Shown here: positions 1 through 47,587 of the stretch, piece by piece
Position numbering within the stretch: the stretch's first letter is position 1
Layout: each line of letters starts with the position of its first letter
DNA from: Chlorobium sp.
GTDB lineage: Bacteria > Bacteroidota > Chlorobiia > Chlorobiales > Chlorobiaceae
Reading direction: 5' to 3'
Assembly: GCA_005843825.1 (NCBI GenBank)
Contig: SZXX01000009.1
Span: forward strand, 1 to 47,587
Length of the DNA stretch: 47,587 bases
Notes under the pieces: generated by a model
Database searches by the model: none
What the model was told of the DNA's origin: nothing
The model's input: only the letters and a program-made list of their open reading frames with translations
Made by a program: the position numbers and the translations under genes

Positions 1-1539
1 TTTGAAGGAGTGTTTTATGAATCACACCAGGAGCGCGTTGGTAATATTGCCTTTCAGGACTACCTGATATACTCCGACAAGGCAGTTTACTTTTGGGCAA
101 GAGGCTCGAGTAAAGACTATCTCGACAGATTTGATCTTGGCGCCGTTTCTGTGAACAGCCGCAATAAAGATCATGATTTTGCAACGCTGAATTTTAAGAT
201 TCGTCGTGATGGAAAGGATCCGGTTTATGTGATTTTTGATATGGTGGAGTTGCGGGAAGCTGAATTGATTACCCGCCTGCAAACAGTCATTGAATCAATC
301 ATAGAAGGGCGTCTTGGTCTTAATTATCGCAAAGAGCTGCCTGATGAAGTTGCTGACGCAATTCTCCATGGCGCACGCGGAGTATGTGTTCCGCAGGTAA
401 TTTCTCTTCGATTTGATGCTCCGGATATAGCGCAGCAGGAAAGTAATATAGGGTATGGTCAGGATCTGCTTGACCAGTACAAAGCAAATATCGGGTATTC
501 GAATCCTGAACAGCCGCAGCAGTACAGCCCTCAACATCAAGGCGGGGAGCATGGGGGAGAGCGACAGAAAGCGGGTTTTTCACCGGCTGATGCCTTAAAG
601 GGAATTGAAAACATCCTTCCCACAGATCCCGCTTCATTGAAAAGAGTCGCGGAATCAATAAAGGAGATGATTGGAGATGCTCCATTCAAAATTCGTGAAC
701 AGCTGAAAAACGATCTTCAGCATGTTCCCGGTATGCTTACAGCCCTCAATGAACTGGTGATCAGTATATCCGATAATCCGCAGGCTGAGCGTTTTGTGCT
801 CAATATTGTTAAAACTGCCGTCCGTAATGACGGGATGATCGGCTCGGTCAGCAAACTTATGAAGCTTACTTCCAGTTTTGGCGGCGGTGGAAAGAAGTCA
901 GCTCCGAAAAGTTCGTCAAGAGGTGCGGCTCATGAATCAAATGATGATGTGCCGAGGAATCAACGACGCCGTGATGATGACGATGGTGAGAGCGGTACCC
1001 GAAGAAAGAGTATCAATATTAAAAGCGATGACGAAGCAACGTTGAATGATGATTGTTTCGGCAATGATATTGTCGGAAAACACGAACATACAGTTTCTGC
1101 GGCGTCTGCCAAAAGAATGAAGGTTGTCGATGACGCTGAAGAAGATGCAGCTCCGAAGCGCAAGAAGATCACTATTCAAACTTCAGAAGAGAGTACGCCG
1201 GCCATAGTGAAAAGTATGATGAGTATGGACGACGTTTCTTTGCAGTCTGCTGAGCCCGTCGTCAAGGAGTCAAAAGATATTGTTGAACATGAAGTGGATA
1301 GAAGTGTCGAGGCGGCACCAAGAAAAAAAGTCAGGATTGTCTCGGATGATGAACCCCGGAATATTCATCCACCTGCAGAGGTTATACCAGCCTCGGTACC
1401 GGATGAGCTGCTTTCAGGGCCGGATTCCGTTCTCAATGCTTTGAATACAAGTGTTGATCATGCACCTGAAAAAAATGCAGTTGATGCCGGAAAGTTTACC
1501 GGGGGTGAATATGATAAAGAGGGACAAACTCATCAGTAA
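1..1539 (+). CDS. Hypothetical protein with charged repeat tail (5' partial)
   Basis: I do not recognise a family. The frame is open to the window edge; a GTG at 10 is a possible start, but the true start may lie upstream. From the GTG the product is 509 residues. The first half (about 1-290) looks globular with mixed helix and strand character. The region from about 150 to 190 is rich in Gln, Tyr and Pro. After residue 300 it becomes low-complexity and strongly charged. Three similar short units, about 53 residues apart, sit near 331-342 ([12 protein letters not shown]), 383-394 ([12 protein letters not shown]) and 438-448 ([11 protein letters not shown]). The gene ends 47 bases before the ArsA-type ATPase gene on the same strand, so the two may be co-transcribed. 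The tail looks intrinsically disordered; binding to a partner is only a guess. Confidence 0.7.
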
Positions 1540-1586
1540 CCAGTGTTCGTTCAAAATCAAGTCCACTCAATAGTTTTATTATCAAC

Positions 1587-2741
1587 ATGAGAATTATTCT
1601 TTACTTGGGTAAAGGAGGGGTAGGCAAAACTACCGTATCAGCGGCAACTGCAACTGCAATTGCCAGAAGAGGACAACGGGTTTTGATTATGAGTACCGAT
1701 GTGGCTCACAGCCTTGCAGATGCTTTGAGCGTCGAACTCTCTTCGACACCTGTAGAAGTTGAAAAGAATCTTTTTGCCATGGAGGTGAATGTTCTGGCGG
1801 AAATCAGGGAGAACTGGAGCGAGCTTTATTCCTATTTCTCTTCGATTTTAATGCATGACGGTGCTAATGAGGTTGTCGCTGAAGAACTTGCTATTATGCC
1901 CGGTATGGAAGAGATGATAAGCCTTCGCTATATCTGGAAGGCTGCAAAATCAGGTAATTATGATGTTGTTGTCGTTGATGCCGCTCCAACAGGCGAAACC
2001 ATGCGTTTGCTCGGCATGCCCGAATCTTATGGATGGTATGCAGAAAAAATAGGAGGCTGGCACTCAAAAGCTATCGGGTTTGCAGCTCCTCTTTTGAGTA
2101 AATTCATGCCGAAGAAAAATATCTTCAAGCTTATGCCTGAGGTGAATTCTCATATGAAAGAACTCCATGCCATGCTTCAGGATAAAACCATAACGACATT
2201 CAGGGTTGTACTGAATCCGGAAAATATGGTTATCAAGGAAGCTTTACGTGTGCAGACCTACCTCAATCTTTTCGGTTATAAGCTTGATGCGGCCGTAGTA
2301 AACAAGATTCTTCCTCAAAGTTCATCCGACGACTACCTGCAGAGCCTTATCGATATTCAGACTAAATATCTCAAAGTGATTGACAACTGCTTCTATCCTG
2401 TGCCAATTTTCAAGGCCAAGCAGTCTATCGCTGAAATCATCAATACCGACCGGCTCTATGAATTGAGTCAGCAGATTTTTGAAGATAAAAATCCGGCTGA
2501 TGTCCTTTACATCGATGACAAAACCCAGATATTGGAGAAAGTCGATGGCAAATATGTGCTTAGTCTTTATCTGCCGAACGTTGAGGTGACGAAGCTGAAT
2601 GTGAATATCAAGGGTGATGAGCTGCTTGTGGATATCAACAACTTCCGCAAAAGCATTATCCTTCCCAATGTCCTTGTTGGCAGAAAGACCGAAGGGGCCG
2701 ACTTTGCTGCAGGAAGCCTTAACATAACGTTTGCAAACTGA
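1587..2741 (+). CDS. ArsA/GET3-family ATPase with C-terminal Hsp20-like domain
   Basis: A deviant Walker A P-loop, GKGGVGKTT, is at residues 8-16, with the signature lysine at 9. The [11 protein letters not shown] switch-like segment is near 36-47 and the DAAPTGET motif is at 131-138; all are typical of ArsA/GET3 ATPases. Residues from about 315 to 384 form a short beta-rich region of the ArsA HSP20-like type ([12 protein letters not shown], then GDELLVDI). At 384 residues it is a single-ATPase-half protein, not a tandem arsenite ATPase. No arsenite transporter or regulator gene is adjacent, so arsenic export is unlikely. Green sulfur bacteria commonly carry such ATPases, and their client is unknown. 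A strong terminator follows at 2796. Confidence 0.9.
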
Positions 2742-2795
2742 GAGATCGCTGAAAGAAATACAATCAGCTTTTCAGAGAGGTAATCATCATTATTG

Positions 2796-2829
2796 AAAGA
2801 GAGACTGTTTTAAGAGGCAGTCTCTCTTT
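2796..2829. terminator. Bidirectional terminator between ArsA-like gene and folK
   Basis: A perfect 12-bp stem (AAAGAGAGACTG at 2796-2807 with its complement at 2818-2829) encloses a 10-base loop and runs into a T tract to 2834. It sits between convergent genes; the folK stop codon (2810-2812) lies in the loop. It can serve the plus-strand gene and, less strongly, folK. Confidence 0.85.
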
Positions 2830-3337
2830 TTTTTATCTCGATTTTCTCTCTTACCCTTATCAGTACGGAGCGGTCGTCGCAGCTTTCCAGAAGTTTCAGG
2901 ATTGTCTGATGCTTTAGAGGGTGCAGAGGATTGGCAATGTCCAGCAGGGGAATGAGCACAAATTTCCTGTGATGCAGTTCCGGATGGGGTATGGAGAGTG
3001 TCTCGCTCTGAAAACACCGGTCATCATAGAGGAGAATGTCGAGATCTATGACTCTTGGACTCCATCGTGGATACGCATCAGGGCGTCCAAGTTCCTGCTC
3101 AATAATCTTGCACTGTCTTCGCAGCTCTTCGGGCGGAAGGGAGGTCTCCAGCAGGATAACCCCGTTATAAAACCGGTCCTGTTCAGTTTCGCCAACCGGT
3201 TCGGTCATATAGATTGATGAAGCGTTCTCAACCGATGTATGTTCAAGCAAAGCAAGCCGGTCAACAGCTTCCTGAAGATGGACGAGGCGGTTTCCGATAT
3301 TGGAACCGATCCCTATATAGACCTTGTGCATAGGCAT
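2810..3337 (-). CDS. folK: 2-amino-4-hydroxy-6-hydroxymethyldihydropteridine pyrophosphokinase
   Basis: HPPK transfers pyrophosphate from ATP to 6-hydroxymethyl-dihydropterin in folate synthesis. The N-terminal VYIGIGSNIGNR segment and the family signature PRVIDLDILLYDD (about residues 95-107), with its catalytic metal-binding Asp pair, are both visible, as is the downstream IPHPELHHRKFVLIPL block. The length of 175 residues is normal. Two starts are possible, MPMHK at 3337 or MHK at 3331. The gene begins three bases after the folB stop codon, so the two are an operon for consecutive folate steps. Confidence 0.96.
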   Translation of the reverse strand: MPMHKVYIGIGSNIGNRLVHLQEAVDRLALLEHTSVENASSIYMTEPVGETEQDRFYNGVILLETSLPPEELRRQCKIIEQELGRPDAYPRWSPRVIDLDILLYDDRCFQSETLSIPHPELHHRKFVLIPLLDIANPLHPLKHQTILKLLESCDDRSVLIRVREKIEIKKRETAS

Positions 3338-3340
3338 TAT

Positions 3341-3718
3341 TCAGGCACGGCTTACGGAGTAATCGGCCTCAGCGTAATCACAGATTCCATCAACAGGAGG
3401 GTTGCGCTTGCGAACCTTGATGCTGACTTTATCAAGAAGAGGAAAGTCGTCGAGAAGCCCTTGTGCAATTTTATAGGCGACGGACTCAATAAGAAAGTAT
3501 TTTTTTTGCGTCAGTGCATCCCGGATTTTGCGGTATACTGCACCGTAATCGACGGTTTTAGATATGTCATCGTTTTGTGCCGCATCAGTGAAGTCGAATA
3601 AGAGTTCAGCATCCACTTCATATTTCGCTCCAACAGTATGCTCCTCCTTTAGGACCCCATGGTGGGCATAAAAAACGATATTTGTCAACCGGACGCATGA
3701 AACGGAGTGCTGTGCCAT
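3341..3718 (-). CDS. folB: Dihydroneopterin aldolase
   Basis: FolB splits 7,8-dihydroneopterin to glycolaldehyde and the 6-hydroxymethyl pterin used by FolK. The family pattern is clear: an N-terminal VRLTNIVFYAHHGVLKEE segment, with the Glu after GV that binds the pterin, a central TVDYGAVY motif, and the LIESVAYKIA helix with the second conserved Glu. At 125 residues it has the usual size. It is the first gene of a two-gene folB-folK operon, three bases upstream of folK. Confidence 0.95.
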   Translation of the reverse strand: MAQHSVSCVRLTNIVFYAHHGVLKEEHTVGAKYEVDAELLFDFTDAAQNDDISKTVDYGAVYRKIRDALTQKKYFLIESVAYKIAQGLLDDFPLLDKVSIKVRKRNPPVDGICDYAEADYSVSRA

Positions 3719-3959
3719 AGTACCTTCAATGAATGAGTTCGTATAAAGGTAACAATGTTAATCGGAAAAGTCTGAAATCAAAACTTTAAAAAATAAGGGG
3801 ATTTCTAAAATGCGTTGTGAGAGGTGTTTTATTATCACTACGAGGAGGAGGTATTACCGCAAACCAGAAGAAAACGCATGAATTGAAGTTAGAAAAAGGG
3901 GCAGGAAGTTGGTTATCTGTTCAATTGGTATACCTTTTCTCATTACATCGTTACTGCAT

Positions 3960-4298
3960 TCAGGGTCTTGTTTTTTTGCTGTCGAATTTATTGCCGATAA
4001 CCTCGCATTTGGGGACGCAATACCACAAAAGCATATCAGAGCTGCCATCATGCAGAACTTTAAAACTTCCAGCTTCAAAAACAACCGTGACGATGAAATC
4101 TTCCCACTGTAAGAGATCTCCTTCATATATCTCGTGACCATCTTTGTCATGGAGTCCGCTGAACTGAAGCCATTCAGAATGTTGCTTGAAAGCAAGAAAA
4201 TCAACATCCAGCCTGTTGACTGTGGAGAATTCCCAGCCTTTCTGGCGTGACGCAATGTTCTGAAATAATGCCTTGAATTTGATCTTGTTGATATCCAT
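3960..4298 (-). CDS. YopX-family protein
   Basis: The product matches the phage-associated YopX family by pattern: an N-terminal KIKFKAL strand, the conserved FSGLHDKDGHEIYEGDLL block in the middle, and a C-terminal CEVIGNKF segment. The start chosen is the ATG at 4298 (MDINKIKFKAL), which matches where the family begins and gives 112 residues; an in-frame ATG at 4367 would add 23 residues without family resemblance. YopX proteins are usually phage or prophage borne and their role is unknown. Here the gene is alone between folB and nadC with no other phage gene, so it is probably a stray transferred gene. The stretch 3719-3959 before it contains nothing I recognise. Confidence 0.72.
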   Translation of the reverse strand: MDINKIKFKALFQNIASRQKGWEFSTVNRLDVDFLAFKQHSEWLQFSGLHDKDGHEIYEGDLLQWEDFIVTVVFEAGSFKVLHDGSSDMLLWYCVPKCEVIGNKFDSKKTRP

Positions 4299-4552
4299 CA
4301 CAGTCCATATCCAACCAGGAAACAGGGCAGGGTTTCGAGGCAATTTCAAAAGCCGGTATCCGCCCATACCGTATGAACGACAATATAATAATTCTGTATC
4401 TCGTTATACAATGAGGGATAAAATCATTTATTAATTGGTGCTCAATGGCTCCTGCTTATGAAAGTTTAATGATCAACTCTTTTCAGCAGGCAATAATTTC
4501 ACTACCTTCAATGCGAAAAGAGATTCTTTTTAATGTATCAAAAACGGCAATT

Positions 4553-5431
4553 ATGGATAACAAAGCTCGTAACGATTTTTACGAGGGATGCCGTGCAAGG
4601 GCTGTAATGCTGGCGCTTGAGGAGGATCGCTATACAGGCGATATTACGACTCTGGCCACTATTGAGCCTTTTCAGGAAGGTCGTGCAGTGATCAAGGCAA
4701 AGGAGGATGGAGTTGCTGGTGGTATTGATGTTGCCATGCAGGTTTTTGCAGCCTGTGATCCCGATCTTTCGGTTGTGTTGCATTGCAGGGATGGAGAAAC
4801 CGTATCCTTCGGTGACATGATTCTTGAGGTTAAAGGAAAGCTTGCACCTATCCTTGTCGGAGAACGTACAGCGCTTAATTTTATGCAGCGTATGTCGGGA
4901 ATCGCTACAAGAACAAGGGCTTATGTTGAACATGTGAACCATACACATGCTAAAATTCTTGATACCCGTAAAACTGCACCCGGTCTTCGTTATTTTGATA
5001 AAGAGGCAGTTCGTATCGGTGGAGGAGTGAACCACCGCTTTGGCCTGTTTGATATGATTCTTATCAAGGACAATCATATTGATGCATCCGGAGGCATTGC
5101 TCCGGCAATTCGTCGGGCACAGAAATACAGGGAAAAAAAACACCTTGATGTGAAGATCGAAACCGAAGTGCGTTCAATGGACGAATTGAGCAAGTCTCTG
5201 GTATGTCTGCCGGATGTTATTCTTCTCGACAACTTTACCCCTGATCTTATAAGGGAAGCCGTTCTGTATGTCAAGTCGGCATGCAGCACTGTGCTTCTGG
5301 AAGCTTCGGGCAATATCGGTATGCATAATGTGAGGGATGTAGCAGAGACCGGTGTCGATTTTATTTCAATTGGAGAATTGACGCATAGCGTCCGGGCTCT
5401 TGATCTTTCAATGACGATTGAGCTCATTTAA
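4553..5431 (+). CDS. nadC: Nicotinate-nucleotide pyrophosphorylase (quinolinate phosphoribosyltransferase)
   Basis: NadC makes nicotinate mononucleotide from quinolinate and PRPP in de novo NAD synthesis. Visible motifs are the N-terminal DRYTGDITT, the substrate-binding DTRKTAPGLR with its Arg-Lys pair, the GGGVNHRFGLFDMILIKDNH block, and the later LLDNF and EASGNI phosphate-site motifs. The frame is open upstream and offers an ATG at 4445 (328 residues) and one at 4511. The ATG at 4553 gives 292 residues, the usual family length, so it is preferred; no clear ribosome-binding site settles it. The next gene, acpS, begins 13 bases after the stop, so they are probably co-transcribed. Confidence 0.94.
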   Translation: MDNKARNDFYEGCRARAVMLALEEDRYTGDITTLATIEPFQEGRAVIKAKEDGVAGGIDVAMQVFAACDPDLSVVLHCRDGETVSFGDMILEVKGKLAPILVGERTALNFMQRMSGIATRTRAYVEHVNHTHAKILDTRKTAPGLRYFDKEAVRIGGGVNHRFGLFDMILIKDNHIDASGGIAPAIRRAQKYREKKHLDVKIETEVRSMDELSKSLVCLPDVILLDNFTPDLIREAVLYVKSACSTVLLEASGNIGMHNVRDVAETGVDFISIGELTHSVRALDLSMTIELI

Positions 5432-5444
5432 GAGGGGGATGACT

Positions 5445-5807
5445 ATGGAGGTGGGAATCGATATTGTAGACCTGGACCGGATCGAAAAAGTCTATATCCG
5501 GTATGGGGTGAAGTTTCTCCAGAGGTTTCTTTCTGAAGAGGAAATCGCAGTTTGCATGCATAAACCCCAGGTGATCGCAAGCGTTGCCGGTCGGTTTGCG
5601 GCGAAAGAGGCAGTTGTCAAGGCGCTTGGAACCGGTTTTTCCGGTAAAGTGCACTGGAAGAGCTTTGAAATACTTAATGATGAACGAGGGCGTCCTTTTG
5701 TGCGGCCGGCTGTTGCTGGCAGTTTCCCCTCTGGATGCTCGATTAAAATCTCTATTGCTCATGACCGCCACTCTGCAGTTGCAACAGCACTGATTGACAG
5801 AGAATAA
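5445..5807 (+). CDS. acpS: Holo-[acyl-carrier-protein] synthase
   Basis: AcpS transfers the 4'-phosphopantetheine arm from CoA to acyl carrier protein. The N-terminal GIDIVDLDRIEK motif carries the metal-binding Asp, and the RFAAKEAVVKALGTG helix carries the second metal ligand Glu; ISIAHDRHSAVATAL closes the fold. The ATG at 5445 is preceded by a GA-rich ribosome-binding site (AGAGGGGG), and an ATG two codons upstream at 5439 is also possible. The product has about 120 residues, normal for a trimeric bacterial AcpS. It follows nadC closely and is followed by a strong terminator. Confidence 0.95.
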   Translation: MEVGIDIVDLDRIEKVYIRYGVKFLQRFLSEEEIAVCMHKPQVIASVAGRFAAKEAVVKALGTGFSGKVHWKSFEILNDERGRPFVRPAVAGSFPSGCSIKISIAHDRHSAVATALIDRE

Positions 5808-5849
5808 AAAGTGAGTGACAGGGAGATTCCTGGTTGTTGTCTGGACAAA

Positions 5850-5887
5850 AAAAAGGCAGGAGTGTAATAGACCACTCCTGCCTTTTT
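5850..5887. terminator. Bidirectional terminator between acpS and tig
   Basis: A perfect 15-bp stem (5850-5864 with 5873-5887; the GC-rich core is GGCAGGAGTG) has an 8-base loop. An A run lies on one side and a T run on the other, so it can end transcription from both convergent genes. Confidence 0.9.
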
Positions 5888-5904
5888 TTAAAGATGAAGT
5901 GATA

Positions 5905-7191
5905 TCAGGCGTTGTGAGCCGGAATTGGTGTCTCTTCTTCGGTGATGGTCACCTTGGATTTGATGATATCGTAGATTTTGTCTTTAAGAATAGTATCAGT
6001 GATATAATCCCTGAACTCAGAAGACATATAGGTGCTCAGAAGATCTTCTGCATTAGCTGCACCGCCATTTTTACCGGCTTCTTTTTCTGCATAAGCCTTG
6101 ATGTCGTCATCCGATACTTCAAGATTGTCAAGTTCAGCTATTTTCTGGCTGATAAGAAGCCACTGTGCATGTCGTATGGCATTAGGCTTCATCGACAGGC
6201 GGAACTGCTCTTCGTCAAAGCCTTTAGGGAATCGTCCACCCATCTGGCGTTTTGCATTTTCAACAAGCATTTTCGAAAACGAAGCCACCATTGATTCCGG
6301 AGCAGGTATCGGGTTTTCATCAATCATTTTCGCCGAAATGGCTTCAACCAGATCCTCATCAGATTTTAACAAAAAGTGCTGTTCGATCTGGATGTGAACA
6401 TCGGCAGTGAAGTCTGCAACTGTTTCAAATTTCTGACCCGTTAACTCTTTGACCAGATCGTCAGTCAGTTCAGGCAGTTCAAGTCGTTTAATCTCGCTGA
6501 TGTTAACGCGGTATTTGGAAGGCTCAGCCGCGGAATCTTTCTGATCGTTTTCAATTTCAACACTCTCGCCGGCTTTTTTCCCGGTAAGCGCTTTACGGAA
6601 AGGATTCTCTTCCGGCAGGTACTCAAGGGTGAAATGATGGTTCTCAGTTTTTTCGGCCTCTATCGGTTCACCTGCTTCATCGAGCTTGTATACATCGCCG
6701 ATCACCGTGTCGGTTGATAATGCAGCTTCATCAATGCTGATCAAGGTGCCATGACCTTTAAGAATCAGATTGATCTCATTTGCGACATCCTTTTCAGTGA
6801 CAGTATATTTTGCCTTCGTGAAAGAGTATCCGCTGAAATCTTTCAGATCGAATTCAGGATGAATCTCATAAGAGAGCTGAATGGTAAGCTGTTCAGGTTC
6901 AAACTTGAAATTGATGATCTGTGCGCGGCTTGCCGGTTTGATTTTTTCAGCTTCAGCAATTTCCCCGAAATATTTTGACGCCATTTTTTCGGCAATTGTC
7001 GCCTCTATCGATGGGCCTGCCAATTTCTTTATCAAGCCTGCAGGAGCGTGTCCTTTTCTGAATCCCTTGATCTGTATGCTTCTCTTGGCCTCTTCAAGTT
7101 CCTGGTTATATTCGGTACCGAACTCTTCCGCTGAAAGAATAATTTCCAGTTCCTGTTCGGTTTCGTTGACGTTCTTGATATTCTTTTGCAA
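5905..7191 (-). CDS. tig: Trigger factor, ribosome-bound chaperone
   Basis: Trigger factor binds near the ribosome exit tunnel and shields nascent chains. The ribosome-docking loop signature GFRKGHAP is near residues 43-50. A middle FKBP-like domain (about 150-240; [10 protein letters not shown] ... [19 protein letters not shown]) is followed by the long helical C-terminal chaperone arms. At 428 residues it is of normal length. It lies 97 bases downstream of the M16 peptidase gene on the same strand and may share its transcript. Confidence 0.95.
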
Positions 7192-7288
7192 GGCTCTCTC
7201 TGGTTAATTAGTGAGTGTGAAAAATTAAAAGTTAAGAAGATACGAATTAATCCTCTGTTTTAAAACAGACCTTCTCAGGCATTGTGGG

Positions 7289-8569
7289 TTACCGTCCCGG
7301 TTTATAGATCAGAGTGGAATATGGAGCATCATGGAGCAGTCGCTTGGCTGCTTCAGCGATACCCTCAGTCGTGACTGACTCGATTCCGGCAGTTTTTTCT
7401 TCCGGCTCCAGATACCTGCCGAAATATGATATATCAGATGCCATCTGTGACATTCTGCGTGTCATTTTTTCCATGCCCATGATATGCGATCCGAGCAGTT
7501 TGGTTTTTGCAGCCTGAAGCTCTTCCGGGTCTGGATTTTTCAGCGCGTCACTCTGCAGTAACTCCTTGATAAGCTCCATGGTAACCTTCGTCTTATTGCT
7601 GTCGGTGCCGGCATAAATGTTCAGTGTGGTCAGATCATCATAAAAGGTGAGCGATGAATAGACGTTGTAAGCAAGCCCCCTCTTTTCACGCAGTTCCAGA
7701 TTGAGCAGGGAGCTCATGCCATTACCCAGCATTGAGTTCAGAGCCATAAAGCTGTAAAAGAGCGGATCATGCCGGGCGATAGCGGTACCAAGGACGATTT
7801 GTGCCTGACAGACCCGTTTTTTCAGTGTCAGGGCAAAAGGGGTGTAATGTTCTGGACGGAATGGCTGGCGAATATACTGGATGCCCGATGGTTCTCTGAG
7901 TTTGCCGAGAAATCTTTCGCTAAGCCTCATGATCTCATCGTGATCAACTTTTCCTGTAGCCGTGATCAGCATTTTATGCGGAACATAGTGCTGCCGCATG
8001 AAGTTTTTCAGAGTATCATCAGTGAAATTTTCCACACTTTCTTCTGTCCCGAGAATCGGTTTACCGAGAGGGTGGAGGGGAAATGATCGCAGATCAAACT
8101 CATCAAAAATAAGTTCCTCAGGAGTATCGTTGACACTGCTGATCTCCTCAATGACGACCTCTTTTTCTTTTTCGATCTCTTCGGGTGGGAAAACCGGGTC
8201 GCATACAAGATCCGAAAGAAGGTCAAAGGAGGGTTCGAGGTGTTCAGCGAGACAGCGGAGATAGATGCAGGTTTGTTCCTTGGTGGTGAAAGCATCGAGG
8301 TAGCCCCCGTTTTTTTCGATATTCCTGGCGATGTCGATGTATGATCGCCTTCCAGTCCCTTTAAAAAGAGCATGTTCTATAAAATGCGCCAATCCCTGGT
8401 TCTCTTCAGGGTCATCACGCGAACCTGCCTCAATCTGAATGCCGAGGGTAATGCTTTGGACATAAGGCACTGCATCGGTGACAATCTTTAATCCGTTGGC
8501 CAGTTCATCCTGATGGACCGATTCTTCTGAAGCGTGAGTCGGAAGATGCCGGAATTTTTCTTTTGACAT
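7289..8569 (-). CDS. M16 family zinc metallopeptidase
   Basis: The inverted zinc-binding motif HFIEH (HxxEH) is at residues 62-66, followed by ALFKGT, as in pitrilysin/processing-peptidase M16 enzymes. The distal acidic ligand lies in the EKEVVIEEISSVNDTPEE region near 135-150. The second half (about 240-426) is the inactive M16_C lobe, with the conserved ELREKRGLAYNVYS segment. At 426 residues it is a single short M16B-type protein, expected to act as a dimer on small or unfolded peptides. It has no visible signal peptide, so it is probably cytoplasmic. It precedes tig on the same strand. Confidence 0.92.
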   Translation of the reverse strand: MSKEKFRHLPTHASEESVHQDELANGLKIVTDAVPYVQSITLGIQIEAGSRDDPEENQGLAHFIEHALFKGTGRRSYIDIARNIEKNGGYLDAFTTKEQTCIYLRCLAEHLEPSFDLLSDLVCDPVFPPEEIEKEKEVVIEEISSVNDTPEELIFDEFDLRSFPLHPLGKPILGTEESVENFTDDTLKNFMRQHYVPHKMLITATGKVDHDEIMRLSERFLGKLREPSGIQYIRQPFRPEHYTPFALTLKKRVCQAQIVLGTAIARHDPLFYSFMALNSMLGNGMSSLLNLELREKRGLAYNVYSSLTFYDDLTTLNIYAGTDSNKTKVTMELIKELLQSDALKNPDPEELQAAKTKLLGSHIMGMEKMTRRMSQMASDISYFGRYLEPEEKTAGIESVTTEGIAEAAKRLLHDAPYSTLIYKPGR

Positions 8570-8702
8570 TACTGAATAATTTTCTAATGCTTATGACAGG
8601 AACTTGAATGCAATGTAGTTTTAATTCTTATTTTTGTAAACAGGGAAGCTTTAACGTCATTTATACGTTACTTTCTTGTGGCGATTGATACATAAGCATA
8701 TC

Positions 8703-8783
8703 ATGCCGAAAGGTTGGAAAGAGATGTTTCGGCAAGTTTTACTGCCGGATAACCCTGAGAAAACGGAAATAGTAAGCGTTTAA
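8703..8783 (+). CDS. Possible 26-residue leader peptide coupled to the epimerase gene
   Basis: A short frame starting at the ATG at 8703 encodes 26 residues beginning MPKGWKEMF and ending in the TAA at 8781-8783. The final A of that stop is the first base of the epimerase ATG (TAATG), an arrangement typical of translational coupling. No clear ribosome-binding site precedes it and I know no family for it. It could be chance. Confidence 0.3.
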   Translation: MPKGWKEMFRQVLLPDNPEKTEIVSV

Positions 8784-9772
8784 TGCTCAAATCAACAATT
8801 GTTGTAACCGGTGCAACCGGATATATAGGATCCCAGCTTGTGCTTGCCCTGCTTTCAAAGGTATCCGGAGAGGTAAGGTGCCGGGTGATTGCGAGGAACA
8901 GTTCGGACTGCTCCTTTCTTAAGGGATTACCTGTTGATATCGTCCGTGCGGACCTTCATGATTCTCTTGCGCTCATGGAGGCATTCAAGGATGTGGATAC
9001 GGTGTTTCATTGTGCCGGCCTGATCTCCTATACCCGGAATTTTCGTAATGCACTCTATGATACCAATGTTCTCGGGACGAGAAATGTTGTCAATGCAGCT
9101 ATTTTCAACAAAGTCCGCAAGCTTGTTCTTACCAGCTCCATTGCAGCCATAGGCGCTACAGATGACGGCTCGCCTGCAACTGAGTCGACATCGTTTCAGG
9201 AGTGGCAGCGCAGGAATGGTTATATGGAGTCAAAGCATCTGGCTGAACTTGAGGGATTACGCGGGTTGGCAGAAGGGCTTGATGTCGTGATCGTGAATCC
9301 TGGTGTCGTGATTGGTATTGACCGCAAAAATCCTGCTTCTATCAGTTCATCGAATGAAGTGTTGAGCCTTATCTATAGGGGAAAGCTGCCGTTTTTTCCT
9401 TCAGGAAGCACCGGCTTTGTTGATGTCCGTGATGTGGTCGATGCTCATATTGCAGCATGGGAAAAGGGCCGTTCAGGAGAGCGCTATGTGGTCGTTGGTC
9501 ATAACCTGTCGTTCCGTGAGCTTTTCTCGCGTATCGGCACTCTTGCAGGCAGCACTCCACAGCACGCATCCATGGTGCCTCATCTCATGGGGCTTATTGC
9601 CGGGTTGGGAGGTGAATTATGGTCAACGCTCTCAAACTCTCCTTCATTTATCAGTCTCGAAAGCATACGCATTGCATCAAGGCAGCTTCTATACAGTAAT
9701 ACCAGGTCAGTGCAGGAATTGAGCTTGAGTTATCGGGATCTGCCTGACACCCTTAAGACCATTATAACCTGA
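8783..9772 (+). CDS. NAD(P)-dependent epimerase/dehydratase (extended SDR)
   Basis: The N-terminal nucleotide-binding loop [10 protein letters not shown] is at residues 9-18. The [10 protein letters not shown] block lies near 73, [13 protein letters not shown] carries the active-site Ser region, and YMESKHLAE near 150 provides the catalytic Tyr and Lys. These mark an extended short-chain dehydrogenase/reductase like the dihydroflavonol-4-reductase/NAD-epimerase group. The substrate cannot be deduced. It stands before recA on the same strand, 38 bases away, but recA is probably expressed separately. Confidence 0.88.
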
Positions 9773-9810
9773 AGCATCTCTCTTTATCCAAATTTATCAT
9801 TGTTGTTACT

Positions 9811-10857
9811 ATGGATACTCAAAAACATGACCAGAAAGCAGTTGCTGTTGATCCGGCAAAACTCAAACAACTGAACCTGGCAGTCGAAGCTCTTGAAAAA
9901 CAGTTCGGCAAGGGAGCTATCATGCGCCTTGGTGACGATTCGGCTATAATGAAGGTACAGTCGATTTCAACCGGATCAATGACGCTTGATTTTGCCCTCG
10001 GAGTCGGTGGGCTTCCTCGCGGTCGAGTCACGGAAATATATGGTCCCGAATCATCGGGTAAAACAACCCTTGCACTGCATGTTATTGCTGAAGCGCAGAA
10101 AGAGGGCGGTATTGCTGCTATCGTTGATGCCGAACATGCATTTGATCCTTCCTACGCCCGAAAGCTTGGCGTTGATATCAACGCCCTGCTTATCAGTCAG
10201 CCGGAATCCGGAGAACAGGCGCTTTCGATTGTCGAAACGCTTGTCAGGAGTGGAGCTATTGATGTTGTTGTCGTTGATTCTGTAGCTGCTCTTGTGCCTC
10301 AGGCTGAACTTGAAGGTGAAATGGGTGACAGTGTCATGGGTCTGCAGGCCCGGCTTATGAGCCAGGCCCTGCGTAAGCTTACCGGTGCTATTTCAAAATC
10401 GAGCTGCGTCTGTATTTTTATCAATCAGCTTCGCGATAAAATCGGGATCAGTTACGGCAGCCCTGAAACAACGACAGGCGGAAAGGCCCTGAAATTTTAT
10501 GCCTCTGTGCGCCTCGATATTCGTAAAATTGCCCAGATCAAGGATGGAGAGGAGAGTACCGGGAACCGCACCAGGGTGAAGGTTGTTAAAAACAAGGTTG
10601 CTCCACCGTTCAAGACAGCAGAGTTTGATATTCTCTACGGAGAAGGAATATCGGCTATTGGAGAACTGATTGATCTTGGTGTTGAATTTGGAGTTGTGAA
10701 AAAAGCCGGTTCATGGTTCAGTTATGGTCAGGAAAAGCTTGGTCAGGGCCGTGAAACTGTCAAAAAGACTTTACGTGAAGATCCACCGCTCCATGCCAAA
10801 ATTCATGCGGAGGTGAAGGCATTAATGTCTGGACCCGCGGAGATTATTAACGGATAG
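9811..10857 (+). CDS. recA: RecA recombinase
   Basis: RecA forms filaments on single-stranded DNA, drives strand exchange and triggers LexA self-cleavage. The Walker [10 protein letters not shown] is at residues 78-86, the [27 protein letters not shown] block follows, and the L2-region [10 protein letters not shown] and [19 protein letters not shown] signatures are intact. The length, 348 residues, is normal and there is no intein. The dus gene starts two bases after the stop, so they form an operon. I see no obvious LexA box upstream. Confidence 0.98.
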
Positions 10858-10859
10858 GT

Positions 10860-11903
10860 ATGAAAATCGGAACCATTGATATTGACCGTCCTGTCATGCT
10901 AGCGCCGATGGAAGATGTGACTGACAGGGCGTTCAGGCAACTCTGCAAGCGCCATGGGGCAGATATTGTCTATACAGAGTTTATCAGTGCCGAAGCCCTG
11001 CGCAGGGGTGTTGAGAAGTCTGTGCGCAAGCTGACGGCAGATGCTGTCGAAAGGCCGCTTGCCATACAGATTTTCGGCAGCAGCGTCGAGTCGATGATTG
11101 AGGCCGCTGTCATTGCCGAAGAGTATAGCCCTGATTATCTCGATATCAATTTCGGGTGCCCGACGAAGAAAGTTGCCGGCAAGGGTGCCGGCGCAGCATT
11201 GCTCCGCGAACCGGAAAAAATGACACAGATTGCCGAAGCGGTCGTTCGGGCGGTAAGCATTCCTGTGACTGCCAAAACAAGAATCGGCTGGGACCGCGAA
11301 TCAATTAACATTATAGATGTTCTCCACCGCCTTGAGGATGTCGGTATTCAGGCTCTGGCAGTGCATGGTCGCACCAGAAGCGAAATGTACAAAGGCAGGG
11401 CGGACTGGAACTGGATTCGTGAAGTCAAAGAGCATGCCCGCATACCGATAATTGCGAACGGCGATATATGGACACCCGAAGATGCTGTTGCCATGTTTGC
11501 AGAGACAGGGGCGGATGGAATAATGATTGGCCGGGGATCGATCGGGAATCCGTTTATCTTTGAGCGGGCCAAGCAATTGGTTAAAACGGGCATACCCATG
11601 CCTTCGCCTGATTTCAGGGAAAGGATCGATGCCGCAATTGAGCATTTGAAACTTTCGGTACAGTTCAAGGGTGAAAAGTATGGAGTGCTCGAAATGCGTC
11701 GTCATTATGCCACCTACCTGAAGGCTCTTCCAATGGTGTCTCGGGTACGCAATAAACTGGTTCGCGAAGATGGATGGGAGGCTGTTATCGATATTCTTCT
11801 CCAGTATGGCAAAGAGTGCGAAGGATATGCAAGGGAGGGAACAATCCTTGACAATACTGAATCACTCAATGATCATTCAAATAGACTTGAATTAAATTAC
11901 TAA
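10860..11903 (+). CDS. dusB: tRNA-dihydrouridine synthase (DusB/NifR3 type)
   Basis: Dus enzymes use FMN and NADPH to reduce uridine in tRNA. The family pattern is complete: [16 protein letters not shown] at the N terminus, [21 protein letters not shown] with the catalytic Cys, the FMN-binding VTAKTRIGW and [12 protein letters not shown] blocks, and the PIIANGDI and [13 protein letters not shown] phosphate-binding motifs. At 347 residues it resembles bacterial DusB. It starts two bases after recA. Confidence 0.94.
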
Positions 11904-11924
11904 GCAATAAATATAAAATAGGTT

Positions 11925-12947
11925 ATGAGTAACCCGGATGTTGGTTGTCGAGTAGCGGTGTTTGGTGCAACTGGTCTTGTCGGACGCACAATGCTCAAGG
12001 TTCTCGAAGAGAGAAATTTTCCTGTAAGCGACATAGTTCCGCTTGCTTCCCCCCGAAGTGCCGGTCAGGTTGTTCGGTTCAAGGGGCGGGAGTTTACTGT
12101 TCAGGTGCCTTCCAAAGAGGCCTTTAAAGGTGTCGATATAGCTCTTTTTTCGGCAGGAGCAGCTGCCAGTAAGGAGTGGGCTGCAATTGCCGCAGCAGAA
12201 GGTGCTGTTGTCATCGACAACTCGTCTGCATTTCGAATGGATCCTGATGTTCCTCTTGTTGTGCCAGAGGTTAATCCTGAAGCTATTTTCAAGACGGACG
12301 GCACCCCTGAACATATTATTGCCAATCCCAACTGTTCAACCATTCAGATGGTTGTGGTTCTCAAGCCGCTTCACGAGCGTTTTGGCGTGAAGAGGGTGGT
12401 CGTGTCGACCTATCAGTCCGTTACAGGAAAAGGGAAGGTTGGACGCGATGCCCTTGAAAGCGAGCTTGCCGGTGAGAAGCAGGATGAATTTACCCATTTT
12501 CATCAGATAGCATTCAACGCCGTCCCGCAGATTGACGTTTTCACTGAGAACGGCTATACCAAGGAAGAGATGAAGATGGTGAATGAAACCCGGAAGATCA
12601 TGGGCGATAACTCCATGAGTATTTCTCCTACAACGGTACGCATTCCGGTCTATGGCGGGCACGGCGAGTCCCTCAATATAGAACTTGAGCGCGATTTTGA
12701 TATTGATGAAGTGCGTGAGCTTCTCCGTCAGTCACCGGGGATTATTATTCAGGATGATCCTTCGGCGCGCATCTACCCCATGCCATTGACCTCCTATGAA
12801 CGTGACGAGGTTTTTGCAGGAAGGATTCGACGTGATTACTGGCACCCGCAGACGTTGAACATGTGGATTGTTGCCGACAACCTGAGAAAAGGAGCGGCAA
12901 CCAATGCCGTTCAGATCGCCGAGGTTGTCAATGCTAAAAGGGTCTAG
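11925..12947 (+). CDS. asd: Aspartate-semialdehyde dehydrogenase
   Basis: Asd reduces aspartyl phosphate with NADPH, at the branch point to lysine, diaminopimelate, threonine and methionine. The N-terminal VAVFGATGLVGRTML binds NADP, the active-site cysteine lies in NPNCSTIQM, and the SYQSVTGKGKVG (here with TYQSVTG), RIPVYGGHGESLNIE and NAVQIAEVV blocks are as in the family. At 340 residues the length is normal. Its 3' end overlaps the convergent gene by 14 bases. Confidence 0.96.
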   Translation: MSNPDVGCRVAVFGATGLVGRTMLKVLEERNFPVSDIVPLASPRSAGQVVRFKGREFTVQVPSKEAFKGVDIALFSAGAAASKEWAAIAAAEGAVVIDNSSAFRMDPDVPLVVPEVNPEAIFKTDGTPEHIIANPNCSTIQMVVVLKPLHERFGVKRVVVSTYQSVTGKGKVGRDALESELAGEKQDEFTHFHQIAFNAVPQIDVFTENGYTKEEMKMVNETRKIMGDNSMSISPTTVRIPVYGGHGESLNIELERDFDIDEVRELLRQSPGIIIQDDPSARIYPMPLTSYERDEVFAGRIRRDYWHPQTLNMWIVADNLRKGAATNAVQIAEVVNAKRV

Positions 12948-13815
12948 TTTCCTTTTGTTCACTGAGAGCCATCAGTGCTGCACTGATGGCCTTTACTGCC
13001 GACGCTGACGAGACCGGAAAACGTTGCGGGTTGCTGATCGCTATGGATGGCGGGATAGTGAGCGGTTTCAGGGCAATTGATGTCTCCTTGCCGATCAGTC
13101 GGGTGATAATCCTGTCGGCCATTGTACCGGTAAGCTGCACGTAGGTTTCACGGCAGACCGGGTTCTCGACAAGTTCTTTTATGGTGAAGTACTCTCTCTC
13201 CTCTTTGTTTTTTACATGATGGAACGAAAATTTTTCAATCTGTCCATCTCTTGATATCGTCAGGAGTACATAGTTTTTTTCAAGTTCAAGGATGACCTGC
13301 GGCTCTCCGGCCAGTTTCGACAGGTGAAACAGAGGCAGTTGCGGCGAGCCATTGAACACTATCTGATGATAGCCTGCAAAGTGTTCTGAAACTCTTTTGC
13401 AGTGTTCGTCAGGATAGAAAAGCAGGAGGTGTTTCTTATGAGATCCGTTACTGACACTGTCGCTGTAACCGGTATGGTCGCACCTGTATTGCTCAGGTTG
13501 GACTAAAAAGTAACCCGCTTCAATTCTACAGTACTCTTTGCATTCATCCGGGCTTGCATCTACAGGAAAGTATGCCGGCATGTGCAGGTATGTTCCCGGT
13601 TCGACACAGAATGCAAGGTTTTCCTGCCCCCACTCTTTAAGGTGACGTTCAACTTTTTTCAGGATGCGCTTCCCTTTGCCCGCAGCAAGGTCGCCCAGGC
13701 CTAATGGAAGGGTTTTACATTCACTCAGGATATATCCATTGCTTCCAGAAGTTTTAAGGCGTACAACACTGCATTCTGTAGTGCTGATGGAGCATGCTAA
13801 CTGGCTTTTGCTCAT
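12934..13815 (-). CDS. Hypothetical protein, possibly PilM-like
   Basis: I do not recognise this 293-residue product with certainty. The N-terminal half alternates short strands in a way that recalls actin-like PilM/GspL proteins: an S-x-T-x-x-S/V-V-x-L start, an LPLG turn, LKEWGQENLAFCVEP, and a DECKEYCRIEAGYFLVQPEQY segment. This resemblance is weak. Its start codon overlaps the stop of the upstream ComEA-like gene (TAATG), so the two are translationally coupled; a shared role in a type IV pilus or DNA-uptake-like envelope process is only an inference. Its 3' end overlaps asd by 14 bases. Confidence 0.6.
   Translation of the reverse strand: MSKSQLACSISTTECSVVRLKTSGSNGYILSECKTLPLGLGDLAAGKGKRILKKVERHLKEWGQENLAFCVEPGTYLHMPAYFPVDASPDECKEYCRIEAGYFLVQPEQYRCDHTGYSDSVSNGSHKKHLLLFYPDEHCKRVSEHFAGYHQIVFNGSPQLPLFHLSKLAGEPQVILELEKNYVLLTISRDGQIEKFSFHHVKNKEEREYFTIKELVENPVCRETYVQLTGTMADRIITRLIGKETSIALKPLTIPPSIAISNPQRFPVSSASAVKAISAALMALSEQKETRPF
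12968..12990. repeat. Perfect 10-bp inverted repeat at the asd 3' end
   Basis: GCCATCAGTG (12968-12977) is repeated in inverse at 12981-12990 around a 3-base loop. It lies 20 bases past the asd stop, inside the last codons of the convergent gene. The T tract is poor (CTTTAC), so it is only a possible terminator for asd. Confidence 0.55.
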
Positions 13816-14330
13816 TACTCCAGGGTGAAATGTTGTTTCAGGAGTTCCAGCTTTTTACTGCTTATCCCTTTTACTTCAAGAAAGTCCTCAAATTGCGTCA
13901 CTTTACCGCCTTTTTCTGTTCTGAAGGTAATAAGTCGTCCAGCCATAACCGGACCTATTCCTGGAATTTTCTGTAACTGCAGAGTGCTGGCTTTATTAAA
14001 AGATAGTGTTCCGTTGAATACTTTTTTCCCGGGTGAGAGGTGTTTCGTTTTTTTTTCAACAACCCCGCCCTTTTCTTCAGCGGCAGCCTCCCCCAAAACC
14101 TCATCGTTGACTTTTGCCTCTTCTTTGGCAGCAAGGCTGATAAGGCTGTCGACTTCCGCATCACTGTAGCGTGCAGCCTCGGCCTTTTTTATAAGGATGT
14201 CAGCGTTTTCAACAGAATGTATCTGTTTCATAATAACCCCAAGCATCAGAAATCCCAGAAGAATCGAGACCATATAGATTTCAGCTTTGGTGATGCTTAG
14301 TCTGATGGCAAGCTTTTCAATGAAATTCAT
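13815..14330 (-). CDS. ComEA-like helix-hairpin-helix protein
   Basis: The product has 171 residues. A hydrophobic segment near 18-36 (IYMVSILLGFLMLGVIM) anchors it in the membrane. A charged linker with Glu and Lys follows. The C-terminal 60 residues carry helix-hairpin-helix DNA-binding motifs (LQLQKIPGIGPVMAGRLITFR ... FEDFLEVKGISSKKLELLKQHF), the ComEA arrangement. ComEA-like proteins bind incoming DNA during natural transformation, and similar short HhH proteins are common in this phylum without proven uptake. The stop overlaps the start of the next gene. Confidence 0.85.
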   Translation of the reverse strand: MNFIEKLAIRLSITKAEIYMVSILLGFLMLGVIMKQIHSVENADILIKKAEAARYSDAEVDSLISLAAKEEAKVNDEVLGEAAAEEKGGVVEKKTKHLSPGKKVFNGTLSFNKASTLQLQKIPGIGPVMAGRLITFRTEKGGKVTQFEDFLEVKGISSKKLELLKQHFTLE

Positions 14331-14351
14331 AACAGTCAGGGGTTACTCGTT

Positions 14352-15503
14352 TTATACGAAAATACGTTTAACCCTGGAAGAAACCGCACATAGCGTTTCA
14401 TAGCTGATGGTCCCTGCAATATCTGCGATATCTTCAGCTGAAGCTCCGTCCCAGCCAAAGAGAACAGCTTTATCTCCGATTTTGACGTTGTGTTGTGTGC
14501 CGAGGTCAACCATGATCTGATCCATTGTTACTGTTCCGACCTGTTGATAAGCCTGACCGTTGATCATAATGGTGGCGCGGTTTGACAGGACTCTGTAATA
14601 ACCGTCGGCATATCCTGCGGCGATTGTTGCAATATACCGCGGTCCTGGTGCCGTCCATGTCCGGTTATAGCTGACCGTGGTTCCTGCAGTTACCGTTTTT
14701 ATAAAAATGACTTTTGCCTCAAACTGCATGACAGGTTTAACATCGAGACGGCAAGGTGTTTTTTTTGCAGGATGATAACCGTAAAGCAGAATACCGGGGC
14801 GAACCATATCAAGCCAGGATTCAGGGTGCGAAAGGATTGCTCCGCTGTTGGCGGCATGCTTGCACACTTTCCGGCCGGATTCATGCTCGTATTCTGAGGT
14901 CAGCGTTTTAAAAGCAGCAAGTTGCTTTTCTGTAAAACCATTCTCTGATGAGCTTTCGGCAAAGTGGGTATAGATACCGCTTAGCTCAAGGTATGGTGAC
15001 CGGTCGATCTCCCTGAGCATCTCCATCGCTGTTGACGGGGATATGCCGAGTCGTCCCATGCCGGTATCGACCTTAAGCTGTACCCGCAGTGTTTTGTTGT
15101 GCTTTGCGGCAATTTCCTTTGCTGCCTGAAGTGTTCCGGCATCACAGACGGTCATGTCAATGCCGAATTCCAGAAAAAATTCAATATGGGAGGGAAGCGG
15201 GGAGGCAAAAGCCAGAATTCTTGCCGGGTTTTTAAGCGCTCCTCCGGTTTTAAGTTCAATGGCTTCATGGATATTCGCAACTCCGAAGTCCTCGATTCCC
15301 GAAGCTTCAAGCGCTTCAGCAATCCTGTGGACATTATGGCCATAGGCATTTGCTTTGACGATGCCCATGATCCGGGTATGACCAGTTATTCGCTTTCGAA
15401 TAAGACGTACATTTCCGGTAAGGTGTTCAAGAGAAATCAGGGCTTCTGTCATGTTTTCGGGAGGTGTTTCTCTTGCAGAAAGGCCCGGTTTTGGGTTGTC
15501 CAT
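14352..15503 (-). CDS. alr: Alanine racemase
   Basis: Alr makes D-alanine for peptidoglycan using PLP. The PLP lysine is in MGIVKANAYGHN (Lys50), and the TGMGRLG and GIYTHFAE blocks follow. The catalytic tyrosine is in TTVSYNRTW near 273, and AAGYADGYYR, VGTVTMDQIMVDLG and YETLCAVSSRV complete the C-terminal barrel. At 383 residues it is normal. It is transcribed divergently from the CBS-like gene, sharing the 200-base region 15504-15705. Confidence 0.96.
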   Translation of the reverse strand: MDNPKPGLSARETPPENMTEALISLEHLTGNVRLIRKRITGHTRIMGIVKANAYGHNVHRIAEALEASGIEDFGVANIHEAIELKTGGALKNPARILAFASPLPSHIEFFLEFGIDMTVCDAGTLQAAKEIAAKHNKTLRVQLKVDTGMGRLGISPSTAMEMLREIDRSPYLELSGIYTHFAESSSENGFTEKQLAAFKTLTSEYEHESGRKVCKHAANSGAILSHPESWLDMVRPGILLYGYHPAKKTPCRLDVKPVMQFEAKVIFIKTVTAGTTVSYNRTWTAPGPRYIATIAAGYADGYYRVLSNRATIMINGQAYQQVGTVTMDQIMVDLGTQHNVKIGDKAVLFGWDGASAEDIADIAGTISYETLCAVSSRVKRIFV

Positions 15504-15705
15504 AAAGCGAATGCCGTTTTTTTGTTACAGGGGGATGTTGCCCTGGTTCCGGAACTTTCTGTAAAAAAACATATTTTGTTACTGATTTTCAAACCTGAAA
15601 GCCGCTTATTCCTCTGCTATCATGAATTGAGCAATTAATGTATATTTTCCTGGAGAGTTATCAGGGCTTGTTGTCACTTTAATCAAATATTCAGCTAGTA
15701 CTATC

Positions 15706-17079
15706 ATGTCGAACCACGATATATTCGGGCTTGCTGCATTTACACCGCTGGTTCTTGTCAAACAGATGGCCCGTCACATTCGGCCAAAGGTTATGGCCAA
15801 GCTTGAGTACCTGAACCCGGCTTGTTCGCACTATTATCGTGTAGCATCTGCTCTCATCACTGATGCTGAAGAGCGCAACCAGATTCATCCGGGAATGACG
15901 CTTGTTGACTGGACGTTCGGCAACAGCGGGATCGCCCTGGCCATGGCCGGAGTTCGACGGGGGTACAAGCTGCTTCTGGCGGCCCCTGATAAAATTTCAC
16001 GAGAGAAGCAGGAAGTGCTCAGGGCTCTCGGTGCTGAACTGGTTATTACTCCTTCAGATGCCCGGCCTGGAGAGGCGCGCAGCTGCATGAATGTAGCTGA
16101 AAGTTTAGTAAAAAGTATTTCGAACGCCTTTTTTACCGGCATGTATAACAATCCCGTCAGTATCAAGGTGCATAGTGAAGCTACCGGCAGCGAAATCTTT
16201 CGCCAGACTGATGGAAAGGTTACTCATGTTTTTGTATCGATGGTCTCTGGTGCGATGGCTTCCGGTCTTGGCCATTATTTGAAAGAGAAAAATCCGAAAA
16301 TCAGCATCATCGGCGTTGAATCACAGGGCTCTGTTTATGCAAACCTCTTGAGCGATGGAAAGCCGGGCAATCCGGTTTTTACTGAACTTGAGGAAATCGG
16401 TTCCATGCAGCAATCCTCGATCTGGGACCCATCGGTTATCGATGATGTTATACAGGTAAGCGACTATGACGCATTTAACTGCGGGCGTGAGCTTTTGCGG
16501 ACTGAAGCTGTTTTTGCCGGTGGCGCATCCGGCGCAGTCATGTCTGCAGCGCTTCAGGCAGGAGAGGAATATGGTGAGGACGATTGTGTTGTTGTGGTGA
16601 TGAATGATTTCGGCGGCTATTATCTGAGCAAGATGTACAATGATGATTGGATGCGGAAACGTGGCTTTTACCGCAAGGCGAAATCAGCTCTTGAACAGAT
16701 TACCGCAGAGGATATTCTGCAGTTGAAAGTCCGCAGGGATCTGATTTTCGCATATCCCGAAAATACCCTTGCAGAAGTCTTTGAAATGATGAAGCAGAAT
16801 GATGTTTCCCAGCTTCCTATTGTTTCATACAACGCACCGATCGGCAGTATCAGTGAGAACAAAATTCTCTCTATTCTTATAGAAAACGATGAAGCGATGA
16901 ACTCCAAAGTTGTCGGTTTCATGGAACAGCCTTTTTCAGTGTGCAAACCGGAGGCAACGATTTCCGAATTATCCGACAAGCTGCAGCAAAGTGCATCCGG
17001 AGTATTGATCAGTATGTCGGATGGTAAGCTTCAACTGCTTACTAAATCAGATCTTATTGATGCGTTAACCCATAAGTAA
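15706..17079 (+). CDS. Cystathionine beta-synthase-like protein lacking the PLP lysine, with CBS domain pair
   Basis: The first 330 residues align along their length with cystathionine beta-synthase/cysteine synthase, including VLRALGAELVITPSDAR, IIGVESQGS and YLSKMYNDDWM. The cofactor sites are nevertheless changed. The family's SVKDR is SHYYR at 41-45, putting Tyr43 where the PLP Schiff-base lysine should be. The glycine-rich phosphate loop GTGGT is SGAMA at 181-185. The Ser that contacts the pyridine nitrogen is Phe302 (NDFGGYY). TSGNTG is TFGNSG. Residues from about 335 to 457 form two CBS modules that normally bind adenosine nucleotides. The fold is retained and the frame intact, so it is probably a conserved non-PLP sensor or scaffold, not a pseudogene. 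It is unlikely to make cystathionine. Confidence 0.88.
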   Translation: MSNHDIFGLAAFTPLVLVKQMARHIRPKVMAKLEYLNPACSHYYRVASALITDAEERNQIHPGMTLVDWTFGNSGIALAMAGVRRGYKLLLAAPDKISREKQEVLRALGAELVITPSDARPGEARSCMNVAESLVKSISNAFFTGMYNNPVSIKVHSEATGSEIFRQTDGKVTHVFVSMVSGAMASGLGHYLKEKNPKISIIGVESQGSVYANLLSDGKPGNPVFTELEEIGSMQQSSIWDPSVIDDVIQVSDYDAFNCGRELLRTEAVFAGGASGAVMSAALQAGEEYGEDDCVVVVMNDFGGYYLSKMYNDDWMRKRGFYRKAKSALEQITAEDILQLKVRRDLIFAYPENTLAEVFEMMKQNDVSQLPIVSYNAPIGSISENKILSILIENDEAMNSKVVGFMEQPFSVCKPEATISELSDKLQQSASGVLISMSDGKLQLLTKSDLIDALTHK

Positions 17080-17262
17080 GTACCCTCAAATTATCTGGTT
17101 GCTTTTTAGGGGAGATTTACGTAATTAATGGCCTCTGAACATTCCGCTTTTTTTTAATGTGCGATACACTATATTGCGCAGTGAAGCTGGAATAAATGTC
17201 AGGTATGGTACACCCCGGCCCATACAATCAATGGATGAGAACAGAATAGATCCCGACGATTG

Positions 17263-17853
17263 ATGAGCGGGTTAACAACCAGCAAGTATTATATGAAGGT
17301 AGAGTCCAGAAAAAGGCAGTTCATTTTAGAGGGTAAGATCAAGGCTTGCTTCTGTGAAGGATGCGGTCAGGTTACCGACAAGACGTTTGTTGGCGAATGG
17401 ATTCCGAGTGATAAGCCGAAGGACGACGATTTTCTGACGGTAGTTCCTGTCAAGAAGCATAAAGACGCGAAGAATGGTGCTGGCGATGTGCCGCCTCCTG
17501 CTGAAAACCAGTACTGGATTCGCTGTTCAGAGTGCAATCAGGTATTTCTGCTTAGGGAATGGCAGATACAGATTGACAGGGAAGTCAGCCCCGAAGAGTT
17601 GAAGGCCGAAGATTGTCAGATATACTCACCTCATGGTATTTACGCCAAAGGTGACGCGCTTTTTCATAAGGCGCTTGGCGAAGTTGGAGTTATCAGGGAG
17701 AAGCAGGCCACAGGCAGTGGAGCTTTCGTGATTATTGTCGAATTTGCAAAAAGCGGCAGAAAGCAGCTTCTTGAAAATGTGCAGCTGGTTTCTTCAAAAG
17801 AAAAAAATTCAGAGAGCATTACTGATATTATTAAACTAAAACTTAAACGTTGA
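17263..17853 (+). CDS. Hypothetical zinc-ribbon protein upstream of rpsU
   Basis: I do not recognise a named family. About 196 residues. Two Cys pairs, CFCEGCGQ near 29-36 and CSECNQ near 90, suggest a zinc ribbon. The C-terminal third (GDALFHKALGEVGVIREKQ ... FVIIVEFAKSGRKQLLENV) has the small beta-barrel pattern 'position-GxGxV-x-IxVxFxxxGxKxL' seen in many short transcription- or nucleic-acid-associated proteins. The ATG at 17263 is taken; ATG at 17293 (MKVESRKRQF) is an alternative. It is 24 bases upstream of rpsU on the same strand, so a link to translation is possible. Confidence 0.7.
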   Translation: MSGLTTSKYYMKVESRKRQFILEGKIKACFCEGCGQVTDKTFVGEWIPSDKPKDDDFLTVVPVKKHKDAKNGAGDVPPPAENQYWIRCSECNQVFLLREWQIQIDREVSPEELKAEDCQIYSPHGIYAKGDALFHKALGEVGVIREKQATGSGAFVIIVEFAKSGRKQLLENVQLVSSKEKNSESITDIIKLKLKR

Positions 17854-17877
17854 TCTTTTAAAAGGGGGTGAATTACA

Positions 17878-18075
17878 TTGGTTAGTGTGCAGATAAATGA
17901 TAATGAATCGATTGATAAAATGCTGAAACGCTTCAAGAAAAAGTATGAGCGTGCAGGTGTTTTAAAGGAGTTTCGTGCAAACGCATACTTCGTTAAACCA
18001 TCGATTGATGGCCGTTTGAAACGCTCGAGAAGCAGGCGCAGAGCCCAGCGGGCAAATGAAGAACGCAATTCATGA
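17878..18075 (+). CDS. rpsU: 30S ribosomal protein S21
   Basis: The 65-residue basic product has the S21 pattern: [21 protein letters not shown], then the [11 protein letters not shown] helix and an Arg-rich tail ([14 protein letters not shown]). S21 sits at the 30S platform and helps base pairing at the Shine-Dalgarno site. The start is a TTG at 17878, supported by a strong upstream AAGGGGGTG ribosome-binding site with normal spacing. A terminator follows. Confidence 0.95.
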
Positions 18076-18098
18076 TCTACTGATCGCAGCAGTTATGC

Positions 18099-18129
18099 AA
18101 AGCAGCTCCTTAACGGGAGTTGCTTTTTT
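18099..18129 (+). terminator. Rho-independent terminator after rpsU
   Basis: A stem of AAAGCAGCTCC (18099-18109) with GGAGTTGCTTT (18116-18126, one G-U pair) has a 6-base loop and is followed by a run of nine T residues. It ends 29 bases before aroA. Confidence 0.85.
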
Positions 18130-18157
18130 TTTGTAAACACCACTATTCTATTGGCTC

Positions 18158-19462
18158 ATGAGAGTGTTCAAAGGTGAAGTCACAGCATTGCCGCCAGACA
18201 AGTCGATCTCCCACCGTGCGGCACTTATAGCTGCCTTGTCAGAAGGGACAACGGAGATCACCAACTTTTCCGGAGGATTTGATAATCAGTCAACCCTCAG
18301 CGTGTTGAAGGATGCAGGTATTTCCGTCAGGCAGTTTGAGGAGGAGGGTGCGTACGGCCGTCGTATTCGCAAAGTGGTCATAGAATCAAAAGGATTGTGG
18401 AGTTTTCAGCCTCCCTCTGCTCCGCTGATGTGCAACAATTCAGGCAGTACCATGCGGATGTTTTCCGGTATTCTCGCAGCACAGCCCTTTGCAAGTGAGC
18501 TGATAGGCGATAGTTCGCTGATGAAGCGTCCAATGAAAAGGGTTGCTGACCCGTTGAGGCTTATGGGCGCGGATATTGAGCTTTCAGCATCAGGCACTGC
18601 ACCGGTCAGGATAAAAGGGACAAAAGAGCTTAAGCCGATTGAATACCGCCTTCCTGTGCCCTCAGCTCAGGTGAAGTCGCTTGTAGCTTTTGCAGCTCTT
18701 CATGCCGACGGTGAAACAAGGATTATCGAAACAGTGCGTTCGCGCGACCATACCGAAGTGATGCTCGGTCTGCAGACGCTGGTGAATGAGAACGAACGGG
18801 TTATTGTGGTGCCTGGCAGAAAACGTATAGCAGCAAAACCCTTCTTTATTCCTGCCGACCCTTCTGCCGCATGTTTTATTGTTGCGCTCGGGTTGCTTGC
18901 CTGCGGTTCAGAAATCATCATCAGGGATGTCTGCCTCAATCCTACCAGGGCTGCATACCTTGATATACTTTTGGAAGCCGGTGCCGGTATTTCAATTGAA
19001 AACGAGCGAGTGATCGGTGGTGAATCCATTGGCGACATTCTAGTTCGCAACAACCGGGATCTTTCGCCTCTCGTGATCAGTGATCCGCAGCTGGTTGCCT
19101 TTATCATTGATGAAATTCCCATGCTTGCCGTGCTTTCAGTCTTTGCAACCGGCCGGTTTGAACTCCATAACGCCGCCGAACTGAGAACCAAAGAGAGCGA
19201 CCGGATCGATGCTCTTGTCGTTAATCTCGAGCGTCTTGGTTTCGATTGCGAGCAGTACCCTGACGGCTTTATTGTAAAAGGGCGCACTGCAACACCTTCA
19301 GGATCGATTGTTATTGACAGCTTTGATGATCACCGGATTGCCATGAGCTTTGCCATTGCAGCCAAGGCTACAGGTACTGATCTTGACATTACAGATATCA
19401 ATGTGGTGGGAGTTTCGTTTCCGAATTTCTTTGAAATGATTGACGGCTTGGAAGTCCGATAG
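18158..19462 (+). CDS. aroA: 3-phosphoshikimate 1-carboxyvinyltransferase (EPSP synthase)
   Basis: AroA joins PEP and shikimate 3-phosphate in the shikimate pathway. The N-terminal [20 protein letters not shown] block with the Lys-Ser pair, [17 protein letters not shown], the PSAQVKSL segment, [18 protein letters not shown], the LRTKESDRI motif and [14 protein letters not shown] are all present. At 434 residues it is full length. It follows the rpsU terminator and ends 15 bases before the convergent hydrolase gene. Confidence 0.96.
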
Positions 19463-19477
19463 ATGCTGGTCTGAACG

Positions 19478-20269
19478 TTACTGTATCCGGACTTTTTCGA
19501 TGTGGTCCAGGAGTGCGCGGTTGAACTCCTCCGGTTGTTCCATATTCGAAATATGCCCGGCATCAGCAAGCAGCCGGAACTGTGCGCCCGGAATCCGGGA
19601 GCTTATGCTTTTATTTGTTTCAGGAGGGGTCGCTTTGTCAGCATCCCCTGCAAGCACCAGTACAGGGCAGTGGATGGTTGAAAGGAGCGCGCTAGCATCA
19701 GAGCGCATCATGATTGCCCGCATTGCTGCTGTAATGACCTTTGCGGGCTGCTTTCTGATGATCTCCTTTACGTTCGTAACCAGTTCCGGCTTTTTGATGT
19801 AGGTTGCGGCGGCAAAATAATTCGGTATCATGCGCCGTATTGCCTCTTCAGCTCCTGCAGTATCAACCGCTTGTATAAATTCCTCTCGTGTAGTTCTGGC
19901 CTCGGGGGCATCAGCTTCCGCACGGGTGTCACAGAGCACCAGAGATGCAGTTTTCTCAGGGTAAAGCCTGTAGAATTCAAATGCCTGATAGCCGCCCATT
20001 GAAAGCCCGACAACCGTTGCTTTCTCAATCTTGAGTGAATCAAGAAGGTTAGAAAGCTCATGGGCATAGTCGGTAAAGCTCCAGCTCTCTTTTTCCTCCG
20101 AGCCTTCAATGCCATAGGCGTTAGGTGCTATAACCGTATAGCCTGCTTTGCCAAGGGCTTCAGTCTGGGGCTGCCACATGGCTGCAGAGAGAGGAAAAGC
20201 GTGCAAAAGCAGTACGGCATGTTTTGCCGTGCTGCTTTTTGACGAGTTAGCGCTGATGAAAGTCAGCAT
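19478..20269 (-). CDS. Alpha/beta hydrolase
   Basis: The 263-residue product has the alpha/beta hydrolase fold: the LLLHAFPLSAAMW oxyanion segment near 20-34, the nucleophile elbow GLSMGG near 93, the late acidic LVLAGDADKATPP near 210 and the terminal AGHISNMEQPEEFN with the catalytic His. It resembles BioH/3-oxoadipate enol-lactonase-type esterases; the substrate is not evident. The YtxH-like gene ends upstream of it with a three-base gap, suggesting one operon. Confidence 0.9.
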   Translation of the reverse strand: MLTFISANSSKSSTAKHAVLLLHAFPLSAAMWQPQTEALGKAGYTVIAPNAYGIEGSEEKESWSFTDYAHELSNLLDSLKIEKATVVGLSMGGYQAFEFYRLYPEKTASLVLCDTRAEADAPEARTTREEFIQAVDTAGAEEAIRRMIPNYFAAATYIKKPELVTNVKEIIRKQPAKVITAAMRAIMMRSDASALLSTIHCPVLVLAGDADKATPPETNKSISSRIPGAQFRLLADAGHISNMEQPEEFNRALLDHIEKVRIQ

Positions 20270-20272
20270 ACA

Positions 20273-20596
20273 TCAGTTTTCCTGGGCTTTTGGATATCCC
20301 TTTATTTCCTTGATAATGCTGTTTGCTTCGTTGAGAATTTTCTTGGCTTCGTCACGGGCAGTGTCGATGATGTCCTGAGAGCGTTTTTTTGCATCATTGT
20401 TGTACACGCCATCGTTCTCATTGCTTTCGTAGAGTTCGGTTGCCTTGTCAAGCGCAAGTTTGACCTTGCCTGAAATAATCTGCTGGGTTTCAGTTCCTTT
20501 ATACGGAGCGAAAAGCAGTCCCATGATTGTTCCGACAGCGGCACCAAGCACTGCACCGAAAAAAAGCCCCTTGTAGTATTTATCCTGTTGTTCCAT
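20273..20596 (-). CDS. YtxH-domain membrane protein
   Basis: The 107-residue product has a glycine-rich transmembrane segment (about 9-30: GLFFGAVLGAAVGTIMGLLF) followed by APYKGTETQQIISGKV, the YtxH signature, then an Ala/Lys-rich amphipathic helix. These small proteins are common in Bacillota and Bacteroidota/Chlorobi and are often stress related; the function is unknown. It is followed after three bases by the hydrolase gene. Confidence 0.82.
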   Translation of the reverse strand: MEQQDKYYKGLFFGAVLGAAVGTIMGLLFAPYKGTETQQIISGKVKLALDKATELYESNENDGVYNNDAKKRSQDIIDTARDEAKKILNEANSIIKEIKGYPKAQEN

Positions 20597-20635
20597 AGTA
20601 CGATGAGGTTTTTGTTTTCAAGTAATATAAAGATT

Positions 20636-22045
20636 TTACTGCTTTAACATACTCATAATCTCTTCGCGGCATTCAACAATGCGCTCTACCAGATCCGGGC
20701 GGCAGAGAAGTCTGAATTTCTTGGTGTAGCGTTCAAAGGCGAGAATAAAGTCTGATCTGAATACCGACTCGTTCAGGTCATCAAACCGGATGTATTCCGA
20801 CTCAAGCTGCAGGTTGTAGTGGATGTGTTCGGAGCGGGTAGGATAGACCCTGAGCTCTTTTAAATCTGCATAATCAAAAATATCTTTTTTCGAGGGCGGG
20901 TCAATCAGTACCTCGTGACCATGCAGCCCGAGATGGTATCGCTTATTGAGGAGGTCGCAAATTTCAAGTTCCATCGCGCGGCGCATCTTGCTGTCAGCAT
21001 TATAGATGAACCAGCGCTCATCAGCCTGAGCAGAATCATCGAGGTAGGGTTGCACGGTTATTGCCCTCTTGTACACCCTGCGCATAAGGATGTCCTCAAG
21101 GAGCGCTCCAAGGGGATGGCTTTTTTCCGGTATAAGGTTTTTCAGTTCATGGAGCACCCTGTCATCGGCGTTGCCGTAAAAAAGTTCACGCATGGCCTCA
21201 GGTGACAGAAGCCCTTCGCTGGCAATATCCTGCAGAAGCCTGCGAAGCATAGCCGATAGAGCCCTGCTGGTATGATGCCAGTAGACGTTGCGCATCATCA
21301 TGTATTTTGCAAAAAGCAGGCTTTCAAGCGGCGCAATCCCCTTTTCAGTTATGGCAAAGCGTTCACGTTGCGGATCGGGCACAAATGACTCAATCAGCCG
21401 TTCAATATCGATGCTTCCATAAGGAATGTTGCAGTGGTGTGCGTCGCGCATCAGATAGTCCATTTTATCCGGGTCAAGTGTCCCGCTGATAAGTTTTCCG
21501 AACCGGGTTTCCGAACTGCCCGTAATCAGCTTAATGACCGATTCAGGCGATACCTTCCAATCCTCCTGCAATATTTCAGCTATTGTCGGGACCCCTTGAT
21601 TTTTCTCATAAATAAAGCGCGAGCAAAGCTCTTCATGATGTGAAAAGACCGGTTCAGTCCCGTCCAGGGGAATCTGTTCCTCAATGATATGGGCATGGGG
21701 AAAGTGCCCGATGTCGTGCAGCAGGCAGGCCGATAGCAGTAACCGGCAGTTTTGGTCGGTGAATGTAAAGCTTTCATCCTGCAGGTTGAGTGCCAGGGGG
21801 CTGGTCAGCATGCGCTGAAGAATCAGCTTCATCAGATGATAAACACCAATCGAGTGCTCAAACCGCGTATGAGTAGCACCAGGGTAAACCTGCTGCGAGA
21901 AGGAGAGCTGCCGTATTCCCTTAAGGCGGAGAAACGAGGGATGGGACAAAATCTTTTTCAATGGTCCGCTCAGGGGAATGTGTCCCCAGATGGGTATGCG
22001 GATAAATCCGCCGTCAGATTGAAAAAGCAGGTGTTCAGCTATCAT
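20636..22045 (-). CDS. HD-domain phosphohydrolase, dGTPase-like
   Basis: The product carries an HD metal site. The first His is in TRFEHSIGVYHLM and the HD pair is in LLHDIGHFPHAH, with a later conserved D in LDPDKMDYLMRDAHHCNIPYG. This order is that of the large SpoT/dGTPase-like HD superfamily whose members hydrolyse (d)NTPs. The substrate cannot be told. The ATG at 22045 (MIAEHLLF) is preferred; an in-frame ATG at 22069 adds eight residues. The product has about 469 residues. Confidence 0.88.
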   Translation of the reverse strand: MIAEHLLFQSDGGFIRIPIWGHIPLSGPLKKILSHPSFLRLKGIRQLSFSQQVYPGATHTRFEHSIGVYHLMKLILQRMLTSPLALNLQDESFTFTDQNCRLLLSACLLHDIGHFPHAHIIEEQIPLDGTEPVFSHHEELCSRFIYEKNQGVPTIAEILQEDWKVSPESVIKLITGSSETRFGKLISGTLDPDKMDYLMRDAHHCNIPYGSIDIERLIESFVPDPQRERFAITEKGIAPLESLLFAKYMMMRNVYWHHTSRALSAMLRRLLQDIASEGLLSPEAMRELFYGNADDRVLHELKNLIPEKSHPLGALLEDILMRRVYKRAITVQPYLDDSAQADERWFIYNADSKMRRAMELEICDLLNKRYHLGLHGHEVLIDPPSKKDIFDYADLKELRVYPTRSEHIHYNLQLESEYIRFDDLNESVFRSDFILAFERYTKKFRLLCRPDLVERIVECREEIMSMLKQ

Positions 22046-22273
22046 GAAATCTCCGGGGTTGCCAAGCAATGGGTTCGTTTTGTAAAAAAGATAAACAACA
22101 TACCAGGTTCATCAAACCGATTGCCGAAAGTGATGACAGCAAATGATCGATCTTTTAAGGTACATGGTATTTAAAAGAATAGTTAAGAAAGTTCTTGCGA
22201 TATGGCTGATTATTTTTGTATTCTTAGTGTGATAATGAAGTAAATATTTATCCACTCTAAGAATTCTATTGGT

Positions 22274-22975
22274 ATGCAAAAAATTATTATTACCGACTTT
22301 ACCCGGTTCTCTAATCCGAAGATTGTTTGCACTGCAGGAATTGATTTGACAAACGGCCAATGCATTCGACCCATGCCATACCTGAATGCAGTATTTTGTA
22401 AAAGCGAAAACATTGTTCCTGGTGCTATCCTGACGGGAGAATTTACTCCAGTTCAAAATCTTACAGCTCCACATCAGGAAGATATGTCTTACAAAAATCT
22501 ATCCTGTATGGGGCCCTGTACTTCTTCAGAGTTTAAGCTTGCGTTACATGCAGGATTATGTGATTCAGTAGAAAATGGATTTCAGATTGCATTGGCAGAC
22601 AATCAAAAGCACATTCCAATAAGTCATGCAATAGGGAAGTCAATAATCACAATAAAAATACAGCCAGATAAAATAGAAATTGTCGAAGGGACATACAATC
22701 AAAAGAAAATAAAGTTAAATTTTACTGATAATTCGGGTCGTGTTTTCAAATATATACCAATCACTGACCTTGGATTTCATGGTTTCGCTGAGAGTATCCA
22801 TCTGACTAACGGACTGGATACCTTGAACGAATTTATTTGTTCACAATCTGAAGTCTACCTGCGTTTAGGTTTGAGCCGACCTTGGGACAATGGCAAAATA
22901 AATGGGTATTGGATGCAGGTTAATGGACTATATACATTCCCTGATTACCATCATGAAATCAGGAGTTACCGCTGA
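22274..22975 (+). CDS. Putative dual OB-fold protein of a DUF488 cassette
   Basis: The 233-residue product begins with KIIITDFTRFSNPKIVC and the AGIDLTNGQCIRPMP motif, a pattern I associate with the dual-OB (DuOB) proteins found next to DUF488 genes; this assignment is from memory and tentative. The rest is beta-rich, consistent with two small barrels, and ends with a WDNGKINGYWMQVNGLYTFPD strand pair. There is no membrane segment. The base composition is more AT-rich than the flanking core genes. It heads a three-gene plus-strand cassette with two DUF488 genes. OB folds suggest nucleic-acid or nucleotide binding. Confidence 0.7.
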   Translation: MQKIIITDFTRFSNPKIVCTAGIDLTNGQCIRPMPYLNAVFCKSENIVPGAILTGEFTPVQNLTAPHQEDMSYKNLSCMGPCTSSEFKLALHAGLCDSVENGFQIALADNQKHIPISHAIGKSIITIKIQPDKIEIVEGTYNQKKIKLNFTDNSGRVFKYIPITDLGFHGFAESIHLTNGLDTLNEFICSQSEVYLRLGLSRPWDNGKINGYWMQVNGLYTFPDYHHEIRSYR

Positions 22976-23012
22976 TTGATGTCAGCATGCTCATTAAGCT
23001 GGTGCTATCGAG

Positions 23013-23624
23013 ATGAACGAAATTTATACTATAGGTCATTCCAATCATGACATCGCTGCGTTTATCGCGTTGTTGCGCCAGCATAATATCACAGCCCTCT
23101 GTGATGTTCGGTCTCGCCCCTATAGCCGATATGCACCGCACTACTCACGTGAAGCTTTGAAAAATGCATTGGAGGCCGCTGGCATAGCGTATATCTATCT
23201 CGGAAAAGAGTTGGGAGCTCGGAGTGACAATTCAGCCTGCTATAAGCATGGCAGAGTTCAGTATACGCTACTGGCTAAAGAACCTCTGTTTCTGGAAGGC
23301 ATAGATCGCGTCATTGAAGGGATGAAGCGATACCGCATTGCACTGATGTGTGCTGAAAAAGACCCTCTCGAATGTCATAGAGCGCTTTTGGTATCTCGAC
23401 AGCTTTTCGAGAGGGGCGTCCAGGTAAGTCATATTTTAGCCGACAGCTCATTGGAAAGCCATGAAGACCTGGAGTCTCGTCTTCTTGCGCTATGTAAATT
23501 ACCGGAAGGCGATATGTTTAATTCCAGAAAGGATTTTGTTGCAGAGGCATATGTATTGCAGGGAGAACGTGTTGCATATCAGGACGATGCGATGTCCAAG
23601 GAAGAAACGTTCTCGGTACAATGA
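23013..23624 (+). CDS. DUF488 family protein (first of pair)
   Basis: The 203-residue product starts with the DUF488 signature IYTIGHSNHDIAAFIALL, followed by LCDVRSRPYSRY near 29-40, the LGKELG turn near 63, and CAEKDPLECHR at 113-123. The Cys113/Glu115/Cys121-His122-Arg123 set is a conserved putative active site. DUF488 has no established reaction. It lies 37 bases after the dual-OB gene and its stop overlaps the next DUF488 gene by four bases. Confidence 0.9.
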   Translation: MNEIYTIGHSNHDIAAFIALLRQHNITALCDVRSRPYSRYAPHYSREALKNALEAAGIAYIYLGKELGARSDNSACYKHGRVQYTLLAKEPLFLEGIDRVIEGMKRYRIALMCAEKDPLECHRALLVSRQLFERGVQVSHILADSSLESHEDLESRLLALCKLPEGDMFNSRKDFVAEAYVLQGERVAYQDDAMSKEETFSVQ

Positions 23625-24055
23625 AGATTTTTACTATCGGCTTTACCAAGACAACTGCTGAGCAATTTTTCAACCGCTTGCGGCAGCCTGATCTCGTTCG
23701 GCTTATTGATATTCGGATGAATAACAGTTCTCAATTGGCCGGATTTACAAAAATGAAGGACTTGCAGTATTTCCTCCAGGTCATTAATAATATTGACTAT
23801 GTGCACCTGCCTGAATTGTCGCCTACTAAAGAGCTTCTTGATCAATACAAGAAGAATGGAGGCGACTGGGCTACATACGAAAGAGAGTTCCTGTCATTAA
23901 TGACTTCTCGACACATTCAGAATAACGTCGATAAGAATGTCATTGATGGCGGGTGTCTCCTCTGTAGTGAGGTGTCACCTGCACATTGCCATCGCCGTCT
24001 TGTCGCCGAATATTTCCGTGCAAAGTGGGGCGATGTCGAAATTGAACATTTGTAA
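23621..24055 (+). CDS. DUF488 family protein (second of pair)
   Basis: The 144-residue product begins MKIFTIGFTKTTAEQFF and keeps the IDIRMNNSSQLAGFTK motif and the CSEVSPAHCHR box (Cys115, Glu117, Cys123, His124, Arg125). It belongs to the shorter DUF488 subgroup with the R-x-N-x-S motif, distinct from its neighbour's R-x-R-P-x-S. The ATG overlaps the previous stop by four bases (ATGA), showing translational coupling. It ends 33 bases before the convergent radical SAM gene. Confidence 0.9.
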   Translation: MKIFTIGFTKTTAEQFFNRLRQPDLVRLIDIRMNNSSQLAGFTKMKDLQYFLQVINNIDYVHLPELSPTKELLDQYKKNGGDWATYEREFLSLMTSRHIQNNVDKNVIDGGCLLCSEVSPAHCHRRLVAEYFRAKWGDVEIEHL

Positions 24056-24088
24056 TAAACATCGTCCCAACGGTTGAAATCAAAGAAG

Positions 24089-25591
24089 TTACACCGCAGT
24101 TTTTCTTGCCTCTTTAAGATGCAGCCTGCAGACCTTGCGGAAATGGTGGCCATAGATGGCAAGTGTTATGGCATGCGGCAGTGCCTTGTGGCGGTTGAAA
24201 AATGTCCATATCAGCATCTTCCAGTACTGAAAACGTTCGCGCCCTACAACGCCGAGCAGCACTGTTGAACGGGCAAACGCAAGGATGTTGCTGAAGCGGA
24301 AGCTGCCATTGAGGGCAGGTGTCCGGTACTCACGAAGCAGGATCCGGATTCTTGTATAGTACTGTTTAGGAGCGTAGAGCTGCGTCATCATGTCGGTATA
24401 CCCCTTACGCAGAATCTCCAGATCCATTTTAGGAATAATGTTGGTATTGCTGTCGGCATTATCTCCGCTTGAATTGTGCAGTAGCCGACCCTCTTTTTGC
24501 ATCCGCTCGTAAAGCCTGGTACCGGGCAGAGCCTGAAGAATGCCGACCATGGCGGTTACGATTCCGCTTTTCTGGATAAATTCAACCTGCTTTTGAAAAA
24601 TTGACGGGGTATCGCTGTCAAAACCGACAATAAAGCCACCCTGGACCTCCATGCCTGCCTGCTGGATTTTTTTGATATTCCCGAGCATGTCTCTAGAAAT
24701 ATTATGCTCTTTTCCACAAGCTTCGAGTGCGGTATCATCAGGAGTTTCAATGCCGATAAAGACCTGCATAAACCCGGCTTGTACCATCAGCGACATCAGT
24801 TCTGGATCATCAGCCAGGTTGATCGAACATTCGGTAAAAAATTTAGTGCTTGATTTGCTGTTTTTTTGCCATTCGATCAAACGGGGCAGCAAATCTTTTT
24901 TCAGGTAACTTTTGTGGGCAATAAAGTTATCGTCCACAAAAAAGATGCTGTCACGCCATCCCAGTCGTTTAATTCCGTCAAGCTCTTCAATAATCTGAGC
25001 GCTTGTTTTTGTACGGATTTTATGGCCGAAAAGGGCTGTGACATTGCAAAAATCGCAACGGTAAGGGCACCCCCTCGAAAACTGTACCGCCATGGCGACA
25101 TACTTCTTTATGTCGAGCAGATGCCACTGCGGAGTAGGAGTACGGGTAATATCCGGAAAGAGTTCAGAGGTGTAGATTTTTTTAGGTGTTCCGTTCTTCA
25201 AATCTTCAAGAAAAGGCTCAAGCGTAAGCTCAGCTTCGTTCAGCACAAAATGATCGACGGTCGGAAAGGCTTCCGGTTCCGAAGTAAAAAGAGGTCCGCC
25301 CGCTACCACCTTCAGGCAAGAATTGTTGCAGAGCTCAATGATCTTTCTTGCAGATTCCTGCTGTACAGCCATGGCGCTGATGAATGCCATGTCAGCCCAG
25401 GCAATGTCTTTTGCCGTAAGGGTCGATACATTAAGATCAACCAGTTTCCGCTCCCAGCTTTCAGGCAGCATCGAAGCTACAGTTAACAGGCCAAGCGGCG
25501 GCAGAGATGCTTTCTTGTTTACAAACTTAAGGGCGTGCTTGAAGCTCCAGAAGGTGTCAGGGAATTCCGGGTAGATCAGAAGGATATTCAT
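24089..25591 (-). CDS. B12-binding domain radical SAM protein
   Basis: The 500-residue product has an N-terminal cobalamin-binding Rossmann domain (about 1-150), a radical SAM barrel with CxxxCxxC at Cys175, Cys179, Cys182 (RGCPYRCDFC), the RTKTSAQIIEEL segment, and a C-terminal DUF4070-like region. This layout is shared with B12-dependent radical SAM methylases such as HpnP and the chlorobial bacteriochlorophyll C-8/C-12 methylases BchQ and BchR. A pigment- or lipid-tailoring methylase is plausible given the chlorosome gene nearby, but the sequence alone does not say which. It is convergent with the DUF488 cassette. Confidence 0.9.
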   Translation of the reverse strand: MNILLIYPEFPDTFWSFKHALKFVNKKASLPPLGLLTVASMLPESWERKLVDLNVSTLTAKDIAWADMAFISAMAVQQESARKIIELCNNSCLKVVAGGPLFTSEPEAFPTVDHFVLNEAELTLEPFLEDLKNGTPKKIYTSELFPDITRTPTPQWHLLDIKKYVAMAVQFSRGCPYRCDFCNVTALFGHKIRTKTSAQIIEELDGIKRLGWRDSIFFVDDNFIAHKSYLKKDLLPRLIEWQKNSKSSTKFFTECSINLADDPELMSLMVQAGFMQVFIGIETPDDTALEACGKEHNISRDMLGNIKKIQQAGMEVQGGFIVGFDSDTPSIFQKQVEFIQKSGIVTAMVGILQALPGTRLYERMQKEGRLLHNSSGDNADSNTNIIPKMDLEILRKGYTDMMTQLYAPKQYYTRIRILLREYRTPALNGSFRFSNILAFARSTVLLGVVGRERFQYWKMLIWTFFNRHKALPHAITLAIYGHHFRKVCRLHLKEARKTAV

Positions 25592-25729
25592 TGCAGCATT
25601 AACTCCGGCAGTTCAGTTTGATGTTGTCTTATAAAGGAAATCGCAAACCAGAAGGGTAAGCTTCACTTGTATATATAAAACACTGAAAGGATGATAGAAA
25701 GTTGCATACATAGAATATATAAGCGCAGC

Positions 25730-26464
25730 CTAATATCTGTCAAGAGTAAATTTTTCGCCAAGATACATTTTTCGTACCTCCGGGTTGGAGGCTATTTCTT
25801 CCGGAGTACCATGCATAAAGATGCTGCCATCGAAAAGCAGGTAGGCGTGGTTGGTAATGGAGAGGGTTTCATGCACGTTGTGGTCGGTTATGAGCACCCC
25901 GATGTCGCGTTTGGCAAGTCCTTCGACAATCTGCTGGATATCTTCGACCGCTATAGGGTCAACTCCGGCAAAAGGTTCGTCAAGCAGGATGAATTTAGGG
26001 TTAAGCGATAAGGCTCTTGCTATTTCCGTACGCCGCCGTTCACCACCAGAGAGTGCATATCCCATGCTTTTGCGAATCCCTGCAATATTGAGATCTTCAA
26101 GCATCATATCGGTTTTTTCCTTCCTTTCCGCTTTTGAAAGGGAGGTGAATTCAAGTACACTCAAAATGTTCTCCTCCACCGTCAAGTTGCGGAAAACGGA
26201 GGCTTCCTGGGGGAGATACCCAATACCAAGCCTTGCCCGTTTGTACATTGGAAAGCGGGTGATATTGGTCGAATCAAGAAACACATCACCACCGTTAGGA
26301 CGTACAAGGCCGACGATCATATAGAACGTCGTGGTCTTGCCAGCGCCGTTCGGTCCGAGAAGCCCTACAATTTCACCCTGCTTGACCTCTATGGATGAGC
26401 TTTTTACAACTTCCCGTTTGTTGTAGATTTTTTTCAGTTTACTGCAGCTGAGGGTAGCTTTCAT
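25730..26464 (-). CDS. lptB: LPS export ABC transporter ATP-binding protein
   Basis: LptB powers extraction of lipopolysaccharide from the inner membrane with LptFG. The Walker A GPNGAGKT is at residues 37-44, Q-loop [11 protein letters not shown], signature [16 protein letters not shown], Walker [14 protein letters not shown] and H-loop [11 protein letters not shown] are complete. The [17 protein letters not shown] text is characteristic of LptB among ABC ATPases. The length of 244 residues is typical. No other lpt gene is adjacent. Confidence 0.94.
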
Positions 26465-26611
26465 GCCGATGCAAAAAATGGTAATGTTTGGTGGCGCTAT
26501 GTCTCTTGTTGCAGACAGTTGACCAATGCTACAATGTACAATTTATAGAAAACATTGCATGGCAAAAGAAAGGGCAAAAGGGGTGTGGTGTGGAGTAATA
26601 ACGGGGAATAA

Positions 26612-26638
26612 AAAAACGAGGCGGAAAGCCTCGTTTTT
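26612..26638. terminator. Terminator between chlorosome gene and lptB
   Basis: A perfect 11-bp stem (AAAAACGAGGC at 26612-26622 with its complement at 26628-26638) has a GGAAA loop. Read on the minus strand it ends in T residues just after the chlorosome gene, insulating it from lptB. Confidence 0.88.
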
Positions 26639-26666
26639 AAAAGGAAGATGAATCGATTATCTCAAC

Positions 26667-26927
26667 TTAATCGTTGAATCGTTTCTCAATGTCTTTGCAT
26701 GGTTTGGCATAACCGGACACTTCAGGTGAAGAACCTCTCAATCCTGATGATCCCGATCCTCCGTTAATGAAAGGATAGGCATTAACAAGTAAACGTTTGG
26801 TTGTTTTCCCAACGTTCTCCAAAGCATCACCTACAACCCACCAATGTCCATCAATGAACACTTCCAACAATCTTCCGTAGGCTTCAGCCCCGCCGGTAAA
26901 AACTCCAGATATATTGCTCATGGCCAC
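26667..26927 (-). CDS. csmE: Chlorosome envelope protein of the CsmA/CsmE family
   Basis: The 86-residue product matches the CsmA pattern. A hydrophobic helix (EAYGRLLEVFIDGHWWVVGDALENVGK) contains the conserved GHW histidine (His28), which in CsmA ligates baseplate bacteriochlorophyll a. The C-terminal LRGSSPEVSGYA followed by a charged end is nearly the CsmA sequence. The changes (GHWWVVGD, a KTTKRL segment, the FND end) fit the CsmE paralogue better than CsmA itself, so the symbol is tentative. CsmA paralogues sit in the chlorosome envelope or baseplate that joins the antenna to the FMO protein. The gene has its own terminator and is probably monocistronic. Confidence 0.85.
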   Translation of the reverse strand: MAMSNISGVFTGGAEAYGRLLEVFIDGHWWVVGDALENVGKTTKRLLVNAYPFINGGSGSSGLRGSSPEVSGYAKPCKDIEKRFND

Positions 26928-27153
26928 TTGATTAAGGGTTGATTACATTCTTGATTGAATTTAAGTAATCCCGCCATTATAAAAAAATATTTTTATGTTC
27001 CTGCCCATTGCTATGTTTTTCCCTGGATTCTATTCTGCGTCGGAGGATTTTCGGTGTTTGTTTTTATTGAAACATTTTTTGTTTTAATAGTAACAGGTCG
27101 CTATATTCTTAAGAAATATCAGTAAATCAAATGCAGGGGGGGGAATGGGTGCA

Positions 27154-27540
27154 ATGCTTGAGCCTCAGGTGCTCGCATCTAACGATCGAGGCGCTTTAGC
27201 CAAAATGGTTTTAACGTTGTTCGACCACTGGAACCTGACTACAGAGGATCAGGCACTGCTTTTAGGGCTTGCCTCAACTAACCGGGCGGCGTTATCTCGT
27301 TACCGCAAGGGTGAACCGATAGGAGCCAGTCGTGATCAGTATGACCGAGTCGGTCATTTGCTGGCTATCCATAAGAATCTTCGCTTGCTGTTTCCAAAAA
27401 ACCGGGAACTCGCTTATCGCTGGATTTCGACCCGGAACAAAGCTTTTGATAATCTTACTCCTGTGGAAGTGATCAAAGAGTGGGGGTTCGCAGGTCTTTT
27501 GCTGGTGCGCTCCTATCTGGATCATGCGAAAGGAGTTTGA
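27154..27540 (+). CDS. Xre/MbcA/ParS-type antitoxin
   Basis: The product resembles antitoxins paired with RES toxins. An N-terminal helix-turn-helix-like part (about 15-50: [24 protein letters not shown]) is followed by the toxin-binding domain ([39 protein letters not shown]), which has the MbcA/ParS motif. Two starts are possible. The ATG at 27145 lies one base after a run of eight G residues, too close for ribosome binding. The ATG at 27154 is 10 bases from that run, so it is preferred. The RES toxin gene follows at once. Confidence 0.88.
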
Positions 27541-27545
27541 CTGGT

Positions 27546-28262
27546 ATGGACCAGTTATTTTCACATCTCGCTATAGCTGATATTCATCAGGGCCTGTTCC
27601 GTAACATCGTTTCGTTGAGAGAGAGTGTTGATCTATTCGACGATTTGACTGATAATCCTGAGGAGCGCCTCATGGCGCAACAGGTTGAATTCCATTCGAA
27701 ACCGCAACCGTATCAATCAAACTTTCCGGAAATCAACCGTCCATTTGAAGATGCTCTATGGTTCAATGCTATAACCTGGCCATTCAAAAACTGGCAGGAG
27801 AGCCGTTTTTCTGATGGTTCATTCGGTGTCTGGTATGGTAGCGATACGGTAGAGACGACTGTCTATGAATCCGCATACCACTGGAGTGCGGGATTCCTTC
27901 GCGATGCAGGCTTCGACAAGGAAGAGTCCGTCGTTATCGAGCGCAAGCTCTACAATGTGGCATGCGATGCGGCACTGCTGGATTTTCGCGAGGTCGCTCA
28001 CCGCTATCCCGGTCTTTCGCATAAAACCGATTATAGCTTCACTCATGCAGTCGGAGCAAGGATCCATCGCGAAGGTCATCCCGGTCTGCTCAATATGGCG
28101 GTAAGGCATGAAGGGGGCGTGTCGTATGCGATTTTTAATCCCAATGTCCTTTCCAGTCCTCAACACCATAGCCAGCTCACATATCGTCTTCAAAACGGAT
28201 ACATCTCCGTAGAAGAAACCCCCGGAATTACATGGTTAAAAATAAAATCAGACCTAAGTTGA
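27546..28262 (+). CDS. RES-domain toxin
   Basis: RES toxins degrade NAD+ and are ADP-ribosyltransferase-like. Family features visible are the early [37 protein letters not shown] (the R..DG..GVWY..D...T..E block, with the Glu at the NAD site) and a conserved late [17 protein letters not shown]. The ATG at 27546 follows a good AAAGGAG site and gives 238 residues; an upstream in-frame ATG would overlap the antitoxin and adds no family sequence. It is five bases downstream of the antitoxin, the usual antitoxin-first order. Confidence 0.9.
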
Positions 28263-28378
28263 GGGCTTTTTTATGTCTGATCGCTCAGGTCAGGTATCAA
28301 TGAGGATGGATTGTATGAGCTGAAAAATGCTTATACTTTGTACAATATACGGTAACACAGAAGGAAGGAGAGATAATC

Positions 28379-28636
28379 ATGATAGCAATAAGCACGACAG
28401 AGTTACGCAAGAACCTCAGGAAATACCTGAACTTGGCCAATACGGAGCGTGTTATTGTCCAGTGTGGCAATACAGAGACTTATGAGATCGTACCAGCAAA
28501 AAATATAAGTGATACTGATAAGTATTTCTCCGACCCCAAGGTAATTGAGGCTATTGAAAAGGGAAGAGCCGATGCTAAAGCTGGCAGGGTTACCAGGATT
28601 AAAGATATCAGTGATCCATGGGCAAGTATTTTGTAG
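28379..28636 (+). CDS. Solitary Phd/YefM-like antitoxin
   Basis: The 85-residue product starts MIAISTTELRKNLRKYLNLA, the Phd/YefM N-terminal DNA-binding pattern, and includes VIVQCGNTETYEIVP and a C-terminal IKDISDPWASIL toxin-binding-like tail. A good GGAGAG ribosome-binding site precedes it. No toxin gene follows: the next 500 bases have no RelE/Txe-like frame. It may neutralise a toxin elsewhere or be the relic of a lost pair. Confidence 0.75.
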   Translation: MIAISTTELRKNLRKYLNLANTERVIVQCGNTETYEIVPAKNISDTDKYFSDPKVIEAIEKGRADAKAGRVTRIKDISDPWASIL

Positions 28637-29160
28637 ACATCGCTTTCATAGAATGTTCAGGCAGTAAAAAAAAAGCCCCACATTGCTGCAGGGCTATTTT
28701 CATTAAGGTTCAAGTTTTCCTTCTCCCGCCTTGGCAGCAAGCAGCTGAACCTTGCTTTTGTTTTGGGCGGTATCCTAAGCATAAAAGATACCTCTGAAAG
28801 GCTTTTTTGTATAAGGAGTTGCAAATGGATACTCCCCGAGGCCATGATGTTTTTGCCTTGCCTTGTTCAGGCAACTGGTGTCAGGTGAAGGTGTAGATGC
28901 TTGGTAGCTCGATGGCAGGGCTTCAGAGTTTAGTTTAAAAAAAAGTATTCACTGTCTTCAGCATTAGATATGATGGTTGATCCATACAATGTTGATTCAG
29001 ATACAGTAGTTGTTTTTATGTGTACCTCTATGGCTTCTTCAAGTGTCCATTTTATTGTTGCAAGTCCCCCCCCCCTTTCTTTTGCGCAAGGTGCCGATTG
29101 CACTCTGTGGATAGAAAAGCGAGCATCTTTTTTTATAGCAAATTGTCGTATATTGACACT
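28637..29160. other. Non-coding stretch between the Phd-like gene and the AbiEi-like gene
   Basis: No convincing gene is seen here. It holds a weak terminator-like hairpin (AGCCC at 28674-28678 with GGGCT at 28691-28695), the first copy of the 72-bp direct repeat (28861-28932), and a run of ten C residues at 29066-29075. Confidence 0.5.
28861..28932 (+). repeat. 72-bp direct repeat, copy 1
   Basis: The sequence from CCTTGTTCAGGCAACTGG onward matches 30566-30637 at 61 of 72 positions by eye, with the first 29 bases identical. It lies upstream of the AbiEi-like gene. Nothing suggests it is coding. Confidence 0.85.
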
Positions 29161-29577
29161 ATGAAAAAGAATAAAAACACGCTGCTTACAAGAATAAAAA
29201 TGCGCATCATGCGTAAGCGTGGGGATGTCATTTTGCGTTCAGATTTTAAGGATATTGGCGATTATGACCAGGTAGGACGTTGTTTGCTGATTCTCGTAAA
29301 AGAGGGTGCTCTTATCAAAATAGGTCAGGGGATTTATGTCCGTGCTGTTGTCTCGCCGCTCGATAACCGCCCCACACTCCCCAAAAGTCTGAATAGTCTC
29401 GCTGAAGAAGCCCTGAAGCGACTCGATATCCCGACTGCACCAACAAGCATGGAGCGCCGCTACAATGAAGGCAGAAGCACCCAGGTACCCACCGGCCGGG
29501 TTATAGGTGTCCGCAAACGGGTTCGCCGCTCTATCGGGTTTAAAGGCTATACACTGCGATTTGAGCGGACCCCATGA
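29161..29577 (+). CDS. AbiEi-like antitoxin (DUF6088 type)
   Basis: The 138-residue product has an N-terminal winged helix (about 12-55: RIMRKRGDVILRSDFKDIGDYDQVGRCLLILVKEGALIKIGQGIYV) followed by an Arg-rich C-terminal part with RRYNEGRSTQVPTGRVIGVRKRV. This is the pattern of DUF6088 proteins that precede AbiEii toxins in type IV toxin-antitoxin systems. The ATG at 29161 is the natural start; the frame stays open back to 29020 across the ten-C run. The stop overlaps the toxin ATG by four bases. Confidence 0.85.
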   Translation: MKKNKNTLLTRIKMRIMRKRGDVILRSDFKDIGDYDQVGRCLLILVKEGALIKIGQGIYVRAVVSPLDNRPTLPKSLNSLAEEALKRLDIPTAPTSMERRYNEGRSTQVPTGRVIGVRKRVRRSIGFKGYTLRFERTP

Positions 29578-30464
29578 ACCAAATCCCCCCAACAAAATCA
29601 GCGATACAAAAAGTTGCCGGTATCCTTGTTAACGCAGACGAAGCTTATGTCGAAAAAGATTGGTATGTAGTACAGGTGCTCCGAGTGCTTAATGATATCC
29701 AAACGCATGATATGCAGTTAGTATTTGGCGGGGGTACCTCATTGGCAAAGGCAGGTATTATTAAGCGCTTTTCGGAAGACATAGACTTTAAAGCCACCAT
29801 TCAGCCATCTGGTCATAAGTATTATCGCGAAACCCGTAAAAAAATAATAGCCGCCATTGTTGCCGAAGGGTTGGTTCTTGTTTCAGACCCAAAAGTATAT
29901 GATGAGAGCAGATTCTTTTCACTGGAGGTAGACTATGGTGCCACCTTCACCAAACACTCGCGCTTAAGAACACATATCCGAATAGAGGTTCGTTTTGTTT
30001 CCACACAACTGCCTGTTGTTGTAAAGCCGGTACAATCACTCTTTGCTGCAGTAAAACGACTTCCTGCCGAAATTGCTGCAATGCCCTATGTCAATCCTGT
30101 TGAGATTGCAGCCGACAAATTAAGCGCTCTTGCATGGCGACTGTTTGATAAAGACGAACGTCAGGATAAAACACTTATCCGTCACGTACACGACCTCGCG
30201 GCACTGGAACCTCTAATCACTTCACCACCAGAGTTTGCAAGTCTAGTTGAGCAGGCAATAACCTTCGATCATCATCGCACCGATGTTCTCCCCGAACAAC
30301 GCCTTCAGAAGGTTATGAACGAGCTGAAAACCCCACAATGGGAAGAGGCCTATCAATCATTTGTTCAGGAAATGACCTTCGCCCCCGACAATGAACTCAT
30401 TTCTTACACCACAGCACTTGCCGCATGCGAAAGGCTGATTGAAAGAGTAGAAACAAACAAATGA
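29574..30464 (+). CDS. AbiEii/AbiGii-type nucleotidyltransferase toxin
   Basis: The 296-residue product has the nucleotidyltransferase signature: GGGTSL at 52-57 and SEDIDF at 67-72, providing the two metal-binding Asp residues, then the later NPVEIAADKLSALAWR and HVHDLAAL motifs. AbiEii toxins are GTP-preferring nucleotidyltransferases (some modify tRNA) that stop growth and can abort phage infection. The ATG overlaps the antitoxin stop (ATGA), so the pair is coupled. Confidence 0.92.
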   Translation: MNQIPPTKSAIQKVAGILVNADEAYVEKDWYVVQVLRVLNDIQTHDMQLVFGGGTSLAKAGIIKRFSEDIDFKATIQPSGHKYYRETRKKIIAAIVAEGLVLVSDPKVYDESRFFSLEVDYGATFTKHSRLRTHIRIEVRFVSTQLPVVVKPVQSLFAAVKRLPAEIAAMPYVNPVEIAADKLSALAWRLFDKDERQDKTLIRHVHDLAALEPLITSPPEFASLVEQAITFDHHRTDVLPEQRLQKVMNELKTPQWEEAYQSFVQEMTFAPDNELISYTTALAACERLIERVETNK

Positions 30465-30565
30465 CCCGGTTGAAAAACCAATGCGTTGCATAATCATGTA
30501 ATGTTACCAGAACAGTCAGATTGCCGAGAAACATGCAAGAGCACCTATGTTGGACGGAATATGCA

Positions 30566-30637
30566 CCTTGTTCAGGCAACTGGTGTCAGGTGAAAGGGTA
30601 GATGATTGGCATCCCTATGGTAGGGCTGCAGCGTTAA
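30566..30637 (+). repeat. 72-bp direct repeat, copy 2
   Basis: This matches copy 1 at 28861-28932 at 61 of 72 positions. Together they bracket the AbiEi/AbiEii-like pair. The 35-bp hairpin repeat begins 7 bases later. Confidence 0.85.
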
Positions 30638-30644
30638 GTGTTTT

Positions 30645-30679
30645 GTAGGTTGGGGTGATTCCTGAACTCCAACAAAACT
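30645..30679 (+). repeat. 35-bp dispersed hairpin repeat, copy 1
   Basis: The unit starts GTAGGTTGGGGTGATTCC and contains a GTTGGGG...CCCCAAC stem; this copy has CTCC in place of CCCC. It is in direct orientation relative to copy 3 (44468) and inverted relative to copy 2 (33387). Confidence 0.9.
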
Positions 30680-30767
30680 AAAGCTGTCTTGAGAGGATAG
30701 TTCTTTTCAGCCTGCAGGTAAAGTTTGCTTTCCATCTCTTATCTCAGCAATAAATTGAGGTGCCTTT

Positions 30768-31140
30768 ATGACAGAAAAAGGGAGCCAGAGATCGGATGAA
30801 AAAATAAATAAGACCTTCGCTGTATGCTGAATACAGGGAATTAAGCACTACAGATGGGCACAAGCGCTTCACAGCAATTGATTCCGTAACAAAATAATGC
30901 CAGACACTGAGGAGTCATGAAAAACAACATGAATTTACGGAACGACTTATAGTTGAGTGTTTAATGCAAACAGATTGGAGCATTCAACGTATCAGTTGCT
31001 GCCAACAAATAAAGGATGGAGAATCTATACTGAGAAAACCCCGATGGAACTTCCAGCTGCCAAAATGGAAGAAGAGTGAAGAAAGTGATTGCTTAAACAA
31101 AACTTTTTTTGTAGACCAACCGGATAAGCAACAGGAATAA
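30768..31140 (+). pseudogene. Decayed small gene, one frameshift and one stop
   Basis: A frame with a plausible ribosome-binding site (GAGGTG) starts at the ATG at 30768 and runs 20 codons. After about +1 shift near 30815 the reading continues as SLYAEYRELSTTDGHKRF, meets one TAA at about 30898, and stays open to the TAA at 31138-31140. The last part alone could be a 58-residue protein from the ATG at 30964. No family is recognised; the interpretation rests on open frames lining up. Confidence 0.35.
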
Positions 31141-31348
31141 TCAAGCAGTGACGGATCGTAACCTCAAAATTTACGGACATTCATATTTAAATGAATTTAT
31201 TTATTTGCAAACAATAAACTAAATATGGAGCTTATGCCGACTAGGTAAGGTGATTTTGATGAAAAATTAAATGAATCTTATTTGTGTTTGCTGAAATAGG
31301 GAAAATAATTTTAAAGCGAATTATTTTTGATATTAAACTTTTACTTTA

Positions 31349-32587
31349 ATGATTAATAGTGGTGAGGTACGGATTGAATCATTTAGTGAAATTGATGGCG
31401 ATAGCTATATCCAGCAATTAACTAAAAAACTCAGCGATGAAATAGACGCAAAGCGTAAAGAGTATATTATAGGCGTTGATGAGGATGAATATAAGAATTA
31501 TTTGTATGATAAGCATAAGCTTGATCCACTAATCATAGATTTTAATAGTGAATATATAGCACCCCCATCTGTTCAAAAGGAATGGAGGGAAGGATGGAGA
31601 GGATATGATAATAAGTATCAAATAGATGTATATAAATTTACAGTTACCTATGTTTTTTTAGGTTCTGCAGATATATTTAGAGTTAGGCCTAGTCGATATA
31701 CAATGGTTCATACTTTGCTTTTCATTAATGATAAGGAGAAAAAAGTATCCTTTTCTTTTTTTGTCGACAAAACTGATCCTGACGAATTCAGAATTCAAAA
31801 AGAGAATTCTTTTAAAGCAGCATTTTCAAACTATGAAAGAGCGAACGAAGTGTCTGATCAATGGAATAATAGATTGAAAGACTTAATCAAATTACTATTC
31901 GATAAAAAAAAGAATAAATATATTAAGGAAAATAATTTCTTTGAGGCAATAAATGTAAAAGTTAATGCAGATACAGCGTCAGTTTTTGTGTCACCTACAA
32001 TTATAAAAAAAGATATTCCTCAACCTATTGTGTCTGCTAATAAAGAGTTTTCATCTGATCCAATGATGAGTAAAGATATGTATGATAATATACTCAAAGT
32101 CATATACGAGTCAGGAAAAAGTATGGAGAAAAAGCCTTCATTATATCAAAATAAAGATGAAGAAGGTCTAAGGGATCAGTTCCTTTTTGTTTTAGAAACT
32201 CGTTATGAAGGGACAACTGCAACTGGTGAGACTTTTAATAGGAATGGTAAAACAGATATTATATTAAAATATTCACCTGATGCTAGTAATTTATTTGTAG
32301 CTGAGTGCAAATTTTGGCATGGAAGTTCTGAATTTCTTAAAGCAATCTCACAGCTTTTAGGATATTTGACATGGCGTGATTCTAAGGTAGCTCTGATAAT
32401 TTTTGTCAAAAACAAAGATTTTAGTAATGTTGTCAATGTCATTAAGGCTGATATAAAGTCGCATTTATGTTTTGAAAAGGAAATAGGAAATAGAGGAGAA
32501 ACATCACTAAGCTATATATTTCATTTAGAGCAGGATATACAACGAAAAGTGTTTTTAGAAATAATCGCATTTCATTACGATCAATAA
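31349..32587 (+). CDS. Putative PD-(D/E)XK nuclease-like protein
   Basis: The 412-residue product is visibly more AT-rich than its neighbours, a sign of transfer. No named family is certain for the first 270 residues, which are charged and contain a beta-rich part (about 80-160). The C-terminal third has a restriction-endonuclease-like core: GKTDIIL with Asp303, then AECKFW with Glu319 and Lys321, then SQLLGYLTWRDSKVALIIFVK, the helix and strand order of PD-(D/E)XK folds. It stands alone, with no methylase or helicase. A single-gene defence nuclease is an inference. Confidence 0.75.
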   Translation: MINSGEVRIESFSEIDGDSYIQQLTKKLSDEIDAKRKEYIIGVDEDEYKNYLYDKHKLDPLIIDFNSEYIAPPSVQKEWREGWRGYDNKYQIDVYKFTVTYVFLGSADIFRVRPSRYTMVHTLLFINDKEKKVSFSFFVDKTDPDEFRIQKENSFKAAFSNYERANEVSDQWNNRLKDLIKLLFDKKKNKYIKENNFFEAINVKVNADTASVFVSPTIIKKDIPQPIVSANKEFSSDPMMSKDMYDNILKVIYESGKSMEKKPSLYQNKDEEGLRDQFLFVLETRYEGTTATGETFNRNGKTDIILKYSPDASNLFVAECKFWHGSSEFLKAISQLLGYLTWRDSKVALIIFVKNKDFSNVVNVIKADIKSHLCFEKEIGNRGETSLSYIFHLEQDIQRKVFLEIIAFHYDQ

Positions 32588-32815
32588 AATAACTTCATAT
32601 GCACAAGTTGTATTAATTACTGAGGTTGGCGGTATGAGCCGAATATAGTCGCCCTTACCCACCTATTAAAAGTGTTCAATGAATATGAAATATTGAGTTT
32701 CACCTGCCGAGATCTCATTAAATCATTGTTGCTAATTTGCATTAAATGCTGATATTTTGACGGTATATCTTATAATAGAATAAGTATTAATCAATTTTTT
32801 AAAGTTTATAAGAGT

Positions 32816-33349
32816 ATGGGAAAAGTGATGCCTTATAAGGGGGTTTGGCCTCAGTTGCATGAAACGGTTTTTATGACTGACGGTACTTTTGTTATAGGTG
32901 ATGTGCATATTGGCGCCTACTCTAGTATCTGGTTCAATGCGGTTGTTCGGGGTGATGTTTGTCCTATCCGTATCGGGGAGAAAACCAGTGTGCAGGATAA
33001 TGCGACTTTGCATGTTACGCACGATACTGGTCCGCTGAATATTGGGAACTGTGTGACCATTGGTCATGGTGCTGTGCTGCATGCCTGTACGGTGAAGGAT
33101 TATGTGTTGATCGGTATGGGCGCGGTACTGCTTGACGACTGTGTTGTTGAGCCCTATTCGATTGTTGCGGCAGGGTCACTCGTAAGGCAGGGTTTTACGG
33201 TTCCTTCAGGGATGTTGGTTGCCGGGGTTCCTGCAAAGGTCATGAGGCCGATTACTGAGGATGAACGTCGCAATATTGAGGAATCACCTGAAAACTATGT
33301 GCGCTATTCGCAGAACTATCTGGAAGATGAAAAAGCTGCACAAAAATAA
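32816..33349 (+). CDS. Gamma-carbonic anhydrase family protein
   Basis: The 177-residue product is a left-handed beta-helix made of hexapeptide repeats (for example FVIGDVHIGAYSSIWFNAVVRGD). The three zinc-ligand histidines appear in TLHVTH, GHGAVLHACTV, as in gamma-class carbonic anhydrases and YrdA/PaaY-like proteins. Carbonic anhydrase activity is not proven for many members. Its 5' region is AT-rich, but the gene itself has core composition. Confidence 0.92.
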   Translation: MGKVMPYKGVWPQLHETVFMTDGTFVIGDVHIGAYSSIWFNAVVRGDVCPIRIGEKTSVQDNATLHVTHDTGPLNIGNCVTIGHGAVLHACTVKDYVLIGMGAVLLDDCVVEPYSIVAAGSLVRQGFTVPSGMLVAGVPAKVMRPITEDERRNIEESPENYVRYSQNYLEDEKAAQK

Positions 33350-33386
33350 TTATTGAAGCGGACAAGGGGATTAAGTTGGAAAATTT

Positions 33387-33421
33387 AGTTTTGTTGGGGT
33401 TCAGGAATCACCCCAACCTAC
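33387..33421 (-). repeat. 35-bp dispersed hairpin repeat, copy 2 (inverted)
   Basis: The reverse complement matches copies at 30645 and 44468, with one mismatch to the former. It lies 38 bases after the gamma-carbonic anhydrase gene, so with copy 1 it brackets a 2.8-kb segment. Confidence 0.9.
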
Positions 33422-33601
33422 GGAGGGCATACAAACTCCTGAAGGTTATCTCCCTGAATCCTCTTGATTTGTTGCTGACTTCTTGCCTGATTTCACTAAA
33501 TTGCACCAGAAGTTTTTGATGTTGCCTGGTGGAAAAGGTTTTTTTTCTGTACTGAGGCAACTTGTTTTTTTGAACGTAGTACTGAAAATCCTTTTCCTGT
33601 T

Positions 33602-34795
33602 ATGATGCAAAACGATGTTGTTGTTGTCGGGGGTGGTATTAGCGGCCTCAGTCTTGCTTTTTATTGTGTGCAGGCCGGCATGAAAACCACGATTCTTGAA
33701 AAAAACGATACTATCGGCGGCTCCTTTGCATCTCCTCACTACAGTGCAAACGGTAAAAAATTCTGGCTGGAAATGGGGGCTCACACCTGCTACAGTTCGT
33801 ATCAGAACCTTCTTGATATTGTTGAAGCGTGCGGCATTACAGATACTATCATTCCTCGCGCCAAGGTGCCTTTTTCCCTGTTTATGAATGGAAAAATCAA
33901 ATCCATTGTTTCCTCACTCAATATTCTTGAACTGCTTGTTTCTATCCCCAACCTCTTCAAGTTGAAGAAAGAGGGCGAAAGTGTGAAGTCCTACTACTCG
34001 AAAATTGTAGGCCAGCGCAACTATAGTAATGTTCTCAGTCATTTTTTCAATGCAGTCCCTTCACAGAAGACAGATGATTTTCCTGCTGAAATGATGTTTA
34101 AAAGCAGGGAAAAAAGAAAGGATGTGCTGAAGAACTATACCTTCAAAGAGGGCTTGCAAAGCGTTGCAAAGGCGATTTCCGCCAGGAGCGGCCTGAACGT
34201 TTTCACCAATCAGAATGTGAGTTCAGTGCGGTATGTGGATGGCCTGTATGAGATAAGAACTGCAGACGGCGGTGAGTATTCCGCTAAAACCCTTGTTTTG
34301 GCAACTCCATCTACAGTCTCATCAAATCTGTTAAAGGATACCCATCCTGAAATAGCAAGCCATTTCGGGAAACTTAAGGCAGCCGACGTTGATTCTCTTG
34401 GAGTCATTGTCCGTAAGGAGAATATTTCCTTGAAACCGGTTGCTGCGCTTATTTCTCCTGATGATCTGTTTTTTTCAGTGGTGTCGCGTGATACTGTTCC
34501 CGACGACAACTATCGTGGTTTTGTGTTCCATTTCAAACCCGGTCTTGATGACAAGGCTAAACGAAACCGTATTACGGAGGTTCTGGGAGTCAGCTTGTCG
34601 AAAATAGAGCATACGGTTTTAAAAATCAATACCGTTCCATCGCTGAGAATGGGTCATCATGAGTGGCTTGAAAAAACCAATGCTTTGTTGAAGAAGGAAA
34701 AGAATCTGCTCTTGACCGGCAATTACTTCGGAGGTATGGCTATTGAGGATTGTGTGAGTCGCTCCCGCAGTGAATTTGATCGCCTGAAAGGATAG
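33602..34795 (+). CDS. FAD-dependent amine oxidase / protoporphyrinogen oxidase-like protein
   Basis: The N-terminal dinucleotide-binding motif VVVVGGGISGLSLAFY leads to ILEKNDTIGGS, the FAD-ribose Glu pattern of flavin amine oxidases. The C-terminal LLLTGNYFGGMAIEDCVSRSR is the conserved FAD-pyrophosphate end seen in protoporphyrinogen oxidase (HemG/HemY-type) and related enzymes. At 397 residues it is somewhat short for PPOX. A role in heme or bacteriochlorophyll precursor oxidation fits a green sulfur bacterium but is inferred. It stands alone after the hairpin repeat. Confidence 0.85.
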   Translation: MMQNDVVVVGGGISGLSLAFYCVQAGMKTTILEKNDTIGGSFASPHYSANGKKFWLEMGAHTCYSSYQNLLDIVEACGITDTIIPRAKVPFSLFMNGKIKSIVSSLNILELLVSIPNLFKLKKEGESVKSYYSKIVGQRNYSNVLSHFFNAVPSQKTDDFPAEMMFKSREKRKDVLKNYTFKEGLQSVAKAISARSGLNVFTNQNVSSVRYVDGLYEIRTADGGEYSAKTLVLATPSTVSSNLLKDTHPEIASHFGKLKAADVDSLGVIVRKENISLKPVAALISPDDLFFSVVSRDTVPDDNYRGFVFHFKPGLDDKAKRNRITEVLGVSLSKIEHTVLKINTVPSLRMGHHEWLEKTNALLKKEKNLLLTGNYFGGMAIEDCVSRSRSEFDRLKG

Positions 34796-34843
34796 TATAT
34801 CACTAAACCCGGCCAATTCTGTCCGGGGTCAGCTTATTGCGGT

Positions 34844-35926
34844 ATGCTTATGGATACGATCATGAGATTATGGAATCTCCTTCAGGGCCCTTACCTGATA
34901 CCCGTGGCAATTATTTTGTCCACCATTGTTTTTTATCTGGTGGCAAATTCGCTGTTCAAGATAGTCATAAAGGTTATCCGCTCAAGGATCAAGGATACCC
35001 GTGTATCCTATGAGCTGATGGTCTGGCCATTCAGAATACTTGTTTCCCTCATTGCTCTACCCCTTCTGCTTCATTATATAGCGCTCACTCCTGATGCAAA
35101 GGAGTTTTTTAAACATACACTCCTCATCGGTTCCATTATCGGGTTTGTATGGTTCATTATGCGGCTGTTCCGGTTGTTTGAGCAGGTTATTCTCCAGCAC
35201 TATTCGACTAAAGTCAAAGAAAATGAGTCTGCAAGAAAAATTGCCACGCATGTCAGTCTTGCCCGCAAGATACTGAATGTGATTCTTGTGCTTATTGCTG
35301 TATCGGGTGTTCTGATGACCTTTGATACGGTTCGGCAAGTCGGGTTGAGTATTCTGGCCTCTGCAGGTATTGCAGGAGTGATCCTTGGTTTTGCCGCTCA
35401 AAAAAGCCTTACAACCCTTATAGCTGGAATCCAGATTGCTATCACACAGCCCATCAGTATCGGTGATGTGGTGGTAGTTGAACAGGAATGGGGACGCATA
35501 GAGGACATTTCCCTGACCTATGTTGTCGTTCAACTCTGGGATCAGCGACGTTTGATTGTGCCCATTACCTGGTTTATTGAACGTCCTTTTCAGAATTGGA
35601 CCCGTACTTCTGCAGAACTTCTCGGTACGGTATTTCTCTACATGGATTATACGATTCAGCCCGATATACTTCGCCATGAGCTTGAACGGATAGTCTCTGC
35701 AACACCGCTCTGGGACAAGAGGGTTGTAAAGATGCATGTCAGCAACACCACTGAAAAATCTGTAGAGATGCGTGCACTCGTCAGTGCAGTGAACTCTTCG
35801 GAACTTTTTGAATTGCGTTGTCTGGTGCGTGAACAGCTGATTGAGTTCATTCAGCGCAATTATCCAGGCTGGCTGCCGAAAGTCACCATGGAAATGGAAC
35901 AGCAGAGACCATCTGATAAAGCATAA
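34844..35926 (+). CDS. MscS-family mechanosensitive channel
   Basis: Several hydrophobic helices cover about residues 15-180. The pore-lining helix and following beta domain carry the MscS pattern: ILASAGIAGVILGFAAQKSLTTLIAGIQIAITQPISIGDVVVV, then WGRIEDISLTYVVVQLWDQRRLIVP. At 360 residues it is in the small MscS range. These channels release solutes on osmotic downshock. The start codon is the ATG at 34844, with another in-frame ATG two codons later. Confidence 0.93.
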   Translation: MLMDTIMRLWNLLQGPYLIPVAIILSTIVFYLVANSLFKIVIKVIRSRIKDTRVSYELMVWPFRILVSLIALPLLLHYIALTPDAKEFFKHTLLIGSIIGFVWFIMRLFRLFEQVILQHYSTKVKENESARKIATHVSLARKILNVILVLIAVSGVLMTFDTVRQVGLSILASAGIAGVILGFAAQKSLTTLIAGIQIAITQPISIGDVVVVEQEWGRIEDISLTYVVVQLWDQRRLIVPITWFIERPFQNWTRTSAELLGTVFLYMDYTIQPDILRHELERIVSATPLWDKRVVKMHVSNTTEKSVEMRALVSAVNSSELFELRCLVREQLIEFIQRNYPGWLPKVTMEMEQQRPSDKA

Positions 35927-36062
35927 AAAGCTGTGTTTTTTATTGTTTTTTCCATAGCTTCGCTGCTTATTCTGATCGTTTTCGGGTTCTGTTACTATTG
36001 GAATCTTTAGGGATCAGTTTTTTTAGAGGTAAAAGTTTCGATCAGAAAAAAAGGAGGAAAGC

Positions 36063-36491
36063 ATGGCTCAAGCCAAAAAAGGGGATACAGTAAAAGTTCA
36101 TTATACCGGAACGCTTGAAGATGGCACGGTATTCGATTCATCGGCTGACCGTAAACCGTTGGAGTTTACCATAGGGGCCGGGCAGGTTATACCGGGATTT
36201 GATATTGCTGTACTTGATATGGCTATTGGAGATGTCAAGGTTTCCGTTATTCCTGCCGAAGAGGCCTATGGTACTCATAGCGCAGAGCTGGTAACCGACG
36301 TAGACAGGGAGCGCTTTCCTGCTGATATGGAACTGGAGCTTGGTCAGCAGCTTCAGGTTGGGCTTGCCGACGACCAGCAGGCTATTGTAATGGTTGTTGA
36401 TATAAGCGATACAGTCGTGACACTTGACGCCAACCATCCTCTTGCCGGTCAGGATCTTACCTTCGAGATCGAACTTGTCGAGATTCTTTGA
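36063..36491 (+). CDS. FKBP-type peptidyl-prolyl isomerase, SlyD-like
   Basis: The 142-residue product starts [21 protein letters not shown], the FKBP opening, followed by [20 protein letters not shown] and the insert-in-flap region (about 65-125). The closing [20 protein letters not shown] is the SlyD signature. The His/Cys-rich metal-binding tail of E. coli SlyD is absent. SlyD-type proteins fold proteins and help nickel insertion in some bacteria; the NiFe hydrogenase genes begin 60 bases away on the other strand, so a link is suggestive but unproven. A strong GGAGG-type site precedes it. Confidence 0.93.
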
Positions 36492-36498
36492 GTTGAGA

Positions 36499-36530
36499 GG
36501 CAGGAAAGTTCTTCCCGCTTTCCTGCCTTT
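36499..36530. terminator. Hairpin between slyD-like gene and hydA
   Basis: A perfect 10-bp stem (GGCAGGAAAG at 36499-36508 with its complement at 36518-36527) has a 9-base loop and is followed by only three T residues. It lies between convergent genes; weak T tract lowers confidence. Confidence 0.65.
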
Positions 36531-36551
36531 CCTGCTTTGATTCCTTTCCGC

Positions 36552-37826
36552 TCAATGCACCGAGCAAGAAATACAGGGGTCGTAGGATCGCACCACCATT
36601 TCACAGAGCTTTTCTATCTCCCTGTCATTTTTCCCTTCCTGTAATGCCTGTTCAGCAATGGCAGAGAGATCGTACCCTATGTTGGCATTATTCTGTGTTG
36701 TCGGAATGACGCAGTCAGCACGAATTACCTTTCCTTCATCACTCGTTTCCATATGGTGATAGAGAATCCCGCGCGGCGCTTCAACTGCACCTGTTGCTGA
36801 ACCGGCTTTCGGTGAGTATGGGGTTTTGATATCCTGTAGTTCCATGTCGAGCAGCGAGTCTATCAGCTCCCTTGCATCCTCAAGAATATGAACACACTCA
36901 ATAAGCTGGGCTATGTTGTTCATAAACGGATTGTGGCATACTGGCTGGAAGGCGAAGCTTGCGGCAGCCTCTTTTGCTTTCGGGTGCAGCAGATCGTAGT
37001 TGTTGTTGAATCGAGCCAATGCACCGGCAACTGACGATTCGCGGCTGAGCCTGGTGAATTTCGAGGTTGAAAAATCACGGCTGTACTCGTTGGTCATCAA
37101 CAGGTACTCATTTTCATCCCGTTTAACACCATCAGTCGAGATAATACTCCCGCCAATCGATGGATAGCGTGACCCGTTACAAAGAGAGATAAATTCTGTT
37201 TCCCGTTTGAACTCCGGAATCTTGAGGGTACGGAAAAAAGAGCATGCTGTGTCGAGTGCAGGCTTGCTTTCCAGAATCATTGTCCGAAGTTTCAAGAGCT
37301 GCTGCTTTTCGGGAGCTTTGCTCAGTCCGCCGACCACAAGGCTGACCGGGTGGGTGCATCGCCCTGCTGAAACTGTGCTGATCTCGTTGCCGAGTTCCTT
37401 GATGCGCAGTCCCGCCTTGACAAGATCGGGGTGGGATGTAATCAGAGGCAGAACACTACCATCACCGGTAAAATCGGGAGCAACAAGAAAAAAGAGGTGC
37501 AGTGCATGGCTTTGCAGGGTTTCGCCGTGCATGGCAAGGAGCCTTGTTGTTTCTGCAACAACAGGAGGTTCTATTTTCATTGCCCGTTCCAGTGCCCTTA
37601 TACTGGCAAGGGCGTGGCTTATTGAGCAGATTCCGCAGATTCTCGATGTTAAAAAAGGTACTCTCTCGGCACTCATTCCTTTAACCATCACTTCAAAAAA
37701 CCTTGGAGTTTCAACAACAGCCCATCGTGCATCAAGAAGCTTGCCCTCCTTGACCGTTATCGAAATATTTGCGTGGCCTTCCACCCTTGTCAGGTGACGG
37801 ATATCGAGACAATAGTCACGCTTCAT
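36552..37826 (-). CDS. hydA: NiFe hydrogenase large (alpha) subunit, cytoplasmic sulfhydrogenase type
   Basis: The catalytic subunit. The N-terminal RVEGHANI and RICGIC at 62-67 (Cys64, Cys67) provide two Ni-Fe ligand cysteines; the C-terminal DPCISCSVH at 416-424 provides the other two. The start at 37826 ([17 protein letters not shown]) gives 424 residues and overlaps hydD by 11 bases; an upstream in-frame ATG would reach far into hydD. The protein ends at the His where the maturation protease normally cuts, so no cleavable C-terminal extension is encoded. It is the last gene of hydB-hydG-hydD-hydA and carries out H2 oxidation or formation with NAD(P) and possibly sulfur reduction. Confidence 0.93.
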
Positions 37827-38580
37827 GGTTGCTGAATCCTTCAAATGCATTATAAAAAGCAATCTTTTCCTGCAGATCATCAAGGCTGAGTTCTCTTTCC
37901 TTGACCAGTTCCACAAAGGCCGGCATGTTGATCTCTTCTGACGGGCCGCGGCACCCTAGACAGGGCGTTTTTCCTGTTGTGCATACAGCATTGCATCCGC
38001 CACGGGTGATCGGCCCGAGACAGATTTCGCCGAGCTCGAACAGGCAGGTGTTGAGCTGTGCCTTGCATTCAAAGCATACAGGGTGTTTGGGGAGTGTCAC
38101 CTGAGAGCCTGTGGCAAGATTTACCATGAGACGCTCAACCTCTTCCTTGTTTACAGGGCATCCTGGAATTGAAAGGTCAACCTTGACCAGGTCACTGATT
38201 TTTCTTACGGCCATGGTCTCTACCTGCATTCCGGGATAGACTTCAGCGACCGATTCATTAAGGGGAAATTTATTTTTCAGGCTGTTGACCCCTCCGAAAC
38301 AGGCACATGTGCCGAAAGCAATAAGAGTTTTCGCCTGCCGCCGTATTGCCTGAAGCCGTTCTACCTCATCCTGTCGGCTTATGCTTCCTTCAATAAGGGC
38401 GATGTCGTAATCGTCGAACTGTTCGCTGGAGAGCTCCCTGAAATTTCTGATATCAAGCAGTTCAAGAAAGTCTATAAGTGTTGACTCTCTGTTTGCGAGC
38501 TGCAGCTGGCATCCTTCGCAGCAGGTAAAGTCGAAAGATGCGATCTTCAGCTTTTCAAAAGTAAATCCCCAATGCTTCAT
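37816..38580 (-). CDS. hydD: NiFe hydrogenase small (delta) subunit
   Basis: The 254-residue electron-transfer subunit. The N-terminal CCEGCQLQL (Cys20, Cys21, Cys24), GTCACFGG, the GCPVNKEEV motif and the C-terminal run of cysteines ([11 protein letters not shown] ... [17 protein letters not shown]) bind three iron-sulfur clusters. No Tat signal is present, so the enzyme is cytoplasmic. The gene is 10 bases after hydG and its 3' end overlaps hydA. Confidence 0.93.
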
Positions 38581-38590
38581 ATGGCTGGTT

Positions 38591-39508
38591 CTATATGGCT
38601 TCCTTGAGATTCATGACCGACCAGTAATCGAAAACCGGGCCATCTACACAGGTAAAGGTTGATCCGACCATGCAGCGGCAGCATTTGCCCATACCGCAGT
38701 GCATCCTTCGCTCCAGAGAGACGAACATTCGGTTCATGGGTATGCCGAGGTTGTCAAGGTAGCTGCAGACCACCTTGAACATGACCGGAGGTCCGCAGAC
38801 AATTGCATAGGTATGCTCAGGGTCGATGGAAATATCCTGGAATAGATCAGTGATCATTCCGTTTTTCCCTTTCCATCCTGCGTCAGCTTGCTCAACAATG
38901 GTATGAAGAGTGATATGATTGATCTTTTCCCATTCGTCGAATTGATAGGTGAAAAGCAGCTGTGATGGCTCTTTTACACCGTATAGCACATCAACCTTGA
39001 GAAACCTCTCCCGATGCTCGCTGATCCAGAAGAGTGGGGCGCGCAGTGGTGCAAAGCCAAGCCCTCCGGCAATAAGAAGCACATTGTTTCCGGCCATTTC
39101 ATCCATGGGAAATGCCGATCCGAATGGCCCTCTTATGGCGACGTGAGCTCCCTCGCTGAGCGTGAATAAGGCGGAGGTGACATGACCTGCTTTTCGGATA
39201 CAGAGCTCAAGAAACTCATGATTGCTGTTCGAGCTTGAAATCGAGATCGGTACATCTCCGTAGCCGGGAAGTTCAAGCATGAGAAACTGGCCTGGCTTGA
39301 ACCTGAAAATCCCACGTTCCTGAGGGTCAATAATGCGGAGCTTGAAAAGCTTTTCCTGTTCCGTGAGGCGTACGATACTAGTGATGATGCATTTATGCCC
39401 CATCTCCGTTTTCATGAACTCAGAACGTCGATTGAAATCAGGAATTGAAGAGGTAAAATCTTCCCGGTTTATATCCTGTCGGGGGATGACGAAATGTTTG
39501 TCAGGCAT
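38591..39508 (-). CDS. hydG: Hydrogenase gamma subunit, FAD/NAD(P)-binding oxidoreductase
   Basis: The ferredoxin-NADP reductase-like subunit passes electrons between NAD(P) and the hydrogenase. [15 protein letters not shown] and PISIS bind [18 protein letters not shown] binds the nucleotide, and the C-terminal [20 protein letters not shown] binds a [2Fe-2S] cluster. The ATG at 39508 has a good AAGGA site and is chosen, although it overlaps hydB by 40 bases; the ATG at 39415 would give a more family-like start but has no such site. The product is 305 residues. Confidence 0.92.
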
Positions 39509-40548
39509 GATTCCTTGTCCATTCTGAGGTCGTTGATCACATCTTTAGGATTTATTCCGGCAAGGCACGCCCTTCCGCACCGGTTGCAGCCCACACAGAT
39601 CTGCTGGTTTGCATTTTCGGCAAATCCCCGGTGCTGGTGGTAATAACGGTATTTGAGCCGGTCGCCGTTTTTGGGGCGGAAATTGTGTCCCCCTGCAACT
39701 TCAGCAAAGTCAACTAGGTTGCAGGAGTAAAGTTTTTTCTGCCGGGTAGCACCTTTCAGATTGGTATCAAAGGACTCCTCGACAGAATAACAGTAACATG
39801 TCGGGCAAACCATGGCGCAGGTGCCGCAGTTAAGGCATTTGTTTCCCCATTTTTCCCAGACGGGCGAGTCAAACTCAATATCGAGAATGCTTGGGAGCGC
39901 AGTGACGTCGACTTCCGAGCGAAAACTGTCTGAAATAATTTTACGGCGTTCAACAAGTCGGCAGTTGTCGTCATCAATTGGATCGCGGGTATCGAACTCT
40001 TTTAGAAAATTGAAGGCTTTCGATGAGTTGATAGAGAGGTAGTAATCCTCCCCGATATCAGAACAGAAGAGGTTGAATCCGGTCGAAATGGTGTGATGGT
40101 TCATGGACTTGCAGAAACAGTCCGGCAGGGGCAGGTGATCCATGCCGATCACAAAGGTGTTTTTGCGCTTTGCCAGATAATAAGGAGAAGGGAAGTGGCC
40201 TTTGAGCAGAACATCGTCCAGAATATTCAGTGCGCTGATATCACACGCTCTTAGCCCGATAAGAACAATGGGATTTCCTTCGTAGGATATCTGCTGATCC
40301 CACTCCTGATCCTGGAAGACAAAGCGCGAAAGCTCTTCCCGGAATGGAAGAAAAAAGTGTTTCGCTGATGAGGCTGTTGCGGTATAGTCAAAAGCAACAT
40401 CGTCAGATGACGTTACCGGCAGAAACTGGTATACAGCTTTTCCCCGGCTGTCAGTGTCAACCTGCCGGGGCCCGAAAGAGGTATTATCCCGGAGCAGGGC
40501 GTCAGTAAACCGTTTGAACTCAGATTTTGCAATGACTTTGTATATCAT
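39469..40548 (-). CDS. hydB: Hydrogenase beta subunit, 4Fe-4S protein
   Basis: This subunit resembles the beta subunit of Pyrococcus sulfhydrogenase and anaerobic sulfite reductase A. Two ferredoxin-type sites are visible, [16 protein letters not shown] near 240 and [14 protein letters not shown] near 330, each giving a [4Fe-4S] cluster. The start at 40548 ([11 protein letters not shown]) has a proper AAAGGAG ribosome-binding site; a further upstream ATG at 40596 lacks one. It is the first gene of the operon. Confidence 0.9.
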
Positions 40549-40678
40549 CGAGCCGCACTCCTTTCCTCTTGATTCCGGGATAAAGTTGACCAGCAAGGAT
40601 TAATGCTCTCTTATCTTAAATAAGAGCAATACTTTTTTGTAAGAACACAACTCCAATACTTAAGGTTGCCATTTATTT

Positions 40679-41926
40679 TTAAATCCTCTTTTCAAGCACG
40701 TAAACCTTGTCATGTTTTCTGACCTTTGAGCACTTGATGGTCACGCTATCGCCTTTTTCTGCAGCTGTGGTGGCGAGATCGTTTGTATAAAAAGAATCAG
40801 CCATCACCGTTACCAATCCCGTTTTAGCTCCCAGAATAGAGAGCTTTTCACCACTGTTGAGACCCCGTGCACAGATGACGATTTCTGCCACCCCTGCTTT
40901 CGGGTAATATTTCTTTACATCTCCGATAAAGATTTTCTTTTCCTCTGCCATTGAGCCGTACTCTTTTGTCCATGCCTCAATTGGTCTGCCGAAATAAAAC
41001 CCTTCAGAAAATCCGCGGTTATAGACAAGGGCAAGCTCTTTTTTCAGCGTACTGGTCAGTGCATTGTACTCTTTCCTGAACTGCGGGTCGTTACGATGCT
41101 CTTTACAGAAGTCGATCGCTTTGCGATATGACGCAGTGACTGTATTGACATATTCAGGGCTGCGGCTTCTCCCTTCAATCTTGAACCCACTGATTCCTGC
41201 ATCAATAAGGGCATCTATAAATTCGATAGCGCAAAGGTCCTGGGGACTCATGACATAGTCGGTACCAATTTCCAGCTCCTCGTTTTCCTCCGGATCGGTA
41301 ATGATATACTGCCGCCGACAGGGCTGAACGCATTGGCCGCGGTTTGCCGAACGGCCAAAAACCTCCTGCGACATAAAACAGCGTCCCGAAACAGCAACGC
41401 ACATTGCCCCGTGAACAAAGCATTCAATGCGCACGTCAAGCCCGTCAGCTTTTATTTTTCCGGTAATGTGGCGTACCTGTTCAAGAGTGAGTTCTCTTGC
41501 CAGAACAATCATTTTAGCTCCGAGTCCGGCATAAAACTTTACCGCACTGTAGTTGCTGACGGAAGCCTGTGTGGAAATATGAAACGGCATCTCTGCTTTC
41601 CGGCAGGCTTCGACGACCGCCATGTCCGAGCAGATCACAGCATTGAATCCTTCTTTTTTGGCTGCAGCAACTGTTTGAGTCATCTTCTTCAGTTCACCAT
41701 CATAGACAATGGTGTTCAGCGCCAGGTAGCTTTTGGCGTTGAACTCGGTGCAGAGCGCTTTAAGGGCAGGAAAGTCCGAAATGATGAAGTTGCTGCTTCC
41801 GGCGCGCATATTATAGCCTTCCGCTCCGAAGTAGACGGCATCTGCTCCGGCCTTCAGTGCAGTTTGCAAACAGGTCATATCACCGGCTGGCGCAATCAGT
41901 TCAACAAAGTTTTCTGGCATGTCCAT
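40679..41926 (-). CDS. U32 family peptidase-like protein (TrhP/YegQ type)
   Basis: The N-terminal [37 protein letters not shown] opening and the [41 protein letters not shown] signature are diagnostic for U32 proteins, with the four cysteines that form an iron-sulfur site. The C-terminal beta domain (about 310-415) is the usual PepU32_C-like part. Family members such as TrhP (YegQ) are needed for 5-hydroxyuridine at tRNA position 34; true peptidase activity is doubtful for most. It is upstream of hydB on the same strand but separated by 82 bases, so it is probably its own unit. Confidence 0.92.
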
Positions 41927-42107
41927 TAATTAGCATTTCCTTTAACAATAACAATCTGTCAGATATTCTCCTCACTCAACCGTTGCGCTGCCTGGTTCTG
42001 GCGTTGGAGTGCGCAAAAGGTCTTGAATATAAGCTATAATTGTATTATTTTGTATTACACGTGGTGGTGTTGTGATACAGTTTTACATTATTTTTACAAG
42101 GGAGACC

Positions 42108-42326
42108 ATGAGTATTCCAATATCGGTGAGGTTGCCCAAAAAACTGGCAGAAAGACTGGATGGAATAGCAAAGGAAACCGAGAGACCTCGCTCATTCATC
42201 ATACAGAAGGCTTTGGAATCATATATAGAAGATATTGCTGATCTTCAGATAGCGCTTGATCGCCTCCATGATACGAGTGATCCTTTTCTTTCAGCTAAAG
42301 AGATGAGGGACTCTCTTGGCTTATAG
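42108..42326 (+). CDS. Ribbon-helix-helix antitoxin
   Basis: From the ATG at 42108, which follows an AAGGGAG site, the product is 72 residues. It opens SIPISVRLPKKLAERLDGIAKETERPRSFIIQKALESYIED, the classic MetJ/Arc/CopG ribbon-helix-helix DNA-binding pattern, with a short tail for toxin binding. An in-frame ATG further up (42072) adds hydrophobic residues without a family match. The toxin gene overlaps its end by 11 bases. Confidence 0.9.
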   Translation: MSIPISVRLPKKLAERLDGIAKETERPRSFIIQKALESYIEDIADLQIALDRLHDTSDPFLSAKEMRDSLGL

Positions 42327-42576
42327 TCTTGGTTACAAGAAATCTGTCCAGCGAGATCTCAAGCAAATATCAAAGTTTGAGGCAAAACGTATTCTTGATC
42401 ATATTGAGCAAGAACTTGTCAACGATCCTGAATCGAATCCTCTCCTCAAAGGTCGGTTTGCAGGTCTAAGGAGATATCGGGTTGGTGACTACAGGGTAAT
42501 TTATTTTCTCCTGGAAACTGAGATTCGCATCTTGAGAATAGGCCACCGTAGAGATGTTTATAAACAGGAAATATAG
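42316..42576 (+). CDS. RelE/ParE-family toxin
   Basis: The 86-residue basic product has the RelE/ParE pattern: YKKSVQRDLKQISKFEAKRILDHIEQEL, then PLLKGRFAGLRRYRVGDYRVIYFL and a C-terminal ILRIGHRRDVYK strand with the conserved basic residues. It probably acts as an mRNA interferase or gyrase poison. The start is a TTG at 42316 inside the antitoxin's end, an overlap that couples the two genes. Confidence 0.9.
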   Translation: MAYSLGYKKSVQRDLKQISKFEAKRILDHIEQELVNDPESNPLLKGRFAGLRRYRVGDYRVIYFLLETEIRILRIGHRRDVYKQEI

Positions 42577-42762
42577 CAAGTCTCTCCACCAGACGCAGAA
42601 CTCTAATCAACCATTATTATTCAGTTTTTGCATTAAGATGGCACATTTTTGTGCAAAAACTGAATAATAGTGGCAGATTATAAGGGGTTATTAAAAACCC
42701 AGCCGATTAGAAAGATTGTGAGAATGTTTAATCGACATTAATTTTGAGCCAAATCCGAATTT

Positions 42763-43566
42763 ATGAATGAACGTTTTTTTCTGAAAATTCTGCTGGTTCT
42801 TTTTTGTGGGCTTATTGCTGCGGAAGTGCTGGTTGTGTCGCTGTTTGGTCTCAAGCTTGAGCTGATTCTTCTCTGCTTTATTGTTGTTGCAGCTTTGACA
42901 GGCATTCTTTTTGTTGTACGGCTTCTTCTTGCGGAACGCAATGATATTGACTCGGTTTCTATGCGGCGCGCAAAAGAGAAGAGTTCAGGTATTATGCAGG
43001 ATCGCCTTAAGGAGTATAGTGTTGACGAGGAGTTTCTTGCCGGAAAGGCTGCGAATCGTTCGACATGGAACTCTCAGAAGCCCTCTTTCCCGGAGCTTGG
43101 TGTCGATAGTGACGAGCCGGTATTGCCTGTCAGGGAATCGATTGAAGATGCAATCAGGGTTCATGCCGAAATGTATGGCGGTCTTGGGGAGCTGCTCAAG
43201 ATGATGGAAAAAATTGATGATGCCTCTTTTGACCGGCTGGTGAAAAAAGTCGGGTTTGGTGAGGTTTCCCGGGAAGAGGTGATTCTTAAAATCACGCTCA
43301 TGTCGAATGATGAAGTAAATGCAGCCGATTGCGACAAGGTAGAGCAGTGTATTCTTGAGGGCCATTCTATGGATAAGGCGAGTTTCGATGAGTATATCCG
43401 GCGCTGTATGAATGTCGCAGATGAGGAGTCGGAGAGTGCTGACAATGGGTTTTCCGTGGAGCTTGACAGTGCTGCGCTTTCCAAGGGAACTGCTCCTATG
43501 CCGACGGATTTTTCCCATGATCCGAAAGCGGTGTTTTCAAAGCTCAATAAGCCGGGAGCGCGCTGA
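42763..43566 (+). CDS. Hypothetical membrane-anchored protein
   Basis: I do not recognise a family. The 267-residue product has two hydrophobic N-terminal helices (about 5-26, LKILLVLFCGLIAAEVLVV, and 30-55, LELILLCFIVVAALTGILFVV), then a soluble acidic cytoplasmic part with a Ser/Asp-rich C terminus. Its stop overlaps the start of the next gene by one base (TGATG), so the two are translationally coupled and probably co-regulated. Confidence 0.75.
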   Translation: MNERFFLKILLVLFCGLIAAEVLVVSLFGLKLELILLCFIVVAALTGILFVVRLLLAERNDIDSVSMRRAKEKSSGIMQDRLKEYSVDEEFLAGKAANRSTWNSQKPSFPELGVDSDEPVLPVRESIEDAIRVHAEMYGGLGELLKMMEKIDDASFDRLVKKVGFGEVSREEVILKITLMSNDEVNAADCDKVEQCILEGHSMDKASFDEYIRRCMNVADEESESADNGFSVELDSAALSKGTAPMPTDFSHDPKAVFSKLNKPGAR

Positions 43567-44372
43567 TGACGCAGCTTGAGATACCTGCGTTAAGCAAGGC
43601 CCGCTTAAAGCACTATGTGAAACTGCATCAGAAAAAATTCAGGGATTCTGAAGGGCTTTTTCTTGCCGAAGGTCTTCGAACGGTGAGGGAGCTCTCCCTG
43701 AACATCCCCGATGAAGAGATGCTTGTGGCGCTGCTTGTCAGGGAGGGAGAATCAGATGGCAAAAGTTTTTTCCGAACTCATAAGGGGAAAGTGTTTTCCA
43801 TACATGAGAAGGAGTGTTCGCAGCTTTCGGGCACTTCGACACCGCAGGGGATTTTTGGAGTTTTCCGCCAGACGAACCTGGCGGAAACGCTCGATCCAGC
43901 AGGTGGCAGCAAGCCGGAGAAATCATTCATTGTTGCGCTCGATGACGTTCAGGATCCGGGTAATGTGGGAGCTATACTCAGGACTGCCGTGTGGTTTGGT
44001 GCTGAAGCAATGATCTGCAGTTCCGGCTCAGCCGACAGGTACAACTCCAAAGCAGTTCGTTCATGTGCCGGGAGCATTTATGGTATCCGTCATTACGGTG
44101 TTGAACGCCTTGACCTTGAACTCCAGAGACTTCAGAAACTTGGTTATTCTATTGTTACTTCATCGCTTGATGGAAAAGATTTCAGAGAGTTCACCTCCTG
44201 GCCTGAAAAGCAGGTGCTGGTGATCGGTAACGAGGCTAATGGTGTCAGTGAACCGGTTACAACGCTTGCCGACCACCTCGTCAGGATTCCGCATTGCGGC
44301 AGAAAGCCAGGTGTTGAATCTTTGAATGCCTCAGTATCAGCAGCCATTCTCATGGAACGCATGGTGTTATAA
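43566..44372 (+). CDS. TrmH/SpoU-family RNA 2'-O-methyltransferase
   Basis: The 268-residue product has an N-terminal substrate-binding part (LSKARLKHYVKLHQKKFRDSEGLFLAEGLRTVREL) and the SPOUT motifs: VALDDVQDPGNVGAILRTAVWFG, LVIGNEANGVSEPVTTLADHLVRIP and VESLNASVSAAILMERM. Members methylate rRNA or tRNA ribose. Which RNA is not clear. Its ATG overlaps the stop of the membrane-protein gene. Confidence 0.93.
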   Translation: MTQLEIPALSKARLKHYVKLHQKKFRDSEGLFLAEGLRTVRELSLNIPDEEMLVALLVREGESDGKSFFRTHKGKVFSIHEKECSQLSGTSTPQGIFGVFRQTNLAETLDPAGGSKPEKSFIVALDDVQDPGNVGAILRTAVWFGAEAMICSSGSADRYNSKAVRSCAGSIYGIRHYGVERLDLELQRLQKLGYSIVTSSLDGKDFREFTSWPEKQVLVIGNEANGVSEPVTTLADHLVRIPHCGRKPGVESLNASVSAAILMERMVL

Positions 44373-44467
44373 TTTGTGTCCCCATTGATATTTTATAAGG
44401 GCACCTCTATTTATTCAAATGGGATGCATTAAGAAAATTGATTATAAAAACTGCACCTCCGCACTAT

Positions 44468-44502
44468 GTAGGTTGGGGTGATTCCTGAACCCCAACAAAA
44501 CC
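44468..44502 (+). repeat. 35-bp dispersed hairpin repeat, copy 3
   Basis: Identical to copy 2 over 34 bases in the other orientation. It lies in the 240-base space between the methyltransferase and wHTH-GHKL genes. The stem is GTTGGGG with CCCCAAC, around an 11-base loop. Confidence 0.9.
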
Positions 44503-44610
44503 AGTTAAAGAGTTTGTCCAGATACCTGCTTTAGGTTTAAAAATTAGGTAAACTCTATAAAGCCCCTTGAATGGATTTCCAAGTAATGGTTAAAAAACGG
44601 TGCAATGACA

Positions 44611-45645
44611 CTAACCGCTGATAGCCCGATTAACCATCTTCGCTACATTTGGCACCATTTTTACTGACACCAACACAATGTCAGGATGATTTTTGGCATA
44701 AACGCGAAATATTTCGTCGGCAAATGCCTGGCCTATAGCCGACACCCCATCAAAGTCAAAAATTACATGTTTGAACCTCTCTATACGACAGAGCAACCTT
44801 TTTGCCTGAGATCGAGATACCAGTTTCTCATTTTCATATTGCGCTAACCGAACAGGAATAACTGTTTTGTTAAACTGAAATTCATCCGGCCCAGCATAAT
44901 CATCAAAAACCGTCTGGATTTCACGCGAAGAATCTCTCTTAAGAAGCATATATACCGCAGTACCAGCTTCGTTTTCAGAAAATTCGGACTCCAGAATAAC
45001 ATCAAATTCAAACTGATCATCATGACGAAACCTCACGCCTTTTGAATCAATTTCGAACTCATCAAATACCCTTGAAGTAAAGAATATCCCTTCCCCTGTA
45101 TGATTATCCGGATCAGTAGTCAATTTCCCTTTCGATAGCTCAAAGAGTGCCTGACGCTCATCATCCAGATTACACAACCGCCTGATCTTCCTGAAAATGC
45201 CCTCCCCATCGTCAATCACGGAGATCATGATTTTTTCATTATCTCTTATAGCCGAGATAGAAACATGTTTCCCTCCGGAATGATCAAGTACGTTATTTAC
45301 CATTTCGGTAAAACCGTAGTGACATATATCGACAATGTTTTCAGGCAAACCTTCGAATACAAATGAATATTCATTCCTCCAAACACCATCTTCAGTCAGG
45401 TCATCTGCGAGGATAAAGTGCGACTTATGCTCCCTCAGGTCTCCTAAATAATATTTTTTCCCCTTTCCAGTACCTGTAGATTTTAATCGTCCCTCTTTTT
45501 CAAGGCGCTGCGTATGGCTATATACTGCCTGAGGGGTTATAGAGAATATTTTGGCAATATGCTTTGAAATATCAGCAGAATGCTGCCTGACATCACTGAT
45601 GATTTGGCGCCGTATTTCCTCGCCCCTTTCTTTATTATTATTCAC
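44611..45645 (-). CDS. wHTH - GHKL ATPase - STAS-like (DUF4325) regulator
   Basis: The 344-residue product has three parts. Residues 10-67 form a winged helix (SADISKHIAKIFSITPQAVYSHTQRLEKEGRL). Residues about 85-240 form a GHKL ATPase: N box EMVNNVLDHS (114-123), G1 DDGEGI (145-150), G2 TGEGIFF (183-189). Residues about 262-340 form a STAS-like DUF4325 domain with FDFDGVSAIGQAFADEIF. This combines DNA binding with the two halves of a partner-switching module in one chain. The start is a GTG at 45645, with an AAAGG ribosome-binding site inside an inverted repeat. The gene overlaps the end of a truncated frame upstream by four bases. Confidence 0.85.
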   Translation of the reverse strand: MNNNKERGEEIRRQIISDVRQHSADISKHIAKIFSITPQAVYSHTQRLEKEGRLKSTGTGKGKKYYLGDLREHKSHFILADDLTEDGVWRNEYSFVFEGLPENIVDICHYGFTEMVNNVLDHSGGKHVSISAIRDNEKIMISVIDDGEGIFRKIRRLCNLDDERQALFELSKGKLTTDPDNHTGEGIFFTSRVFDEFEIDSKGVRFRHDDQFEFDVILESEFSENEAGTAVYMLLKRDSSREIQTVFDDYAGPDEFQFNKTVIPVRLAQYENEKLVSRSQAKRLLCRIERFKHVIFDFDGVSAIGQAFADEIFRVYAKNHPDIVLVSVKMVPNVAKMVNRAISG

Positions 45646-46034
45646 CGCTTATCCTTTAAGAAACGCTCTTTCTTAAAGGATAACTGTTTTTTTCTTAATG
45701 GACAAAACAATTTTCTTAAAGGATGGGGTGCAATTATTCCTGCGAAACACTTCACCAATATTTTATTGGTATAGATCGCATATTTCGCCGTACCCATAGA
45801 CATATAGTTCTTAAGAGCGCCTGTGAATTGCTTGCGATAGTTTTCTTCTTCAAACCAGGAGGTCAGAAATTCTTCATCTCGTTGGTTGATGTACTTGGTA
45901 CCGCCTCCGGTTTTCTGGTTGATGGTATCTATGACAATATCTAATATGACCTGACGAAGAACACGAGCCTTCTCGCTTTCTGCAATCAGCATGGCCAGAT
46001 TGAGGAATGCCCGGAAGTGTACCCTTATATTGTT
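45642..46034 (-). pseudogene. Truncated remnant of a conserved gene
   Basis: The frame from the ATG at 45992 encodes 116 residues, but family-like sequence already starts upstream, at codons reading VHFRAFLNLAM, with a stop (TAA) before them near 46034 and no start. The conserved part (IAESEKARVLRQVILDIVIDTINQ, GGGTKYINQRDEEFL, NYRKQFTGALKNYMSMGTAKYAIYTNKI) ends abruptly. From about residue 88 the frame just translates the 13-bp repeat array (45651-45724). I recall this conserved stretch as part of a larger protein but cannot name the family with certainty. Both ends are lost, so it is a remnant. Confidence 0.65.
45651..45724. promoter_or_regulatory. Four-copy 13-bp repeat array upstream of the wHTH-GHKL-STAS gene
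   Basis: The unit TTTCTTAAAGGAT occurs at 45669-45681 and 45712-45724, with a variant (TTTCTTAATGGAC) at 45691-45703. An exact inverted copy, ATCCTTTAAGAAA, is at 45651-45663. The three direct copies are 22 and 21 bases apart, two helical turns. The inverted copy faces the first direct one across CGCTC, forming a perfect 13-bp hairpin, and its AAAGG is the ribosome-binding site of the gene starting at 45645. A repressor operator array is the simplest reading. Confidence 0.8.
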
Positions 46035-46106
46035 TTAACGAAAATCTGATTGCGCTTTTTCATTTGCATGTTGTGGGCGGTGAAGGTTTGCACTGTGTTG
46101 GATTTA

Positions 46107-46295
46107 TTATGTGATTTCCAGTAGTTTTGCTTTGGCTCGGACCATGGAAACAAATGGATTTTCCTCGACGCATGGATTTTTGACCAGAATACCGACAGGA
46201 AGGTTTAGTGGTTGTTCCAATAGAGTTTTAATACGTGCACAATCCAATAAACTTTTGCGTCTTCTTATTAAGAATCTCTTTTTTACCCGCTCGCA
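46107..46295 (-). pseudogene. Possible 3' gene fragment downstream of the AlbA_2-like gene
   Basis: The frame stays open between a TGA (46296-46298) and a TAA (46107-46109) for 62 codons and reads like protein (RIKTLLEQPLNLPVGILVKN then CVEENPFVSMVRAKAKLLEI). No start codon with a ribosome-binding site is visible. I do not recognise it. It may be the tail of a gene whose front was lost; the rest of 46035-46311 shows nothing more. Confidence 0.35.
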
Positions 46296-46311
46296 TCAGT
46301 CAAGTAATAAA

Positions 46312-47587
46312 CTATTGTGAGTTGGACTTTTTGGCTGGTAAATACCGTTTCTGCGGGTCATAAGCACTCTTTCCAATTGCGACTATCCTGCCGGTTTCAA
46401 CAAGATTTGCTAAATGTCTCCTGACAGAACGAGCAACCAACCCTGTTACAGCCACCAAATCCTTTATTGAGGCTCCTCCCTCATTTTCATGTTGGATAAT
46501 ACAAGCAAGAATCTGCTGATCAATCGAACTTTCTGTAGTCTCACGAACTTGTCGCAACCACATCATAACGCGGAAATGGTAGCCAATTTCTTCAAACTCA
46601 GGTGGAGGAAAACCATCTTGACGGCAATTATCATCCATGCGCTGAAAGCCACTTCCCCATTGTTCAATGAGGTCAAGTTCCTTGAAGACTCTACCAATGA
46701 CTCTATTACGAAGCTTAGAGACACCAGAACGAAGGCTCTCAAGAGTCAGGCCTCCAGTCAAAAGGCCAGGATTTTCAATTTCGATCCGGTCATCATATAT
46801 TGCCACCCGAATTGGTGCGCCGCGTTGCGAATAATCTGCATGAACAATGGCGTTTGTCAGGGCTTCACGAATGGCTTTGAGCGGCATATTCCAGACATCC
46901 TTCCTTCGCAACTCACCAAACTCTGCCGCCCGTGAGGCATGTTTCTTGATAAAGTCAAAGGCTTTTTCCAAGGCAACAGGCAAGTGATCGCTGATATCCT
47001 GCTGATCCAGAATTTCAGTTTTATTGGTGCCACGAAAACGACCGCATTGAACCCATGCATCAGGGAAATAGCGATCGCGCACTGTTCCGAACAGAAGCAT
47101 ACCTCCTACTGTCGGGACAAGTCGACCTTGATACTGAGTAACGAGCCGTAATGTTTCTGGCACATGATCACTCCAATCACGTAATCCTGCAAATAACCCG
47201 GACACAACCCGGACGTCCAGCGTGTCAGGGTTGATGTCCGGCAGAGGTTCTTCATCATAAGAGAGATTCAGCGCTGAACGTCGCATTTCCGCTGTCAATG
47301 GCCCATCAGCTTGCCGATTGGTCGAGCCAACCCGAACCAGTACACCATTAGTGATACCCTGCGATTTCAGCCAGTGGGGTCGCAAAGCGCTGGGATATAC
47401 CTCCACCAAAAGCAGCGATCGTCCTTTCCAGTTGACTAACTCTACATTTGGAGCCAGTCGCGGTTCAATAGAATCAGCAATCAGGTTACACAACCTTTCC
47501 TCTTCGTCCAGAGGGTGTTCCAGCCCAAGCACTGCTTTGCTGCCATCCTCAATTCCTATCAACACTATATAGAGGACCCCGATTTTT
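46312..47587 (-). CDS. AlbA_2/Schlafen-like ATP-binding protein (5' partial)
   Basis: The frame runs off the right edge of the window, so the N terminus is missing; its visible start reads KIGVLYIVLIGIEDGSK, the core of an AlbA_2 (divergent AAA-4) domain. Then come the HWLKSQG and VLVRVGSTNRQA segments, a middle domain, an HATPase_c_4-like part (AIREALTNAIVHADYSQRGAPIRVAIYDDRIEIENPG) and a C-terminal winged helix (SIKDLVAVTGLVARSVRRHLANLVETG). Such proteins are often annotated as putative ATP-dependent DNA helicases related to RecG N-terminal parts and are common next to mobile or defence genes. Role unknown. Confidence 0.88.
   Translation of the reverse strand, partial: KIGVLYIVLIGIEDGSKAVLGLEHPLDEEERLCNLIADSIEPRLAPNVELVNWKGRSLLLVEVYPSALRPHWLKSQGITNGVLVRVGSTNRQADGPLTAEMRRSALNLSYDEEPLPDINPDTLDVRVVSGLFAGLRDWSDHVPETLRLVTQYQGRLVPTVGGMLLFGTVRDRYFPDAWVQCGRFRGTNKTEILDQQDISDHLPVALEKAFDFIKKHASRAAEFGELRRKDVWNMPLKAIREALTNAIVHADYSQRGAPIRVAIYDDRIEIENPGLLTGGLTLESLRSGVSKLRNRVIGRVFKELDLIEQWGSGFQRMDDNCRQDGFPPPEFEEIGYHFRVMMWLRQVRETTESSIDQQILACIIQHENEGGASIKDLVAVTGLVARSVRRHLANLVETGRIVAIGKSAYDPQKRYLPAKKSNSQ

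Follow-up and report, generated by a model that had tools for sequence, protein, structure and literature searches.

What does a protein do that has the complete architecture of a cystathionine beta-synthase (CBS) but lacks the residues that hold the pyridoxal phosphate (PLP) cofactor of that enzyme? The question is raised by a gene in a 47,587-nucleotide stretch of Chlorobium sp. DNA (contig SZXX01000009.1; the whole stretch is referred to as the window), in which an uninterrupted open reading frame transcribed rightwards (15706–17079, + strand) encodes a 457-residue protein. Its overall similarity is such that the gene would be named cystathionine beta-synthase throughout this phototrophic family, leading pathway models to assign a reverse transsulfuration step that the residues fail to support. 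An earlier sequence-only reading proposed that the product is a retained pseudoenzyme and not a sulfur enzyme, and this prediction is strongly supported by the altered site being fixed across the family under purifying selection, by intact orthologues at the same chromosomal place in sister families, and by the absence of a companion gamma-lyase-like gene.

Domain architecture and predicted structure

The reading frame is open throughout and encodes a full-length protein in which a PALP domain precedes two CBS domains, the domain order of cystathionine beta-synthases; the assignment draws on Pfam, phmmer and the orthologues described below. The former catalytic (PALP) domain spans residues 11–323 (15736–16674, +), with a PF00291 match at residues 11–299 (E 2.9e-57), and the CBS-domain (Bateman) pair spans approximately residues 333–457 (16702–17076, +), with two CBS-domain stretches recognized by Pfam (the better at 342–392), such that both CBS modules remain, as had been proposed. 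Unbroken similarity to CBS had also been noted, over about 330 residues; it is unbroken and in fact runs to about 450, with residues 8–453 aligning by phmmer with the Mycobacterium tuberculosis enzyme, the closest solved relative (E 8.6e-76). The NCBIfam CBS model TIGR01137 matches the protein end to end with a score of 339.6 bits, below its equivalog cut-off of 510.25 bits. An AlphaFold2 model has a mean pLDDT of 87.6 (mostly >85 in the PALP domain), keeps the CBS fold and is best matched in the PDB by full-length CBS enzymes; the PALP half alone is within ~2 Å rmsd of related enzymes. No known RNA or riboswitch was found 5′ of the gene, and promoter and terminator scans at the locus gave matches not above chance expectation.

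The cofactor site

In human CBS, Lys119 forms the Schiff base with PLP, the GTGGT loop (Gly256–Thr260) binds its phosphate, Ser349 faces the pyridine nitrogen and Asn149 is a further contact (PMC7277093). Alignment places Tyr43 (codon 15832–15834, +) at the position of Lys119 and Phe302 (codon 16609–16611, +) at that of Ser349, both as predicted by eye in the sequence-only reading. The phosphate loop is altered as that reading had claimed, although its register was one residue off: GTGGT aligns with V180-S181-G182-A183-M184 (VSGAM, residues 180–184; 16243–16257, +) and not with SGAMA at 181–185. The Asp of the KDR motif is replaced by Tyr44, human Gln222 by Met146 and human Gly305 by Glu230, and the asparagine/substrate loop reads DWTFGNSG (residues 68–75; 15907–15930, +) as against E-x-T-[SA]-GNTG. 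The lysine is present in 51 of 51 intact relatives, which mostly have Ser, Thr, His or Val at the position of Phe302.

Such replacements are over-represented in the pocket. In the Chlorobiaceae, 22 of 93 strongly conserved PALP columns are replaced, and pocket columns are enriched among them (8/13 versus 14/80; Fisher p = 0.002). In total, the side chains at PLP-contacting positions are larger by ~212 Å3 (calculated from sequence, without coordinates), and the cavity is therefore probably filled by the larger side chains of Tyr43, Phe/Tyr71, Met184 and Phe302. A protein of this kind is predicted not to bind PLP. Non-covalent PLP binding with a persisting weak lyase activity could draw on Asn73, which corresponds to the O3′-contacting human Asn149 and is kept in Chlorobium, and on the retained T70 and G72; it is nonetheless very improbable with the lysine, the glycines and threonines of the phosphate loop and the pyridine-facing residue gone, and with Asn73 itself being Thr or Ser in Chlorobaculum.

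Distribution within the Chlorobiaceae

A search of 98 genomes of the class, with the sequences read back, reveals orthologues throughout both Chlorobiaceae genera, Chlorobium and Chlorobaculum, with 66–96% identity; carriers include Chlorobium ferrooxidans DSM 13031 and Chlorobium sp. N1. Among 67 distinct full-length Chlorobiaceae orthologues position 43 is Tyr in 66, Asp in one and Lys in none, position 302 is Phe in all 67, and the changes at Tyr43, the phosphate loop and Phe302 recur together across the set. Because the altered residues are common to 67 distinct orthologues, chance and sequencing error are excluded, and a recently decayed allele, which would have undone the pseudoenzyme proposal, is rejected on the same grounds; intact homologues do exist, but only in other families. 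Seven Chlorobiaceae genomes have no match to the gene, and none of these has the adjacent gene either; since the neighbor is equally missing, the region is taken to be unassembled there and gene loss is rejected. The gene is thus present in every Chlorobiaceae genome in which the region is assembled.

No intact CBS paralogue that could take over catalysis is present in the same genome, which has only two CysK-like genes. One Chlorobium metagenome-assembled genome (locus L132; G042:C44:51516–54016) contains both the pseudoenzyme and an intact distant CBS (30% identity, SIKDR) with a gamma-lyase-like gene directly 3′ of it; the pair is either a transsulfuration operon that was acquired or a contaminant in the assembly.

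Origin and gene neighborhood

Ten genomes from two other families of the order encode a protein 44–46% identical to that of Chlorobium in which SIKDR or SVKDR, GNTG and GTGGT are all intact. In most of the ten the gene adjoins the same neighbor as in the window, and in several aroA (18158–19462, + in the window) is next, so that these are positional orthologues of the Chlorobiaceae gene. The shared downstream neighbor (17260–17853, +; start codon uncertain) encodes 197 residues, which include CxxC motifs and have no match in Pfam, and is the sole neighbor conserved across the order, being adjacent to the altered gene in the Chlorobiaceae and to the intact gene in most relatives that have one. 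It is retained in the order's remaining family (G086 and G087), where matches to CBS are only of CysK strength and the CBS gene has been lost. With CBS intact, altered or missing according to family, an active enzyme, a pseudoenzyme and a loss are therefore all found within one order.

The sampled Chlorobiaceae sequences are recovered as a single clade with support 100; the stem leading to it measures 1.02 changes per site, and the branches inside it are much shorter. Elsewhere in the window, a leftwards-transcribed gene (12934–13815, −) encodes a 293-residue protein with no Pfam match and is next to a gene for a helix-hairpin-helix protein; both are fast-evolving in the Chlorobiaceae. In one sister-family genome, haem-copper oxidase-like open reading frames are seen by eye near the intact CBS (L133:13775–16486), which hints at an aerobic way of life and, with it, a possible reason for the retention of transsulfuration there.

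The companion gamma-lyase-like gene

In one sister-family genome (G096) a gamma-lyase-like gene lies ~600 bases 3′ of the intact CBS gene. An orthologue of it (at least 74%) is present in all ten genomes with an intact CBS and missing from each of 86 Chlorobiaceae genomes (E 1e-135), and in the family that has lost CBS there is only a 55% relative, in G087. The sampled Chlorobiaceae members of PF01053 group apart from the gamma-lyase-like gene in a small tree. More distant PF01053 paralogues, to which an NCBIfam scan gave no definite function, remain in the Chlorobiaceae, and the loss of reverse transsulfuration from this family is therefore no more than likely.

Selection and shift of constraint

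The altered gene is under purifying selection, with a median dN/dS of 0.075 in Chlorobium and 0.111 in Chlorobaculum. The CBS pair is held more tightly than the PALP domain in both genera (0.036 versus 0.090 in Chlorobium and 0.062 versus 0.125 in Chlorobaculum), and evolves more slowly in 256 of 261 Chlorobium and 89 of 90 Chlorobaculum pairwise comparisons, the pairs being mutually non-independent. The PALP/CBS ratio of dN is 2.40 and 2.08 in the two genera and is reversed in relatives with an intact site, being 0.66 in the nearest families (only three pairs) and 0.57 among more distant relatives (49 pairs). Identities follow the same pattern: between the two Chlorobiaceae genera the PALP domains are 63% identical and the CBS pairs 82%, whereas within the intact sister families the values are 77% and 65%.

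With essential catalytic residues gone and purifying selection maintained, the gene has the properties of a pseudoenzyme. That it is instead a disappearing remnant, surviving by chance or because its deletion would disturb the neighbors, would fit with the remaining family having lost CBS and kept the adjacent gene, and is already contradicted by dN/dS values far below 1 in each genus, frames that are open throughout, and presence in every genome covering the region; 45 residues newly fixed in the Chlorobiaceae and rare among intact relatives also argue against it, and we consider it extremely unlikely.

Seventeen of these 45 residues are in the CBS pair, the most constrained part of the protein, which is conserved to its last C-terminal residue (LTHK). 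Several others lie within the former pocket or close to it (Tyr43, Asp68, Ser74, Ser181, Phe302 and Tyr305), as might be seen if the PALP pocket had been remodeled to catalyze another reaction, one that needs no PLP and is under the control of the CBS pair. However, most of the residues introduced at the PLP contacts are bulky or hydrophobic, filling the cavity rather than arming it, and the PALP domain is the faster-evolving half, making such a new enzyme improbable.

CBS-domain pairs commonly bind adenosyl ligands, and the T-x-x-D sequence of such pairs is a ribose-binding motif with a role in ligand binding. This Bateman motif is retained, with T446 in 61 of 67 orthologues (Asn in the other six) and D449 in all 67. 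Sensing of adenosine nucleotides or scaffolding of a partner, both of which had been suggested in the sequence-only reading, may be the role of the protein, and would fit the shift of constraint as well as the retained motif.

A proposed regulatory role

We consider it probable that a single event on the Chlorobiaceae stem gave rise to a pseudoenzyme shared by the whole family, and that this protein now works by way of its CBS-domain module. The ancestral CBS of the order would have lost its PLP site once in this lineage, from which the gamma-lyase-like gene is also absent, and the protein would have been retained as its cavity was filled with bulkier side chains. With the PLP site replaced and the sensor half now the most conserved, the old enzyme therefore seems to have been turned into a regulator, likely a non-catalytic regulatory subunit. 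The small ligand bound by the CBS pair would probably be an adenosyl compound, for example AdoMet or an adenine nucleotide. Because no catalysis is left, the signal would have to be handed on to a partner, presumably relayed through the PALP scaffold. Cysteine synthase CysK is a reasonable candidate for this partner since related proteins regulate by binding, as mentioned in PMC6522883. The stronger proposal of a stand-alone metabolite sensor, in which the CBS pair has become the working core and the inactive PALP half a hub controlling sulfur assimilation in green sulfur bacteria, is put forward tentatively.

Association with CysK could also take the form of mixed dimers, in which the protein is a structural or inhibitory subunit of the active CysK paralogues and the CBS pair is only a protein interface. 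The two CysK-like paralogues of the same genome (38% identity) have an intact SVKDR, conservation of the CBS pair up to the terminal LTHK would suit an interface, and a precedent for protein binding by CysK is provided by the Bacillus subtilis CysK-CymR complex, which controls cysteine metabolism (Tanous 2008, as cited in PMC6522883). However, a genetic link to cysK is not seen, and we view mixed dimers as unlikely. Under the favored reading, a pseudoenzyme acting through its Bateman module, the locus offers a clear natural case of a regulatory module outliving a catalytic site, with active enzyme, pseudoenzyme and loss represented at one locus in one order.

Comparison with known systems

A search of the open-access literature on this protein, on CBS in green sulfur bacteria and on PLP-enzyme pseudoenzymes revealed no published description of it. 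The closest known system is the bacterial CBS with a CBS-domain pair (TIGR01137; M. tuberculosis Rv1077, PDB 7xnz), which has the same architecture and length, aligns over ~450 residues and has the same fold as the Chlorobium model; sister-family CBS genes occupy the same chromosomal place. The Chlorobium protein differs in having neither the Schiff-base lysine nor the pyridine-facing serine, in its altered phosphate loop, in scoring 339.6 bits against the 510.25-bit cut-off, and in the absence of the gamma-lyase-like gene.

Arabidopsis PDX1.2 partners an active paralogue, whereas no active CBS is left in the Chlorobium genome, and the two folds are unrelated. The likeness lies in the retention of a homologue without catalytic activity, as predicted for the Chlorobium protein, with PDX1.2 described as a pseudoenzyme boosting vitamin B6 biosynthesis in a title cited in PMC6522883. 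The CysK-CymR complex of B. subtilis, again as cited there (PMC6522883), resembles the proposed system in the use of a fold-type II sulfur enzyme for protein binding; CysK, however, keeps its PLP site and activity, whereas the Chlorobium protein has lost its PLP site and has a CBS-domain pair.

Follow-up and report, generated by a model that had tools for sequence, protein, structure and literature searches.

PADLOC lists, among candidate anti-phage systems, PDC-M45, composed of a DuOB protein (PDC-M45A) and two DUF488 proteins (PDC-M45B and PDC-M45C); our literature search found no paper on DuOB and none naming PDC-M45. DUF488 occurs in many prokaryotes, E. coli among them, as seen in control searches, and to our knowledge has no established reaction. 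Burroughs and Aravind reportedly placed it in 2023, together with DUF4326, in one RapZ-C-DUF488-DUF4326 clade of the rhodanese-phosphatase superfamily, and are said to have predicted DNA-end processing within conflict systems for the DUF488/DUF4326 clade. DUF4326 has been assigned to that superfamily and predicted to strip terminal phosphates off ADP-ribose (PMC9503650).

We analysed a 47,587-nucleotide stretch of a Chlorobium sp. contig (SZXX01000009.1), the whole of which is called the window, and which carries three packed plus-strand genes, here A, B and C (Table 1). The 37-base A-B gap and 4-base B-C overlap described in an earlier, sequence-only reading of this DNA agree with the ORF coordinates. 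Gene A is more AT-rich, as that reading had remarked (38.0% GC, against 46.6% for B, 43.2% for C and 45.5% for the whole window); because the closest cassette orthologue of A (in locus L008) is likewise AT-rich, at 36.7% GC, we regard the low GC as characteristic of this gene wherever these genomes carry it, not as the mark of a separate, recent acquisition. Both B and C match the corresponding PADLOC models at full length (residues 2-198 of 203 for B; residues 1-144 for C, 226.2 bits), and A passes Pfam DuOB (PF22557) with 33.5 bits, above the curated cut-off of 27, but the PDC-M45A models gave no match to A at E ≤ 1. Elsewhere the usual upstream DuOB belongs to another subfamily, A2, of which 34 of 34 aligned members match Pfam DuOB and 34 of 34 match PDC-M45A; profiles of A2 and of the window's subfamily, A1, can be aligned from end to end, though only weakly (E 1.7e-4 with a probability of 49% in hhalign). 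Since B and C match PDC-M45 while A1 escapes the PDC-M45A models, the window holds a PDC-M45-like variant with a diverged DuOB. Judged by these profile matches the cassette represents no new kind but a variant form of a candidate anti-phage system that PADLOC already lists, and the published candidate models miss one DuOB subfamily.

Table 1. Features of the window cassette, and mobile regions carrying its third enzyme alone
Feature	Position	Strand	Length and basis
Gene A, DuOB (dual-OB), divergent subfamily A1	22274..22975	+	233 aa; Pfam DuOB, AF2 model
Gene B, DUF488, PDC-M45B	23013..23624	+	203 aa; PADLOC 285.7 bits, DUF488 91.9 bits
Gene C, DUF488-N3a, PDC-M45C	23621..24055	+	144 aa; PADLOC, Pfam, AF2
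B active-site-like box C113-A-E-K-D-P-L-E-C121-H122-R123	23349..23381	+	Invariant residues in homologues
C active-site-like box C115-S-E-V-S-P-A-H-C123-H124-R125	23963..23995	+	Invariant residues, AF2 model
Solitary C-type DUF488 with uvrA/uvrB, mobile formaldehyde-resistance islands	L132 4001-4432; L133, L134, L136-L139, L141, L142; L066-L082		

Downstream of the cassette the window holds an Xre/MbcA-RES toxin-antitoxin pair (27145-28262) and an AbiEi/AbiEii pair (29020-30464), the two spanning 3-6.5 kb downstream. A stretch of 31% GC (31349-32587) encodes a 412-aa protein without a Pfam match and then a hexapeptide transferase, HATPase/DUF4325 and AlbA_2/RecG-like ATPase genes lie at 44614-47565, and one gene in the window matches PADLOC PDC-S54 (E 2.4e-104).

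Genome contigs were scanned with C alone, yielding 80 loci from many bacterial phyla, or 64 distinct C loci once the 16 that are copies of a single mobile element (L066-L074, L076-L082) are removed. B lies beside C in 56 of the 64 and a DuOB gene is present in 50; where B-C pairs had enough upstream sequence, 49 of 52 had a DuOB, and pairs without one were seen in L010, L055 and L058. Of 46 B-C pairs examined for spacing, 34 have the same 4-base overlap. Linkage of A, B and C is far above chance, given that a sample of 198 genomes from the phylum yielded a DuOB match in just 5. The expectation that the three genes would recur together elsewhere was thus borne out, and the cassette is real, mobile and conserved. 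Searches of annotated plasmids for the window's own A, and of annotated phage records for C and DuOB, found none. In one gammaproteobacterial locus (L038) an A of the window type stands together with B, C and an A2 whose frame is broken. Placing A1 and A2 on the B-C tree takes 5 changes, of which well supported branches force only 1; the tree thus hints at repeated A1/A2 swapping.

Two architectures are found, namely type I (DuOB, DUF488 B and DUF488-N3a C, as in the window) and type II (DuOB, DUF488-N3a and mSLOG-DUF4326). The genome and viral-contig collections hold 59 type I and 26 type II loci, and no locus combines B with DUF4326; near-duplicate contigs among them make these numbers non-independent, but the exclusivity has no exception, and B and mSLOG-DUF4326 thus seem to occupy one slot. 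Type II lies mostly on viral contigs (25 DuOB-C-DUF4326 loci there, and 10 DuOB-B-C), and a genome locus without B (L036) has a DUF4326 gene directly after C. The three components, a DuOB, a DUF488 of the C type and a DUF4326 protein, also occur together on Citrobacter, Leclercia, Acinetobacter and Moraxella plasmids, where the DUF4326 proteins have an N-terminal mSLOG domain wherever this could be scored; E. coli genomes held no near copy of the Citrobacter cassette. On the 4167-bp Klebsiella plasmid pB16KP0202-4 (L130) a complete DuOB-DUF488-DUF4326 cassette makes up most of the coding content. A1-type DuOBs are found in type II cassettes as well (L170, L173). In an hhalign comparison the box of DUF4326, C-x-C-K-P-x-x-C-H-G, lines up with that of DUF488, C-S-E-x-x-P-x-x-C-H-R, at E 9e-4 but with a probability of just 23%.

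In related Chlorobium genomes the cassette site, an interval between an HD gene and a radical-SAM gene, is found in several states: empty (L109-L115), with A alone (L100, L104, L105, L107), with A and B without C (L106, L108), and with A, B and C (the window and L103). The A-only genomes have no DUF488 anywhere and no DUF4326. Three of them share one deletion junction, and pairwise comparison of their A genes gives dN/dS of 0.20-0.26; at a dS of 0.26-0.43, and without the enzymes, this points to purifying selection that has kept A functional. The four genomes that keep an intact A in the absence of both enzymes argue for an independent role of A, DNA binding for example, and any model has to make room for one. 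Later acquisition of B and C than of A was rejected as the default, because A-B-C is the order across phyla. Between L106 and the window B is closer (dS 0.18) than A (dS 0.44), a mismatch showing that recombination also occurred. Decaying cassettes are seen in Chlorobiaceae (L101/L003, and L011 at 6782-7384), in which a RelE-type-toxin-like stretch replaces the N-terminal DuOB barrel and C has a stop codon.

For A, the AF2 model (pLDDT 84.5) has two OB barrels, and its Foldseek matches to two-OB proteins (E 1.6e-4 to 1e-3) are led by RPA (1.6e-4) and HIN-200 domains (from 1.8e-4), thus including innate DNA sensors (AIM2/IFI16); with identity of about 10% and TM-scores below 0.5, these matches speak to fold type only. 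The OB fold proposed for the first protein is thereby upheld at the level of prediction, as two barrels matching those of two-OB DNA-binding proteins. Sequence searches for solved relatives, including single and profile searches for B and C, found none for any of the three proteins. B and C both match Pfam DUF488 (PF04343; 77.3 bits for C) and, as had been read from their R-x-R-P-x-S and R-x-N-x-S motifs, belong to distinct subgroups (DVRSRPYS...CAEKDPLECHR in B, DIRMNNSS...CSEVSPAHCHR in C): only C passes DUF488-N3a (PF22751, cut-off 27), with 40.5 bits against 14.5 for B. The C-x-E...C-H-R box is kept in both, its Cys and Cys-His-Arg, along with the Asp-x-Arg residues, being invariant across 50 B and 60 C homologues (C113, P118, C121, H122 and R123 in B; C115, E117, C123, H124 and R125 in C). 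In the Rossmannoid AF2 model of C (pLDDT 94.1), strand 111-115 terminates at C115, the next helix begins at 124, by C123-H124-R125, D30 and R32, both invariant, are found where strand 2 ends, and H143 is part of the last strand; these modelled positions suggest that the residues share one pocket. Structural matches to C were weak, none exceeding Z 8 (diphthine synthase 7.0, a PTP-fold phosphatase 6.5, tetrapyrrole methylases up to 7.8), and Foldseek gave none at E ≤ 0.001; matches to tetrapyrrole methylases, CTP synthase and SonM, being weak and of a common fold, were not taken as guides to function.

As for the cassette's surroundings, type II cassettes adjoin genes resembling terminase large subunits in L155, L163 and L177, the first two also with portal-like genes nearby, and one (L169) lies within a Mu-like head region, all from translations read by eye; two of the viral-contig stretches had no near match among phage records. 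Type I cassettes adjoin a HORMA-CBASS operon on Agrobacterium pAt1D1108a and lie between csx16/cas1 and csm6 on Allochromatium pAt1. A PADLOC tally of cassette flanks included PglX, RmrA, HEC-01 and parts of type I/III restriction-modification systems; this tally was uncontrolled and is not counted as proof. The HORMA-CBASS, Csx16/Cas1-Csm6 and phage-gene neighbours, together with the Xre-RES and AbiE pairs of the window, tend to support a conflict role. The suggestion of a possible defence system made in the sequence-only reading thus gains from the PDC-M45 candidate listing and from known-defence neighbours in some loci, and is held back by DNA repair as a serious rival.

We consider the locus best explained, with a probability of about 0.5, as a mobile, operon-encoded, DNA-directed conflict cassette that is probably anti-phage. 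From the genes it holds, their coupling in an operon, their spread and the exclusivity of the partners, and from the conserved putative active sites, the prophage and defence-island settings and the two-OB prediction, we infer DNA binding, catalysis, a substrate and phage protection as follows. The dual-OB protein A would bind DNA as a single strand, at ends or in an unusual structure, and would bring two related Rossmannoid enzymes onto invading DNA or regulate them. These may use the strand-end Cys together with the Cys-His-Arg found where the next helix starts, in a loop resembling the one known from the rhodanese/PTP superfamily, and, if the step from fold to reaction holds, could act on phosphate, sugar or adduct groups, whether carried by DNA or by nucleotides freed from it. 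C (DUF488-N3a) would be the constant enzyme, with the second slot taken by the DUF488 protein B in type I, as in the window, or by mSLOG-DUF4326 in type II.

The main rival arises from the settings in which C-type DUF488 occurs without DuOB, as is common on conjugative plasmids. In 10 of the 11 such plasmid regions inspected uvrA or uvrB adjoins the solitary gene, and most also carry frmR or a formaldehyde/alcohol dehydrogenase; uvrA is the neighbour on E. coli IncX5, Aeromonas, Klebsiella IncC, and Enterobacter and Leclercia IncHI2A plasmids, and uvrB (its product confirmed by Pfam) in Acinetobacter, Comamonas, Aeromonas IncP and the Pseudomonas/Burkholderia element (L066-L082). The solitary proteins are about 50-60% identical to C, and we found no paper joining at least four of the terms formaldehyde, frmR, uvrB, plasmid and DUF488. 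This adjacency ties the constant enzyme to DNA damage and favours DNA adducts or ends as its substrate, and the whole cassette could accordingly be a DNA-repair or chemical-stress module whose enzymes clean damaged or aldehyde-modified DNA, with DuOB guiding them to lesions. Because DUF488-N3a does stand alone in such repair islands, we treat this rival as serious, if on balance somewhat unlikely: DuOB and B are absent from the uvr islands, so that the repair evidence concerns C and not the cassette, and a scattered distribution, carriage by prophages and neighbours from defence islands are features seen more typically with conflict systems. The occurrence of C without A in repair islands, like the intact A that persists without B and C in four genomes, nonetheless counts against the conflict-cassette reading, as do the negative searches for solved relatives of B and C and for a Foldseek match to C.

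Two other readings account for parts of the pattern. The enzymes might make or erase phosphorylated ADP-ribose-like products in an NAD+/ADP-ribose or nucleotide-signal system, with DuOB as its nucleic-acid trigger; the type II partner belongs to the family predicted to act on ADP-ribose terminal phosphates (PMC9503650), and in L065 (7833-9471) a C-type gene overlaps one for PARG, the ADP-ribose glycohydrolase of macro fold, but the cassette itself has no NAD+-consuming enzyme and the uvrA/uvrB association suggests DNA as the substrate, leaving this system doubtful. A toxin-antitoxin arrangement, in which B and C are toxic and A is the antitoxin, would explain why the enzymes are lost while A is retained, as in the A-only genomes, with their low dN/dS, and the two genomes lacking C alone. 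It appears very improbable to us: C occurs alone on many plasmids and B-C pairs occur without DuOB, so that B and C are not obviously toxic without A, which speaks against obligate neutralisation by A, and the dual-OB fold predicted for A would be unlike that of usual antitoxins.

The conflict-cassette reading and the uvr islands might also be joined, in a proposal that we regard as unlikely: DUF488-N3a would be a DNA adduct- or end-processing enzyme in two settings, namely alongside nucleotide excision repair in formaldehyde-resistance islands and in DuOB-guided defence, where its partner would be either DUF488 or SLOG-DUF4326, against chemically unusual or incoming phage DNA. If it is true, defence and aldehyde-damage repair share one chemistry. 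The gene settings narrow the question of DUF488 by showing DUF488-N3a as the constant enzyme alongside DuOB and a second protein that can be exchanged and, on common plasmids, as a neighbour of uvr and formaldehyde genes, and they give two independent assays (phage plating, and formaldehyde/crosslink sensitivity) and a defined substrate class. In the sources searched we found no earlier description of the two exclusive architectures, of the graded loss with A retained or of the uvr/formaldehyde link.

Among known systems the window cassette is closest to PDC-M45, with which it shares gene order, spacing style and the B-C overlap, differing in a DuOB of another subfamily. Type II cassettes of plasmids and prophages have DuOB, DUF488-N3a and tight packing in common with it, but mSLOG-DUF4326 replaces DUF488 B as the second enzyme. 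At the level of folds, A is like the HIN-200 (AIM2/IFI16) and RPA tandem-OB DNA binders in its two predicted consecutive OB barrels, an analogy of fold only. C, whose model is Rossmannoid, resembles the rhodanese-phosphatase superfamily in having a Cys ending a strand and an Arg starting the next helix, its structural matches there being weak; compared with classical PTPs, C and B have a Cys-to-Arg spacing of C-x9-R, not C-x5-R, and a second Cys-His ahead of the Arg.
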